Assembly: GCA_017404335.1 (NCBI GenBank) | Contig: JAFRCN010000006.1 | Coordinates: 1 to 64,000, forward strand | Reading direction: 5' to 3' | From: Candidatus Saccharimonadota bacterium | GTDB lineage: Bacteria > Patescibacteriota > Saccharimonadia > Saccharimonadales > Saccharimonadaceae | Length of the DNA stretch: 64,000 nt | In this document: positions 1-64,000 of the stretch, one piece after another | Layout: every line of letters starts with the position of its first letter | Numbering within the stretch: position 1 is the first letter of the stretch | Translations under genes and position numbers: made by a program | Notes under the pieces: generated by a model | What the model was told of the DNA's origin: nothing | Databases searched by the model: none | Seen by the model: the letters and a program-made list of their open reading frames with translations, nothing else

Positions 1-20
1 GGATCAAACTCTCCATTATT
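1..20 (-). rRNA. rrs: 16S rRNA, 5' end only
   Basis: Read on the minus strand, the window ends in GAGAGTTTGATCC, the universal start of bacterial 16S rRNA (27F primer site). The rest of the gene lies left of the window. The mature 5' end is placed about 9 nt before this motif by analogy with E. coli, so the boundary at 20 is approximate. Confidence 0.9.
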
Positions 21-140
21 GTAAGTTTAATTTAACTCAAATTAAAATAAATAAACTGACGATGATTAATTGCACAACTAAATTGTTAAACTATTTCTAA
101 AGACTGTTAAAATAAGTACTCGCAGCTTTAGACTGATACC

Positions 141-169
141 ATCTTATCGCAGTAGACAATTTTTGTCAA
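141..169 (-). promoter_or_regulatory. rRNA operon promoter
   Basis: On the minus strand TTGACA (164-169) is followed after exactly 17 nt by TAAGAT (141-146). This is a near-consensus sigma70 promoter about 115 nt upstream of the 16S gene. It sits directly behind the stop codon of the neighbouring surface-protein gene, so the rRNA leader is about 115 nt long. Confidence 0.85.
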
Positions 170-176
170 GGCTTTT

Positions 177-1136
177 TTAGACTTTTTTTCGAGATTTTTT
201 GGATTTTGTCGGCCAGAAGAGCCAAAGGGTCACAATATCGCCAATTAGTAACATAAGCATAAACCACCACGGAAATTCAACAGCGCGGTCGCAACTGCCA
301 ACGCCGGTGTTTGGAGCTTTAATATCTAGCGCAGGAGATAGCGTAACTTCACTGTTCGCCGAGTCTTCCTTATTGTCCGTTGCTAGGTTTTGGCTAGTTG
401 GTTCATTTGGCTCGATTTCATTTCTAGACGGGAAAAAGGAGATCCATTGGTCGGCGGAAACATACATTTTGCAACCCTGTCCAGATACGTAATCAGGTTT
501 ACTAAAGCAACTCGAGTAGTCGAAATTACCAACTGCATTAAATGGTTCAGCATAGATTCGGTAAGCAATTTTTCCGTGGGTATTATTTACCAGGTTGGTA
601 TCAGAGATTGACAAAGTGGTTTCGTGCCAAGGCGTAATATTGGCTAAGTTTTCTGGAGTAGAAGTAAAAAGGACATGAAAACCAGGAAGTGAACCGCTAG
701 CTAGTTCGTCATAACTTCGATAAAAAACTTCGTCAGTCGGTTCGTCGAACCAACCCATAGCTAATCTTTCGAGAGTGAGTTTTTCTCTTATGCCCATGTG
801 CCTTAGCATTATTTCCTCATCGAAAAACAAAACGTCTATGGTTTGTTTATCTGGATTAACACCTGTTACCCAAAACTGCATGCTCATGAGATCGCTTAGA
901 GCGCGATATTTACCCCCTTTTTCCATCAGGTTAAAATCGAACTCCATCCGACAATCCTGGTCATCGCCACACTCGGCGTCTTTTTCGGCTTCGACTTCAG
1001 GATAGAAGTCGAGTAGCTCCTCTACGGACCACCAAGTAGTGCCGTTCTCTTCCGTGGTAGCGAACGATGACCGGCTTGGCACGAACACAAAGCTCGAAAT
1101 TAATGTTAATAATAGTAAAATGGGAATTTTTTTCAT
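177..1136 (-). CDS. secreted, C-terminally membrane-anchored protein of unknown function
   Basis: The start is placed at the ATG at 1136 because AAAGGAG lies 5 nt upstream and the product then begins with a classic signal peptide (MKKIPILLLLTL, cleavage probably after SFA). A more upstream in-frame ATG at 1190 lacks a ribosome site. The ~320-residue product is acidic and mostly extracytoplasmic, with a Cys pair near the N-terminus (AECGDDQDC). It ends with PNTG, a tryptophan-rich membrane helix and a basic tail (KSKKSRKKV). That resembles a cell-wall sorting signal, although PNTG is not a canonical sortase motif. It lies downstream of gyrA in the same direction. I recognise no catalytic domain. 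Confidence 0.8.
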   Translation of the reverse strand: MKKIPILLLLTLISSFVFVPSRSSFATTEENGTTWWSVEELLDFYPEVEAEKDAECGDDQDCRMEFDFNLMEKGGKYRALSDLMSMQFWVTGVNPDKQTIDVLFFDEEIMLRHMGIREKLTLERLAMGWFDEPTDEVFYRSYDELASGSLPGFHVLFTSTPENLANITPWHETTLSISDTNLVNNTHGKIAYRIYAEPFNAVGNFDYSSCFSKPDYVSGQGCKMYVSADQWISFFPSRNEIEPNEPTSQNLATDNKEDSANSEVTLSPALDIKAPNTGVGSCDRAVEFPWWFMLMLLIGDIVTLWLFWPTKSKKSRKKV

Positions 1137-1211
1137 ATACTCCTTTGTTAAATTTTTTGGAGTATATGCACAGATTGAATTAAAAATCAACCCCTAGACG
1201 GTAGCTTATGC

Positions 1212-3770
1212 TTAATTAGTTTCTTCTTCAGGAAGGACGATACCGAGGGAGGCGACGGTGTCGCCGTCGGACATTTTCATGATACGGACACCTTGCGTCG
1301 CGCGACCGAGAGTCGGGATTTCTTTCATCGCGACGCGGATAGCTTGACCCTTGGTAGACATCATAATAACTTCTTTAGCTAGCGGGTCTAGAGTGTGGAC
1401 CGCGACAATCGGACCGGTTTTTTCGGTTACCGCGGCAACCTTAATGCCGACGCCACCACGCTTATGAGGCGGGAAGTTAGAAACGAGCGTGGCCTTACCG
1501 TAGCCGTTCGCGGAAACCGCAAGAAGTTTTTGTTTCGGGTCGGTGATGACATCCATGCCGACGATTTCGTCTTTTGGACGGAGGCGCATACCACGGACGC
1601 CCATCGCGGAGCGACCCATAGCACGAACTTCTTTCTCGTTAAAGCGAGTAGCCTGGCCGGCGGAAGTAGAGATAACGATATCGTTTTCACCGGTGGTTTC
1701 TTTGACCCATTTCAGTTCGTCTCCAGCGTCTAGCTTGATGGCGATTAGACCATTACTTCTGATATTGAAGAAATCTTTGATGGCGGATTTTTTAATGGTT
1801 CCCTTTTTGGTCGCCATGAAGAGGAAGCCGTTTTCGCCGTTGTCGCCCTGTTTAATAATCGCGGTGATTTTTTCCTCTGGGTGCATATTAAGCATATTGA
1901 CAGCGGCAGTTCCCTTCGCGGCGAGCGAAGCTTGCGGAACTTCGTAAGCTTTCATCCGGAAGAGACGACCTTGATTAGTAAAGAAGAGGAGGAAGTCATG
2001 CGAAGAAGCGGTCATAATCTGAGCGATGACGTCTTCTTCTTTGGTCGTCATGCCGCGTTTGCCCTTACCCCCGCGGTTTTGCTTTCTAAAGTCGGCTTGG
2101 GGGACGCGCTTCATGTAGTTTTCGGAAGTTAAGAGGATGACGCTCTCTTCTTCGGGGATAAGCTCTTCTTCGGAGAATTTACCAACTTCGTGATTAATAA
2201 TCTTGGAACGGCGCGGATCGTCGTATTTTTCTTTAATTGCGATAAGTTCTTCTTTGACAACTCTTAAGATTTCCTGCTCGCTAGCGAGAATGGCCTCGAG
2301 TTTCTTAATCAATTCATGGAGCTGTTTTAATTCTTCTTCAATTTTGTCGCGCTCTAGGCCTTGGAGACGGCGAAGCTGCATCTGTAAGATAGCGTTAGCC
2401 TGAATCTCGGAAAGACCAAATCTCGACATGAGCTGTTTGTCGGCGTCGTCGTAAGAGGCACGGATGACTTTAATCACCTCGTCGATATTATCAAGAGCGA
2501 TTTTCAAACCCTCTAAAATGTGGGCGCGCTCTTTGGCTTTTCTAAGCTCAAATTCAGTCCTTCTTCTGATCACGATTTGGCGATGCTTGACGAATTCACT
2601 GAGAATTTCTTTGAGACCGAGGACGCGAGGCTGGATGCCGTCGACAAGGGCGAGAACGTTATAATGGAAAGTAGTCTGGAGATCGGTAAGTTTATAAAGT
2701 TGGTTCAAAATTTTCTTCGGAAAGGCGTCTTTTTTAAGCTCAATGACGACCCGAGTCTTACCACGCGCGGATTCGTTACGCGCGTCGGCGATATGAGTGA
2801 GCTTTTTATCTTGGGCAAGCTGGACAATCTTAGAAATAAGAGCTTCTTTACTAACCCCGTAAGGCATTTCGGTAATCACTATATTATAACGGCCGTTTTT
2901 GCGTTCTTCGATATTGGCGACACCGCGGATTACGACTGAACCTTTACCGGTAGCATAGGCTTGCTTCATCGGCGCGCCACCGTAGACTTCGGCACCAGTC
3001 GGAAAATCCGGACCTTTGACGTGCTTCATCAAACCTTCTAGGGAGATTTCGGGATCGTCGATTAGCGCAACGGTCGCATCGACTAGCTCGCCAAGGTTAT
3101 GCGGAGGGATATTAGTCGCCATACCAACAGCGATACCCATCTGACCGTTTAAGAGAATATTCGGAACGGCGGCCGGAAGCACGACTGGCTCCTTCTCGGT
3201 GCCATCGAAGTTGTCACGGAAATCAACTGTCTCTTTCTCGATATCGGCGAGAAGCTCGGTGCCGATTTTGTCCATTCTAGCCTCGGTATAACGGGAAGCA
3301 GCTGGCTCATCGCCGTCGGCGGAACCGAAGTTACCTTGACCTTCGACCAAGGTATAGCGCATTTTCCAAGGCTGAGCGAGGTTGACCATCGCGTCATAGA
3401 TAGAGGAATCACCGTGCGGGTGGTATTTACCCATAACTTCACCGACGATACGGGCGGACTTTACGGTTGCGTGCGGAGCTTTCCAGCCGTTTTTATTCAT
3501 GGCATATAATATACGGCGGTTAACTGGCTTTAGGCCGTCGCGGACGTCAGGTAAGGCACGGTCGATAATAACAGACATGGAATACTTTAGGAAGTAGTCT
3601 TCCATGGTGTGCTCGACCGGCTTGAGCTCTAGACCCTCAGAAATACCTTCTTCGGATCCTCCTCGCTCGCGCCCGTCGTCACGGGGCTCGCTCGTCGATT
3701 GCTCCCGTTGTCGCAAATGATCCTCAGAAGGCAATTTCTTCGGGTCTTGGTTCGTGTCATCATTCTCCAT
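1212..3770 (-). CDS. gyrA: DNA gyrase subunit A
   Basis: Breakage-reunion subunit of DNA gyrase, which introduces negative supercoils together with GyrB. The catalytic tyrosine is Y161 in [10 protein letters not shown]. The quinolone-pocket motif [10 protein letters not shown] is at 117-126. The C-terminal beta-pinwheel carries a GyrA-box-like QNRGGKG, which argues for gyrase rather than topoisomerase IV. The 852-residue length is normal, but the N-terminus is ~39 residues longer than in E. coli (Tyr122). Almost all of that excess is residues 9-47, encoded by a palindromic element (family B, 3632-3745). It follows gyrB by 14 nt and is presumably co-transcribed. Confidence 0.97.
3632..3745 (-). 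repeat. palindromic element family B, copy 1, inside gyrA
   Basis: The outer inverted arms (GACCC..AGAAAT..CCTTCT against AGAAGG..AATTTCT..GGGTC) enclose the conserved core CGCCCGTCGTCACGGGGCTC, itself a hairpin. The element is translated in frame as GyrA residues 9-47, including [10 protein letters not shown]. The same core occurs at 19587, 53592, 59556 and 60103. It lies just upstream of the conserved domain, where an extension should be tolerated. Confidence 0.85.
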
Positions 3771-3784
3771 GTTTTATCTCCTTT

Positions 3785-5764
3785 CTAAAAGTCCAAATCA
3801 TCAAGGTTAACAGTGGCGGCGCCGGCTTGGATGAAGTTTTTGCGGAGGTCGACCTGGTCTCCCATGAGCTTCGTAAAGACAGCGTCAGCTTTTTCGGCGT
3901 CTTCAACGTGGACCTTAACTAAAATGCGGTTCTCGGGGTCCATCGTAGTCTCCCAGAGTTGTTTCGCGTCCATTTCGCCAAGACCTTTAAAGCGTTGTTG
4001 GGCGGTATAACCGGCCTGCTTAAAGCGTTCTTGTGATTCGTCGATTTTGGTGCCAGCCTTCTTTCGTTCTTCAATTTTTTCGGTTAATTTCTTCTCGAGG
4101 GCAACTTCGTCGTAAAGATAGTCGATTTTTCTGGTATTACCCGTCCCTTTAATCAGGCCGAAGAGAGGCGGTTTAGCAAGATAGACATGCCCAGCTTCGA
4201 TAACATCAGGCATATAGCGGAAGAAGAAAGTCATTAGAAGCGTCGCGATATGGAGACCGTCAACATCGGCATCAGTCATGAAGATAATCTTGTCGTATCT
4301 TAGGCCGTCGAGGTTAAATTGGTCGCCGATACCGACACCTAATCCCTTTATGAGGGAAACTAATTCTTGGTTGGCTAGCATCTTGTCCAGGCGAGCGCGT
4401 TCGGTGTTGAGAACTTTTCCCCTTAAAGGTAAAATTGCTTGAATTTTAGGATTACGACCTTCTTTTGCGGAACCAGCGGCGGAATTACCCTCGACGATAA
4501 AGAGTTCGCATTCGGAACGGTCTCTAGAGGAGCAATCGGCGAGCTTGCTAGGTAGATTAAGACCCTCGAAGGCGCCTTTTCTAATGACGCTATCTCTAGC
4601 GGCGCGAGCGGCTTTACGGGCTCTTGCGGCAAGAGTAGCTTTACCGACGATTTTTTTCGCGATAGCGGGGTTTTCTTCGAGATAATAGCCGAAATATTCG
4701 CTCATGACTTTATCGACATAGCCACGAGCTTCGGGGTTGCCAAGCTTGTTTTTCGTCTGACCTTCGAATTCGGGGTTGCCAAGCTTCATCAAAATAACAG
4801 CGGTAAGACCCTCTTTAATATCGTCGCCGGTTAGATTATCTTCTTTCTCTTTTAAGAGGCCGGATTTACGGGCATAATCGTTAATGACGCGGTTAAGAGC
4901 CGTCCGAAAGCCGACAACATGCGTACCTCCATCAGGGGTGAGGACGTTATTGACGAAAGGTTTCATCGTCTCGGCGAAGCTATCGTTATATTGGACAGCG
5001 ATTTCGACACCCATATCGTTATCTTGCTTCTCGACGTAGAAGATATCATCGGCAAGAACTTCCTTACCGTTATTAAGACGCTTAACGTAGCTTCTAATGC
5101 CACCTTCGAAGTAGAAGGACTCTTTTTCGCCACTTCTCTCGTCATAGACCGTGATTAATATACCCTTAGTCAGGTAAGCCTGATGGCGAGCGTAATTCTT
5201 AACCCATTCGAAATCGATCTTAGTGCCGGTTTTAAAAATAGCCGGGTCGGGATAGAAAGTAATCGCGGTGCCCTGTTTTTCGGTGCTACCAAGCACCTTT
5301 AAATCGGAGGTAGGTTTACCGGTATCGAATTCGATATGGTGAATCTTATTATCCCGATAGACTTCGGCAATCATTTTAGTCGAAAGAGCGTTTACGACCG
5401 AAGAACCGACGCCGTGAAGACCCGAGGAAACCTTATAGCCGCCATCGCCGAATTTACCGCCGGCATGGAGGACGGTTAAGACCGTTTCTAGAGTAGAACG
5501 CTTGGTTTTAGGGTGGATATCGACAGGAATACCGCGGCCGTTATCCTCAACTTTAACCCCTTCGTCTTCTTGGACGGTGATTTCGATTTTTGTACAGAAA
5601 CCCGCGATAGCTTCGTCGATAGAGTTATCGGCGATCTCTTTAACGAGATGATGGAGACCATCATACCCAGTAGAGCCAATATACATACCAGGGCGAACGC
5701 GAACTGCTTCTAGGCCCTCTAAAACGCGAATCTCAGATGAATCATAAGCCTCTTTTTCGGCCAT
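3785..5764 (-). CDS. gyrB: DNA gyrase subunit B
   Basis: ATPase subunit of DNA gyrase. The GHKL ATP-binding fold is at the N-terminus (EIADNSIDEA, DNGRGIPVD, GLHGVGSSVVNALS). The TOPRIM domain follows, with EGNSAAGSAKEGR and the metal motif DADVDG, and then the gyrase-B C-terminal segment (RFKGLGEM). The 659-residue length fits the shorter GyrB class. The start is supported by AAGAGGT upstream of the ATG and by a TATAAT at about 5801-5806. It heads a gyrB-gyrA operon. Confidence 0.97.
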   Translation of the reverse strand: MAEKEAYDSSEIRVLEGLEAVRVRPGMYIGSTGYDGLHHLVKEIADNSIDEAIAGFCTKIEITVQEDEGVKVEDNGRGIPVDIHPKTKRSTLETVLTVLHAGGKFGDGGYKVSSGLHGVGSSVVNALSTKMIAEVYRDNKIHHIEFDTGKPTSDLKVLGSTEKQGTAITFYPDPAIFKTGTKIDFEWVKNYARHQAYLTKGILITVYDERSGEKESFYFEGGIRSYVKRLNNGKEVLADDIFYVEKQDNDMGVEIAVQYNDSFAETMKPFVNNVLTPDGGTHVVGFRTALNRVINDYARKSGLLKEKEDNLTGDDIKEGLTAVILMKLGNPEFEGQTKNKLGNPEARGYVDKVMSEYFGYYLEENPAIAKKIVGKATLAARARKAARAARDSVIRKGAFEGLNLPSKLADCSSRDRSECELFIVEGNSAAGSAKEGRNPKIQAILPLRGKVLNTERARLDKMLANQELVSLIKGLGVGIGDQFNLDGLRYDKIIFMTDADVDGLHIATLLMTFFFRYMPDVIEAGHVYLAKPPLFGLIKGTGNTRKIDYLYDEVALEKKLTEKIEERKKAGTKIDESQERFKQAGYTAQQRFKGLGEMDAKQLWETTMDPENRILVKVHVEDAEKADAVFTKLMGDQVDLRKNFIQAGAATVNLDDLDF

Positions 5765-5809
5765 AACTTATACCTCTTCTTTTTACGATAATACTTATCT
5801 ATTATACAC

Positions 5810-8329
5810 CTAAGCGCTCTTTTTTTCAAGCCAGCCGTCTAGGAAGCCTTTTTTCTTATCTTCTTCGGCGAGAGCTTCTTTTTCTTTATCGGCGGCGGAC
5901 CAGCGGTCTTGAATTTCCTGTTCAACTTCGGAGCGGGTCTTAGCGAACTTGGTGGCAGAGTAGACTTTCAGGGTATTCATCAATTCTACGTTTGGCTCGC
6001 CCATCGGCGCCGGGAGATTCATAGTAAACGGAGAGGACGGCATGCCGAACATCATGACTTTACAGATGGCGGAGTGGTTCGCGGTTTTAGTTAAATCTTC
6101 GGCGGTAAAGGTCGGAGTGAAGGCTTTAACCATCAAATCGGCGTCCGTGACACCGACACGACCGCAGATAATCGTACCAACGTTACCGAGGAGGGCCTCG
6201 CGAATTTTATCGGTAAGCTGGGTCATGAACTGGTTGGCAACGATTAGATTGAGGCGATATTTGCGAGCCTCAGAGAGAATAGACTCAAAGGAGTCGGTAG
6301 CGAAGTTTTGGAACTCGTCGACGTAGAGACAGAAGTCTTTACGCTCGTGTTCTGGAATATCTTGACGACTCATGGCGGCCTGTTGGAACTTCATGACGAA
6401 AATCATACCGAGAAGGTTAGCATTAATATCGCCGAGGCGCCCCTTAGAGAGGTTGACGAGGAAGATTTTTTTATTGTCCATAATTTCGCGGATATTGAAG
6501 CCAGATTTGACCTGGCCGAGAGTGTTTCTCATGATGGTATTCGAGAGGAAGGGACCCCATTTCGAGGCAAACCAAGTGATCACCTCACCGGCGTCGTTGG
6601 ATTTCTGCGAGGCTGGGAATTCCTTCGTCCAATAATCATAGACAGCTTTATCGGTGACGTATTTAAGCTTAGATTTAACAAATTCGGGGTCGGTGAAACA
6701 CTGCGGAATATCGATAAAAGTCGCACCTTTCGGGTCGGCCATGAGAAGAAGGGCGGCATTTCGGAACATGTGTTGACCGCGAGGACCGAAGAAGCCTTGG
6801 TTGCTCGGGTCGAAGAGGGATTGGAGCATGCTAATTCCCTCTTGGACGATGAAGTCTTTCTGGTCTTCAGAGGTGTATTCAAACATATTCATGCCGACCG
6901 GATGTTCGATATCGGCAGGGTCGAAATAGATGACGTCGTCGATTCTTTCCTCTGGAACGCGTTGCAAAAGCGCCTCGACAGCGTCGCCGTGGGGATCAAT
7001 AAAGGCGAAGCCACGCCCGTCGCACATATCTTGATAAGCGATGTTCTCGAGGAAGACGGATTTACCCATACCGGTTTGACCAATGACATACATATGACGA
7101 CGGCGGTCGTCATCGTCGAGATAAATCGGCTTTTTGACGCCTCTAAATTCGTTCGTACCAAGGAGGACACCTTCGGTAGCGAGGCGAGCCGGACCGTCGA
7201 CTTGCTTCGTTAGCTGCCTCTCGACCTGGGAGTTCGGGATGGCATTTTGCTCTGGGAGGTGAAAAATAGAGGCAAGTTCGACACTGTTTAAGATATTTGA
7301 GGTCGTACGGACCGGAAAAACTCGAAAAGTATAGTCGATGGCGAGTTTTTTGGGGTCTTTTAGGGTATTAATCTTAAAACCGTTGAGTTCTGGGGAGTCG
7401 AACTGAGAAAAAGAGGCCGCTAGACCGCTTAGAATCGCTTCTGAGCGGGGTTTAGACTCGGAGCTTGCTATGAGCCGGATTAAAGTTTCGAACGCCGGAA
7501 AACGCATTTTATTAGTGATTGCGGTTAATTCTTCCTGTTTAATGCTGGAGATAGTGGTAGTTTCGGTAGTTTTTTCGTGCATCCCTGGAACCTCAAAGGG
7601 AGCACGGATGATGTCAGAGAAAATATCTCCGAGACTGGCGCCGATGGTTTTAGTTTTAATGCCCTTTTGGGTATTTTCAATGTAGGTTTTGGCTTTGTCA
7701 AACCAATTTTTTTGTGCAGGGCGAAAAAGGATTTGTACGGAAGCACCTTCGTTTTTATCTACGTTAGAGAGGGCGTTTAGCATGGCCATTTGGGCGTCGC
7801 GTTTAGTGTCTTCGTAGGTCGCGATAGGGAGATAGGGCTCTTTCCTAAGAGATAATTCGGCACCAACTACGGCGTTTTCATTACCGCCACCTTCGAAGAT
7901 ATTCTCTTCACGGCGCTCTTCGACGCGAGCAGTCGGATAGGCGGACTGAATGGATTGCTTGACCGTCTCTTTTAAATCAGCGGGGACGATAGCGTAGTAA
8001 CGGATAAAGCCATCTTTGGCGATGATTTCGAAGGAGAAGTGATTTTGGCCATAGAGTTTAATCTTGAAGCCTTTCTCAATAACAGAGGATAGAATGGAAT
8101 ACATAACCTGGGCTTTAGAGACGGCTTCATTCGTTACGTCGCGTTTATCGCGTCCGCCCGCCTCAATATCGTCAGTAGTAGGTGGTAGATGGATTAGAAG
8201 AGGCGTCATCTTAAGACCGCGTTCGTATTTTTTGGCTTTTCTGAGCCTTGACACCCTCGATACTGTAAAGATGACAATAGCTAAAAACAGGATACACCCA
8301 AAAATGAGACCAACCACCCAGGGAGACAT
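5810..8329 (-). CDS. HerA/TraG-like conjugation-type ATPase (T4SS-associated)
   Basis: An 839-residue protein with one N-terminal membrane helix (~residues 4-23) and a C-terminal P-loop ATPase. Walker A is GQTGMGKS near residue 418, followed by FIDPHGDAVE. Walker B is LYVDEFQNFA near 673. Further motifs such as ANQFMTQL and the sequence order match the TrwB/TraD DNA-binding ATPases and the HerA-like proteins annotated in CPR genomes as type IV secretion ATPases. It probably pumps DNA or protein at the membrane. Its ATG overlaps the stop of the upstream gene by one base (TAATG), so the two are translationally coupled. I see no relaxase nearby. Confidence 0.8.
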   Translation of the reverse strand: MSPWVVGLIFGCILFLAIVIFTVSRVSRLRKAKKYERGLKMTPLLIHLPPTTDDIEAGGRDKRDVTNEAVSKAQVMYSILSSVIEKGFKIKLYGQNHFSFEIIAKDGFIRYYAIVPADLKETVKQSIQSAYPTARVEERREENIFEGGGNENAVVGAELSLRKEPYLPIATYEDTKRDAQMAMLNALSNVDKNEGASVQILFRPAQKNWFDKAKTYIENTQKGIKTKTIGASLGDIFSDIIRAPFEVPGMHEKTTETTTISSIKQEELTAITNKMRFPAFETLIRLIASSESKPRSEAILSGLAASFSQFDSPELNGFKINTLKDPKKLAIDYTFRVFPVRTTSNILNSVELASIFHLPEQNAIPNSQVERQLTKQVDGPARLATEGVLLGTNEFRGVKKPIYLDDDDRRRHMYVIGQTGMGKSVFLENIAYQDMCDGRGFAFIDPHGDAVEALLQRVPEERIDDVIYFDPADIEHPVGMNMFEYTSEDQKDFIVQEGISMLQSLFDPSNQGFFGPRGQHMFRNAALLLMADPKGATFIDIPQCFTDPEFVKSKLKYVTDKAVYDYWTKEFPASQKSNDAGEVITWFASKWGPFLSNTIMRNTLGQVKSGFNIREIMDNKKIFLVNLSKGRLGDINANLLGMIFVMKFQQAAMSRQDIPEHERKDFCLYVDEFQNFATDSFESILSEARKYRLNLIVANQFMTQLTDKIREALLGNVGTIICGRVGVTDADLMVKAFTPTFTAEDLTKTANHSAICKVMMFGMPSSPFTMNLPAPMGEPNVELMNTLKVYSATKFAKTRSEVEQEIQDRWSAADKEKEALAEEDKKKGFLDGWLEKKSA

Positions 8330-8916
8330 TAGTTCTCTCCTCCTTTTTGGTCTTTTTCGCGGGTGTTCTGAACAAGATTATAGAGGTCGGTGAGGTTCGT
8401 CTTTTTGATGGTAGATTCAATCTTTTCGATGTCGTGAGTATTGAAACGCCTACCGAAGTCGAAAGCGAATCGGTTGTCTTTGGGTTTTTCTGGGGGAGTA
8501 ACGGTTTCGATTTTGAGGTCGGGGTTTTCGAGAGGCTGCACGAGTTCAACTGGGTCGGACGGGACTTGCGTTTCTGGCTGAGCTAACGGTTGATTTGCTT
8601 CTTGTAGCTGGCTTAATTCGTCGATACTATTTATTCTTGTGGCCTCAGTGATTCCTGCAATTCCAACGGAATTTGCGTTTATTTCGGGAGGGAGATAGGG
8701 TTCAATATTAAGAGCAGCCGAACCAAGAGAGGCTTGATTCATGCGGCCAAAGTTCCGATCTGTGTTCAAGCTATTATTTATGTCTGAATTCACCTCCTCA
8801 GGATCACTGCCGACTCCGGGAGTAATGGCTGAAGCAAAAAAATCTTTTCCCATCTCTTGGGTTTGTGGCGTAGTTGGCGTCACAGGGAGCGGTGTTGCAG
8901 TACGACCATAGTCCAT
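8329..8916 (-). CDS. hypothetical protein coupled to the T4SS-like ATPase gene
   Basis: A 195-residue acidic protein rich in Pro, Gln, Asn and Thr, with no membrane segment. It looks largely disordered except for a C-terminal helical stretch (FGRRFNTHDIEKIESTIKK). The gene appears leaderless: TAAAAT (8923-8928 on the minus strand) ends 6 nt before the ATG and no Shine-Dalgarno is present. Its stop overlaps the ATPase start, so it is probably an adaptor or regulator of that machine. No family recognised. Confidence 0.75.
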   Translation of the reverse strand: MDYGRTATPLPVTPTTPQTQEMGKDFFASAITPGVGSDPEEVNSDINNSLNTDRNFGRMNQASLGSAALNIEPYLPPEINANSVGIAGITEATRINSIDELSQLQEANQPLAQPETQVPSDPVELVQPLENPDLKIETVTPPEKPKDNRFAFDFGRRFNTHDIEKIESTIKKTNLTDLYNLVQNTREKDQKGGEN

Positions 8917-8934
8917 ATGTTTATTTTAACATAC

Positions 8935-9288
8935 TTAGAAGCGTTTCGCGACTAAAAATTCGGCCAAAATCAAGAAAACTGCGATAAGACTAATAGTCCA
9001 AGGGGTAATTACACCAAATGAACGTGCCATAAGGAGCATGATTGGACCAAAAGCGAGAATAGCGGAATAAAAATAGTCTTTTCTTCTAAGAGATTCCTGT
9101 TTCAAGGCAAGGCTCTTGTAAAGCCCTAGGAAGAAAGAAAAGCCACAAAAAACGACAATATAAATCGTTGTAAAAAATAATAAAACACCGAACGGCCCAA
9201 TTACCGTAGGGGAAGTCAATTTCAACATGAGAATTAAGACTGCGAGTCCTATAATTCCTAAACCTAAGATTAATCGGTTATGCTTCAT
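8935..9288 (-). CDS. small integral membrane protein
   Basis: The product from ATG 9288 (MKHNRLILGLG) is ~117 residues with four predicted membrane helices and a short basic end (VAKRF). The start is chosen because a perfect TATAAT lies at 9295-9300, exactly 6 nt before it. That makes the ATG the expected first transcribed codon and excludes a longer version starting at 9327. No conserved family recognised. Confidence 0.75.
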   Translation of the reverse strand: MKHNRLILGLGIIGLAVLILMLKLTSPTVIGPFGVLLFFTTIYIVVFCGFSFFLGLYKSLALKQESLRRKDYFYSAILAFGPIMLLMARSFGVITPWTISLIAVFLILAEFLVAKRF

Positions 9289-9389
9289 AACTCGATTATA
9301 CCATGTTTGTGCTGATTTTGCCCCCAAGAGTTTGATTCCCTAGCTTTAATAGTTTTACTAGGGGGAAGCGGAGGGTTATCCGGCGCTTT

Positions 9390-9648
9390 CTAACTAACTA
9401 TTGACCGCAACCCTTGATCCGCAGTTCCCTTTGACCGCTTCACGTATAGTGAAGCAAATGTCCTTATAGCCGTTTCCTTTCGCTCTGTTTTATGTTTTTT
9501 GAGGTTTCCCTCTAAGGTGCTAACGAAAGATTTAACTACGCGCTCGACGCTTTTGGCGGAGCTGTAGGTAATTCCTGGTTGTAATTTATGGCTAGAAATT
9601 ACCTTTTCGCCCGCCAAATTACGTTGGTTTCGGTTTATCGCGTTTCAT
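9390..9648 (-). pseudogene. small basic protein gene, apparently frameshifted
   Basis: A well-formed start (AAAGGAAAG then ATG at 9648) opens MKRDKPKPT and meets TAA after nine codons. In the +1 frame directly behind it, a 75-codon stretch runs to the stop at 9390 (AGEKVISSHKLQPGITYSS..). Skipping one base after the ACG codon joins both parts into a plausible ~85-residue Lys/Arg-rich protein. A possible promoter (TTGCAT, 17 nt, TAGCAT) precedes it. It may be a decayed gene, a sequencing indel, or a +1 frameshift at a stop codon. Confidence 0.45.
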
Positions 9649-9844
9649 ACTTTCCTTTTGTTTTTAGTTTTTATTTTAGTCATCTCGACTGTCCTAATGC
9701 TAGCATACTTTTTTGAAAAATGCAATAGATTTGTTCAGCTTTTTCGAAGTATTTTTTACAACATTTAGCCTATTTATTCCCTGTTCTATTTTGTTGTGCG
9801 GAATGTTGTGGATTTTACAATAATAATGCAATAAAACTCCGTAT

Positions 9845-10006
9845 GAAATAATTAAATTAGTTTTTCTCAGCGGTAAAATTACGCCAAGATAAAAATTACA
9901 ACATTCGTCGGCTTTCGAGCTGGTGCTTTCCAGCTCTCAAGCCGGAAAGTTGTAATTTTTATATGGGTAATTTTACATGCTTCGAAAACACTAATTTAAT
10001 TATTTC
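9845..10006. repeat. large palindrome, family E
   Basis: A ~162-bp near-perfect inverted repeat. The outer arms GAAATAATTAAATTAGT / ACTAATTTAATTATTTC and GGTAAAATTAC / GTAATTTTA enclose ATAAAAATTACAAC / GTTGTAATTTTTAT. The centre is GC-rich (GGCTT, GAGCTGG / CCAGCTC, AAGCC). It contains no coding frame. It lies immediately beside the family A palindrome that follows tmRNA. The preceding stretch 9700-9844 is AT-rich and holds nothing I can support. Confidence 0.75.
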
Positions 10007-10010
10007 TTAT

Positions 10011-10124
10011 CCATTTTTCGCTTTAAAAAGCCGGCAGATTGGTATTTTCTTCTTGCGAAGTGCATCTTAGGGATGAGCGAGCAAGAAAAAATGCCGAGAT
10101 GCCGGCTTTTTATGCGAAAAATGG
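10011..10124 (-). repeat. palindromic element family A, copy 1, downstream of tmRNA
   Basis: Arms CCATTTTTCGC / GCGAAAAATGG flank AAAAAGCCGGCA / TGCCGGCTTTTT, with a conserved centre (CTTGCTCGCTC and CTTCGCAAGAAG). On the minus strand it directly follows the tmRNA, overlaps its CCA end, and finishes in a U-run after the GCCGGC stem. It therefore probably also acts as the tmRNA terminator. A second copy with compensatory stem changes follows tRNA-Gly at 60506-60618. Confidence 0.8.
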
Positions 10125-10476
10125 TGGAGCTGGGGGATACTGCCTCCCCGTCCGGATTGTCACGGGATCATGATTCTACGCGCATAGTTTTCTGTTTTGT
10201 CTTAGCATATATTATCAGCTGCAGAAAACGAAACTGATAAAAGCCGTGGCTAGATTTTCGAATTATTTTTCGCCAGCTAAATAACCTTATTTCCGTGGTA
10301 TAATAATTCGCATTCTACGGAACCTTAAATACGAACCAGCCTACAAATAATTAGGCATAAGCCGGCATGTATGCAACATGCGCGGTTTTCGTGTTTTTAG
10401 CACTTATTTAATACTTACGGTATTCAATCGGCGCGCCTCACAATTGTTAACAACTCGTCTAAGCTTTGTCAGCCCC
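10122..10476 (-). ncRNA. ssrA: transfer-messenger RNA
   Basis: The 5' GGGGCTG (10476 downward) pairs over 7 bp with 3' CAGCTCC, followed by an encoded ACCA ending at 10122. The 3' part has the tmRNA hallmark GGACG before the T-arm. An internal frame starting at GCT (10401) encodes AKNTKTAHVAYMPAYA and stops at TAA (10353-10351). It ends in small hydrophobic residues, as degradation tags do. This RNA rescues stalled ribosomes with SmpB, which is not encoded in the window. The T-stem is GGGGA/TCCCC, but its loop reads GGCAGTA instead of the usual TTCRANN. The length of ~355 nt is normal. Confidence 0.9.
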
Positions 10477-10486
10477 AACTGAACTT

Positions 10487-10492
10487 ATTATA
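10487..10492 (-). promoter_or_regulatory. tmRNA promoter -10 box
   Basis: A perfect TATAAT on the minus strand ends 10 nt before the mature tmRNA 5' end. Transcription should therefore begin a few bases upstream of GGGGCTG. No clear -35 hexamer is seen, only a T-rich stretch. Confidence 0.7.
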
Positions 10493-10510
10493 CCACAAAT
10501 TAACATAAAG

Positions 10511-10546
10511 AAAAAGACCGGTAACTGCGAGGAAAACCGGTCTTTT
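10511..10546. terminator. bidirectional intrinsic terminator
   Basis: AAAAGACCGGT and ACCGGTCTTTT form an 11-bp stem with a 13-nt loop and a T-run on either strand. On the minus strand it closes the candidate sRNA just upstream of the tmRNA promoter. Confidence 0.8.
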
Positions 10547-10615
10547 GTAGAGTGTGGAGTTATTTTGGCTAAATTTTTGTTTTTGGCTTTTGTATAATTA
10601 TTTTATTCAAAAGCT
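10511..10615 (-). ncRNA. candidate small RNA, ~105 nt
   Basis: A consensus promoter on the minus strand (10622-10650) and a strong terminator (10511-10546) bracket a ~105-nt unit between C1 and the tmRNA. The transcript would be A-rich, starting near 10615. A short frame, GAGG followed by TTG and 12 codons (NKIIIQKPKTKI), is possible but unconvincing. I recognise no Rfam-like family, so function is unknown. Confidence 0.5.
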
Positions 10616-10621
10616 ACCTCT

Positions 10622-10650
10622 ATTATAAGCCAGAAAAACGGTTATGTCAA
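10622..10650 (-). promoter_or_regulatory. consensus promoter of the candidate small RNA
   Basis: TTGACA (10645-10650) and TATAAT (10622-10627) on the minus strand are separated by exactly 17 nt. Both hexamers are perfect, and no protein-coding gene follows before the terminator. Confidence 0.75.
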
Positions 10651-10712
10651 TACATTTTTTGAACAATTTTTTTACTTTTTTGCTGAGTTTTCCACAAGAA
10701 CAAAATTATTTG

Positions 10713-10896
10713 CTATGAGGAACTCTACTGTTTTTATTTGCGTTTACGCTTCACGCCGGGAATGTTTTCGCAAAACTCTTAACGAAAAATCGCTCGTCTC
10801 ACGCCGGATGGGGGTCTCGCTCGCGATTTTTCTAACTTTTACGAAAACATTCTCGGGTTTGCTTTATACAAATAAAAACAGTAGAGTTCCTCGTAG
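10713..10896. repeat. palindromic element family C, copy 1
   Basis: A ~180-bp inverted repeat. The outer arms GAGGAACTCTACTGTTTTTA / TAAAAACAGTAGAGTTCCTC are unique to this site. The middle arms GAATGTTTTCG / CGAAAACATTC follow, then a conserved centre with AACGAAAAATCGCTCGTCTC, CACGCCGGATGGGGGT and the returning GCGATTTTT. The centre recurs at 14360-14544 with entirely different but again complementary arms. No gene lies within it; comM begins 85 nt downstream. Confidence 0.85.
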
Positions 10897-10980
10897 ATAA
10901 CTTATCGTATGACGGACCATTTTAAGCATAAGCGTAGCTTTTGGGTTGAAAAATTTGTTGAGACGTGGTAGGTAGGGGGC

Positions 10981-12489
10981 ATGATAGCTAAAATTGAGGC
11001 GGCGATTCCCTTTGGATTCGAGGGAAAATTAGTCGAAGTAGAGGGGGATATGAATCGAGGACTACCGGCATTTAATATCGTCGGGATGGCCAGTAAAACT
11101 ATCAACGAAGCGAAAGAGCGCGTGCGGAGTGCGATAGTGAATTCTGGGTTTTCGTTCCCTGACAAAAAGGTAACGATTAGTCTTGCGCCAGCGGAACTTT
11201 TAAAAGACGGAGCATACCTGGACCTTCCGATTGCGCTTTCGGTTTTAATCTTGTCGGGGCAGCTTTTAAAAATGGACGTAAAGAGCAAAATGTTTATCGG
11301 GGAACTTTCGCTAAACGGAGAGATAAGACCGGTAAGAGGGATAATCAACATCATCGAAACGGCGAAGGGGGCGGGGGTATCGGAAATTTACATTCCGAAG
11401 CAAAATTTAGCACAAGCGGCGTTAATTTCGGGAGTGGAAATATATGGGGTGGAGACGCTCCAAGAGCTGTATTTGGGACTCAAAAATCAAAAGACGATAG
11501 TTGCGGCGGGTGAAATCCAAAATGGGCTTAAAATCGACGCTACGGGCCAAGAATCGCCGATTTTGGACCATATTCGCGGACAAGAAATGGCGAAAAGAGC
11601 GATGGAGATTGCGATTGCGGGGCACCATAATATCCTGATTTCTGGCCCACCCGGAGCGGGTAAGACTCTTCTTTCGAAGGCGGCAGCGAATCTTTTGCCT
11701 GAACTGACGCCGGAGGAGATGGTCGAGATTACGAAGATCTATTCAATTGCGGGGCTTTTAAAGGATGACGTGGTCGCTTATCGTCCCTTTAGAAGTCCAC
11801 ATCATACAGCTTCGGCGACTTCGGTGATTGGGGGAGCAGGTGGCCCAGGAGAAATATCTCTTGCACATAAGGGAGTGTTATTCTTAGACGAAATCCCGGA
11901 GTTTCCGAGGTCGGTTTTAGAGGCGCTCCGGCAGCCCCTGGAGGACAAAACCATTGCAATTTCAAGGGCGAACCGAAAAATGATCTTTCCAGCAGATTTT
12001 ATGCTGGTTGCGACGATGAATCCCTGCCCTTGTGGATATCTGGGAGACCCGACGCACGAGTGCAAATGTACAGAGACGCAGATTCAAAATTATCGTAAGA
12101 AGTTATCGGGACCGTTGTTTGACCGAATCGACATGAACATAGAGGTGGAGAAGGTAAAAAATGATGATTTAAGAAGGCCGCTCGGAGAAAATAAAGGTGA
12201 GCATGATGTTGTAAAAAATAATATAAAAGAGGCAATTTTAAGGCAACGACGACGCTATGGCAAGGACGGAATATATAACAGTTCCCTTTCTTCATTTGAG
12301 GTAACTAAGTTAATAAAACTAGAAGCGGAGGCTGAGAGAATTCTAGCAAATGCGTCGGAAAGACTGAACTTATCGGCAAGGTCGTATTTTAAAACGATAA
12401 AGGTCGCGAGGACGATTGCGGATCTCGACAATTCTGAAATAATCCTGGCAAAACATTTAGCGGAAGCGTTGACATACCGAAGAAGATGA
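10981..12489 (+). CDS. comM: ComM/YifB-family AAA+ ATPase (Mg-chelatase-like)
   Basis: A 502-residue protein of the YifB/ComM family, which promotes branch migration and chromosomal integration during natural transformation. The N-terminal Lon-like domain (GLPAFNIVGMASKTINEAKERV) is followed by an AAA+ module. Walker A is GPPGAGKT, Walker B is LFLDEIPEF, and MNPCPCGYLGDPTHEC carries the family's conserved Cys residues. The C-terminal helical domain (ARSYFKTIKVARTIADLD) is complete. The ATG follows a G-rich ribosome site. The last ~20 bp contain the infC promoter. CPR bacteria often retain competence genes for scavenging DNA. Confidence 0.93.
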   Translation: MIAKIEAAIPFGFEGKLVEVEGDMNRGLPAFNIVGMASKTINEAKERVRSAIVNSGFSFPDKKVTISLAPAELLKDGAYLDLPIALSVLILSGQLLKMDVKSKMFIGELSLNGEIRPVRGIINIIETAKGAGVSEIYIPKQNLAQAALISGVEIYGVETLQELYLGLKNQKTIVAAGEIQNGLKIDATGQESPILDHIRGQEMAKRAMEIAIAGHHNILISGPPGAGKTLLSKAAANLLPELTPEEMVEITKIYSIAGLLKDDVVAYRPFRSPHHTASATSVIGGAGGPGEISLAHKGVLFLDEIPEFPRSVLEALRQPLEDKTIAISRANRKMIFPADFMLVATMNPCPCGYLGDPTHECKCTETQIQNYRKKLSGPLFDRIDMNIEVEKVKNDDLRRPLGENKGEHDVVKNNIKEAILRQRRRYGKDGIYNSSLSSFEVTKLIKLEAEAERILANASERLNLSARSYFKTIKVARTIADLDNSEIILAKHLAEALTYRRR

Positions 12490-12497
12490 GGTATAAT
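12469..12497 (+). promoter_or_regulatory. infC operon promoter inside the 3' end of comM
   Basis: TTGACA (12469-12474), a 17-nt spacer and TATAAT (12492-12497) form a consensus promoter over the comM stop codon. Transcripts should start near 12504, which lies downstream of the only in-frame ATG (12486) of infC. This decides in favour of a later, non-standard start. Confidence 0.85.
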
Positions 12498-12533
12498 GGT
12501 TATCAGGTTAATTCAAGAGAAGAAAGGACTATC

Positions 12534-13052
12534 ATAAAAAACAATTCACGCACGCGGTTAAATGGAGAAATTCGTTATCCGGAGGTGCGCGTTATCGGTT
12601 CTAGTGGGGAGCAACTTGGCATTATGTCTAGTCGCGAAGCCCAACTTCTCGCGAATCAACAGGGAGTAGATTTAGTGGAGATTGCCGCTAACGCTAATCC
12701 GCCGGTCGTTAAGATTATTGACTGGGGCAAGTTTCAGTATCAAAAAATGAAAGAAGAGGCGAAAAATCGCAAAAAGGCTCGCGAAAAGCAATCTGAGCTG
12801 AAGCAGATGAAAATTGGTCTCAAGATTTCAGATAACGACCTTAACATTAAAGTCCGGAAAATGCGAGAATTTCTCGAGGATGGTGACCGAGTAAAGATTT
12901 TAATTATCTTCCGTGGTCGTGAGATGGCACACAAAGAGATTGGAAGTGAGCTACTCGATCGGGTGATTAAGCTTCTCGGCGACGACATCGTCCTTGAGGG
13001 AAAACAGCAAATGAACGGACGAAATCTGTCGATACAAGTTCGACGAAAATAA
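12534..13052 (+). CDS. infC: translation initiation factor IF-3
   Basis: IF3 checks the start codon and initiator tRNA on the 30S subunit. Both domains are present: the N-domain (RLNGEIRYPEVRVI, VDLVEIAANANPPVVKIIDWGKFQYQ) and the C-domain (KMKIGLKISDNDLNIKVRKMREFL, QMNGRNLSIQVRRK). AAGAAAGGA lies 2 nt before ATC (12531) and 5 nt before ATA (12534). No ATG, GTG or TTG is in frame between the promoter and the conserved domain. A rare start is therefore likely, as in E. coli infC (AUU), where it allows autoregulation. An in-frame ATG at 12486, overlapping the comM stop as ATGA, remains possible for comM read-through transcripts. Confidence 0.93.
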   Translation: MKNNSRTRLNGEIRYPEVRVIGSSGEQLGIMSSREAQLLANQQGVDLVEIAANANPPVVKIIDWGKFQYQKMKEEAKNRKKAREKQSELKQMKIGLKISDNDLNIKVRKMREFLEDGDRVKILIIFRGREMAHKEIGSELLDRVIKLLGDDIVLEGKQQMNGRNLSIQVRRK

Positions 13053-13184
13053 CTAGGGTAGATACGGAAGAAGTAGTTTCCTGCTTTTACGGTCTCCTGG
13101 TCGCACATTAGGTTAGCTGGTGTTGTAAAAAATACATAAACAGATAGCCATAAGCAATATTAACTATAAACCAAAGGAAAATCT
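13053..13184 (+). promoter_or_regulatory. infC-rpmI intergenic leader, possible L20-type control region
   Basis: 132 nt without a gene between infC and rpmI. It contains a hairpin (AGAAGTAG..CTGCTTTT) and a repeated AGCTGGT/CCTGGT motif. In other bacteria L20 represses translation by binding structured mRNA in this position. I see no diagnostic match here, so this is only positional inference. Confidence 0.35.
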
Positions 13185-13379
13185 ATGCCAAAATTAAAGA
13201 CGCACAAAGGCACCGCCAAGAGGATTAAGATTACCGGTTCAGGTAAAATTGTCCGTGAGCGCGCCTTCGGGAATCATATTCTCGCGAAGAAATCTAAAGC
13301 CAGGAAACGCAACATGAAAACTGCTGCGGTGATTAATGGCAAAATCAAGAAAAACGTTAAGACGGCGTTAGGAGTTTAA
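13185..13379 (+). CDS. rpmI: 50S ribosomal protein L35
   Basis: A 64-residue basic protein with the L35 signature ([34 protein letters not shown]). Part of the large-subunit core. It starts at the ATG after AAAGGAAAA and ends 2 nt before rplT, in the conserved infC-rpmI-rplT order. Confidence 0.96.
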
Positions 13380-13381
13380 TC

Positions 13382-13729
13382 ATGAGAGTAAAAAGAGGAG
13401 TCGCGGCACACGCGAAGCATAAGAAAATTTTAACCGCCGCTAAGGGTATGCAACATGCACGCACCCGAAGCTTCCGGTTGGGTAAGCAGGGCGTAATTAA
13501 GGCTTTACAATATAGCTACCGAGATCGCCGGAATCGTAAGCGTGATCTCAGGGCGCTTTGGATTACTCGCATCAATAATGCCTCGAGAGAGCTTGGTCTT
13601 TCCTACTCGCAGTTAATTGCGGGGATGAAAGCGAAAGGCATCACGCTTGATAGAAAAATCTTAGCTGAGCTTGCGGTTAATCATCCAGAAGCATTTAAGA
13701 AAATTGTTAATACGGTAAAGGAGAAATAA
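13382..13729 (+). CDS. rplT: 50S ribosomal protein L20
   Basis: 115 residues, full length for L20. The basic N-terminal extension ([20 protein letters not shown]) and core ([39 protein letters not shown]) match the family. It assembles early on 23S rRNA and is the usual autoregulator of this operon. Confidence 0.97.
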
Positions 13730-13730
13730 G

Positions 13731-13952
13731 ATGGCGATTTGCGAAATTACCGGAAAAGGTAAAATGTATGGTCACAACGTTTCCTTCTCCCAACGACACA
13801 CCCGAAAAGTTTTTAAACCGAACGTTTCAAAAAGGACGCTAATAATTAACGGTCAAAAGATTAAATGCAATGTTTCGGCGTCGGCTTTAAGGACCTTAAA
13901 GAAAAAGGGTCTAATCGAGAGCCCAAAGGCGAAAACTGAAAAAAAGGCTTAA
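13731..13952 (+). CDS. rpmB: 50S ribosomal protein L28
   Basis: 73 residues with the L28 pattern (CEITGKGKMYGHNVSFSQR, TRKVFKPNV). Large-subunit protein. The Cys residues of zinc-binding L28 are reduced to isolated ones. Placing rpmB directly after rplT (1 nt gap) is unlike the E. coli rpmBG arrangement. A strong terminator follows. Confidence 0.93.
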   Translation: MAICEITGKGKMYGHNVSFSQRHTRKVFKPNVSKRTLIINGQKIKCNVSASALRTLKKKGLIESPKAKTEKKA

Positions 13953-13962
13953 ATTAAGCGAC

Positions 13963-13990
13963 AAAAAATCCTCCTCGCGGGGGATTTTTT
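13963..13990 (+). terminator. terminator of the infC-rpmI-rplT-rpmB operon
   Basis: AAAAAATCC..GGATTTTTT with a GC-rich stem and a T-run, 11 nt after the rpmB stop. It also works toward the convergent rnpB gene. Confidence 0.9.
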
Positions 13991-14000
13991 GATGGGGTCG

Positions 14001-14344
14001 TGAGCCATCATTAAGCCGGGTTCTGTGCCTGGTTTAAAGGATTTATTCAGGCGATAATCATCTATCTAGACGCCATATTGCTACAGCGTTCAAGCGGTGA
14101 GCGTACGTCCTCGAGCAAAGGCTGATAGTACTCCTTGCAACGGGTAGGGTTTGCCGCCACCTCGTATCACTACGAGATGCTGTGAGCTCTTACCTCACTC
14201 TTTTCACCCTTACCGGAAAACCGGCGGTTTGGTTTCTGTGGTACTTTCCCTATTCTTGCGAACGGTCGCCGTTAGCGACTACCCTGCTCTATGTTGCCCG
14301 GACTTTCCTCTTGAGTGATCTCAAGCGATTATCTTTCAGGCTCA
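14001..14344 (-). ncRNA. rnpB: RNase P RNA
   Basis: The catalytic RNA of RNase P, which matures tRNA 5' ends. Minus-strand hallmarks are AGGAAAGTCCGGGC near the 5' end, GGTAAGAGCTCAC in the specificity domain, GGTGGCGGCAAACCC, and ACAGAACCCGGCTTA at the 3' end. P1 is formed by TGAGCC / GGCTCA, which sets the boundaries. TATAAT at 14350-14355 gives the promoter. It is convergent with rpmB. A family C palindrome begins a few bases upstream of the -10 box. Confidence 0.96.
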
Positions 14345-14359
14345 GATACATTATAACAT

Positions 14360-14544
14360 ATTTCTTAATAAATAAGCTATTTTTATCTGTGGCTTCGCTC
14401 ACGTCCGAAATTTTTCATGAATTTCTTAACGAAAAAATCGCTCGTCTCACGCCGGATGGGGGTTCGCGAGACGATTTTTCCTAAAATTCATGAAAAATAT
14501 CGGGTTCGCTCAATACAGATAAAAATAGCTTATTTATTTGAAAT
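14360..14544. repeat. palindromic element family C, copy 2
   Basis: The same centre as copy 1 (AACGAAAAAATCGCTCGTCTC, CACGCCGGATGGGGGT) with different self-complementary arms. These are AATAAATAAGCTATTTTTAT / ATAAAAATAGCTTATTTATT outside and ATTTTTCATGAATTT / AAATTCATGAAAAAT inside. It fills the gap between rimK and rnpB and reaches to ~5 bp from the rnpB -10 box. It therefore supplies the DNA where the -35 region of rnpB must lie. Confidence 0.85.
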
Positions 14545-14559
14545 AGGCAATATCCTCTG

Positions 14560-15468
14560 CTAGGCGCCGACGCGATCTTTGCCGTTGCGACGAGAGGCGT
14601 TATGCTCAATATATTCGATGATTTTCGAGGCGACGTCGCGACCGGTGACTTTTTCGATGCCGAAACCGGGGGAGGCATTAACTTCAAGGACGAGCGGGCC
14701 CCGCTCGGAGCGCATTAAATCTACGCCACAGATATGAAGCCCCATGGCTTTGGCAGCTTTTAAGGCAATCTTCTTTTCTTCGGACGAAAGAGCAACCGGA
14801 GTGCCAAGACCACCTTTATGGAGATTGGAACGAAAATCGTCATCTAAGGAAGTCCGTTGCATTGAAGCAATGACACGGTTCCCTACTACGAAGGCACGGA
14901 TATCGGTGCCGGCAGATTCTTTAATGTATTCCTGGAGTAAAATGTTGGTCCCGTCTTCGTTGTAGAGATAGAAGGCCTGGAGAGCGGATTTTGCGGCTTT
15001 TTTAGTATCAGCCAAAATAACACCGTTACCGTGCGTACCGGTAGCGAGCTTGATGATGACCGGAAGTCCAATCTGTTCGAGTAAGTCGTCAATATCGGAA
15101 GTATTGCGAGAAACGAGAGTTTTCGGGGTATCGACATCGTATTTCGCGAGGATCTGGGCAGCGCGAAGTTTATCGCGTGCGCGAGTAATCGCAACCGAAG
15201 CGGCGGAAGTGTAGACGCCTTGCATCTCGAATTGGCGAACGACGGCGCAGCCGTAGCGGGTCATGTTGTTAGAAATACGAGGTAAAATTGCGTCGAAGCC
15301 AGTAAGTTTTTCGCCGTCGTAGTAGACATCCGGATGCTTATCGTCGAGCGAGAGGTAACAATTTTTATACTTGATAACCGAGACATCATGGCCGCGCTTT
15401 TTGGCTTCCTCGACAAGGCGCTTGGTAGAATAATTCCCTGGTCCGTTGGACAAAATTGCTAGTTTCAT
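14560..15468 (-). CDS. rimK: RimK-type ATP-grasp ligase
   Basis: 302-residue ATP-grasp enzyme of the RimK family, which adds glutamate residues to a protein C-terminus (ribosomal protein S6 in E. coli). Recognisable are the N-terminal segment (MKLAILSNGPGNYSTKRLVEEA), the ATP-binding region (GLPVIIKLATGTHGNGV, ILLQEYIKES) and the metal-binding end (GVDLMRSERGPLVLEVNAS). The upstream gene for a RimK-linked protease overlaps its ATG by 4 nt (ATGA), so the two act together. Confidence 0.92.
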   Translation of the reverse strand: MKLAILSNGPGNYSTKRLVEEAKKRGHDVSVIKYKNCYLSLDDKHPDVYYDGEKLTGFDAILPRISNNMTRYGCAVVRQFEMQGVYTSAASVAITRARDKLRAAQILAKYDVDTPKTLVSRNTSDIDDLLEQIGLPVIIKLATGTHGNGVILADTKKAAKSALQAFYLYNEDGTNILLQEYIKESAGTDIRAFVVGNRVIASMQRTSLDDDFRSNLHKGGLGTPVALSSEEKKIALKAAKAMGLHICGVDLMRSERGPLVLEVNASPGFGIEKVTGRDVASKIIEYIEHNASRRNGKDRVGA

Positions 15469-15995
15469 AATTCTCCTTTCGGTATTGTAATATATTTTTG
15501 GTGGAATTTGTAGGGGTTTTCTTCTAGTTCTTGATTTAGACCTTTCGTTTTTTTCGGGGTTTTTTTCGGGATGATAGTTTTCGAGACATCAACCAAGAAT
15601 AAGCCAGACAAAGTGCGACGGCCGATCAGAATTGGAAAATTATTACGAGAACGATTTGCAAGAGTGAAAGGGGTTTTAATGGTTTTACCTCCTAGAGTCA
15701 GAGGTAAAGTAACCTGATAGCGAATCTGACTATCACCGTGGGAAGAGCGAACGGATTTAGCAATATAATCCTTAGTTTCGATTAACTCACTAGTATAAAA
15801 AGGGGATTTTTCGCCGAATAAAGAAAAGACGAGTGTGCCGTCTTTTTTCATATCGATATGAGAAACCCAGATAGCAGAAGAGTCAGCGCCAGTATCGATT
15901 TTGGCGGGAATGTTTTTAATATTTGAGACGTCAACTAGCTCGGTCGAGCCGAGGATTGGAAGATTAGTTTTAGTATCTAGATTTTGTGACGCCAT
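15465..15995 (-). CDS. RimK-associated retropepsin-like protease domain protein
   Basis: The ATG at 15995 (MASQNLDTKTN) is preferred because a TATAAT ends 10 nt upstream of it. The ~176-residue product has the ATP-dependent zinc-protease/RimB-like fold (PF05618): an aspartyl-protease motif KIDTGADSSAIW and a partner region FPILIGRRTL. In other bacteria the partner protein removes RimK-added glutamates, so a reversible tagging pair is likely. The N-terminus is short, so the start is not certain. Confidence 0.85.
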   Translation of the reverse strand: MASQNLDTKTNLPILGSTELVDVSNIKNIPAKIDTGADSSAIWVSHIDMKKDGTLVFSLFGEKSPFYTSELIETKDYIAKSVRSSHGDSQIRYQVTLPLTLGGKTIKTPFTLANRSRNNFPILIGRRTLSGLFLVDVSKTIIPKKTPKKTKGLNQELEENPYKFHQKYITIPKGEL

Positions 15996-16046
15996 AGATG
16001 TCTTTATTATATCACACTTATGCAAAAAAGTCAATGTTTTCTCTGT

Positions 16047-16889
16047 TTAGCGACGAAGCATGTTGTCGATGGCGAGGTTGGCTTCGTGATCGGCGGCAAC
16101 GTTGTTTGAGCGGGGGACATGAGTAAAGGAAACAGCGTCGAAATTCTGGAGCTTAGACTGGAGCTCGCGATAAATTGGGAGAATGTCTTGGTTTTTGATG
16201 CTAAAAACTCCGTTCATCTGGTTTACGACCATGAGACTGTCGGAAATAAAGCGAACAGTTTTAAGGTTTAATTCAATCGCGCGTTCAATTCCCTTCTTTA
16301 AGGCGTAATATTCGGCGGTACGAGAAGTCGCGAACCCGATAAACTCGCCGCCACGTTCAATAATCTTACCATCGGTACCGTAGATACAATAACCAATACC
16401 GGACGGACCGGGGTTACCGCGGGAAGCGCCGTCGACATTGATTGTAACACCGTTCAAAGTGTCGCGCGGAGAAGTACGAGCGATAGTCTTTCCTTCTTCG
16501 ATTTCGAGGACAGAGGCGCTGGCTTCGTCGAAGCGGATGCCGGCATTTACGTCTTTGAAAAATTTATAAGCAGTGTAACGGTCGCGAGGGGTAGGTTTTT
16601 GGGTCGGTCTAACAATAAGCTCGTAGACAATATAAAGATTACTGAGTTGGCTGGCGCCTTCGGGAGCGAGAAAAGTGATGACATCTTTTAGCTTAATCGA
16701 GGTGGCTGATAAGCCGGTGTACTCAGTTAGAGAGCGCGCCATGGCCTCTTCGGGTTGCTCGCCGAATTTAATCTTGCCGGTCGGAAGTTCCCAAAAAGCC
16801 GGAGCCTCAGAACGACCCCGGTTACGCTTAAAAATCAGAACCCCTTCTTCGGTTTTAATAATTCCTACAACTCGAATTCTTTGTTTCAT
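16047..16889 (-). CDS. NUDIX-RNase HI fusion protein
   Basis: 280 residues. Residues ~1-140 form a NUDIX-like domain and ~145-280 a type I RNase H. The RNase H part keeps its acidic set: NVDGASRGNPGP, SRTAEYYALKKG, FISDS and NVAADHEAN. It is probably active on RNA-DNA hybrids. The NUDIX box is eroded: after G-x5-E-x7-R the expected E-U-x-E-E is S-L-T-E-Y, so two catalytic acids are missing. GGTGGGC precedes the ATG. A ~155-nt structured leader lies upstream. Confidence 0.88.
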   Translation of the reverse strand: MKQRIRVVGIIKTEEGVLIFKRNRGRSEAPAFWELPTGKIKFGEQPEEAMARSLTEYTGLSATSIKLKDVITFLAPEGASQLSNLYIVYELIVRPTQKPTPRDRYTAYKFFKDVNAGIRFDEASASVLEIEEGKTIARTSPRDTLNGVTINVDGASRGNPGPSGIGYCIYGTDGKIIERGGEFIGFATSRTAEYYALKKGIERAIELNLKTVRFISDSLMVVNQMNGVFSIKNQDILPIYRELQSKLQNFDAVSFTHVPRSNNVAADHEANLAIDNMLRR

Positions 16890-17044
16890 TGCCCACCTTT
16901 GGTACTACCTTTATGGACCCTGTCAGCCTGTTTTCCCCGTAATATATACAAGGTGGGTAAAATCTTATGCGACATAACCACGGTCATGAGCCACGAAATC
17001 CCGTAAACATGATTATTCAGGAAAATCATGCTGCCGACAGGGCT
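16890..17044 (-). ncRNA. structured leader or small RNA upstream of the NUDIX-RNase H gene
   Basis: A TATAAT on the minus strand starts a ~155-nt segment. GCCCTGTCGGC near its 5' end pairs with GCTGACAGGGT near its 3' end (10-11 bp). Inside are hairpins CATGATT/AATCATG and TTATG/CATAA. A closed multi-branch fold in front of a coding gene suggests a cis-regulatory RNA. A separate small RNA is the alternative. It matches no riboswitch motif that I know. Confidence 0.5.
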
Positions 17045-17052
17045 TAACTTAA

Positions 17053-33770: not shown

Positions 33771-35174
33771 TTATTGTTTTTGTGAAGAGTCGTTATCTTT
33801 GGCGGATTCGTCGGCGGGTCCTGCGGTTTTTTCGCTTGTACTCTTTCCAGTAGCATTCGTCTCGACGTGCTTCAAGGTCTTTCTGGTGCGGTAGAGATAG
33901 TAACCGGCGCCGCCGATACCTGCGATAACGATAATCGCCATGACAATTTCGAGCGGACCGGTTTCTGGAAGTTCCTGGCAACCTTCCATTTCGGGGTTGG
34001 TTTTGCAGTTCTTTTCCTGGCATTCTGGTAAACCTGGGTTTGTCGTACAGTCCTCAGTTGTTTCTCCTTCGCATTTTACCGTAACCGTTGCATCGTCTTC
34101 GACAGTTTTGTCCGAATTATAGCTAGCTGTAATAGTATTCTTTAAAGTTTTACCACAATAATTTGCCTCGGTCGAAACTTGAGCTTGGTAAATTATTTGG
34201 ACGAGAGCACCAGGAGCAGCATTGCCGGTATTGTAGCCACTAAGGTCGAGGATGTCATCGATAGTTTCGCCTTCGACGTGGTCGACATCGTAAACTTTAA
34301 CACTGCCGGTACGAAGATTCAAGCCTTCATCGTGGGTGTCTTTAAAGATGACGTTCGTGACTTCCATGTTGCCGGTGTTTTTAAATTCAACCTTATAGGT
34401 TACATAATCGCCGGGTTTCGCAGTAACGTTCTCTGACCAATTCTCACCGTCGAGAGAAATCTTCTTGTCGAGACTAACATTGGTGTTTTCTGCTATTAAG
34501 GTGTAGGTAATGTAGCCCGAATATTCAGCGCAACCTGGTAATGTCCCGGAGAGTTTATTGTAACCAATAGGAGTTCCGGCTTCGGTGAAAAGGTCCGTAG
34601 GAAGAGCCATCCCATTAGCCTTACCGCCGTTGTGGATAGTTGCGGTACCGGTTTTATAGCGTAAGACGACCCCATTAGTTTTCGTGGTAAGATAAGCCTC
34701 GTCCCAGACTTTGCCTTCTTTTGCGTTGTTTGGTTCTTCTGGCGTGACATAGCTCCAAGAAACTATCCCGCTGATCATACCGCGCTCGCCAACATTTAAG
34801 ACAGTTGGATAGGCTGATGAGAGCTTAACGTTCGTTGCCATACCGAGTCCAGAAGCGTTGGTATTTGATGCAGCGTTGTTGTGGTAGTAGATATATACTT
34901 CATACTCTTTGCCTGGGATAACTTCTAATTCGTCGGTGTAGGGCTCGGTTGAGCCGACTTCGCCAACACGCACAAAGTTGCGTTCATCGCCAACTGCGGC
35001 GTTATTCGTAATCGAGTTAAACGTCGCGTAAGGCGCAGGAGATTCGTTGGTGTAAGTGGTGCGCTCTGGACCCCAGGCTGAAACTGGAGTAGCAAAACTG
35101 GTTAGCAATGCGACTAATCCTAAACAGATGCCAAAAAGTCCTATTTTTAATTTATTAGTATATTGTTTGCCCAT
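33771..35174 (-). CDS. LPETG-anchored surface protein with DUF11-like domain
   Basis: 467 residues. A signal peptide (~1-33, ending PVSA) leads into a ~200-residue extracellular domain and a DUF11-like Ig fold (KPGDYVTYKVEFKNTGN). A Cys-containing linker (TTNPGLPECQ, TNPEMEGCQ) precedes LPETG at 402-406, a membrane helix and RTRKTLKHVE. The tail after the helix is ~35 residues, longer than typical sortase signals. AGAAAGGAG precedes the ATG. Probably a wall- or membrane-attached adhesin. It follows the TolA-like gene. No sortase gene is in the window. Confidence 0.85.
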   Translation of the reverse strand: MGKQYTNKLKIGLFGICLGLVALLTSFATPVSAWGPERTTYTNESPAPYATFNSITNNAAVGDERNFVRVGEVGSTEPYTDELEVIPGKEYEVYIYYHNNAASNTNASGLGMATNVKLSSAYPTVLNVGERGMISGIVSWSYVTPEEPNNAKEGKVWDEAYLTTKTNGVVLRYKTGTATIHNGGKANGMALPTDLFTEAGTPIGYNKLSGTLPGCAEYSGYITYTLIAENTNVSLDKKISLDGENWSENVTAKPGDYVTYKVEFKNTGNMEVTNVIFKDTHDEGLNLRTGSVKVYDVDHVEGETIDDILDLSGYNTGNAAPGALVQIIYQAQVSTEANYCGKTLKNTITASYNSDKTVEDDATVTVKCEGETTEDCTTNPGLPECQEKNCKTNPEMEGCQELPETGPLEIVMAIIVIAGIGGAGYYLYRTRKTLKHVETNATGKSTSEKTAGPADESAKDNDSSQKQ

Positions 35175-35192
35175 CTTATTTCTCCTTTCTTG

Positions 35193-36887
35193 TTAAAAAT
35201 CTCCATTCCCAAACATATCAGCACGTTCTTGCGCCGTAGCATCGGCTCTCGATTCAGCTTCTTGGCGGCTAGCCTCAGCTCTTGCATTAGCCTCAGCTTG
35301 AGCTTTTTCACGGGCTTCCCTTTCGGCAGCGGCTTGGCGCTCGGCTTCAGCAGCAGCACGTTGAGCAGCTTCGGCTTCAGATTGGGCCTTCTTGGCGGCT
35401 TCATCGGCTTTACGCTGGCGTTCAGCTTCGGCGGCTTTCTCTTCGGCAGCTTTACGTTCGCTGGCTTCCTTTTTGGCTTTACGTTTAGCCTCAGCTTCAG
35501 CAGCAGCTTTCTTCTCTTTTTCGGCTTGGTCACTGGCCACACGATTAGCCTCAGCTTTACGCGATGCGTCTTCTTGTTTTTGCTGTTCTATCGCTTTGAA
35601 ATTTTTTTGATCTTGCTTTATATCGGTAGCGGGCGTAATCTCTTCATTTAGCTCGCGCGTATCAACCCTATCACCGGCATGCCGTTTTTCTTCTTCTGGG
35701 TTTTTGGTGGCTAGAGGAGTGGGGTTTTCAGTGGGGTTAACTGGGATTTTAGTTGGATCAGGATTTTTAGTGGGGTCGACTGGGATTTTAGTTGGATCAG
35801 GGTCGCCTGGAGCCGGAGTAGGGTTTTCGGGTTCTGGAGGAATATCTGGCAACATGACGTAGATTTCCCCGTAAGGATTAATGACCTGCTCGCAGCCTTT
35901 GAAGCCGATAATGTTGCCATCTTTGTCGCGGACAGGGATGATTTTAACGTCCATGGTGCCAATTTCGTTACCGTTTTGGTCAACCCAGTAGAATTCGGTT
36001 ACTTCGAGGTTACTTTCATTGGTTGTACAGTGGACAAGTTCCATGTTTTCGTGGATAAAGTCACCACCTTTATGGCGCATGAAGGCGTTGTGGAAGGTGC
36101 CGTTTTTAACAACTCGACGTGTAAAGGCGCTATCGATTATATTCCTAAACTGGTTTTCAACCAAAGTGAATTCTTCGTCACTCAGGCTTTCGAGTTTCGC
36201 TTCAGTTTCTTTGAGGCTTAGCCCCTTGAAGCCTTCGGGTTGGAGTTGCTCCGGGAGATTCGCCATGTAATCAGCGAAGCTTTCGACTTGGTTGTGGGCG
36301 GTATATTTAATCATTTCACACTCGATCATTTCACACTCGTCGTTATTGCAAATTTCAGCAACTTCGCCAGCGTCAGCAAAGGCTACGCTACTAGTTTTGT
36401 TTTCCGAAGTGAACATACCGGGCTCATTGTAGCCATCGTAAATACCGAGATTATAAGCCTCATACTCATTCGGGGTTTCGGGGGCTTGGAAGAAATCGCC
36501 AAGCTCGAGTTTGGGAGTTGGAGCTGATGAATTAGCGTTTTTTTCGTTGTTTTTAGCGTAAACCCAAGCGCCAGCAAGCATGCCGACAGCTACTGCGCCA
36601 ACCGTTGCTCTAGCTATGAATTCCTTCAAGCTACTATTTCGTTTGGCTTTTTCTTTTGTGTTGCGAATTCTCTCGGAATTTCTAGAGTTTTCTGACGTTC
36701 TAGGACCGTGCGGAGTGGTTTCGTTGGACCCTCTGGCGATGCTATCAAAAAAAGCATTTCTCTCTTCCTTTGTCATTTCAGAAAATTTTTTGGTAGCATT
36801 CAGGGCGGTACCACCTAGTCTCCTGGAATCTCTTCGTGATAACTCGCCGGATGAACGATCGGAATTAAAAGACTCTATACTAGGCAT
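35193..36887 (-). CDS. membrane-anchored protein with Pro-Thr repeats and TolA-like tail
   Basis: 564 residues. A basic cytoplasmic N-terminus precedes one membrane helix (~90-108, VGAVAVGMLAGAWVYA). A Cys-containing extracellular domain (~140-340) follows, then repeats of the DPTKIPV / NPTENP type (~355-400). The last ~150 residues are an Ala/Glu/Lys/Arg-rich helix resembling the TolA stalk. It may bridge the cell envelope or form a surface fibre. Its start overlaps the upstream gene by 8 nt. I recognise no enzyme domain. Confidence 0.75.
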   Translation of the reverse strand: MPSIESFNSDRSSGELSRRDSRRLGGTALNATKKFSEMTKEERNAFFDSIARGSNETTPHGPRTSENSRNSERIRNTKEKAKRNSSLKEFIARATVGAVAVGMLAGAWVYAKNNEKNANSSAPTPKLELGDFFQAPETPNEYEAYNLGIYDGYNEPGMFTSENKTSSVAFADAGEVAEICNNDECEMIECEMIKYTAHNQVESFADYMANLPEQLQPEGFKGLSLKETEAKLESLSDEEFTLVENQFRNIIDSAFTRRVVKNGTFHNAFMRHKGGDFIHENMELVHCTTNESNLEVTEFYWVDQNGNEIGTMDVKIIPVRDKDGNIIGFKGCEQVINPYGEIYVMLPDIPPEPENPTPAPGDPDPTKIPVDPTKNPDPTKIPVNPTENPTPLATKNPEEEKRHAGDRVDTRELNEEITPATDIKQDQKNFKAIEQQKQEDASRKAEANRVASDQAEKEKKAAAEAEAKRKAKKEASERKAAEEKAAEAERQRKADEAAKKAQSEAEAAQRAAAEAERQAAAEREAREKAQAEANARAEASRQEAESRADATAQERADMFGNGDF

Positions 36888-37215
36888 TTTCGACTCCTTT
36901 CCCTTCTAAAAATCTCATAGAAAAAGATTTGAGTGTTTCGGAAATTTTCGACTCGAGGTCTAGACCAGCATTACTGAAGAAATTGCGGAATACATCTTGG
37001 TTCTCTTCGCCGCTATCTAAAATAGCATTGAATTCTTCGAGCTGTTCCCTCGATAAGGCGCCGAAAATCGCATCGCCGATTTCGTCGTCGAGTTGTTTAA
37101 TGTTCTCTTCACGAAGGTCTGTCAGCTCCGCAGAGTCTCTGCCTGGGAACTTCTTCGCCAATAATTCGTCGACAAACTTACCTAAAGTTTCTCGATCTGT
37201 TAGATAGCTATCCAT
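36880..37215 (-). CDS. DUF5663-like helical protein
   Basis: 111 residues, acidic and all-helical (LREENIKQLDDEIGDAIFGALS, LSREQLEEFNAILDSG). This resembles the DUF5663 proteins common in Saccharibacteria and other CPR. Function unknown. No Shine-Dalgarno is visible before the ATG, although a 35-40-nt leader is expected from the promoter at 37254-37282. It begins a three-gene cluster with the TolA-like and LPETG proteins. Confidence 0.7.
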   Translation of the reverse strand: MDSYLTDRETLGKFVDELLAKKFPGRDSAELTDLREENIKQLDDEIGDAIFGALSREQLEEFNAILDSGEENQDVFRNFFSNAGLDLESKISETLKSFSMRFLEGKGVENA

Positions 37216-37253
37216 AGGAGTTTTTTATTATTAGTGTAAACCTTTCTAAATTT

Positions 37254-37282
37254 AGTTTAGCATAAGCGTTTGATTCGGTCAA
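37254..37282 (-). promoter_or_regulatory. promoter of the surface-protein cluster
   Basis: TTGACC (37277-37282) and TAAACT (37254-37259) on the minus strand, 17 nt apart, about 40 nt before the DUF5663-like start codon. Confidence 0.75.
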
Positions 37283-37306
37283 CTTTATTTTTGGTTAGGC
37301 TAGACA

Positions 37307-37342
37307 CACAAAATACCCGAACATTTGTTCGGGTATTTTGTG
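37307..37342. terminator. bidirectional terminator
   Basis: A perfect 16-bp inverted repeat CACAAAATACCCGAAC / GTTCGGGTATTTTGTG with a 4-nt loop. On the minus strand it ends the small-protein transcript and separates it from the surface cluster. Confidence 0.88.
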
Positions 37343-37456
37343 TAATTTATGGTTTGTTCTTTTATCTATCTTATAGGTTTTGTTCCTGTTTTTAATTATT
37401 ATATGTTGTTGTATTGTCACCTTACACTTTTTACATTGGATTATTTCCTTTCTTTT

Positions 37457-37573
37457 TTAAAAGCTAGCGTTTTTTCCGAAGAGAGCGGCGTGACCGAGTT
37501 TGATTTTTACGTTTTTTGCCGCTTTTAATTCGGAATTATAATCGGTTTCTTGTTCGTATGGGATATATTCCAT
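37457..37573 (-). CDS. 38-residue small protein
   Basis: ATG at 37573 opens MEYIPYEQETDYNSELK, continues with a basic middle, and ends GKNASF at the TAA (37459-37457). A strong promoter (TTGACT, 17 nt, TATACT; 37644-37672) and a terminator (37307-37342) bracket it, and it is the only reasonable frame in the transcript. AAGAGGAA lies ~13 nt before the ATG, which is longer than usual. No relative recognised. Confidence 0.5.
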   Translation of the reverse strand: MEYIPYEQETDYNSELKAAKNVKIKLGHAALFGKNASF

Positions 37574-37643
37574 AATGTTTATTTTCCTCTTGTTTATTTT
37601 TATTATTTGTTAGAATGTTTATTTTATTTTCTAACTTGTTTTG

Positions 37644-37672
37644 AGTATAGCACACTTTGCCAAAAAAGTCAA
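37644..37672 (-). promoter_or_regulatory. promoter of the 38-residue small protein
   Basis: TTGACT (37667-37672) and TATACT (37644-37649) on the minus strand with a 17-nt spacer and TG in the extended -10 position. The ~65-nt leader contains repeated AAATAAAC/AAAATAAAC motifs. Confidence 0.75.
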
Positions 37673-37861
37673 TACCTTTTATGCTAAAAAATGGCGAGAT
37701 GTCAATTCTGTCCCTATAAATAGGCGCGGAGTCGCCATAAAAAACATGGGGCTTACCAATCGGTCGTGATTTTATAGGTTTATGTACTCACTTATCGAGG
37801 TGAGTCGAGAATCGAAAAAGCCCGCGGCGAGCGCAGGCTTCGGAGTGGGACTTGGTTTTGC
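37673..37861. other. gene-free stretch with small hairpins
   Basis: No coding frame supported. It holds GGCG-CGGAGT-CGCC (about 37723-37736) and a GC-rich AAGCCCGCGGC..GCAGGCTT hairpin (about 37818-37843). The latter could terminate the frameshifted Fib_succ-domain gene, which ends at 37862 on the minus strand. Confidence 0.5.
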
Positions 37862-38367
37862 TTAGATGTCTCTGACGCAACGGATGTTGCGACCGTAGCC
37901 CTTCATATAGGCACCGACGGCTGGATGGTCTTTAACAAGACGGCTGCCGCCAAAACCGAGGGCGAAAGCGGTCGAGCCAGAGTCGCTAGTCGAAGACCAG
38001 TAGTAGCCACGCGTGCTGGTATCGAAGACGTACCGGGAACCGGCAGGAGAAAAAAGCGACGATAGTCGGTCATTTCGTTGTTGGGAATATAGCCGTAGAG
38101 ACCGAGATTTAATTCTCGGAAGACGAATTCGTAGCCGTGTTCGGCGACCTCTTCCAGCTCACTGGCAGTCGGAAGACGCCAACCGTTCGGACGGAGAACC
38201 TTTTCCTCAAAGCCTAATGCCTCATACCAATCAAAGTAGCACCTGCGTCCAGTTTCGTAGTCGATAGTGAAGTCCTGAGGAGCAAATAATACTCCGCTGG
38301 CGGTCTGTACCATGCGTCTCGCCCAGTCTGAGAAATTCGGATAGATGATCTGTCCCAAAAGGTGCAC
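37862..38367 (-). pseudogene. Fib_succ_major-domain protein gene, frameshifted at an A6 tract
   Basis: The frame from GTG 38367 encodes a Fib_succ_major-type domain (GWRLPTASELEEVAEHGYEF) up to about 38056. The rest of the domain continues in the -1 frame: GYYWSSTSDSGSTAFALGF and NIRCVRDI, then the stop TAA at 37864-37862. The switch coincides with six A (38050-38055; T6 in the coding sense). A7 or A4 would restore one ~168-residue protein. As written, the ribosome runs on to an out-of-frame stop at 37903. No signal peptide. The start is uncertain. Confidence 0.8.
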
Positions 38368-38404
38368 CCCCTCGAAAAAATTCCTAACCCTAAAGCTAGG
38401 TTAC

Positions 38405-38659
38405 CTATATTATATAATAAAGCACTTCATTAATCAAGGGTAAAGTTTTGCCCCGCCAGGAGGCACGAACTTCGCCATTCGCGCCGAGAGCTAAAATCGT
38501 GGGGTATTCAACAATATCGTAGGTCTCGCAAAAGTTAGGGTTTTCGTCGGGGTTCATAGTTTCGAGTTCGCGGCCGGTCTGCCGACGAAAATTTTCGAGC
38601 CATTCTTCGACCGACCTAGTATAATCCTCTTTATCTCGATAAATACAAATAACGCTCAT
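38405..38659 (-). CDS. thioredoxin-fold-like small protein
   Basis: 84 residues. The pattern MSVICIYRDKEDY.. and NFCETYDIVEYPTILALG, with a Tyr-Pro-Thr in the cis-Pro position, suggests a thioredoxin fold. There is no CxxC, so it is unlikely to be a redox enzyme. It overlaps the nrdR stop by 4 nt (ATGA) and therefore depends on translation through the family D element at the end of nrdR. Confidence 0.6.
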   Translation of the reverse strand: MSVICIYRDKEDYTRSVEEWLENFRRQTGRELETMNPDENPNFCETYDIVEYPTILALGANGEVRASWRGKTLPLINEVLYYII

Positions 38660-39243
38660 TTCACTCTCCCGACGGGTCCTTTCTCGGCGGGTCCTGCCGG
38701 CGACTCTCCCTCCCCAAAATTTTGCTTCGCAAACATTTTGGGGTCCCCTTCCGTCGCCGTCACCCGCCGATGAGAATCGGATGATTCCGCACCTCGATAT
38801 TTACCTTTCTGTTCTTTTAATATATTTTCAAAATCTTCAAGGGTTTTGAACTCGCGGAAGACTGAAGCGAAGCGGACGTAAGCAACTTCGTTGATTTCGG
38901 CGAGGACGTCGAGGACAGCTTCGCCGATTTGTTTACTCGTTATCTGGTCGGTGCCGTAGGCGTAGAGGATGTCAGAGGCGCGGTTGACGACGTCTTCGAT
39001 TTCGAGCTCGGAATTAAAGAACTTACCGACGCTACGTTTAACGGCGAGGAGAAGTTTATCGCGGTCAAAAATTTCTTTATTACCGCTGCGTTTAGTTACG
39101 GTAAGAGGAGGCATTTCGACTCGCTCATAGGTAGTAAAACGGCGTCCGTCGGCGGATTCGCGCCGGCGACGAATCATCGTCCCATCGACCGTTTCGCGGC
39201 TTTCTAGAACTTTGCTATCTCCGATGCGAAATTTCTGTTCCAT
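38656..39243 (-). CDS. nrdR: NrdR-like ATP-cone regulator lacking zinc cysteines
   Basis: NrdR represses ribonucleotide reductase genes when (d)ATP is bound. The ATP-cone (VTKRSGNKEIFDRDKLLLAV, EVAYVRFASVFREFKTLEDF) is intact and the linker RRRR..RFTTYERVE is recognisable. All four zinc-ribbon cysteines are missing, however: MEQKFRIGDSKV stands where MxCPxC..DTKV is usual, and RRRRESADGRRF replaces RRRRxCxxCxxRF. The protein has no cysteine at all. Residues ~158-195 are encoded by a family D element, making it ~40 residues longer than usual. It is directly downstream of ftsZ. Confidence 0.85.
   Translation of the reverse strand: MEQKFRIGDSKVLESRETVDGTMIRRRRESADGRRFTTYERVEMPPLTVTKRSGNKEIFDRDKLLLAVKRSVGKFFNSELEIEDVVNRASDILYAYGTDQITSKQIGEAVLDVLAEINEVAYVRFASVFREFKTLEDFENILKEQKGKYRGAESSDSHRRVTATEGDPKMFAKQNFGEGESPAGPAEKGPVGRVK
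38670..38770 (-). repeat. palindromic element family D, copy 2, in the 3' end of nrdR
   Basis: TCGGCGGGT / ACCCGCCGA encloses GGCGAC / GTCGCC and an inner hairpin around CCCCAAAATTTTG..CATTTTGGGG. A partial tandem repeat of the left arm (CGACGGGTCCT) lies at 38670-38680. The inner part matches copy 1 at 17705. It is translated as the NrdR tail, including TEGDPKMFAKQNFG. Confidence 0.82.
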
Positions 39244-39258
39244 CCGCGTATTCTCCTT

Positions 39259-40422
39259 TTAATCCTTTTTCTTACGACTGCGGAGTCTCTCTCTTAGGGA
39301 AGGCGGAACGTCTAAGTCGTCGTCGCTAGCCGGAGTAGGTTCCGGCTCGGGCTCAGGTTCGGATTTAATCGAGTCCCACATGTTAGACTTGTTTTCGAGA
39401 GCGAAATCTTTCGCTTCGACGGAAGGCTTTTCGTCTTCGAATTTAGGCTCCGGGGTCGACGATTGCTCATTGAAATAATCAGAATCGAAACCAGTTGCGA
39501 CGACGGTGACGATAATTTCGTCTTCGAGCTCAGGGCGAATCGAGGCGCCGAAGATAATATTCGCGTCCGGAGAAACAGCGCCGGTAATGACCTCGGCGGC
39601 TTCTTGGATTTCGGACATCGACATATCGTAGCCACCAGCAACACTGAAGAGAACGCCACGAGCACCTTCAATCTTGACCTCGATAAGCGGAGATTCGACA
39701 GCTTGGCCGGCAGCGATAACAGCGCGGTTCTCGCCGGAGGCGCGACCGATGCCCATAAGAGCGGAGCCAGCGTTTTTCATAATAGCTTTAACATCAGCAA
39801 AATCGAGATTGATGAGAGAATGTTCGGTAATGAGCTCCGAGATACCTTGGACGCCTTGGCGCAGGACATCGTCGGCGATTTTGAAGGTCTCAAGAAGAGG
39901 GGTGCGAGGATCGATAGTCTGGAGGAGTCGATCGTTCGGAATAGTAATGAGGGCGTCAACTTGGCGCGAGAGTTTGTCGATAGCGAGCTCGGCGTTCGAA
40001 CGGCGACGGGCGCCTTCGAAAGTAAACGGCTTCGTCGCAACACCAACAGTTAAGATGTCGCGCTTTCTTGCCTCTTCGGCAACAATCGGACCAGCGCCAG
40101 AACCGGTACCGCCACCCGCACCGAGAGTAATAAAGACCATGTCAGCACCATCTAAGGCTTTACCGATAGCATCTCTTCCCTCTTCGGCGGCTTCGCGACC
40201 TTTTTCGGGATCGCCACCAGCGCCGAGACCTTTACCGATATGTACCTTAGTATCGGCGGCTGAATGGTGTAAAGCTTGGGCATCGGTATTAATCGCGACG
40301 AATTCAACGCCGGTTAGACCGACTTCTTTCATTCGCTCGACCGCGGAACCGCCGGCACCGCCGACCCCTACTACTTTGATACTTGCTTGACTCTCCACCT
40401 CAGTCGGTTTAATTTCTGGCAT
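39259..40422 (-). CDS. ftsZ: cell division protein FtsZ
   Basis: Tubulin-like GTPase that forms the division ring. 387 residues with the GTP signature GAGGGTGSGAGP, the N-terminal GVGGAGGSAVERM, the T7 loop region (NLDFADVKAIM) and an acidic variable linker. It ends in a basic segment (RLRSRKKKD) instead of the usual FtsA-binding peptide. TATAAT and a ~30-nt leader precede the ATG. It follows ftsA, separated by a family D palindrome. Confidence 0.97.
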   Translation of the reverse strand: MPEIKPTEVESQASIKVVGVGGAGGSAVERMKEVGLTGVEFVAINTDAQALHHSAADTKVHIGKGLGAGGDPEKGREAAEEGRDAIGKALDGADMVFITLGAGGGTGSGAGPIVAEEARKRDILTVGVATKPFTFEGARRRSNAELAIDKLSRQVDALITIPNDRLLQTIDPRTPLLETFKIADDVLRQGVQGISELITEHSLINLDFADVKAIMKNAGSALMGIGRASGENRAVIAAGQAVESPLIEVKIEGARGVLFSVAGGYDMSMSEIQEAAEVITGAVSPDANIIFGASIRPELEDEIIVTVVATGFDSDYFNEQSSTPEPKFEDEKPSVEAKDFALENKSNMWDSIKSEPEPEPEPTPASDDDLDVPPSLRERLRSRKKKD

Positions 40423-40483
40423 AATAATCCTCGCTTTCTATAGTATCTATTATATACACAAATAATCTTAAAATCAAGTATTT

Positions 40484-40571
40484 TTAGTCGACGGGTCCTG
40501 TCGTCGCCTCCTCCCCCGCTCGGCTCTCGCGGGGGACCCCCTCCGGCGACACCACCCGTCGACGATTAAAA
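40484..40571. repeat. palindromic element family D, copy 3, between ftsA and ftsZ
   Basis: Arms TTTTAGTCGACGGGT / ACCCGTCGACGATTAAAA include the ftsA stop codon. Inside are TCGCC / GGCGA and CCCCCGC / GCGGGGG. The central ~65 bp are identical to copy 4 (43207), while the outermost bases differ in a compensated way. It may terminate ftsA transcription before the separate ftsZ promoter. Confidence 0.82.
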
Positions 40572-41798
40572 CTTAGAGAATAGCTTTTTTATAAAGCCGG
40601 GGGCCTTAGTCAGTTTCGGGAGCTTTTTCGGCTTTTTTGCGGCAATTTCGGACGCGCCTCCTTCTTCGGCGGCGAGGAGAGCAAGGCCAACTGCGACGGC
40701 GAATTCAGGCTTTTCGATAGAGTCGGAGACTCCGCCGAGACCCTTCGGAACGCCGATCTTTACGGAGGCCTCGAGAGCATCTTTGACAAATAAATCTAAA
40801 TCGCGCATTTTGGCGCCACCACCGGTAAGGACGATTCCTTCGGGGAGACGTTGGTCGTATTTGGCGACTTTAAGTTTTTTTCTGATTTCGCCAAATATCT
40901 CATCGAGGCGAGCCTTTACGACTTCTTCAACTTCTTTTCGTTCGAAGACTCGTTCTTTGCCTTCTTTGCCGATACGGATTACGGCGGATTTCTCGGAGTT
41001 GAAATTGCCAGTAACGAAACGTTGCTTGATTTCCTCCGCCATTTCGGGATCAATCGCGAGGACTATCGCGAGGTCGTTGGTGATATTATTCGAACCAGCG
41101 GGGACGACGCCGAGGTATTGGAGGTCACCTTCTTCGTAGACGGCGACAGAGGTGGTCGTGGCGCCGAAGTCAATAACGGCGACGCCGTTTTCTTTTTGGC
41201 GCTCGGTTAGGACGGCTTTCGCAGCAGCGACGACGCTAGGGATTAACCTTTCGGCGTTCACATCGGCGGCAGCAGTGGCTTTTTTAAGATTCTCAGCGTT
41301 CGGAGTTAAAGCGGAGATGACGTTCGCGCGCATCTCGAGACGGGCACCGGACATACCGAGGGGGTTTTTAATACCGCCTTGGCCATCGAGGGCGTATTCG
41401 AGAGGAACAACATCTAGAACATCGCGGTTTGCCGGGATACGGCCCGAAACGGCGACGTCTTCGACGCGGGCGAGGTCGTCGACGGAAATTTCGTGTTCGA
41501 CCGTGCCGACCGCGATCATGCCTTCGGTTTTTGTAGAAATAACACTAGAACCATTAATCGAGACAAAAGCGGAACGGACGTCGTAGCCACCCATGCGCTC
41601 GGCTTCACCGAGCATTTTATCGATTGCGCCGGCGGGGCCAGCGAGATTTGCAGGGACGCCCTTTCGCATGCCAGCGGATTTGCCTTCGTTATAGCCGACT
41701 ATGGCTAGTTCGCCGTTTTGATTGACACTAGCGATGGCGGCACGGACGTTTTCCGTCCCGACGTCTAGACCAGTTACGAAACGCTTATCGTTATCCAT
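40566..41798 (-). CDS. ftsA: cell division protein FtsA
   Basis: Actin-like membrane tether for FtsZ. 410 residues with GLDVGTENVRAAIA at the N-terminus, the 1C domain, AVIDFGATTTSVAVYEEG, GIVLTGGGAKMRDLD, and a C-terminal amphipathic basic helix (GFIKKLFSKF) for membrane binding. TATAAT (41805-41810) ends 6 nt before the ATG, so it is probably leaderless. Confidence 0.96.
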   Translation of the reverse strand: MDNDKRFVTGLDVGTENVRAAIASVNQNGELAIVGYNEGKSAGMRKGVPANLAGPAGAIDKMLGEAERMGGYDVRSAFVSINGSSVISTKTEGMIAVGTVEHEISVDDLARVEDVAVSGRIPANRDVLDVVPLEYALDGQGGIKNPLGMSGARLEMRANVISALTPNAENLKKATAAADVNAERLIPSVVAAAKAVLTERQKENGVAVIDFGATTTSVAVYEEGDLQYLGVVPAGSNNITNDLAIVLAIDPEMAEEIKQRFVTGNFNSEKSAVIRIGKEGKERVFERKEVEEVVKARLDEIFGEIRKKLKVAKYDQRLPEGIVLTGGGAKMRDLDLFVKDALEASVKIGVPKGLGGVSDSIEKPEFAVAVGLALLAAEEGGASEIAAKKPKKLPKLTKAPGFIKKLFSKF

Positions 41799-41815
41799 AG
41801 TTTAATTATACATAT

Positions 41816-42592
41816 TTAATCCGGTAATGTCAAAACTTCGTAGCCGTCGTTTGTGACGAGGACGGTATGCTCAAAGTGGCAGCCGATGGAGCCATCTTTC
41901 ATTTTTACCGTCCAATTATCGGATTTGTCGACGTAGTTCGCGGGTTTGCCGAGGGAGGACATCGGTTCGATACAAATCGTATCGCCTTCGACGAGCTTGT
42001 AGCCATGACCTTTTTTGCCGTAATTCGGAACCTCGGGGGCGGAATGCATTTTTCGGCCGATGCCGTGGCCGATATAATTCTCAATCACGCCGAGGTGGCC
42101 TTTCCTTAAGACCTTTTCGACAGCAGAGCCGATGTCGCCAATCGTCGCGCCGGGCTTGACCTGCTCGATCCCCTCCCACAGCGCCGATTCGGTGACGGAA
42201 ATCATTTTTTTAACGGCGGGGGAGCCTTTCTCGCCAACCAGCATGGTAAATGCCGAATCGGTAAAATAACCCTTATAATAGATATCAAGATCGAAGGAGA
42301 CTTTGTCGCCCTCCTCGAGAGGCTCGTCGGTGGGGGCGCCATGGACGAGCTCATCGTTGATCGAAATACATATCGCGCCGGGAAATTCCTCGTCGAGCAT
42401 ATCATAGGCGACTTTAGCGCCGCGTCTGACGATTTCGGAGCGGACCCAGGCGTCGATTTCTTTTCCGGTCATACCGGGTTTGACGTAGTTTTTTAAATCT
42501 CTTAGGAGATTACCGAGGATTTTACCGCCTTCGCGCATCGCTTCGATTTTGTACTTCAGAGTCTTTTCGTCGACGGTGTTTTTATTCTCCAT
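41816..42592 (-). CDS. map: methionine aminopeptidase, type I
   Basis: Removes the initiator Met. The five metal ligands are present: D..D in FDLDIYYKGYFTDSAF, H in GHGIGRKMHSAPEVPNYG, E in CIEPM and E in CHFEHTVLVT. The start MENKNTVDEKTLK at 42592 overlaps the last codons of adk by 11 nt. The longer frame from 42664 would lie inside adk. The length of ~258 residues is normal. Confidence 0.95.
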   Translation of the reverse strand: MENKNTVDEKTLKYKIEAMREGGKILGNLLRDLKNYVKPGMTGKEIDAWVRSEIVRRGAKVAYDMLDEEFPGAICISINDELVHGAPTDEPLEEGDKVSFDLDIYYKGYFTDSAFTMLVGEKGSPAVKKMISVTESALWEGIEQVKPGATIGDIGSAVEKVLRKGHLGVIENYIGHGIGRKMHSAPEVPNYGKKGHGYKLVEGDTICIEPMSSLGKPANYVDKSDNWTVKMKDGSIGCHFEHTVLVTNDGYEVLTLPD

Positions 42593-43175
42593 AGCTTTTT
42601 TCGATTTCTTCCCCGTTGACATCTTCGGATTGCTCGGTCGCGGAGGGGTTAAATTTTTTAACAATTTCTACTAGACGGTCGGTTACTTCGTCGATAGTGC
42701 CGACGCCGTCTACGCGCTCAATTGGAATGTTTTTAGACTCTAACATGGGTAAAATTGAACAAATATTTTGTTCAAAAATTTCAAAACGGCGGTCGATGCT
42801 TTCCTTTTCTTTGTCGTCGTCGCGACCACGGAGGGCGAGACGGTCGTAGAGCTCTTCTTTTGGGACTTCGAGAATAATCGCGCCGTCGATTTTTTCGGGG
42901 ATGTGATCCATCATCCATTCGGCCTGATATTTAGAACGAGGGTAACCGTCTAGAATAACGTCGAAACCCTCGGCTTCGGACTTTTCGATCGCGCGGTTCA
43001 TCAGCCGAATCACGTCTTCGTCGGGGATGAGGAGGCCTTTATTGATGGTTTCCTCGTAACCGCCCGTATCGCGAATCACCTGGCCGACTGAAAGCCAACG
43101 CCAGCCGAAAATTTCGGATAAAGCTTTGCCCTGGGTGCCTTTGCCTGACCCAGCGAGGCCGAATAATATAATCAT
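42582..43175 (-). CDS. adk: adenylate kinase-like nucleoside monophosphate kinase
   Basis: 197 residues. P-loop FGLAGSGKGTQGKAL, NMP-binding region, DGYPRSKYQAEWM (the Adk DGFPR motif) and a short LID (RGRDDDKEKESIDRRFE) without zinc cysteines. It balances AMP, ADP and ATP. The adk-map order is the conserved one from the spc region. AAAGGAG and a TATAAT precede the ATG. Confidence 0.9.
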   Translation of the reverse strand: MIILFGLAGSGKGTQGKALSEIFGWRWLSVGQVIRDTGGYEETINKGLLIPDEDVIRLMNRAIEKSEAEGFDVILDGYPRSKYQAEWMMDHIPEKIDGAIILEVPKEELYDRLALRGRDDDKEKESIDRRFEIFEQNICSILPMLESKNIPIERVDGVGTIDEVTDRLVEIVKKFNPSATEQSEDVNGEEIEKSYGE

Positions 43176-43206
43176 AATTCTCCTTTATGCCATTATATCA
43201 CATTTG

Positions 43207-43283
43207 GCGGACGGGTCCTGTCGTCGCCTCCTCCCCCGCTCGGCTCTCGCGGGGGACCCCCTCCGGCGACACCACCCGTCCGC
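43207..43283. repeat. palindromic element family D, copy 4, upstream of adk
   Basis: GCGGACGGGT / ACCCGTCCGC surrounds the same centre as copy 3 (CCTCCTCCCCCGCTCGGCTC, GCGGGGGACCCCCTCC). It sits between the rpsU terminator and the adk promoter. Confidence 0.82.
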
Positions 43284-43291
43284 GATATTGA

Positions 43292-43316
43292 AAAAATCCC
43301 CCGAAGGGGGATTTTT
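43292..43316 (-). terminator. rpsU terminator
   Basis: AAAAATCCCCC / GGGGGATTTTT with a GAA loop, overlapping the rpsU stop codon on the minus strand. Confidence 0.88.
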
Positions 43317-43533
43317 AGCGAAGACCGAGTTTGATTTTTTCGGTCTTCTCGGCTTTGTGGGCCTCGCGGATGATTGCCTTTAAGCGACGTTCGCGCTTCG
43401 ACATCGGCTTCGAAAAACGCATTTGCGACTTCTTTAGAGGCATCATGCCACTCTGTAAAACTTTACGATTGAAGCGACGGATAATGTTCTCGTTCGCCTC
43501 GCCTTGATCTTTTCTAGTAACTTTAATAGCCAT
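43315..43533 (-). CDS. rpsU: 30S ribosomal protein S21
   Basis: 72 residues beginning MAIKVTRKDQGEANENIIRR, with the S21 pattern (MRFSKPMSKRERRLKAIIRE). The ATG at 43533 is used because TATAAT ends 10 nt upstream and the longer frame would start before the promoter. Small-subunit protein near the mRNA exit; its basic C-terminus is typical. Confidence 0.9.
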   Translation of the reverse strand: MAIKVTRKDQGEANENIIRRFNRKVLQSGMMPLKKSQMRFSKPMSKRERRLKAIIREAHKAEKTEKIKLGLR

Positions 43534-43562
43534 ATTGAGAAAAATTATAGCACAGGAGGAAG

Positions 43563-43586
43563 AAAAAAACAACCCCTAAGGGCTGT
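43563..43586 (-). terminator. second terminator downstream of tRNA-Asp
   Basis: ACAGCCC / GGGGTTGT on the minus strand followed by seven T, just after a tRNA-Asp-like fragment. Confidence 0.75.
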
Positions 43587-43588
43587 AC

Positions 43589-43609
43589 TGGCGGATCCGA
43601 CGAGACTCG
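43589..43609 (-). repeat. 21-bp copy of the tRNA-Asp 3' end
   Basis: A 21-bp exact repeat of the last part of tRNA-Asp (including GGATCCGCCA), placed 76 bp downstream of the real 3' end. That distance is one tRNA length. In front of it, on the minus strand, GAGGCTCGGACC-TTCG-GGTGCGAGTCTC forms a hairpin instead of a cloverleaf. It could be a leftover of tandem duplication or an att-like repeat. Confidence 0.75.
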
Positions 43610-43641
43610 CACCGAAGGTCCGAGCCTCTTTTTTTGATACG

Positions 43642-43661
43642 AAAAAAGCCCGAAGGCTTTT
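43642..43661 (-). terminator. tRNA-Asp terminator
   Basis: AAAAGCC-TTCG-GGCTTTTTT on the minus strand, directly after the CCA end of tRNA-Asp. Confidence 0.85.
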
Positions 43662-43664
43662 GAG

Positions 43665-43741
43665 TGGCGGATCCGACGAGACTCGAACTCGCGACCTCTG
43701 CCGTGACAGGGCAGCGCTCTAACCAACTGAGCTACGAATCC
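43665..43741 (-). tRNA. tRNA-Asp (GTC)
   Basis: Acceptor GGATTCG/CGGATCC, D-stem GCTC/GAGC, anticodon stem CTGCC/GGCAG with loop CTGTCAC (anticodon GTC), T-loop TTCGAGT, encoded CCA. A promoter TTGATT, 17 nt, TATAAT ends 9 nt upstream. Confidence 0.96.
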
Positions 43742-43782
43742 ACTTGATTTATTATAACCCACTTAATGACAAAAATCAAGAC

Positions 43783-45612
43783 CTAGGCGCCGGGGATTTT
43801 GAAAGCAGAGGGGTCGGTGGCTTGGGGGATGTAGGTTTGGTCGACCATGACGGGTTGCGGGCCGACTTCGGGCATAGCCGGAGTTTCGGCTGGCATCGCC
43901 GTAGCGACTGCAGGGCTAGGAGTCGGAGCGTTGACATCAATCGGAGGAGCTGGAGGAGGAGGTAAAACCTCTTCGCCAGGCATAGGCATGTAGTTCATTT
44001 CGGGGACACCGTTAATTTCAGGGGCGGCAGGGACGGTCGGAGTGTTCGCGATGGCAGGGTTTAAGGATGGGTCGAGAGCGGGGTTCGGCGCATTTGTAGA
44101 CGCGTCAGAAGTGGTCGGCTCGTCAGGGGAGCTCATAATCGGAGCGTTAACGTCGGCGACGGAGGCTCCGCCTAGCTCGGTTAAAGCGTCTTCTAGCATT
44201 TTGCTATAGTCTTCGGGATTATCGCTGGAGACTTCGCTGCTAAACTCGGTCGAGGGGGCAATAATCTTCTCGGAGCGTTCGTCGTTAGCTTCTGCGCTGG
44301 GGGTTTCCGGAGATGTAGCTTCGGAGACGGATACTTCAGGGAGAACTAGCTCAGAAGAAGGAATAGGCTCTACGGATGGAACCGGCTCTGGCATAGTAGC
44401 GTCGGGAACTTCAGTAGCAGAAGTTTCGGTAGTTTCGGTAGCTTCGGTAGCTTCCGAAGCGACTGATTCGGGAGTAGAAACGTCTTCTTCTAGCTTAAAC
44501 AGATCTGAGCGAGATTCGGGCGTAGCTTCGGCGCCAGCTTGAGACAGGCTCGCTTCGGCGGCCTTGAGTTCGTCGAGAAGGGTCGATTCCTTCTCGGAGA
44601 CGTTCGCCTCAACGACTTTCGACTCGTCGATTCCCTCTTCGCCGGCGTGCTCGATATCAAGCTTCGTCGGGTCGGTATCGACGGGTTTATTTGTGTTTAT
44701 ACTGGACATACCGATAAGCTCGTTATCGATATCGGGAGTAATATTTTTAGCGACGAGTTGTTGATTCGCGCCGGATTCCATGAGACGAGAGGCGAGACGC
44801 ATCGTGTTTGGGAAGGTTGCGGCATTCGCGAAACGATTCGTCGCGGCGACAATACCAGTGAGGAAAGCGGTAGCTTCTTCTTTTTCGATTTGAACTTTGC
44901 CGCCCATGGCGTAGAGGAGAGTCGCAATCATTTCGGAGACGGAGCTTGCGGACGGGTCGCTCCATTCAATTTCGCCGAATTTGCCAGGTTTGCCGGTAGT
45001 GATGTTAATAATCACAGCGTCGTGCATGATGCGACCGTGCTCGCGGAGCGCGGAGTCGAGGTCGATACCGTTCGCGACATCGAGAGCAAGGACGAGGTCG
45101 ACATTAAAATCGCCATAACTAAACTCGAGGTCCTCCTCGGCGATACGGGTGCGATACGGAGTAATAAAAACCTTTACGAAGTCACCATCGAGCTTATAGC
45201 GAAGATGGTCGGCTTTTTCTTTATTTAGAGCAATAACGAAATCCTGAAGAGTGTCGGCGGTAGGCTCGAAAGTCTCCTCAGGCTTTAAGAATTCTAGAGC
45301 ATTAGGCGTCATGCCGGAGTAAATCGCGGTTGCGCGTTTGCCGAGACGGTCGAGATAGAGAGAGAGGCCGATAGCGGCGGACATTTCGTCGACCGAAGGG
45401 TCGGCGGAAAGAGCAATTAGAATATTCCGCGACTCGGCGATTTTAGAAGAGACCTTGGAGAGGATATTAGTGGGTTCGGCATCAATAGCTGGAGCGTCAG
45501 TGTAGTCTACGGGCGGAACGGAAGGATCAACAATGACCGGATTAGGAGCCGAGGTCGGAGTGGCCATAGTGGCGGGGTTAGCAACTTGAGCTTGCTCTTC
45601 AGTATTATCCAT
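43783..45612 (-). CDS. DHH-like phosphoesterase fold with long disordered tail
   Basis: 609 residues. Residues ~50-290 have a DHH/RecJ-like arrangement (NILIALSADPSVDEMSAAIGLSLYLDRLGK, VDLVLALDVANGIDLD, HDAVIINITTG). The DHH triad itself is replaced (PSVDEM, ALDVAN), so catalysis is doubtful. Residues ~320-609 are Pro/Glu/Ser/Thr-rich and probably disordered, ending in proline-rich repeats. TAAACT lies 6 nt before the ATG, so it is probably leaderless. CPR genomes often carry such DHH-like proteins; role unknown. Confidence 0.7.
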   Translation of the reverse strand: MDNTEEQAQVANPATMATPTSAPNPVIVDPSVPPVDYTDAPAIDAEPTNILSKVSSKIAESRNILIALSADPSVDEMSAAIGLSLYLDRLGKRATAIYSGMTPNALEFLKPEETFEPTADTLQDFVIALNKEKADHLRYKLDGDFVKVFITPYRTRIAEEDLEFSYGDFNVDLVLALDVANGIDLDSALREHGRIMHDAVIINITTGKPGKFGEIEWSDPSASSVSEMIATLLYAMGGKVQIEKEEATAFLTGIVAATNRFANAATFPNTMRLASRLMESGANQQLVAKNITPDIDNELIGMSSINTNKPVDTDPTKLDIEHAGEEGIDESKVVEANVSEKESTLLDELKAAEASLSQAGAEATPESRSDLFKLEEDVSTPESVASEATEATETTETSATEVPDATMPEPVPSVEPIPSSELVLPEVSVSEATSPETPSAEANDERSEKIIAPSTEFSSEVSSDNPEDYSKMLEDALTELGGASVADVNAPIMSSPDEPTTSDASTNAPNPALDPSLNPAIANTPTVPAAPEINGVPEMNYMPMPGEEVLPPPPAPPIDVNAPTPSPAVATAMPAETPAMPEVGPQPVMVDQTYIPQATDPSAFKIPGA

Positions 45613-45696
45613 GGTTTTAGTTTAACATAAGTACTTCAAATTTACAACATAAAAATGTTTACATTCTTTACTCTTTACTTTTTACCGGAATTGAGG

Positions 45697-45702
45697 TATA
45701 AT
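45697..45702 (+). promoter_or_regulatory. rpsT promoter -10 box
   Basis: TATAAT at 45697-45702, with TTTACT-like sequence ~17 nt upstream and AGGAAG before the rpsT ATG. Confidence 0.65.
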
Positions 45703-45745
45703 GGGTAAAAATCAATAATTATTTAATTAAGTATATAGGAAGAAA

Positions 45746-45985
45746 ATGCCGATTATTAAATCTGCCAAGAAGGCTGCGAGGCAAGCGGATAAGCGAACCG
45801 CGCATAATCAACAAATCAAGAAAGATATCAAGTCTGCTTTAAAGGCTTTTAAGGCGAATCCGTCGAAGGAGACGCTCGCGAAGGCGCAGTCCGAGTACGA
45901 CAAGGCGGTCAAGAAAGATTTACTGAAGAAAAACACCGCTTCGCGTCGCAAGGCTAAGCTACACGCGATTTTAAAGCAAGCGTAG
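45746..45985 (+). CDS. rpsT: 30S ribosomal protein S20
   Basis: 79 residues with MPIIKSAKKAARQADKRTAH and KNTASRRKAKLHAIL, the S20 pattern. Binds 16S rRNA early in assembly. Convergent with holA, an association seen in many bacteria. Its own promoter and terminator. Confidence 0.95.
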   Translation: MPIIKSAKKAARQADKRTAHNQQIKKDIKSALKAFKANPSKETLAKAQSEYDKAVKKDLLKKNTASRRKAKLHAILKQA

Positions 45986-45990
45986 TTTCG

Positions 45991-46017
45991 ATCGACGGCT
46001 GAGACCGTCGATTTTTG
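45991..46017 (+). terminator. rpsT terminator
   Basis: ATCGACGG / CCGTCGAT followed by TTTTTG, six bases after the rpsT stop. Confidence 0.88.
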
Positions 46018-46034
46018 TATATATTATATATGGT

Positions 46035-46640
46035 TTAGATAGTGCGGAGTCTGAGGAGGAAGGACTCGATGAGAAGCCAGGGGTCGATAGAAGAGGATTT
46101 TAGGTTGAGGTCGAGAGCGGAGAGCTCCTTTAAGATTTTCTTTTCTTTCGTTCCCTGGCTCGCGGTGTAGTCTTTTAGCGCTTGCGAGACGAGAAGACCG
46201 AAAAACATAATGGGGTCTTCACTTAGTTTAATTTTCTCGAGCATTTCGACAGCTTTTTTGCCGTCGTTTTTGGCGGTTTTGTAGATATTAAAAACTTGAG
46301 TTAAGTTCGGATTTTTCGGGAGGGCGAATTCTCTGATTTCGATTTGGTCTTTTAGGGTCTTATAGGTCGCGCTTCGTTTGTCGAGTTTTAATTCGAGAAG
46401 GACTATATCGTGCGGGGTGTCGAGGTAGTCGGGGAGCTTTTCGAAGGCGGGTTTATTCGCGGAGAGGTCGCGGATGAGGATTTTTCGCTTCTCGGCGAAG
46501 AGAGACGTACCGAGGAAAAGAGTCGGGAGGTCGTTTGGGTTTAAGTCGGCGCCTTCGACCGTCTCGTGGTTCTCGCCGAGGAGTTTAGTAATTTCGGAGT
46601 TCGCTTTCACACGGTCATCACCGTAGAATAGCTTAATCAT
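46035..46640 (-). CDS. holA: shortened DNA polymerase III delta subunit
   Basis: The delta subunit opens the sliding clamp. The pattern MIKLFYGDDRVKANSEITKLL.., LPTLFLGTSLFAEKRKILIRDL and VFNIYKTAKNDGKKAVEMLE fits HolA. At 201 residues it lacks much of the middle AAA+ domain (usual ~340). The neighbourhood with rpsT and mutM supports the call. It overlaps the mutM stop by 8 nt. Confidence 0.75.
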   Translation of the reverse strand: MIKLFYGDDRVKANSEITKLLGENHETVEGADLNPNDLPTLFLGTSLFAEKRKILIRDLSANKPAFEKLPDYLDTPHDIVLLELKLDKRSATYKTLKDQIEIREFALPKNPNLTQVFNIYKTAKNDGKKAVEMLEKIKLSEDPIMFFGLLVSQALKDYTASQGTKEKKILKELSALDLNLKSSSIDPWLLIESFLLRLRTI

Positions 46641-47493
46641 TTTTTACCTCCTTTTGACAATGCGGGCAGTAATGAGTACCGCGACCAGCAACTTTCTTTT
46701 TGATTATTTTTGTGCCACAGCGTGGGCAGGGCTGACCTTCTTTGTGGAAAACCTGCGCGAAGAGGTCGAGATAGTCGCCTTTCGTGCCGTCGGCCTTGAC
46801 GTAGTTTTTCATGGTCGAACCGCCGGAGGCGATCGACTTTTCCATGACGGCTTTCGCGGAGTTTAGAAGGAGGTTCGTTTCGTCGAAGGTGATACTGCCA
46901 GCTTTTCTCTCGGGGTTTATTTTTGAAGAAAAAAGCGACTCGTCGGCGTAGATGTTGCCGAGGCCGCAGATAATCGACTGGTCTAGGATAACGGCTTTAA
47001 TCGCCGAGTTTTTGTGTTTTTGTAACTTTTCGTAGAGCTCGGGGGCGGTCATATCCCAAGGTTCCTTCGCGAGTTTCTTAATAAAAGAATCGTTTTTGAC
47101 GTTTTTTGTCTCGATAATTTTAATGAAGCCGAATTTACGTTGGTCGTTGAAATAGAGAGTGCCGTTATCTAAAGTAAGGGTCACGCGGGTTTGTTTGTTC
47201 GGGAGCTTGGCAGTAAAATTGTCGCTCGGGTGGCCGGCGGCGTAGCGTTCTTTACCGTCGTAGATTAACTGGCCGGTCATGCGAAGGTGGATCATTAAGG
47301 ATTTTTCGTTATCTAGGTCTATAATTAAGGCTTTGCCGAAACGGCGGAGATTTATAATTTTCGCGCTTTCGACGGTTGTTGGGTCGCCCTGGAAAGATTT
47401 ATTGCAGTAAACTTCGATTTTTTTGATTCTTTTTTCTAAGATAAAGTCTTTTAAACCTCTTCTGATTGTTTCGACTTCTGGTAACTCTGGCAT
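46633..47493 (-). CDS. mutM: formamidopyrimidine-DNA glycosylase
   Basis: Removes 8-oxoguanine and ring-opened purines. Catalytic N-terminus MPELPEVETIRRGL (Pro1 after Met removal, Glu2), H2TH domain, and C-terminal zinc finger CPRCGT..THYCPHCQ. 286 residues, full length. TAAAAT ends 6 nt before the ATG: leaderless. Confidence 0.96.
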   Translation of the reverse strand: MPELPEVETIRRGLKDFILEKRIKKIEVYCNKSFQGDPTTVESAKIINLRRFGKALIIDLDNEKSLMIHLRMTGQLIYDGKERYAAGHPSDNFTAKLPNKQTRVTLTLDNGTLYFNDQRKFGFIKIIETKNVKNDSFIKKLAKEPWDMTAPELYEKLQKHKNSAIKAVILDQSIICGLGNIYADESLFSSKINPERKAGSITFDETNLLLNSAKAVMEKSIASGGSTMKNYVKADGTKGDYLDLFAQVFHKEGQPCPRCGTKIIKKKVAGRGTHYCPHCQKEVKND

Positions 47494-47639
47494 ATATCTA
47501 TTTTATCATAAATCCATATTTAGCGTAAAATGGGTCTTGACGAACGCTATATGTGGGGTTTATAATGATTCTAGGTAATGCTTAAAATATTAAAATGACC
47601 GATTCGGGGCGGGGATTTTAGTCGAAAAAGGAGAAAACC

Positions 47640-48074
47640 ATGAAGAAAATAATTTACAAAAGTCAAAACGATGTTGCAAATTTCGATATGAAGAGATTTT
47701 TGAAATCGCTTTCGAAATATGCGAAGGTGAGCGAGAAGGAAGCGACGGAAGCGCTAGCGGAATTCGACCAATATGAAACGATGCACGTTTCGTGCTTAGT
47801 CGAGGCGGGAGTGAAACTTCTAGAAGCGAAGGACGCTGAAGCGGCGAAGGAATATTTCGAAGCGCATTCTGAGTATTTCGATGAAGGTAAATTTGAGAGA
47901 CTGCGCCGGATTACGGGGTATCTCGTCGGGACTTTGGATAGATGGAATGATGCGAAAAAAGCCGAGGAAAAGGCTCGGGTAAAACACTCGGTTAATTCGG
48001 CGATTGATGATGCGGCGAGACTTGTCGCGCTCGAAACTCAGGCGATGGAACACAATATCGCTTACGTGCGATAA
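47640..48074 (+). CDS. small protein with an NrdD-tail-like C-terminus
   Basis: 144 residues. The C-terminal part RRITGYLVGTLDRWNDAKKA and RVKH resembles the tail that follows the zinc finger in anaerobic ribonucleotide reductase (NrdD). The zinc Cys motif and the glycyl-radical site are absent, so it is not a reductase. The first 100 residues are helical and acidic. A strong promoter (TTGACG 47537-47542, 18 nt, TATAAT 47561-47566) drives it, and GGAG precedes the ATG. The 5' leader carries a G-rich stretch. Confidence 0.55.
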   Translation: MKKIIYKSQNDVANFDMKRFLKSLSKYAKVSEKEATEALAEFDQYETMHVSCLVEAGVKLLEAKDAEAAKEYFEAHSEYFDEGKFERLRRITGYLVGTLDRWNDAKKAEEKARVKHSVNSAIDDAARLVALETQAMEHNIAYVR

Positions 48075-48089
48075 AAATAAACTTTATTT

Positions 48090-50432
48090 TTATAGGCAAC
48101 CCCAGTTGTCTCCAACGGAGATTTCGACGGCAAGTTTAACGGGGAGTTCAGGGGCGACGGATTCCATTTCGGACTTTAAGAGGTTCGCAATGGAATCCGC
48201 GTCTTTTTTGTCGCATTCAATAATGAGAGAATCGTGAATCTGCATGATTAAATCGGCGCCTTTAGGGAGCTTTTTATCGACATTAATCATCGCGCGTTTC
48301 ATGAGGTCGGCTTCAGTGCCTTGAATTGGCATGTTTTCGGCGGCGCGACGAGCAGATTCGCGAATCACAAAATTCGGAGATTTAACGTCGGGGGTCGGAC
48401 GACGACGACCGAAGAAAGTTTCGACGTAGCCCTTTTCGTTGGCTTGGTTCAAAATATTATTTAGATAGGTCTTAATCGGGGCGCGAAGCTCGAAATAGTT
48501 GTCGATAAAAGCCTTCGCTTCGGCAAAAGGCATCTTTGCGGCTTCGGAAAGCCCGCGGACACTCATACCGTAGAGGATTCCGAAGTTGATTACCTTGGCG
48601 GCGCGACGCTGGTCTTTCGTTACTTTGTCCATCGGGACTTTGAAAGCTTCAGAAGCGGTCTTGGTATGGATGTCGACGCCGGCGTTGAAATCGTCGATTA
48701 GAGGTTTATCTCCAGCGAGGACGGCGGCGAGGCGAAGCTCGAATTGAGAATAGTCCGCCGAAACGAGAACTCTGCCCTCGGGAGCGATGAAGCCAGTCCT
48801 TATACGCTTCCCTTCTTCGGTCCGGACGGGGATGTTTTGAAGATTTGGATCTTTAGAACTGAGGCGACCAGTCGCGGTAACGTTTTGAGTGAAGGTCGTA
48901 TGGATACGATTGTTATCATCGGCGAGGTCGGGGATAGGGAGGATGTAGGTACTGAGAAGTTTTGCGGATTCGCGGTATTCAATTAGCTTCGGGATGATTG
49001 GATGGAGAGTTTTTAGCTTGTCGAGCTCTTTCGCGCCAGTGGAAAAACCACGAGAAGTTTTCTTGATCCCCTTTGTTGGAAGATTTAGATCGGTAAAGAG
49101 GATTTCGGAAAGTTGAATCGGGGAGTTGACATTGAAGTCCTTACCGGCGAGGGCGCAAACTGCTTGTTCTAATTTTTTAACCTCGGCGGTGTATTCGGTC
49201 TTTAGGTTTTCGAAATAGGTTCGGTCGATGAGCATGCCCTTTTGCTCCATCTTGTAGAGAATCGGGATAAGAGGGAGGTCGAAATTGATATATATATTAT
49301 ATAGTTCGGGGATTTTCTCGAGATTCGCCTTTTGCTCTTTGTATAAATCTTCGGGACTAAAGAGGGTTGGGTTTTCACGGGCCAAAGGGTTTAGCAAAAA
49401 GCTCGCTTGAGATAGGTCCCAATAAGGCGTATTTTCTTCGAGAATTTTTTTAGATACTTCGTTATTTGTATGCATTAAATATTTAATGTCGTAATCAACA
49501 ATTAAATCTTTAGGAATTTGAATATTGTTATTTATAATATCTTGTTTTTTTATTTCAATATTATCTATTTTTCGAATTAGTGAGTTGAATTCGAGTTTTT
49601 TGAGGGCTTGAACTGTTTTGTCGCGGTCGAAGACGAAGTCGGGGAGTTCGGCTAGAGAGACAGGGGCGTCGAACATGATTTTGGCGAGAGTTTTTGACAT
49701 GTAGGCAGAATCTTTGCCGGCTTCGAGCTTGGTGCGGGTCGAGCCGGAAATTTGGTCGAGATTTTCGTAGATGTTTTCTAGGGAGCCGTAATCATTCAAA
49801 AGTTTCGCGGCAGTCTTTTCGCCGATACCGGGGACGCCGGGAATATTGTCGGAAGAATCACCCTTTAGGGATTTCAGATCGAGGAATTGAGACTTTTTGA
49901 TGCCGTATTTGGCTTCGATTTCAGCGACGTCGATTTTTTCGATATTAGAAAAGCCTTTTAGAATTCGCCACATGTGCGTGTTTTCGTCGACGATTTGGAG
50001 CATGTCGAGGTCGGAGGAGATAATGTAGGTTTCGTAGTCACAATTCCCTTTTTCATCGAGAGTCTCATCGGCCTGTAAGCTTAGCGAGCCGATAATGTCG
50101 TCGGCTTCGTAATTGTCGATTTCGACGAAATTCCAGCCGAGACCCTTAACTAAATCTTCGAGTAAAGGGATTTGAGCGTAAAAATCCTCGCCGGGTTTAA
50201 CGCGACCGGCTTTATAGTCGGGATAAATCGCGCGGCGCTTAGACACGGAAGTCTTAGAATCCCAGGCGACGACGACTTTAGTAGGGTCGAGTTTCTTTAC
50301 TATCTCCATAGCAATAGCGGCAAAGCCGTAGACGCCACCGGTCGGAGTGCCGTCCGCGAGGCTGAGCGCGCCCATCGCGTAGTAGCCGCGATAAAAGACT
50401 GATTTTCCGTCAATTAGAACAAGTTTTTTCAT
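48090..50432 (-). CDS. polA: DNA polymerase I with degenerate 3'-5' exonuclease region
   Basis: 780 residues. The 5'-3' exonuclease (1-290: YKAGRVKPGEDF, SSDLDMLQIVDE, GDSSDNIPGVPGIGEKTAAKLL) and the polymerase domain (motif A DYSQFELR, motif B RRAAKVINFGILYG, motif C QIHDS) are intact. The stretch between them (~290-360) is short and has no DxE exonuclease motif, so there is no proofreading. Motif A has Phe where Ile is usual. Its ATG is directly adjacent to the upstream stop. Confidence 0.95.
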   Translation of the reverse strand: MKKLVLIDGKSVFYRGYYAMGALSLADGTPTGGVYGFAAIAMEIVKKLDPTKVVVAWDSKTSVSKRRAIYPDYKAGRVKPGEDFYAQIPLLEDLVKGLGWNFVEIDNYEADDIIGSLSLQADETLDEKGNCDYETYIISSDLDMLQIVDENTHMWRILKGFSNIEKIDVAEIEAKYGIKKSQFLDLKSLKGDSSDNIPGVPGIGEKTAAKLLNDYGSLENIYENLDQISGSTRTKLEAGKDSAYMSKTLAKIMFDAPVSLAELPDFVFDRDKTVQALKKLEFNSLIRKIDNIEIKKQDIINNNIQIPKDLIVDYDIKYLMHTNNEVSKKILEENTPYWDLSQASFLLNPLARENPTLFSPEDLYKEQKANLEKIPELYNIYINFDLPLIPILYKMEQKGMLIDRTYFENLKTEYTAEVKKLEQAVCALAGKDFNVNSPIQLSEILFTDLNLPTKGIKKTSRGFSTGAKELDKLKTLHPIIPKLIEYRESAKLLSTYILPIPDLADDNNRIHTTFTQNVTATGRLSSKDPNLQNIPVRTEEGKRIRTGFIAPEGRVLVSADYSQFELRLAAVLAGDKPLIDDFNAGVDIHTKTASEAFKVPMDKVTKDQRRAAKVINFGILYGMSVRGLSEAAKMPFAEAKAFIDNYFELRAPIKTYLNNILNQANEKGYVETFFGRRRPTPDVKSPNFVIRESARRAAENMPIQGTEADLMKRAMINVDKKLPKGADLIMQIHDSLIIECDKKDADSIANLLKSEMESVAPELPVKLAVEISVGDNWGCL

Positions 50433-50870
50433 TTAGAATCCTAGATATTCGCGCCCGATTTTGCGCGAGATTAAACTTTTTATTACGGCGAGAGCTTTCG
50501 GCTTGTCTGAGCAGGTGCCGAGCTCGCAAACTTTCGTAGTCTCGTCGGAATTGTAGGAAATAGTTGAGGTTTTTACGTCGTCGTAAACCATTACAACTCG
50601 ATTTACGGTGTCTTTATCAAAACTTTCGTCTTCAACGAAAATTTTATCGTCATAAACATAGTAAGTAGTACGAACTTTGCTACCTTCGGTATAATTATCG
50701 GTTATGGCAAAGCGATAACCCTCGGGGACGACGGCCGAGATTTCGCCATCCATGGTTTTAAAAAAAGAGATGAACAGGATGGTTATACAGATAGCGGCCA
50801 GGCCCCAGAGCGTATAACGCATCCAATTGCCTTTTTTATAGGCGACAGCGGTGAGGTCTTTTTCGCTCAA
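50433..50870 (-). CDS. membrane-anchored protein of unknown function
   Basis: 145 residues. One helix near the N-terminus (~21-40, LWGLAAICITILFISFF) and an extracytoplasmic domain with two Cys (KVCELGTCSDKP) that may form a disulfide. Overlaps the upstream kinase stop by 4 nt (ATGA) and touches the polA start, so it is part of the polA operon. No family recognised. Confidence 0.7.
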   Translation of the reverse strand: MSEKDLTAVAYKKGNWMRYTLWGLAAICITILFISFFKTMDGEISAVVPEGYRFAITDNYTEGSKVRTTYYVYDDKIFVEDESFDKDTVNRVVMVYDDVKTSTISYNSDETTKVCELGTCSDKPKALAVIKSLISRKIGREYLGF

Positions 50871-51433
50871 AATTCAATCTCCTTTAAGATTTCGTCGAGG
50901 CGAGTCTTAATTTCGTCAATTGAGCCGTTGTTCAAAATATAATGGTCGGCGGCGGCGATAGGGCCGCCTTTTTCGAGGTTTTCGATTTCGGAGCGGTCAC
51001 GCTCGCGGATGGCTTGAGTGTCAAAAGCGCGGTCGGGACGCTTCGCAACTCTAGCGTAGCGGAGCTTTTTGTCGACAACGATGGCGACAAAGGTGAGGTT
51101 GGTCGGGAACTCGTGTTTTAGAATTTTGTACTCAGTCCAAGAATAGACACCGTCTAATATAATACGCTTCTGGCCTGCACTGATTAAATCTTTCGTTTCG
51201 GCGATAACTTGGTTTACGACCCAGTCCTTGCCTTCTTTTTCGCGGATTTCTTCGCGGAATTTCTTCTCAGATTCGCCGTCTTCGGTACGCTTAATACCGC
51301 GCTTTTCCATTTCTTTGTAAATCATGCCCCCGAAGTAAACTTTCGGATAGCCTTTTTCGGTAAGGGCGTCAACTACAACAGATTTGCCGGAGCCGCTCAT
51401 GCCGACGATAGCTAGAATTTTTACGTTATTCAT
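50867..51433 (-). CDS. P-loop kinase resembling dephospho-CoA kinase
   Basis: The ATG at 51433 (MNNVKILAIVGMSGSGKS) is chosen since TATAAT ends 6 nt upstream, so longer frames are excluded. The 188-residue product has Walker A GMSGSGKS, VYFGGMIYKEMEKRG, ILDGVYSWTEYKIL, and RPDRAFDTQAIRERDRSEIE. The pattern is typical of CoaE-like or AAA_33-like nucleotide kinases found in archaea and CPR. The true substrate is uncertain. First gene of the polA operon. Confidence 0.75.
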   Translation of the reverse strand: MNNVKILAIVGMSGSGKSVVVDALTEKGYPKVYFGGMIYKEMEKRGIKRTEDGESEKKFREEIREKEGKDWVVNQVIAETKDLISAGQKRIILDGVYSWTEYKILKHEFPTNLTFVAIVVDKKLRYARVAKRPDRAFDTQAIRERDRSEIENLEKGGPIAAADHYILNNGSIDEIKTRLDEILKEIEF

Positions 51434-51447
51434 GCTATAATTATAGC
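51434..51447. promoter_or_regulatory. palindromic bidirectional promoter
   Basis: GCTATAATTATAGC is a perfect 14-bp palindrome that reads TATAAT on both strands. The minus-strand -10 ends 6 nt before the kinase ATG (51433), and the plus-strand -10 ends 8 nt before the phosphotransferase ATG (51450). No ribosome sites are present. The same sequence drives a divergent pair at 56660. Confidence 0.8.
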
Positions 51448-51449
51448 AT

Positions 51450-52262
51450 ATGGCGATTTTTTTTACGACCAAGGATCCGCTAGATAAGATCATTGCGGAG
51501 ACGTTTCCAGAGAAGAAGATTGAGAAAACTGAGCATATTATTACGGGGTGGACGAATATCGTGATTGAAGCGACGACGGACAAGGGAGTTTACTTTTTTA
51601 GATTTCCGAGAAATCCGTTTTGGTCAAAAATGATTGTAAAAGATGCGGCGGTTTGCAATTTTATCGAGGGGAAAACTTCGTATTATACCCCGCAGATGAA
51701 GCTTTGTTACGATTCTTTAAATAGGCCGTTTTCGGTGCATAAAAAAATCGAGGGGTATACATTGGGCGACAGGATTTACCATTTATCGCATACGGCTCTG
51801 ACTGGGGTAGCTTACGATGTCGCGAAGATGATAAAGGAGCTTTCGGGGATAGACCTTCGTGGAGCGCCAGCGGAAGTAAAATACCCACTTTCGGAATTTT
51901 TACATGAACTGGATTACGAACATTATACTAAACATATCGACGCTGACCATAAATATATTAAGAAAACTGAAGGGTCGAATTTTGTACATGGAGATTTAAA
52001 CTTAGGAAATATTTTGCTCGATGAAAACGATAAAGTTGTCGGGGTGATTGATTTTTGTTTCGCGGGAGTTGGGAATCCAAATATGGATGTCGCGAGAATC
52101 GTTTCGAGACCAGCGCCAAAAGAGTTTGAGGAGGCATTTCTTAGTCAGTTTGGTAATGCTAACGAAATTCGGCGGATGAAGATGGCCTGGCAACATATTG
52201 ATAACGGTTACGCAGAACATATCCGAGCAAATTTTCCTGAGATAAACTTAAATCAGTTGTAG
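51450..52262 (+). CDS. APH/choline-kinase-like phosphotransferase
   Basis: 270 residues. The ATP-binding lobe leads to the catalytic loop FVHGDLNLGNILLDENDKVV and the metal site GVIDFCFAGVGNPNMDVAR, both typical of the aminoglycoside phosphotransferase/choline kinase fold. The Brenner motif HGDLNxxN is intact. The substrate is unknown; it could be a sugar, choline or antibiotic. Its 3' end overlaps the convergent zeta-like gene by 15 nt. Confidence 0.85.
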   Translation: MAIFFTTKDPLDKIIAETFPEKKIEKTEHIITGWTNIVIEATTDKGVYFFRFPRNPFWSKMIVKDAAVCNFIEGKTSYYTPQMKLCYDSLNRPFSVHKKIEGYTLGDRIYHLSHTALTGVAYDVAKMIKELSGIDLRGAPAEVKYPLSEFLHELDYEHYTKHIDADHKYIKKTEGSNFVHGDLNLGNILLDENDKVVGVIDFCFAGVGNPNMDVARIVSRPAPKEFEEAFLSQFGNANEIRRMKMAWQHIDNGYAEHIRANFPEINLNQL

Positions 52263-53048
52263 ATAGTTGATTTTTGCTTCGCGGCGGGCGTCGTCGTCTT
52301 TTTTCGGTAGGTCGTTGCGATTCGAGTAATCAGTAAATATTTTTATACAATCTCTAATCGGGCCGTCGTAGACCGGGGGTTCGTCGTAGACGCTCCAGAT
52401 AATAATCCGAAGCTCGGGGGCGTTACTTGCGTAAAAGTCGAGAGCCTTAGAAGTCGCGCGGATAAACTCTAGCTCGGTTTCTCTAGAATGGCGCCAAGCG
52501 CGACCGCTCAGGAACTTTTCCGTGACAGTTGGTGAGACAGCAATCATGAGGAAAAGAGTTTCATAATTTCCGGCTTTTAACAGGGTTAGGAGGATGTTTT
52601 CCATTTCGGGGTCGAGAAGCGTTACGTCGAGGACAATATCGTAGCCACCTTTGATTAACTCGGATAAGGTTAGAAAAAGCATAATTGTTGCGAACTCGTC
52701 GGTCATTTTGCGAAGGTTTTTGTCGCCGTAGAATGCTTTGATTTCTTCGTAGTGCGGGTGGTATTTTACAAAACGACGGGCGGCAATTAGAATTGGCTCG
52801 ATTTTAGTTTTTTCACAATAGGCCTCGACTGCGGGAAGGATTTGGGTAGTTTTACCAGAACCGGAAAGTCCAGCAATACGAATAAAGTGGTGATTTTTCG
52901 TCGCGGCGAGGGTTAAATCTTCGACGACGGTTTTTAGGATTTTGGGGTATTCTGCTAAGTCAACTTGCCACTCGGGCTTAACCTTCGAGGGCCAATGCGA
53001 CTTCATGTAGCTAACGACCTTTTCTAAATCTCGATTACCTTCAGACAT
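52248..53048 (-). CDS. zeta-toxin-like kinase
   Basis: 266 residues. Walker A AGLSGSGKTT at ~60-70, then ARRFVKYHPHYEEIKAF and IVLDVTLLDPEMENIL, matching zeta-toxin/AAA_33 kinases that phosphorylate UDP-sugars or tRNA-related substrates. No epsilon-type antitoxin lies next to it; it is last in the dnaG-rpoD-kinase operon. A housekeeping P-loop kinase role is equally possible. Its start lies 25 nt inside the upstream gene. Confidence 0.65.
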   Translation of the reverse strand: MSEGNRDLEKVVSYMKSHWPSKVKPEWQVDLAEYPKILKTVVEDLTLAATKNHHFIRIAGLSGSGKTTQILPAVEAYCEKTKIEPILIAARRFVKYHPHYEEIKAFYGDKNLRKMTDEFATIMLFLTLSELIKGGYDIVLDVTLLDPEMENILLTLLKAGNYETLFLMIAVSPTVTEKFLSGRAWRHSRETELEFIRATSKALDFYASNAPELRIIIWSVYDEPPVYDGPIRDCIKIFTDYSNRNDLPKKDDDARREAKINYLQLI

Positions 53049-54034
53049 TTCTTTCCTTTTTTAATTTCAATGGTTTTAATGTTTTCGAACGTGCGGTATT
53101 CACCTTCGGCTTGAAGTTCGACGGTCGAAGGTTTTAGAAATTCTAATTTGTCGCCTTCGGTTTCGGTACCAGGAGTACGGATTAAAATGCTTTTTACCAT
53201 TAGCTTAAAAAGGCGCCAGAAGTTCGTCAGTCGGTCGGTCATACTGCGGAATACTATCGGGTCGTGATAATCTTCGCCACCCTTCATCACGCGACACATG
53301 GATTTACCGCTGACGGCGGCGTAGTCGGAAGTTTTTTTGTGTTGCAGTTTCCCGTTTAGCTTAAAGTCAGGGATGAACTGCTTTTTGTGGCGGTTTTTGA
53401 AATACCATTTAACGAGAGCTAGATACGAGCGCCAGGAGCTTTTATGACCTTTTTGCATGGATTTACGAAATTTCGGCTCGTCGAACAACTCGCAAGCTTC
53501 GGCGGTCATGCCGATTGTCACGTAACACGTTGCATAGCGGAAAAACTTGCCGTCGACATGAATTTCTAATGGAAAAAGTTCCGAAACGCTTGGACAAACA
53601 ACTCTCGACGCGCTTCGCTCGCGCCCGTCGTTACGGGGCTCGCTCGCTCGTTCCCCTCCCCGTTGGTCGGGTATGGTCTCAAGTTGTTTGTCCTGCGCGT
53701 CAATAAACAAATCCTCGAATTTCTTGGCGCCAAGGGTTCTTGCAAGGTCGTTGAAGTTGCCGTAGGGCAAGACCGCGAGAGTGACATCTTTGTTCGAGCG
53801 GAGAATACCGTTCGCGGAGATGCTGGCCGTCGCGTCGCCGCCGGCAGATAGGACAAGGTCGCCGTCTTTGAGAATTTTCGCGAGATTTTTGGCGTTTTCG
53901 TCGACATCAGTCGGCTCGACTTCGTACTTCCCTACCATGTAGCCTTTTAAGTTTTTAGTTTTGTCGAGAACTTCTTTTTTAACATCAAGAAACCGCGAAG
54001 AACGGGGATTATAAACTATAAATAAACGTTTCAT
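53024..54034 (-). CDS. diacylglycerol/lipid kinase family protein with family B insertion
   Basis: 336 residues. DAGK catalytic domain ([31 protein letters not shown] as the GGDGT-like motif, VLPYGNFNDLARTLG) and the beta-sandwich second domain. Residues ~115-148, translated from the palindrome at 53592-53692, lie in the loop between domains. It phosphorylates diacylglycerol or a related lipid. The ATG overlaps the rpoD stop by one base (TAATG). Confidence 0.85.
   Translation of the reverse strand: MKRLFIVYNPRSSRFLDVKKEVLDKTKNLKGYMVGKYEVEPTDVDENAKNLAKILKDGDLVLSAGGDATASISANGILRSNKDVTLAVLPYGNFNDLARTLGAKKFEDLFIDAQDKQLETIPDQRGGERASEPRNDGRERSASRVVCPSVSELFPLEIHVDGKFFRYATCYVTIGMTAEACELFDEPKFRKSMQKGHKSSWRSYLALVKWYFKNRHKKQFIPDFKLNGKLQHKKTSDYAAVSGKSMCRVMKGGEDYHDPIVFRSMTDRLTNFWRLFKLMVKSILIRTPGTETEGDKLEFLKPSTVELQAEGEYRTFENIKTIEIKKGKKCLKVIEI
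53592..53692 (-). repeat. palindromic element family B, copy 5, inside the lipid-kinase gene
   Basis: GGACAAACAACTC / GAGTTGTTTGTCC-like arms (right arm AAGTTGTTTGTCC) hold the core CGCCCGTCGTTACGGGGCTC. It is translated as RASEPRNDGRERSAS in frame. The inner second hairpin is less clear than in copies 2-4. Confidence 0.8.
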
Positions 54035-55008
54035 TATTTTAGATATTCGTGGAGTTTTTTAGTATCTTTATTTTTACGTAATTTCGCGAGGGCTTTGGCT
54101 TCGATTTGGCGGATACGCTCGCGGGTGACGTCGAATTCGTTACCGACTTCTTCGAGGGTGTGGGGCTTACCGCCACCGATACCAAAGCGTAGGCGAATGA
54201 TTTTTTGTTCGCGGTCGGTCAAAGTCGCGATAATTTCGGAAAGTTGCTCCTTTAGAATTTGGTTCGAGGCGGATTCTTCAGGAGAGTCGCGCTCTTCATC
54301 TTCGACGAAGTCGCCGAGAACAGAATCTTCGTCGTCGCCGTCGCGACCGACGGAGGCGTCGAGAGAGGCGATATCTTGCTTAATACGCATGACGTAGTCG
54401 ACCTTTTCGGGCTCGATATTTAGCTCTTTCGCGATTTCTTCGTTGGTCGGTTCGCGATTTAGCTCGGAAGTAAGTTTACGGGTAGTCCTTAAGACCTTAT
54501 TGATAGTTTCAACCATGTGGACTGGGATACGAATCGTGCGGGCTTGGTCGGCGATGGCGCGAGTGATAGCCTGGCGCACCCACCAAGTCGCGTAGGTCGA
54601 GAATTTAAAGCCTTTTTCGGGGTCGAATTTTTCGACAGCCCTTAAGAGACCGGTGTTCCCTTCTTGAATCAAATCGAGAAAGTCGAGACCGCGACCGCCG
54701 TAGCGTTTCGCAATCGAGACGACGAGGCGCATGTTGGCTTCGACCATTTTGTTTTTGGCTTTTTGGTCGCCTTTAACAATTCTCTGAGCGAGATCGGCTT
54801 CTTCTTCGGGAGTAAGGAGCGGGATTTTGCCGATTTCGCGAAGGTACAAGCGGACCGAATCGTCGGCGAATGCGTCGACATTTTCGGCGGTAATCGCCAG
54901 CTCTTCGTCAGAAAGCTCTTCCTCGTTTTCGAGGTCGTCGGTTTCTGGCTCGTCGAAGTCGGTTGGTAAATCTTTTAAGTCCAAAATATCGTCTTTTTTC
55001 AAGTTCAT
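54034..55008 (-). CDS. rpoD: RNA polymerase sigma factor RpoD
   Basis: Primary sigma factor, 324 residues: region 1.2-2 ([42 protein letters not shown]), 2.4 ([17 protein letters not shown]), region 3 and region 4 ([28 protein letters not shown]). The acidic region 1.1 is very short. It is the only sigma factor in the window. TATAAT ends 8 nt before the ATG, so the mRNA is almost leaderless. It lies downstream of dnaG. Confidence 0.96.
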
Positions 55009-55033
55009 TATGAGTAATTATAATGCATTCTTT

Positions 55034-56659
55034 CTATTTTTGCAAACTTCGTATTTCTCTTAAAACTTCGATGAATTCATCGGAGTCTTCGTCGAGAGAT
55101 TCGAGCTTGGCGTTTAGTTCGGCGATTTTTACCTTGTTTAATTCCTTTTCGTAGCGGGAGAGGAGTTCGCTCGCTTCTTTTTCGAGGTCGGTGCCGGAAA
55201 TTTCGTGCTCTTGATTAAAGACTAGTTCGAGCTCGCTGAGTTTAGTTTCGTCTTCGGGGATTTCGAGAGGAATTTTAGTTTTTGTAATCCCGCCGAAAAG
55301 CTTTAAAGCGAGAAGAGAGTTTTCGAGTTTAGTTAGATAGTCGGAGCTGAACTCGGTTTTAGGTTTTTTGAGGTAGCGCCGTGAAGATTGTTCTAGTTTT
55401 TTATTCAGGCGGTCGCCTTTTTCGCGAAGAATTTCGACGTCGAGACGGAGTTTTTTTGCGACTTTTTCTTCGTAGCTTGCACGTTCGATTTCGTCTTTGA
55501 CGTAGCTTAAAAGTTTTAAGGCGACGTCGGAATATTTACGCTTATCAGGAGCGGAATCGAGATCGAGATTTTCTTCGTATTTACTTAGGAGCCACTCGAC
55601 CGCAGGAATACGACTTTCGACTGCTTCTTGCCAGAGCTTCGGATCTTTTTGGATAAGCTCGTCGGGGTCTTTCGCGCCGTGGTAGTTGGAGATAACCGTT
55701 AGATCGATGCCAAGATCGCCGGCGAGCATAATCGCACGCTCGGTTGCTTTAACGCCAGCGGAGTCGCCGTCGTAGGCGAGGCGGATATCGGAAGTTAGGT
55801 TGCTCAGAATTTTTAAGTGTTGCTCGGTCATGGCGGTACCGGAAGTCGCGACGGCTTCTTTGACGCCAGCCTGGTGTGAGGAGATGACGTCCATGTTGCC
55901 TTCGACGATGACGACGAAACCGCTACGACGGATAGCTTCTTTCGCTTGATAGAGCCCGAAGACGAAACGAGATTTATTGAATAATAAAGTTTCGGGGGTA
56001 TTTAAATACTTCGGCTCGCCTTGACCGACGATACGCGCGGTGAAGCCGATGATATTACCGGAAGTGTCGATAAAAGGGACGGTCATGCGGTCGCGGAATA
56101 AATCGCCACCGTATTGGTTTAAAAGGCCGGCGAGGTTTAGTTCGTTTTCGGTAAAACCACGCTTTTTTAGGACGTTTAGGAGGGCTTTGCCGGCGGAGGG
56201 AGCATAGCCGATTTTAAACTCGGAGACGGTTTTACGATTTAAGTTTCGTTTATAAAAAACGTACTCGCAGACAGGCTTGTTACGAATAAGGCAGGCTTGG
56301 TAATATTTCGTCGCAAGGGCGAGAGCTTCTTTGGCACGGAGCTTTTTCTTCGCGACGGCTGGGTCACCACCGGAATATTTAGTTAAGTCAACCCCGGCTT
56401 GAGCGGCGAGCTTTTCGAGAGCTTCTTTAAAGCCGACTCCTTCGACTTCCATGATAAAGGTAAAAATGTCACCACCTTTATTGGCGGAAAAATCATGCCA
56501 AATTCCCTTTTCGGGGGAGACCATGAAACTAGGAGTTTTATCGACGCCCCAAGGAGAATGCCCTTTGAGATTACGGCCGGCGCGTTTTAGCTCGACGTAT
56601 TGTCCGACAACATCTTCCACCGCGAGTCGGGATTTTATTTCCTCTTTCGCGTCATTCAT
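55034..56659 (-). CDS. dnaG: DNA primase
   Basis: 541 residues starting MNDAKEEIKSRLAVEDVVGQ at 56659. The catalytic TOPRIM core is complete (EGNMDVISSHQAGV, YDGDSAGVKATERA, GAKDPDEL). The N-terminal zinc-ribbon region reads RNLKGHSPWGVDKTPSF where CPFHxEKTPSF is usual. So all or part of the zinc-ribbon cysteines are missing, as in nrdR. The longer frame from 56677 would lie upstream of the promoter. TATAAT ends 6 nt before the ATG. It stands in the dnaG-rpoD order. Confidence 0.93.
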   Translation of the reverse strand: MNDAKEEIKSRLAVEDVVGQYVELKRAGRNLKGHSPWGVDKTPSFMVSPEKGIWHDFSANKGGDIFTFIMEVEGVGFKEALEKLAAQAGVDLTKYSGGDPAVAKKKLRAKEALALATKYYQACLIRNKPVCEYVFYKRNLNRKTVSEFKIGYAPSAGKALLNVLKKRGFTENELNLAGLLNQYGGDLFRDRMTVPFIDTSGNIIGFTARIVGQGEPKYLNTPETLLFNKSRFVFGLYQAKEAIRRSGFVVIVEGNMDVISSHQAGVKEAVATSGTAMTEQHLKILSNLTSDIRLAYDGDSAGVKATERAIMLAGDLGIDLTVISNYHGAKDPDELIQKDPKLWQEAVESRIPAVEWLLSKYEENLDLDSAPDKRKYSDVALKLLSYVKDEIERASYEEKVAKKLRLDVEILREKGDRLNKKLEQSSRRYLKKPKTEFSSDYLTKLENSLLALKLFGGITKTKIPLEIPEDETKLSELELVFNQEHEISGTDLEKEASELLSRYEKELNKVKIAELNAKLESLDEDSDEFIEVLREIRSLQK

Positions 56660-56673
56660 GCTATAATTATAGC
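56660..56673. promoter_or_regulatory. palindromic bidirectional promoter
   Basis: GCTATAATTATAGC, identical to the site at 51434. The spacing is again 6 nt to the minus-strand ATG (dnaG, 56659) and 8 nt to the plus-strand ATG (56676). Confidence 0.8.
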
Positions 56674-56675
56674 AC

Positions 56676-57296
56676 ATGGAGAGCCAAGAATATCTGAATC
56701 AGATTTCAGCAAAGGTTAGGCCAGAAAAAGTGTCGAAGGGTGGTCTGAATTTTTTAAATTCGATTTATGTGAAAATTATTCTCGGAGCGGTCGCAGCGTT
56801 AGTTTTGCTCGCGCTTCTGGGTTCCTTAATCTCGGGGACACGAGTAGATGAGTCGACGAAAGTCTTGTCGCTTAATGCACGAATTGCGAACACCGAAAGT
56901 GTAATTAAAACATACCAAACGAATGTAAAGTCTTCAGACCTCAGGTCTAACGCCGCATCTCTGGCTAGCGTCCTCGCTAACACTTCGAGAGAGCTTACGA
57001 CTTATGTGTCGGAGAAGTATAAATCGAAGAGTAAGGACGCGCAGAAAGCGATTGAAACAAAGGCAACTACGGATAAAGAAGAGCTTGAAACGGAATTATT
57101 CTCGGCAAAAATTAACGGAATTTTGGACCGCATTTTTGCACATAAGATGGCCTACGAGATTTCGGTAATTGCGACAAGAGAGGAAGAAATAATAAATTCG
57201 ACGGGGAAAGCGGAGCTGAAGGAGATTTTAACCACATCTTACGAAAGCTTGGCGAATCTCTACGATAAATTTAACGATTTTTCGGAAACCAAATAG
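56676..57296 (+). CDS. membrane protein upstream of mscL
   Basis: 206 residues with one central helix (~33-55, IILGAVAALVLLALLGSLI). The long C-terminal helical domain is presumably outside and rich in Ala, Lys and Glu. The TATAAT at 56662-56667 ends 8 nt before the ATG. It is followed after 12 nt by mscL and probably forms an operon with it. No family recognised. Confidence 0.7.
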   Translation: MESQEYLNQISAKVRPEKVSKGGLNFLNSIYVKIILGAVAALVLLALLGSLISGTRVDESTKVLSLNARIANTESVIKTYQTNVKSSDLRSNAASLASVLANTSRELTTYVSEKYKSKSKDAQKAIETKATTDKEELETELFSAKINGILDRIFAHKMAYEISVIATREEEIINSTGKAELKEILTTSYESLANLYDKFNDFSETK

Positions 57297-57308
57297 AAAG
57301 GAGTTAAA

Positions 57309-57761
57309 ATGGCAAACGAAAAAAGTGGGGTTAAGGCAAAGGAAGCTACTGTTGAAAAGGCAGACAGAACTGCGAAGGCAAAAGAGGCTATAAAGAGAGC
57401 ACATAGTGGTGGCTCGAAGTTTCGTAAGGAATTTATTGAATTCATTAACCGCGGATCGGTAGTAGAGCTCGCGATTGGTGTAGCGGTCGGGGGTGCGTTT
57501 ACGACGATTGTAAACTCTCTAGTAAACGATATCGTGATGCCGATTGTAGGTTTAATTGCTGGTGGGGTGAATTTCACAGGACTAGCGCTCCGAGTGCCAA
57601 ATTTCTTCGGAACGGGAGACGAAGCGGTAATCGCTTACGGGAATTTTATCCAGAACGTAATACAATTTTTGGTTATTGCGTGGGTGATCTTTATGATTGT
57701 GAAAGTGATGAACAAATTAAATCGAAAGCGCGAAAAAGCTGAAGAAAAAGAGAGTAAATAA
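57309..57761 (+). CDS. mscL: large-conductance mechanosensitive channel
   Basis: 150 residues. MscL core FRKEFIEFINRGSVVELAIG, VAVGGAFTTIVNSLVNDIVMPIVGLIAGGVNF and the second helix with a charged end. It releases solutes on osmotic shock. The N-terminus is ~35 residues longer than in E. coli and basic. AAAGGAG before the ATG. Confidence 0.94.
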   Translation: MANEKSGVKAKEATVEKADRTAKAKEAIKRAHSGGSKFRKEFIEFINRGSVVELAIGVAVGGAFTTIVNSLVNDIVMPIVGLIAGGVNFTGLALRVPNFFGTGDEAVIAYGNFIQNVIQFLVIAWVIFMIVKVMNKLNRKREKAEEKESK

Positions 57762-57765
57762 AAAC

Positions 57766-58071
57766 TCAGCGAATAGTTAAGTTATAACTTAGGCGGACGA
57801 GATCTTCAATCTCGTCCGTTTTTAGTTGACCGGCGGGGACGAGTTCGAGGCCGGCGCGACCGAAATAACGAGATTCCATAACTGATTCATATTCTTCTTT
57901 TAGAAGCTTCGCAAGTTTTTCGTCGGAGCGAAATTCTATAGTATGTTTATTGACGACGAGGAAAACTTTTTCTTCGCCGGCGGAATTTTTAGCATAAAAA
58001 AGTTCGCGGTCTTTTTCGGTTTTTTGGGTATAGTTTTCAATCCCACTTATTTTAGAAAGGTCAGGTACCAT
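57766..58071 (-). CDS. MmcQ/YjbR-like small protein
   Basis: 101 residues. The C-terminal pattern (GRAGLELVPAGQLKTDEIEDLVRLSYNLT) resembles the MmcQ/YjbR (DUF419) fold, which often ends in 'SYxLV'. Overlaps the orn gene by 25 nt. It is convergent with mscL. Function unknown. Confidence 0.6.
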   Translation of the reverse strand: MVPDLSKISGIENYTQKTEKDRELFYAKNSAGEEKVFLVVNKHTIEFRSDEKLAKLLKEEYESVMESRYFGRAGLELVPAGQLKTDEIEDLVRLSYNLTIR

Positions 58072-58574
58072 TTTAGCTCCTCTATGCTTCCGTTAATATC
58101 ATCTAAAGCGCGATGATTCTCGGGTTTAGTAAATTTTTTATTCAAAGCGTTTTCGAAATAGATTTTCCAGGCGGAAACGTCGAGCATACGATAATGTAGG
58201 CGTTTATCTAGCTCCGACATTTCACGTTCGATAAACTTACGGTCTTGGTGGATGGAGTTGCCGGCGAGATAAATGTCTTTTTTGGTGAAATTGTCGTCGA
58301 GGAATTTTAATAGTTCCCTTTCGACTTCTTTTGCCGGTTTTCCGGAGGCGTTTTGTTTTATAAGAGCATCGCGAGATTTCGCGTTTTTCTCCCAAAATTC
58401 GCCAACCATACGAGATTTTATTAAGTCTTCGTCGACTTTGACGACGGCTGCGTAGCGCGCGATTTCGTTTAATTTCATATCGGTCGCGATGGCAGCGACT
58501 TCGAGGATTTTGTCTTTCTCCGGTTCGAGTCCGGTCATTTCTAAATCAATCCATAGTAATACGGCTTTTTTCAT
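58047..58574 (-). CDS. orn: oligoribonuclease
   Basis: DEDDh exonuclease that degrades 2-5-nt RNAs. Motifs WIDLEMTGLEPEKDKILEVAA, LAGNSIHQDRKFIEREM and NHRALDDINGSIEELKWYL. 175 residues, full length. The start shares one base with the argS stop (TAATG). CPR bacteria with Orn rather than NrnA are notable. Confidence 0.95.
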   Translation of the reverse strand: MKKAVLLWIDLEMTGLEPEKDKILEVAAIATDMKLNEIARYAAVVKVDEDLIKSRMVGEFWEKNAKSRDALIKQNASGKPAKEVERELLKFLDDNFTKKDIYLAGNSIHQDRKFIEREMSELDKRLHYRMLDVSAWKIYFENALNKKFTKPENHRALDDINGSIEELKWYLTFLK

Positions 58575-60385
58575 TACATCTCCTCCGGGATTTCGATTCC
58601 TAAGATTTTTAGTCCGTGGGTCATGACGTCGAGGTAGGCTTTGACGAGTTTGAGACGGGCGGATTCTTCAGCGCTTCCGAGGACAGGACAATTTTCGTAA
58701 AATCTACTGAAAGTTTGAGAAAGTTCGTATAAGAAGTTGGCAAGTTTGTGCGGAGCAAGTTCGCTTACCGCCTCGTCTAAGACTGTTTGATATTCTATTA
58801 TTCTTTTGGCCAATTTTTTTTCATATATATTATATATATAATTATCTATATTCTTTTCATTTTTATTCGATAGAATCTTTTTTGCGCGGACGCAGGAGTA
58901 GAGTAGGTACGGGCCGGAGTTGCCGGTCATTTTGACGGATTCTTTCGGGTCGAAAATGATGTCGCCGCCCATTTTGTATTTTAAAAAGGCGTACTTTGTC
59001 GCGGCGAGGGCGACAGTTTCGTCGGTAGAATTATACTCGGATTTTAGTTCGTCGCGGACGAGGTCGAGGACGTCGACGGCTTTTAAGAAATTACCCTTTC
59101 TAGAGGACATTTTAACGTTCCCCGGAAGCTTAACGAGACCATGGGTTAAGTGGGTCGTTTTTTTGACTAAGTCGGGGGCGTATTGCTCGATAGATTTTAG
59201 GACGACTGCCATGTAATCTTTTTGTTCGTTGCCGGTGATAACGACGGATTTGTCGAAATGGTAGTCGGCGTATTTTTGGAAGATGAGGCCGACGTCTTTA
59301 GTTTCATAAGTCGGGACGCCTTCTTTATTGACTAAGACACGGGTATGAAGACCGTATTTTTCGCCGTTAAAGATAATCGCGCCGTCGGAGTATTCGTAGA
59401 TGCCTTTTTCTAATTGCTCTTTGACTTTTTGTAAACCGAGATTAGCAACAGTAGACTCTGGATAAAACTTGTCGAACTTTACACCAATAGAATTATAAAA
59501 TTGATTAAAATAATCATAAGATAATTCCCTGCCTTTCCAATATAATTCTGTAAGGTCGGGGACCGAGAAGGCATCTTTCTCGGAACGCTCCCTCGCGCCC
59601 GTCGTTACGGGGCTCGGTCGCTCCGTATTTTCCCCGTCGGAAAATATGCTCCTCGAAAGAGCTTTCCTCGGTCCCCCGGCTTCATTAATTCGGTAGATTT
59701 CTTTGTTTAACTCCGTGATTTCGGCTTTGGCGGTTTCGTCGGTGTCGTAGAGAGCGGTGCCTTCGATGTAGCACTTCGCGATGTCTTCGATGGTCAGATT
59801 TTCTAGCGATTTATTTTTTAGCGCGTACATGGTCTTCGCGACGTGAAGACCGACATCGCCGCCGAAATTCGCGCGGATAACTTTCGCGCCGGCGTATTCG
59901 TATAAATTAGAAATTGCGTTGCCGACAATACTCGTATATAAATGACCGACATGGAGGACTTTAAAAGGATTCGGGTCGCTGAATTCGCAGATAACTGTCT
60001 TGCCTTTATACTCGTCCGAACTGAAATCGCTAGATAAATTATTAATCTTTTTAGATAAAAAGTCATCAGATAAAGTAAAATTCAGAAAACCAGGAGGCGT
60101 AAGGCTCACGATAGCGCTTTTTCGGAACGCTCCCTCACGCCCGCCGTCGCGGGGTTCGGTCGCTCCGTATTTGGCCCGTCGCCAAATATGCTCCTCAAAA
60201 GCGCTATTCGCGAGCCTTTCGGCGATGGTCATCGGGCTTTTATGTAAATCTTTGGCGAGTTTGAGGGGGGCGTTCGAGGAGTAGTCGGCGGGGATATTCT
60301 CGGGAGAGGGAGTGAGGTCGGGGTCAAAATCGAGACCGTAGAGGTCGTGAATAACTTTTTTAAGACTTTCCCGCAGTTCTTCCAT
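58574..60385 (-). CDS. argS: arginyl-tRNA synthetase carrying two palindromic insertions
   Basis: Class I synthetase. Motifs: HVGHL for HIGH near residue 150, KMSSRKGN for KMSKS, and the DALR anticodon domain at the C-terminus. 603 residues, longer than CPR relatives owing to two family B elements: residues ~57-95 (near the end of the N-terminal add-on domain) and ~236-277 (catalytic domain insert). They are read in different frames (GATEPRDGGREG and RPSPVTTGARER). TATAAT (60392-60397) ends 6 nt before the ATG. It heads an operon with orn. Confidence 0.94.
   Translation of the reverse strand: MEELRESLKKVIHDLYGLDFDPDLTPSPENIPADYSSNAPLKLAKDLHKSPMTIAERLANSAFEEHIWRRAKYGATEPRDGGREGAFRKSAIVSLTPPGFLNFTLSDDFLSKKINNLSSDFSSDEYKGKTVICEFSDPNPFKVLHVGHLYTSIVGNAISNLYEYAGAKVIRANFGGDVGLHVAKTMYALKNKSLENLTIEDIAKCYIEGTALYDTDETAKAEITELNKEIYRINEAGGPRKALSRSIFSDGENTERPSPVTTGARERSEKDAFSVPDLTELYWKGRELSYDYFNQFYNSIGVKFDKFYPESTVANLGLQKVKEQLEKGIYEYSDGAIIFNGEKYGLHTRVLVNKEGVPTYETKDVGLIFQKYADYHFDKSVVITGNEQKDYMAVVLKSIEQYAPDLVKKTTHLTHGLVKLPGNVKMSSRKGNFLKAVDVLDLVRDELKSEYNSTDETVALAATKYAFLKYKMGGDIIFDPKESVKMTGNSGPYLLYSCVRAKKILSNKNEKNIDNYIYNIYEKKLAKRIIEYQTVLDEAVSELAPHKLANFLYELSQTFSRFYENCPVLGSAEESARLKLVKAYLDVMTHGLKILGIEIPEEM
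59556..59678 (-). repeat. palindromic element family B, copy 4, inside argS
   Basis: GGGGACCGAGAAGGCATCTTTCTCGGAACG-like outer arm pairs with GAAAGAGCTTTCCTCGGTCCCC. The core CGCCCGTCGTTACGGGGCTC is followed by TATTTTCC / GGAAAATA. It is translated in a different frame from the other copies (RPSPVTTGARER). Confidence 0.88.
60103..60216 (-). repeat. palindromic element family B, copy 3, inside argS
   Basis: Arms GGCTC..ATAGCGCTTTT / AAAAGCGCTAT..GAGCC hold the core CGCCCGCCGTCGCGGGGTTC and hairpin TATTTGG / CCAAATA. The TTTTCC/GGAAAA pair of copy 4 is replaced by TTTGGC/GCCAAA here, a compensatory change. Confidence 0.88.
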
Positions 60386-60417
60386 GTCTTAATTATAGCA
60401 TATTTTAAGATATTATG

Positions 60418-60423
60418 ATATAA
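60418..60423 (+). promoter_or_regulatory. tRNA-Gly promoter -10 box
   Basis: TATAAT on the plus strand ends 10 nt before tRNA-Gly. The divergent argS has its own TATAAT at 60392-60397. Confidence 0.7.
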
Positions 60424-60433
60424 TAGAGAGGTC

Positions 60434-60508
60434 GCGGGTATCGTATAGCGGCTATTATGTATCCTTCCCAAGGATGAGATCAGGGTCCGACTCCCTGTAC
60501 CCGCACCA
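60434..60508 (+). tRNA. tRNA-Gly (CCC)
   Basis: Acceptor GCGGGTA/TACCCGC, anticodon stem TATCC/GGATG with loop TTCCCAA (anticodon CCC), T-loop TCCGACT, encoded CCA. The T-loop starts TCCGA rather than TTCGA. A family A palindrome begins at its CCA. Confidence 0.92.
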
Positions 60509-60618
60509 TTAATTCAAGTTAAAAGCCGGTATCTCGGCCTTTTTTCTTGCTCGCTCTATAGATAATAGCGCTTCGCAAGAAGAAAAGACCACTCTACCGG
60601 CTTTTAATCTTGAATTAA
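60506..60618 (+). repeat. palindromic element family A, copy 2, downstream of tRNA-Gly
   Basis: CCATTAATTCAAG / CTTGAATTAAT flanks AAAAGCCGGTA / TACCGGCTTTT, with the same centre (CTTGCTCGCTC, CTTCGCAAGAAG) as copy 1 at 10011. The stem base pair C-G of copy 1 is T-A here. It overlaps the tRNA CCA and ends in T-runs, so it may act as the terminator. The rest of 60619-60662 contains nothing I can support. Confidence 0.82.
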
Positions 60619-60662
60619 TCGTAGTGTCAGACTTTTCTACTCCAGCGCTCCTTTTGCCAGGG

Positions 60663-62428
60663 CTAGGACCCTAGCACACAACGGACAGAGTAACCGCCGT
60701 AGCGATAGCTGCCGCCGGCTGGGTTGATACCGCTCGTATTCGCGTAGAGGTAGTACATGCCGTAGTTATTGCTGCGAGTAGAAGACCACCAGTAGCCGTA
60801 GCTACCCTGAAGGCGCGCCGAGCCATCGTAGAAATAGCCCGAAAGAGGTAGGCGTAGAGCCGTACGGAAAGCTGTATATTGAGAGGGGCTGGCACTACTA
60901 TACTTACTATATAGGTTTTGGAATTCTCCGCTAGTATTGCCAGTAGGTAGTCTCCAACCTTTCGGGCAGATGTCTTCGGTGGCGTTACCGGAACTAGTGC
61001 CGTATGATGTACCGTTGCCGTAGCAGTAGGAACCGGCACTGGCGGCACAGTAGTTGTAGTAGCCACCATACTTCCAGCTAGTAGTATCAACTCCAGATAT
61101 GTTAGTGTCACCACTGGTAGGTAAATTTTTTGAATCCATATTTACTAGTGGAGCAGAGTAGCTATAGCTACTGGTCCAGTTAGAGACTGCGGCGGTAGCA
61201 TATTGATCGGAAGTGGTGCCGGTAGTAGTGCCTTTGAGATAGCCGAGAGTAGTATTAGAAGCATTAGTATTTGATTCATCCATGTCGTTAAGGATCGTAC
61301 TATTAGTGAGGTCTAGGGCGAGGTTATCCAGCATCCAGTAATTATCATCCGCTAGTTTGCCGATGACGTATTTTGTTTCATCGCGTGCATCACAGACTGT
61401 TGCAGTACTGCCTATATTCGGAAGAAGCGTACCAATATTAGACGAAGAAAGGCTCTGCATAGTAGTGTAGCCTGTACAGATTTCCTTCTCCCACATCGCA
61501 TAAAGCTTAATATTGTTAGCCCCAGTTTGGTTTAACAAGATAGTCCCGCCTGGCTTATAAGAATGTCCGCTAGCACAAGTATCGTTATTTCCGCTCTTTG
61601 TGGTCGGTTGGTCACACCAGCCAGTGAATTTGTAACCAGATCTAGTGGGAGTGTTTGTAGTACCCGAAGGAATAGTAGCTGTTGCGTCATTAGAAGAACC
61701 GTCTAGGATGTTTACCGGCATGTTTTCTACAGTATTTTCACTAAACTCCATCGTAAAGGGGATATTGTTTCCTACTACGGCAAAGACGAAGACGTTGGTG
61801 TAACTTCCGACTGTCGCGAAGGGACTAACTTTCGCACCAAGGGTAACTTCATATTCATTTGTAGTTTGGTTAGGTTCGGAGGTTACGTCAATTATTCGTC
61901 CAGACGTTCCAGGCGTTGGTAAGAAGTCTACGTTGTTGGCAGAATCCAGTTTACTTGGTTTATAGCCCCAAATACCTTTACAGTTAGAAGTTTCGGTAAT
62001 CTCAGAACAATCGGATAATCCGAGTGAAGTAGCGAGGTTAGAGTTAGATAAATCAGCATTTCTAAAATCACTTAGAGAAGTAGTGCTAGCAATAGATTGG
62101 AGATAAGAGTTTCCGTTCTTTAAACGTCCAGGAGTAATAGAATCGCTAGCTTTTATGCTTAATGTGTAGCCTGAGATATGGTCGGTGGAGACTCCAATTG
62201 TCATTCCACTAGATTCTATGAAAGTACCAGAAGGAGTAGCAGTAGGAGCGATATTTGCTGTAACGGCATTTTCGGAGAGAGTAATAGTAAGAGTACTATC
62301 GGTAGCAAAAACGGAAGGAGTTAGAAGAAATGCAAAAGCTATATATATATATATATCGGTAGGTTCTTGAATAATCTATTTGTAAGATTTAAATTCTCTA
62401 GATAATTAGGCTTGTGACCTTTAGACAT
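60663..62428 (-). pseudogene. secreted Fib_succ_major/InlB-repeat protein, out of frame at an (AT)8 tract
   Basis: The ATG at 62428 follows AGAAAGGAG by 5-6 nt and opens MSKGHKPNYLENLNLTNRLF. The (AT)8 tract (62341-62356) then leads into TAG. The body of the gene lies in another frame: signal-peptide core AFAFLLTPSVFA, a long secreted domain, an InlB B-like repeat (GYKFTGWCDQPTTKSG..YAMWEK) and a C-terminal Fib_succ_major domain (CPKGWRLPTGN, YWWSSTRSNNYGMYY, YSVRCVLGS). Seven or ten AT units would join both parts into a ~588-residue secreted protein. Phase variation is the likely reason. Confidence 0.85.
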
Positions 62429-62507
62429 GAAAGCTCCTTTCTATAATTCCCTAACGCTCCCCTCTTAGCTTGCATGGCTTAGCGTTACCGTTTTGTTTTA
62501 TATTCCT

Positions 62508-62535
62508 ATTATACCAAGCTACGAAAAAATGTAAA
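62508..62535 (-). promoter_or_regulatory. promoter of the (AT)n surface-protein gene
   Basis: TTTACA (62530-62535) and TATAAT (62508-62513) on the minus strand, 16 nt apart. The ~80-nt leader holds nested inverted repeats TAACGCT / AGCGTTA and CTTAGC / GCTAAG (about 62446-62490). Confidence 0.75.
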
Positions 62536-62563
62536 GATTTTGTAGTAATTTTAGGACTTCAGA

Positions 62564-62592
62564 TTGACGAGCTAACGGTTTTTTGTTAAACT
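62564..62592 (+). promoter_or_regulatory. promoter of the glycosidase-domain gene
   Basis: TTGACG (62564-62569), 17 nt, TAAACT (62587-62592), ~45 nt before the ATG at 62642. A small hairpin GGGGC-GAA-GCTCC lies in the leader. Confidence 0.7.
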
Positions 62593-62641
62593 TAAAGTAT
62601 CGGGGCGAAGCTCCTGGAAAGCGTGCGAGACGAGAAATACT

Positions 62642-63895
62642 ATGAGCGCACGACTGATTTCTTTATTTGCGGGTTGCATTAAAACGTTTTTTTTCGGTGA
62701 GGTTTGCGATACTTGCGACGGAAAGGCGATTTATAGTCTGCTCGCGGCGATTATCCGGACTTTAGCTATCGGAGTGGGGATTTTGGCGGTGATTGGGATT
62801 ATAGTGACGGGGATTTTGTACCTGAAGTCTTCGGGCAACGCCGCAAAAAAACTAAAGGCGCGGTCGCGCTTAATCAACGTCGGAATTGGTATTATTATAT
62901 ATATCATATTATTCGGGATTGCGGAATTTTTGATACCTGGGGGCGTAGTCTCGCATCCGCTTACCTCAACCGACGAGACAGCGAGATGCCCAGAAGTAAC
63001 TCACACTGATACGAATTTGCGACGAGCGGGGAGTCCAGGGGATACGAGCGGGACTTCGCCGGATAGTCCTTCCAGTAGCCAGGGCGGTATCGCAGACCGG
63101 ACACATTTAAAGGGTTCGGCGCCGAAAATTGCAAAAAAATCGAGTTCGTATTCGAGTAAGGGCAAGACTCGGTCGTATGTATATATTAATATTGAAAATG
63201 CAATACCGTATATTTATTACGATGCGAGTGGGAACTTTGCTTCAATAGTTAGCAAAATTCAAAAAGGCAGGTCTAATATTTTAGTTGTTTCCAACTCTTA
63301 TCTGAATACGGGGCCAATAATCGCAAACCAGAAAATTGCGTTCGGGAAAAAGTACGGAAGCAAGCCACACCAATTATTCGTCGTAGACGAGAAAGGCAAT
63401 GTCGGGTACGCACCGCACAGGACAGCACCGAGCGATATGTTGGCTGGAAATTTTGCATTTACCGATGCTAGTACTGGAGAGACCACAACCGGACATAAAA
63501 TTTTTTCAGCGATGACGGGTTTTGGAATTTTTTTCTTAAACAATAAAGCTGATTGGCAATTTGAGCCTCCGGTTAACAAAAGACAACGTACAATACTTTG
63601 TACAAAAAGTAACGGGAGCTTTGTCTTAATAAATATGGCAAAAGACCAGAGGAACGGAAGCGGTTGGGGGTGGAACGCAAAGGAGATGGAGGCGATAGCT
63701 AGCAAGCATGGTTGTTTTTCGGCGTATAATTTCGATGGAGGAGCTTCGACCGAGCTAGCTTACCGATATAAAACTAACTCGCAATTTAATTATAGCGCCG
63801 AGACTTCGGCGTCAAAATCGCTAGGCAAAAGCGCGCGAGGATTAAGAGGGTATCTAGTTTTTACTTCTGACAATAATCCGCCTTACGTAAGGTAG
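62642..63895 (+). CDS. VirB2-like membrane domain fused to a phosphodiester glycosidase domain
   Basis: 417 residues. The N-terminal ~110 residues have a Cys pair (EVCDTCDGKAIYSLL) and two helices in a VirB2/TrbC pilin-like arrangement (IGVGILAVIGIIVTGILYLK). A Ser/Gly/Pro linker leads to a C-terminal DUF2233/NAGPA-type domain. Its last motifs are MAKDQRNGSGWGWNAKEMEAI, AYNFDGGASTELAYRY (the NxDGGxS motif) and a conserved Gly. The enzyme would cleave sugar-1-phosphodiesters on the outer surface. No Shine-Dalgarno is visible before the ATG. Confidence 0.8.
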   Translation: MSARLISLFAGCIKTFFFGEVCDTCDGKAIYSLLAAIIRTLAIGVGILAVIGIIVTGILYLKSSGNAAKKLKARSRLINVGIGIIIYIILFGIAEFLIPGGVVSHPLTSTDETARCPEVTHTDTNLRRAGSPGDTSGTSPDSPSSSQGGIADRTHLKGSAPKIAKKSSSYSSKGKTRSYVYINIENAIPYIYYDASGNFASIVSKIQKGRSNILVVSNSYLNTGPIIANQKIAFGKKYGSKPHQLFVVDEKGNVGYAPHRTAPSDMLAGNFAFTDASTGETTTGHKIFSAMTGFGIFFLNNKADWQFEPPVNKRQRTILCTKSNGSFVLINMAKDQRNGSGWGWNAKEMEAIASKHGCFSAYNFDGGASTELAYRYKTNSQFNYSAETSASKSLGKSARGLRGYLVFTSDNNPPYVR

Positions 63896-63896
63896 C

Positions 63897-64000
63897 TTAG
63901 TCTTCAGGAGCTTCGACGGGATTATTCGGTTCGGAAGAAGGGTCGGGGAGATTGATATATTCCTTAATTTTCCCTTCTTCGCGGAGAGCGCTGAAGCGGG
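63897..64000 (-). CDS. C-terminus of an unidentified protein (partial)
   Basis: The last ~34 codons on the minus strand read RFSALREEGKIKEYINLPDP..EAPED and stop at 63899-63897. The gene continues beyond the right edge. The tail alone does not identify a family. It is convergent with the glycosidase-domain gene, with only a base or so between the two stops. Confidence 0.55.
   Translation of the reverse strand, partial: RFSALREEGKIKEYINLPDPSSEPNNPVEAPED

Follow-up and report, generated by a model that had tools for sequence, protein, structure and literature searches.

Can a NrdR protein that has lost every cysteine of its zinc ribbon still fold and bind its operators, or has it acquired another role? 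Descriptions of NrdR present it as a zinc-ribbon protein. The initial annotation of a 64-kb stretch of Saccharibacterial DNA (64,000 nucleotides, referred to as "the window" in this study) noted a NrdR in which all four ribbon cysteines were gone and no cysteine was left elsewhere, and it offered two possible readings: the protein binds DNA in the absence of zinc, or it has taken on a new role. The features of this locus are as follows.

38656..39243, minus strand: nrdR, Cys-less, 195 aa (open reading frame; ATP-cone and Zn_ribbon_NrdR Pfam matches over cut-off; the genome's sole NrdR match)
39115..39243, minus strand: ribbon domain, residues 1-43, zinc ligands replaced (alignments; per-column counts in 57 sequences; modelled strands)
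38842..39102, minus strand: ATP-cone, residues 48-134 (PF03477, 56.6 bits)
38659..38793, minus strand: C-terminal extension of nrdR, read-through of an inverted repeat with arms 38681-38704 and 38753-38776
39259..40422, minus strand: ftsZ, directly upstream of nrdR (Pfam Tubulin and FtsZ_C)

The gene starts with an ATG preceded by AAGGAG, and its 195-aa product contains 0 cysteines, in agreement with the annotation. The limits first given for the gene, 38800-39243, had to be corrected to the real frame, 38656-39243; position 38800 is approximately where NrdR homology stops (near residue 150, about 38794), and most NrdR relatives end near this residue. Residues ~151 to 195 make up a 45-residue tail that is read through into an inverted-repeat element, of which an 85% copy lies at 17705-17791. 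Other parts of the genome, as well as relatives, also contain peptides resembling this element (38681-38776 and 17705-17791). Zn_ribbon_NrdR (PF22811) matches the protein at 38 bits against a cut-off of 27.2, and the ATP-cone match behind it is likewise over its cut-off, while the NCBIfam NrdR model (TIGR00244) scores 116.6 bits, just below the cut-off of 124.65. No second NrdR match was found in the 686-kb genome. Directly downstream of nrdR (38405-38659, minus strand), a weak Pfam match indicates a small thioredoxin-like protein without CxxC, and a small protein after NrdD in locus L273 looks similar to it.

In a protein search of 99 relatives, NrdR was matched in 94, comprising 57 of 60 genomes of the same genus and 37 of 39 from other families of the order. 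Both CxxC pairs are absent from all 57 NrdRs read from the genus (60 genomes searched, three without a match), a pattern that is more than chance or error and that bears out the annotation with the alignment of Saccharibacteria NrdRs it had called for. Outside the genus, 33 of the 37 matches were read (those of G070, G072, G077 and G078 were left out; G070 has a single match, later read as L166, which belongs to a four-cysteine paralogue): 31 carry both CxxC pairs, L089 breaks off behind its first pair, and L067 reads CPKA/CIDA. The last of these, from genome G085 of another family, represents a separate partial loss of NrdR cysteines, and the same genome carries a second NrdR-like paralogue (L164) that has lost all ribbon cysteines (WRRRQNVNG); its relatives L165-L168 keep four. 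In the window's own family, 86 of 91 sampled genomes have NrdR, and of the 60 loci that were read, 34 lack the cysteines, 25 retain both pairs and one is cut; among the matches listed for named loci, 34 of 80 are Cys-less and 46 keep the CxxC pairs, some genomes being in both samples so that these counts are not additive. The 34 listed Cys-less named loci are titled Saccharibacteria (29), Saccharimonadia (2), Nomurabacteria (2) and uncultured bacterium (1). We found no Cys-less or Saccharibacterial NrdR in the open-access literature.

With the ribbon left out, a tree of the ATP-cone only (89 rows) placed the Cys-less rows in one clade with a bootstrap of 93 and an SH-aLRT of 87, supports that are rough because few columns were available for many rows. 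This clade includes L328, which has one stray cysteine and no CxxC, and it is sister to a Cys4 clade from the same family. In an earlier tree, with 103 rows, the Cys-less rows again grouped as one clade (SH-aLRT 99). The position of nrdR directly behind ftsZ, seen in 34 of the 34 Cys-less named loci among the matches listed, is common to the Cys-less loci and their Cys4 relatives. Judged by sequence, the Cys-less protein descends from NrdR, its clade lying within the Cys4 NrdRs of the family.

At the first knuckle, the old ligand positions are variable (residue 2) or mostly hydrophobic (residue 5) and are followed by an invariant Ile and a nearly invariant Gly-Asp-Ser, the knuckle having become a short conserved turn, x-I-G-D/E-S. 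The second has become a turn, x-D-G-x, with Ser, Thr or Ala at old ligand position 30 and an invariant Gly at position 33. No conserved set of replacement ligands was visible at the old zinc positions in per-column counts of the 57 genus sequences. A general purge of zinc sites was considered and is not supported by the two proteins looked at: a C4 site stays in the window protein 46636-47502, which from its sequence is presumably a formamidopyrimidine-DNA glycosylase, and the C-terminus of NrdD keeps CGFSG..CPHCGR.

DNA recognition by E. coli NrdR has been reported to require Asp15, Arg17, Arg26, Arg28 and Arg37, and Arg27, Arg29 and Glu42 are described there as salt-bridge residues of the dimer contact (PMC12176259). 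The window equivalents of the former (E14, R16, R25, R27 and R35) and of the latter (R26, R28 and E40) are kept in all 57 genus sequences and are also invariant in a 23-row alignment of the clade; the residue aligned with Asp15 is Glu in the aligned Cys4 relatives as well. Constraint is stronger on the ribbon than on the cone (mean pN 0.095 vs 0.186), and the median dN/dS values are 0.05 and 0.07, respectively, with pS near saturation. In the AlphaFold model, ribbon strands 11-17, 23-29 and 35-41 have a mean pLDDT of about 88 and residues 1-10 of 64, with the caveat that AlphaFold may impose the family fold. The best solved structural matches of the model are NrdR chains. Thus the PF22811 match, the modelled strands and the structural matches all indicate a three-stranded ribbon homologous to that of NrdR. 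As the initial annotation had stated, the ATP-cone and the arginine-rich segment remain; its description of the latter as a linker does not hold, as this segment is modelled as the second ribbon strand. Counting against binding without zinc, the metal is reported to enhance E. coli NrdR binding, and the ribbon region to be crucial in Streptomyces NrdR (PMC4898720).

If the protein binds DNA, its operators might be recognizable. NrdR binds paired 16-bp boxes, with spacers of 15-17 bp reported as best (PMC12051234), and pairs with starts 31-33 bp apart were scored here, the best possible sum being 32. Of 49 distinct Cys-less loci, 46 have a predicted pair with a sum of at least 26 upstream of nrdD, vs 0 of 939 same-locus control windows; a sum of at least 24 is reached in 49 of 49 vs 9 of 939. 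These nrdD counts are somewhat favoured and not fully blind, as the score was drafted after some nrdD upstream regions had been seen; the control windows and the small-gene loci described below were scored later by the same box rule. The duplicates L266, L288 and L290 were dropped from the 49 loci, which also leave out L289 (a duplicate) and the Cys4 row L269, both part of an earlier 52-row scan. The commonest letters of the better box at nrdD are ACACTATATATAGYGT, position 3 being A or G, and agree with the usual NrdR box; 6 of 7 usable nrdD upstream regions of the Cys4 sisters also reach a sum of 26. The nrdD promoter of the window's own genome has a weak pair (24 of 32), and in close relatives of this genome, box 1 at nrdD is often only a half-site. 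Among eight loci scanned for class I/II RNR genes of Cys-less genomes, one (L285) has a clear pair.

Within the window, the only box pair with a sum of at least 25 lies upstream of a small gene about 8 kb from nrdR.

47511..47526, plus strand: predicted NrdR box 1 upstream of the glycyl-radical gene, AATCCATATTTAGCGT (box-pair score)
47544..47559, plus strand: predicted NrdR box 2, ACGCTATATGTGGGGT, after a 17-bp spacer, inside the promoter (box-pair score)
47537..47566, plus strand: sigma-70-like promoter, TTGACG-N18-TATAAT, 11/12, overlapping box 2
47640..48074, plus strand: stand-alone glycyl-radical domain gene of anaerobic RNR, 144 aa, RRITGYLVGTLDRWN (NRDD profile; alignment)

Box 2 is located between the TTGACG and the TATAAT of the promoter match, and of 18 loci with the glycyl-radical gene, the window included, 17 have a pair of at least 26 upstream of it. 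A pattern drawn from the two sites of the own genome had no third match there (two matches; control 0), and as it was built from those two sites, only the absence of a third match is informative. Pairs upstream of nrdR itself occur in 19 of 33 loci of Cys4 families at a sum of at least 25 and in 0 of 57 loci of the genus, so that autoregulation appears to have been lost. The invariant contact residues, the constraint on the ribbon and the box pairs with 15-17 bp spacers at RNR genes together support DNA binding without zinc, one of the two readings proposed at the outset; the other reading, a new role, has gained no support so far.

The 47640-48074 protein matches only positions 532-562 of the NRDD profile, and by comparison with full-length NrdD, its conserved core, FERLRRITGYLVG.L.RWND, corresponds to the C-terminus missing from truncated NrdD. 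The own-genome NrdD (G000:C6:9230-11461; L152:5231-7462) ends before the glycyl-radical region, as does NrdD in 36 of 60 genus genomes, this one included. The small gene is present in 35 of these 36 genomes (G052 being the exception) and in 7 of 23 with full-length NrdD; G021 has no NrdD match. Truncated NrdD and the small gene product are therefore likely to form, on sequence grounds, a two-polypeptide class III RNR under predicted NrdR boxes. No split NrdD was found in the open-access literature. The glycyl radical protein that serves as a spare part when pyruvate formate-lyase has been damaged by oxygen, as described in PMC8683613, is likewise a separate small protein of the glycyl-radical region; in contrast to it, the 47640-48074 protein belongs to NrdD, and in 36 genus genomes a glycyl region is missing from the main enzyme itself. 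The distribution in the genus may reflect the passage of an optional spare part to a subunit that the enzyme cannot do without.

An ATP-cone in the N-terminal part of the small protein is not claimed (0.4% probability in a profile comparison), and its AlphaFold model, with a pLDDT of 58 from three sequences, is too weak for use. Small stand-alone NrdD glycyl-radical domains are present on many phage contigs: of the matches in 47 matching viral contig stretches, 44 fall in frames no longer than 154 aa and three in frames of 574-756 aa. The viral loci L360-L364 also share the N-terminal part of the small protein, and no box pair was found upstream of their genes at the score used. In several of the phage contigs L360-L406 (e.g., L383, L384, L398, L399 and L404), the frames break exactly at ITG/YLVG, perhaps due to introns at the radical glycine. 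Another possible split is seen in G124 (CG2_30_37_16; L226, L269 and L273), a genome with a Cys4 NrdR. Its NrdD stops at profile position 529, and positions 531-560 are encoded by a separate frame of 75 aa, located ~110 bp further downstream. The truncated NrdDs L147, L153, L169 and L170 end in new cysteine pairs (CSCAKGE, CNCAKGE, TCCSKG and CSCAKGK), reminiscent of C-terminal redox tails.

The class I/II large subunit is present in 0 of 60 genus genomes vs 38 of 39 others of the order, and NrdD in 59 of 60 vs 0 of 39. That the cysteine loss followed from a switch to class III RNR was rejected, as there are Cys-less genomes with class I/II only and Cys4 genomes with NrdD only. The 22 Cys-less genomes reached through the named loci listed comprise 5 with class I/II only, 3 with both and 14 with NrdD only; 18 Cys4 genomes of the same family comprise 5 with NrdD only, 2 with both, 9 with class I/II only and 2 with neither.

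Three other explanations have to be weighed. The protein might have left DNA, its cone still sensing nucleotides in a new role (e.g., in protein-protein contacts) with the boxes read by something else. The loss of every zinc ligand and the absence of boxes at nrdR throughout the genus would fit, but the DNA-contact residues are invariant, the ribbon is more constrained than the cone, box pairs are conserved at nrdD and the glycyl-radical gene, and the window's genome has no second NrdR match. A new role is thus disfavoured, and we regard it as improbable. It is quite unlikely, too, that a metal is still held through other ligands, be they Asp, Glu and His side chains or main-chain groups. Near the old knuckles, D9 and D32 are almost invariant, but the aligned old ligand positions (residues 2, 5, 30 and 33) are variable or occupied by non-ligands and D32-G33 is probably better accounted for as a beta-turn.

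An artefact (a wrong start, an assembly error or a decaying pseudogene) can practically be dismissed. The window copy does carry a 45-residue tail from a repeat element, but the ftsZ stop, in frame and five codons ahead of the ATG (KKKD*KENTRM), leaves no room for a longer nrdR frame with cysteines, the error that the initial annotation had named as the way its claim could fall; Cys-less relatives in the genus and family, many of them independent genomes, have already refuted such an origin, and a ribbon dN/dS of about 0.05 is not that of a decaying gene.

We therefore consider it highly probable that the window protein is a NrdR orthologue, predicted from its sequence to fold and bind operators without zinc. 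In one Candidatus Saccharibacteria lineage, both zinc knuckles were swapped for short turns, whereas the three-stranded ribbon was kept, together with its DNA-facing arginines and glutamate, the salt-bridge residues of the dimer and the ATP-cone. The cone would load dATP plus ATP, giving a NrdR tetramer that would sit on box pairs 31-33 bp apart at the promoters of nrdDG and, where present, the glycyl-radical gene, so that high dATP would shut off anaerobic dNTP synthesis; the absence of metal, binding, nucleotide control and repression are all properties that we infer for the Cys-less protein. Compared with known NrdR (TIGR00244; E. coli and Streptomyces coelicolor; PDB 9fxk, 9fvr and 7p37), the ATP-cone, ribbon strands, RRRR motif, DNA and dimer contacts and box pairs with 15-17 bp spacing upstream of RNR genes are the same. 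However, the Cys-less form has 0 of 4 zinc cysteines, knuckles cut to turns and a score below the TIGR00244 cut-off, and nrdR of the genus lacks boxes of its own and lies directly behind ftsZ. By descent and anatomy the protein is a NrdR, and by the cysteine test not a typical one; most likely, it is a zinc-free variant working as NrdR does. Zinc-free ribosomal proteins such as S4, as described in PMC3087516, likewise retain a zinc-binding domain that has outlived its cysteines, although S4 is a structural protein of the ribosome whereas NrdR is a single-copy, ligand-controlled repressor.

That contacts and target sites were kept despite the lost cysteines suggests that the Saccharibacteria repressor does not need zinc. 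With the same contacts and operators in a Cys-less lineage, and with the Cys4 sister proteins of the same family as matched controls, it becomes directly testable whether zinc in NrdR serves fold stability only or regulation. The same NrdR regulon reveals a likely two-polypeptide anaerobic ribonucleotide reductase. Rather probably, a metal-free NrdR commands a class III RNR split into a NrdD without the glycyl-radical region and a 144-aa subunit that bears the radical and has an NrdR-box promoter of its own. In such an arrangement, the dNTP sensor could adjust radical capacity separately from the catalytic chain; the subunit with the radical might originally have been a spare part and might derive from phages.

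Follow-up and report, generated by a model that had tools for sequence, protein, structure and literature searches.

The four GC-rich palindromes in this window (the whole 64,000-nt stretch of a Candidatus Saccharimonadota genome that was analysed) are probably copies of a dispersed, non-autonomous DNA element whose active form is a folded single strand; we put the probability of this reading at roughly 0.64. The element is ~80-105 nt long and forms a multi-copy family with a defined structure. Its orientation follows replication, it is inserted in frame within genes, and at orthologous sites it is present in some genomes and absent from others. We located all four palindromes of the preliminary description with a covariance model, and they and the parts of copy 3 are as follows:

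17701..17795, + strand: copy 1, C/GT subtype with an AT-rich inner hairpin; intergenic, motif strand +
38669..38680, + strand: truncated left arm CCGACGGGTCCT, immediately left of copy 2
38681..38773, + strand: copy 2, C/GT subtype; intergenic, with the top model score in the window (81 bits)
40485..40565, + strand: copy 3, T/AC subtype, in the ftsA/ftsZ gap
40487..40492, + strand: left outer arm of copy 3, GTCGAC, pairing with 40558-40563; hypervariable among copies
40493..40503, + strand: conserved block of copy 3, GGGTCCTGTCG, in which CCT is an invariant 3-nt bulge
40504..40508, + strand: left arm of the inner stem of copy 3, TCGCC, pairing with 40545-40549
40550..40557, + strand: conserved right block of copy 3, CACCACCC
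43205..43285, + strand: copy 4, T/AC subtype, between the terminator of the upstream gene and the -10 box of adk; core as in copy 3

The relationships first described among these copies hold. Copies 3 and 4, said to share about 65 bases, are identical over 71 nt (GAC...GTC) with an exact 65-nt core, and their outer arms differ in the compensated manner claimed (TCGAC/GTCGA vs CGGAC/GTCCG). Copies 1 and 2 do form a second subtype, both carrying the TTTTGCTTCGCAAA inner hairpin. Left-arm fragments like that beside copy 2 also precede intact copies in L034, L252 and L255. The window palindromes are far beyond chance, given their fold z-scores (-4.1 to -8.4, with 0 shuffles folding as well as the window-type copies) and model E-values (1e-10 to 1e-13). 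Both strands fold far better than shuffles, whether as RNA or as DNA.

On the motif strand, the element reads n(3-19)-CGGGT-CCT-GYcG-[5-9 bp]-hairpin-[5-9 bp]-CRYC-ACCCG-n'(3-19), and the + strand order in the window copies is outer arm-GGGTCCTGYCG-inner stem-apical hairpin-inner stem'-CRYCACCC-outer arm'. This conserved frame encloses two stems that are free in sequence and always complementary, along with a variable apical hairpin. Three combinations predominate at the Y and RY positions (C with GT, T with AC and T with GC). On the opposite strand, a three-base AGG bulge is invariant in all 89 model matches, and a single A stands opposite a single G in 86 of them. In the fitted alignment, 93.9% of cells are paired and 424 are double-changed, compared with 134 +/- 14 in shuffles, while sliding the partner by 1-3 columns lowers pairing to only 35-43%; an unfitted alignment left the covariation result unchanged. 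Parts of the element are also found in differing combinations. Among copies in the source genome that share the same AT-rich apical block, there are four inner stems and several different outer arms, and arms and cores likewise vary in combination in Roizmanbacteria. One Omnitrophota copy (L365:3026-3099) has outer arms that form an inverted repeat of 19 bp unique to it.

Watson-Crick pairs fill 667 cells of the variable stems and wobble pairs only 4, placing G-U below 1%. Since RNA helices normally tolerate G-U, this near-absence would suggest either a hairpin of DNA or some copying mechanism under which the arms stay exactly complementary; judged by its sequences, the element looks to have been selected as DNA rather than RNA. 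The same counts bear on the suggestion that the palindromes are Rho-independent terminators or mRNA-stability hairpins. They are strong GC-rich hairpins, some directly adjoining gene ends, but the window copies have a T-run on neither strand, open reading frames containing copies are read from both strands, and copy 4 sits between a separate terminator and a promoter. The terminator claim thus finds no support, as a T-tract is missing and orientation tracks replication rather than genes, while RNA stability is disfavoured by the scarcity of G-U pairs and the many copies in coding sequence. We consider either role scarcely credible.

The preliminary description had proposed a genome-wide search and had raised the possibility that copies occur only here. 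They do not: the search revealed a dispersed repeat family, with 25 copies in the 686-kb source genome by a covariance model based on 42 varied sequences, and relatives also carry the element. An 11-base pattern alone gave 22 matches in this genome and 0 for the reversed control. Within the genus, 63 of 118 congeners are carriers, with copy numbers from 0 to 25, and 70 of 295 genomes in the family are positive by the strict pattern. The model also found 1 to 30 copies apiece in 21 distant carriers, and in at least eight other lineages nearly every genome tested has several copies. Among the named genomes that we scanned, convincing copies with both stems paired, outer and inner, came from Saccharibacteria, Omnitrophota, other Patescibacteria, Deltaproteobacteria, Krumholzibacteriia, Acidobacteria, Gemmatimonadetes and others. 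Some other matches, the Streptomyces ones for example, have unpaired flanks and are clearly due to chance. One Gemmatimonadetes genome (G317) has the element in four tandem copies with a period of ~139 nt (L360:2864-3363). Searches of plasmids and phages found no element, and the 10 exact pattern matches in 2.9 million viral contigs all lack a paired outer stem and represent chance background. Rfam 15 gave no match at gathering or relaxed thresholds, and the element is not described in the open-access literature that we searched by sequence string and topic.

The orientation of the copies is closely linked to replication. Of 50 copies in five Saccharibacteria species, 49 have the motif on the G-rich (leading-sense) strand (p ~1e-13), made up of 24/25 in the source genome, judged by contig skew, and 25/25 in the other four species. 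Third-position GC skew is uniform within each contig (positive in C2, C4 and C6, negative in C3 and C5), and polarity is kept on C4 though most of its genes run the opposite way. The count is limited to skewed genomes, those with low skew (Roizmanbacteria and others) being uninformative, and in one Omnitrophota genome all 9 copies are polarised, but this is confounded with gene direction. The G-rich strand is usually the leading strand. If so here, where leading and lagging were assigned from GC skew and not from a mapped origin, the motif sequence is exposed on the lagging-strand template. The four window copies had been said to share an orientation relative to transcription. This is true within the window, but elsewhere copies are read from either strand; with the element aligned to the replication strand and the minus strand holding most window genes, the two coincide here, and the shared orientation is hence tied to replication, not transcription.

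Such near-absolute polarity, together with the strong conservation of the bulge and mismatch, would also be expected of a hairpin that is not selfish but has been selected to give a polar signal on the lagging-strand template, comparable to KOPS, Chi or a primosome assembly site. Yet about half of the congeners lack the element, copy number ranges as widely as given above, and the copies often lie inside essential genes at sites that are not conserved across the genus. An oriented chromosomal function therefore seems improbable to us.

Many copies lie inside genes, and we set aside early gene-orientation statistics once this became clear. We counted a copy as intragenic if an open frame of 150 aa or more ran through it and left 50 codons to either side, and this applied to 33 of the 88 copies in Saccharibacteria (~38%). 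In the source genome, 9/25 copies are in frame within conserved, Pfam-recognised proteins: a thioredoxin reductase-like protein (trxB), CysS, QueA, Tgt, an IscS-like cysteine desulfurase, a pseudouridine synthase, FemAB, a penicillin-binding protein and PriA. The copies in queA and tgt are only 0.9 kb apart, each in frame. Pfam domains run across the insert or flank it on both sides, and uninserted orthologues exist for FemAB (L179), IscS (L113) and QueA (L024 and L186). Each intragenic insert adds ~26-32 aa, and the peptide GDGDGRGPQNVLRSKNFGEGESPAGPV is common to the inserts in Tgt, an RsuA-like synthase and a penicillin-binding protein. Copy length falls in one class modulo 3 in 22 of the 33 intragenic copies compared with 18 of the other 55 (p = 0.004), and two typical copies, when translated, have at least five of six frames open. 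AlphaFold renders the IscS insert as a loop with pLDDT <50 at residues 85-105, with most of the enzyme modelled confidently. Copies in essential genes may survive because they leave the frame intact and protrude from the protein as a disordered loop, a view already put forward for Rickettsia palindromic elements. Separately, motif matches in L071, L117 and L134 lie in frame in proteins resembling pyruvate dehydrogenase E2 linkers.

Comparison of orthologous sites shows both presence or absence of the element and differing interiors at one site. In most congeners, the adk promoter gap and the ftsA/ftsZ gap hold no copy; in a few they are filled at the same point with different cores. The same codons of IscS hold a T-type core in the source genome and a C-type core in L156. 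At the adk and FemAB sites we could rule out that the outer arms derive from the target, as they are missing from the empty sites, and the arms there therefore belong to the element. No target-site duplication could be defined, because the congeners are only ~75% identical and filled and empty sites were compared at only ~65-80% identity. Persisting sites with changed cores are either hot spots or old insertions whose cores were replaced by conversion, and we favour the latter: to judge from the aligned sequences, ectopic conversion rather than fresh insertion could account for shared sites with different cores. Cores would then be exchanged between copies while insertion sites persist. A third, different insert at the same position of IscS in the orthologues of G348 and G386 (L386 and L380) suggests a tolerant hot spot.

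Such exchange is also what would be expected of a host-driven repeat with no dedicated enzyme, in which template switching at replication and ectopic gene conversion at hairpins spread and homogenise the copies and keep their arms complementary. The swapped cores at persisting orthologous sites (IscS, the adk gap and the ftsZ gap), the one AT-rich apical block with four inner stems, the truncated left arms adjoining intact copies, and a genome with no Y1 or integron-type enzyme all fit this explanation. Alone, however, it leaves insertion at new sites and spread across phyla unexplained, and we regard it as rather unlikely, albeit worth serious consideration. A mobile hairpin remains the preferred reading; it would be mobilised in single-stranded form at the lagging-strand template by an enzyme or a host process.

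We found no gene that could mobilise the element. The REP-type (Y1) transposase sought at the suggestion of the preliminary description had no match in the source genome, and only 5 of 118 congeners have any, among them a single element carrier (G381, with a fragment). Y1 genes are present in 12 of 22 distant carriers, but those located do not systematically have element copies next to them. Mobilisation by a RAYT/Y1 transposase, as for classical REP sequences, would fit the short palindromes, and lagging-strand use is known for IS200/IS605 (PMC6006769). Nonetheless, the GTAG/GTGG foot is absent from the hairpin base in the conserved sequences inspected, and with so few Y1 genes among the congeners this explanation is largely refuted and very improbable. 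Integron-like attC sites are likewise folded single-strand sites with unpaired bases, and replication polarity and the tandem array in one genome would suit them. But the RYYYAAC/GTTRRRY core is absent, which refutes attC on its defining site, and the copies are dispersed rather than arrayed; no integron-type integrase accompanies the element, and in a count across the 118 congeners the source genome has only one tyrosine recombinase. We give this explanation practically no weight. Among the neighbours of copies at 55 loci in other phyla, only housekeeping genes recur. The palindromes had also been proposed as transposition targets, which is right in spirit, although the hairpin looks like the mobile element itself and not merely a target.

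A second palindromic family, with a CGCCCGTCGTTACGGGGCTCG core and outer arms varying by copy, occurs in the window at 3663-3714, 19606-19698, 53615-53666, 59577-59669 and 60119-60211. Two of its copies are in frame in a 603-aa ORF resembling an arginyl-tRNA synthetase (putative), one is in a 336-aa ORF, and another copy is in queA (L295). Leading-strand polarity is common to 7/8 copies in the sequence examined. The window also has tmRNA and RNase P RNA genes (10122-10476 and 13997-14344, respectively), neither of which overlaps a copy of the main element. In Rickettsia, these two RNA genes can carry palindromic elements (RPEs).

Frequent in-frame placement of selfish palindromes inside protein genes is known chiefly from reports on Rickettsia and Wolbachia, and can now be extended to the ultra-small Saccharibacteria. 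Here it comes with a recognisable sequence frame common to many phyla and with a near-absolute link to the direction of replication. This link makes the movement of such palindromes, a long-standing question, directly testable, as the predicted substrate of the mover is single-stranded DNA at the fork. There is also a consequence for annotation, since essential enzymes in these genomes have 26-32 aa inserts of repeat origin, and the findings bear on how streamlined genomes tolerate repeats. It is possible, though we propose it only tentatively, that the element represents a so far undescribed class of mobile hairpins of single-strand DNA, spread across phyla. These would insert at the replication fork with fixed polarity through a mover that is neither Y1 nor an integrase, would have arms that vary freely yet always stay complementary, and would add peptides to essential enzymes of reduced-genome bacteria.

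Several known systems share some of these features. IS200/IS605 members, which act on the lagging-strand template (PMC6006769), and RAYTs resemble the element in using hairpins, but the carrier genome here has no Y1 enzyme and we saw no guide tetranucleotide. The CGTC- and GTAG-tagged REP superfamilies are short dispersed palindromes found in several phyla, the CGTC repeats having no transposase (PMC3733652). Tagged REPs are 20-40 bp with an unpaired terminal tag, and CGTC repeats have an 8-9 bp stem and a 4-5 nt loop, whereas CGTC is here internal, between the two stems of a bulged two-stem hairpin with an apical hairpin. Bacterial MITEs (ERIC, Correia and YPAL) are non-autonomous repeats of ~100-200 bp with open frames sometimes fused to genes (PMC2229807). 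The element is similarly non-autonomous with open frames, but has no conserved terminal inverted repeat, its outer arms varying by copy.

The closest likeness is to RPEs, small palindromes of 100-150 bp that occur both intergenically and in frame in conserved genes, with no transposase identified (PMC2229807, PMC10969869, PMC3767692). RPE-4, -6 and -7 have a very similar pattern of persisting sites with changing cores (PMC3767692). Like the RPEs and the Wolbachia palindromic elements, the element is a small palindrome between genes and in frame inside them, has hit queA, has differing subtypes at the same site in orthologues, and is without a known transposase. Unlike RPEs, it is shorter (~80-105 nt), has the conserved CGGGTCCTGYCG/CRYCACCCG frame and a demonstrated replication polarity, and its named hosts, from scans made outside Rickettsiales, are Saccharibacteria, Omnitrophota and others. 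On a likeness to RPEs drawn from their descriptions, the best reading of the family is probably as an RPE-like, replication-polarised superfamily of mobile palindromes.

Follow-up and report, generated by a model that had tools for sequence, protein, structure and literature searches.

The window gene and its AT tract

The window, a stretch of 64,000 nucleotides from a Candidatus Saccharimonadota bacterium (assembly GCA_017404335.1, contig JAFRCN010000006.1, positions 1 to 64,000 of the forward strand), carries on its minus strand a gene whose start codon, ATG 62428, follows a Shine-Dalgarno sequence and leads through MSKGHKPNYLENLNLTNRLFKNLP into an (AT)8 repeat, where that frame ends at TAG (62341–62339). 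The features of this gene, hereafter the window gene, are as follows.

62508–62535, minus strand: sigma-70-like promoter TTTACA-16-TATAAT with extended -10 (11/12 matches; consensus match only)
62453–62486, minus strand: inverted repeat AACGCT...AGCGTT in the 5′ UTR (from alignment)
62434–62440, minus strand: Shine-Dalgarno sequence AAAGGAG (from sequence)
62339–62428, minus strand: OFF product as assembled, ATG to TAG, MSKGHKPNYLENLNLTNRLFKNLPIYIYI and stop (from sequence and alignment)
62341–62356, minus strand: (AT)8 tract where the hydrophobic core of the signal peptide begins (from sequence)
62304–62339, minus strand: remaining signal peptide AFAFLLTPSVFA, cleavage expected before TDS (from hydropathy and a paralogue)
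60663–62339, minus strand: open frame of 558 codons that, at (AT)8, is not in register with the ATG (ORF translation)
61482–61649, minus strand: Listeria-Bacteroides repeat (TIGR02543), residues 231–286 (22.8 bits, cut-off 20.95)
60666–61472, minus strand: FISUMP domain (TIGR02145), C-type-lectin-like predicted fold (47.8 bits, cut-off 41.65)
60655–60855, minus strand: DGR variable region (VR), aligned ungapped over 201 bp to template repeat G000:C2:3434–3634 (minus strand)

The 5′ end is thus as the original prediction described it, with a good Shine-Dalgarno sequence (62440–62434) ahead of ATG 62428, to which the 11/12 promoter-like site can be added, and with (AT)8 (62356–62341) running into TAG. 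In a register other than that of the ATG, the same DNA reads GCTTTTGCATTTCTTCTAACTCCTTCCGTTTTTGCT^ACCGATAGT (AFAFLLTPSVFA^TDS, the caret marking cleavage) and stays open as far as the stop at 60663, for a mature protein of about 546 residues. The remainder had been said to lie in another frame without a start of its own; no ATG, GTG or TTG was found upstream of the mature domain in the main frame, and the assembled register of the gene is OFF. The remainder's length, given as 510 codons, is in fact 558; the figure of 510 fits an ORF of 513 codons that opens at an internal ATG (62204) within the mature domain. Signal peptides were judged from hydropathy and from a paralogue in the same genome, a sister gene on contig C3 that starts MSIGHK... 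and whose signal peptide ends ...VAFATDSTLTITLSENAVTAN. This paralogue agrees with the predicted joined product, cleaved before TDS, and indicates that the joined reading is the true gene. AT repeats encode Ile-Tyr in every register, so the tract is itself free of stops, and most of the residues it adds to the signal-peptide core are hydrophobic.

The leader of the window gene has similar counterparts in two sister genes, with an AGCGCT...AGCGCT form in an (AT)9 copy described below, and the inverted repeats of the window gene and the (AT)9 copy may represent a hairpin common to the subfamily. Downstream of the gene, between the VR and a tRNA gene, lies a long inverted repeat (TTAATTCAAG.TTAAAAGCCGGTA ... 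TACCGGCTTTTAACTTGAATTAA; 60508–60625), and the divergent neighbour (62642–63895) encodes a T4SS-pilin-like membrane segment followed by a phosphodiester glycosidase (NAGPA) domain.

Protein domains and predicted fold

FISUMP and List_Bact_rpt were the only domain matches of the window protein, PF09603 scoring 25.2 bits, under its cut-off of 33.9. Structurally, the FISUMP part was predicted over 269 residues with a pLDDT of 91.7, and Foldseek alone returned no significant match for this domain. Structure matches from a second-look alignment fell mostly into one fold class, C-type-lectin-like. They comprised Lcl (Z 7.2; 2.9 Å, 109 aligned), the adhesin InvE (Z 6.9), EgtB (Z 6.7) and two DGR variable proteins, TvpA (Z 6.5; 4.2 Å, 158 aligned) and Mtd (Z 5.2; 3.9 Å, 118 aligned), at Z values that alone could reflect a common arrangement. 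When the full-length protein was used for a fold search, the main matches paired its N-terminal domain with pilin-like folds, at a Z of about 7 that is too weak to use. This N-terminal mature domain (residues 14–191; window 60666–62303) resembles pilin and fimbrial subunits at that Z of about 7, and could give a weak hint of donor-strand assembly.

Template repeats, variable regions and selection

The VR comprises the last ~65 codons of the window gene and contains no stop. Over its 201 bp it differs from the template at 29 positions, 28 of which are template adenines (p = 1e-15). Near the template (C2:3434–3634) lies a DGR-type RT gene (RVT_1 at C2:2407–3105) with the motif IGNFTSQ, the RT form expected for DGRs. 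Because its 3′ end pairs with a template on contig C2, the window gene is a remote DGR target; this status and the predicted C-type-lectin-like end are features beyond the original prediction. In the aligned frame the template repeat holds 23 AAY codons, in which adenine changes at the first two positions cannot produce a stop.

The window genome encodes four RT genes, every one of which neighbours a FISUMP gene and a short duplicate of the 3′ end of that gene, and the differences located at adenines in the four template repeat/VR pairs number 18/18, 26/30, 13/13 and 18/20. Four DGR cassettes, consisting of FISUMP target, reverse transcriptase and template repeat, are present in one 0.69-Mb genome, and that on C2 has an extra ORF between target and RT.

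G000:C2, 1–3640: DGR cassette (L097)
G000:C1, 14970–18308: DGR cassette (L096)
G000:C5, 1814–4784: DGR cassette (L107)
G000:C5, 70972–75306: DGR cassette (L110)

Evolutionarily, the window gene and the C2 cassette's own target are separated by a dS of 0.02 inside the VR and of 1.29 over the other aligned positions; dN/dS is 0.22 beyond the VR, with 0.05 at the N-terminus. The low dS of the VR, set beside a dN/dS of 0.22 elsewhere, indicates a recent rewriting of the VR within a gene that is otherwise old and constrained by purifying selection, which argues against a plain pseudogene.

AT tracts in the window genome and across the genus

The window genome (685,718 bp, 6 contigs, 45% GC) was read entire for simple repeats. 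The AT tract of the window gene measures 17 bases with the flanking A, the next longest alternating AT run in the genome 11, and the only other simple repeats above thresholds were one T9 and one (GGT)5. Near the start of its coding sequence the window gene, intact in other respects, thus has a simple repeat that is exceptional for the genome and whose length determines the frame. In this genome's other FISUMP genes, where the 5′ end is present, the signal peptide is open and free of repeats.

Across the genus, we collected 69 unique AT runs of at least 7 units from 174 genomes, a partial census because a second search pattern matched only 14-base T..A runs. A loose signal-peptide classifier gave ~16–19% positives at random positions, and a strict test was used in its place: an ATG at most 90 bases upstream of the run and itself closely preceded by an in-frame stop, an n-region containing Lys/Arg, a hydrophobic core and a small-x-Ala site after the run, and at least 50 open codons. 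Long AT runs passed in 21 of 69 cases, against 109 of 3000 random positions (3.6%; Fisher 1.4e-13) and 12 of 375 short AT runs of the window genome (5e-11); the other 48 failed, many of them lying in other contexts. The registers of the 21 signal-peptide runs (9 ON, 12 OFF) agree with one-third ON (p = 0.36), in counts that include several paralogues of one genome (G044) and are not independent, and this mix is compatible with free slippage rather than with a frame kept by selection. Nearly all AT-tract genes with a readable 3′ end are FISUMP genes.

Of the 174 genus genomes, 34 had runs of at least 8 AT units; elsewhere in the order, such runs were present in 2 of 143 genomes. One of the latter two, in G192 from another family of the order, lies again in a signal peptide, which suggests that the AT-tract device is wider than the genus; here (AT)11 stands out of frame in the signal peptide of a 351-residue secreted protein (L237, G192:C9). 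Other contexts were seen as well: (AT)14 directly before GAAAGAAGAA at the start of a 199-codon ORF, in surroundings unlike signal peptides (L236, G309:C1), and in-frame runs at the start of a multi-membrane protein (L186, G085:C1) and of a protein with a subtilase-type propeptide match (L145, G130:C8). Many AT-tract genes of other species (L071, L086, L130, L214 and L225) carry a TATAAT-like box within a few bases upstream of their ATG, suggestive of leaderless transcripts; unlike these, the window gene has a leader with a Shine-Dalgarno sequence.

The link between AT tract and DGR was also found in other genomes. In G064, an AT-tract gene of 554 residues with (AT)10, ON as assembled, adjoins its own DGR and is its target, with 32 of 33 VR/template mismatches at template adenines (p = 4e-21). 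In G044, where the template is on another contig, the corresponding fractions were 20/30 for one AT-tract gene (p = 6e-8) and 21/44 for another (p = 2e-4). Within the stretches examined of G069, G065, G105, G053 and G075, no AT-tract gene was tied to a template repeat, and the search for RT genes in G010, G130, G155, G158 and G181 gave no match.

Tract length and contig ends

Contig G075:C13 (L195, L234) carries nearly the same signal-peptide DNA as the window gene with (AT)9, at positions 175–193, in place of (AT)8, and is also OFF. The two, sister copies rather than strains of one locus, are one AT unit apart; two G181 paralogues, again not strains of one locus, have 8 and 11 units. Exact 141-base words link the ends of G075:C13 to contig ends of the window genome: its end continues window contig C4, and its start coincides with that of C3. 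C1 and C2, each bearing a 3′ half with a DGR, also have one such word in common. Since 141 bases is the length expected of an assembly k-mer, G075:C13, whose GC content (40.5%) is below that of the window genome, probably belongs to the window organism or a near strain and was misbinned. If it is from the window organism, the contig ends make it likely that the (AT)9 gene is the 5′ part of an adjacent DGR target, one of the two on C1 and C2.

Proposed explanation and alternatives

We propose, with a probability of roughly 80%, that the window gene encodes a slipped-strand phase-variable, DGR-diversified secreted adhesin with two built-in variation devices. AT units would be gained and lost by slipped-strand events within the signal-peptide codons, moving the start in and out of frame with the mature protein, so that the number of units would switch the gene ON or OFF, (AT)8 being an OFF state. 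The DGR on another contig would copy the template repeat, with random adenine changes, into the last ~65 codons, redrawing the binding face of the C-type-lectin-like domain. AT slippage would accordingly set whether the protein is made, and the DGR what the ON protein binds. Read directly from the DNA are the tract and its registers, the promoter-like site, the signal-peptide-like start, the adenine-specific template/VR pairing, the purifying selection elsewhere in the gene and the recurrence across the genus. From these we infer that living cells switch the gene, and that the protein is secreted and adheres to a partner cell, a host surface or phage. The original call of a probable phase-variable secreted protein is supported by a tract that is an outlier in its genome, by tracts at the same place in related genes of the genus with both ON and OFF lengths, by the one-unit difference between copies and by purifying selection.

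A plain pseudogene, that is, a fixed frameshift in a decaying surface-protein gene, would fit the OFF register as assembled, the main frame without a start and the open signal peptides of the other FISUMP genes in this genome whose 5′ end is present. We consider it unlikely, as 558 codons are open with no further lesion, dN/dS is low outside the VR and lowest at the N-terminus, the VR has been rewritten recently from the template without taking up a stop, and the same type of tract is ON in other species.

The OFF register might also be an error in the AT run, made in sequencing or assembly, with the real gene constantly in frame, given that these are metagenome-type assemblies in which repeats are error-prone and that contigs break inside the FISUMP gene family. 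Yet the run is the single long one in its genome, which speaks against a general problem with AT runs, and the genus has mixed lengths at one gene position, the (AT)9 copy being out of frame too; we regard such a slip as very improbable. Equally improbable is slippage of RNA polymerase or the ribosome on the AT run, restoring the frame for constant low expression in place of DNA switching: AU repeats can indeed re-pair after a two-base slip, but this would leave unexplained both the differing tract lengths of related copies and the ON registers in ~40% of loci.

Beyond the single gene, the slipped-strand and DGR reading may extend to a two-layer diversity system of obligate epibionts, which we hold as possible at somewhat less than even odds. 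The DGR would write new binding faces into paralogous lectin-like adhesins in cis and in trans, AT slippage would pick those displayed, and silent OFF copies would be rewritten unseen and later turned ON.

Relation to known systems and significance

Each half of the proposed device, the repeat phase switch and the DGR target, is of a known kind. Neisseria opa genes carry (CTCTT)n in the leader peptide (PMC3960869), and the window gene resembles them in having a short repeat in signal-peptide codons, a frame set by repeat number and membership of a multigene family of adhesins, here putative ones. It differs in its unit (AT, encoding Ile-Tyr, rather than CTCTT), in being also a DGR target and in its occurrence in Saccharibacteria, and its product is a FISUMP protein rather than an Opa beta-barrel, making it opa-like in mode of action only. 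Similarly, Helicobacter pylori oipA has (CT)n in its signal peptide (PMC10564699), a dinucleotide repeat in signal-peptide codons with slipped-strand ON/OFF control of an adhesin, whereas unit and protein family differ and oipA is without a DGR.

Variable proteins of DGRs include Mtd, TvpA and FISUMP and DUF1566 targets with C-type lectin folds (PMC4159848), remote variable proteins are known (PMC7517822), and CPR bacteria are rich in DGRs (PMC8144416). The window gene shares with these systems an RT and template repeat and an adenine-specific C-terminal VR, its predicted fold may likewise be C-type-lectin-like, and, like the remote variable proteins (PMC7517822), it is a target away from its cassette. 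In contrast to these variable proteins, its 5′ end bears a putative simple-repeat ON/OFF switch. In the literature searched, we found no report of a DGR combined with slipped-strand variation in one gene, nor of slipped-strand variation in Patescibacteria.

The finding would add a simple-repeat phase switch to DGR targets. Where such a tract has been assembled in an OFF register, automatic annotation may overlook the signal peptide of the protein. Candidate roles of the window protein are partner choice, phage evasion or immune evasion. Saccharibacteria probably live on other bacteria; for keeping and changing partners, the gene family would give them new binding specificities together with a cheap display switch, and both variation devices would fit genomes of ~0.7 Mb.
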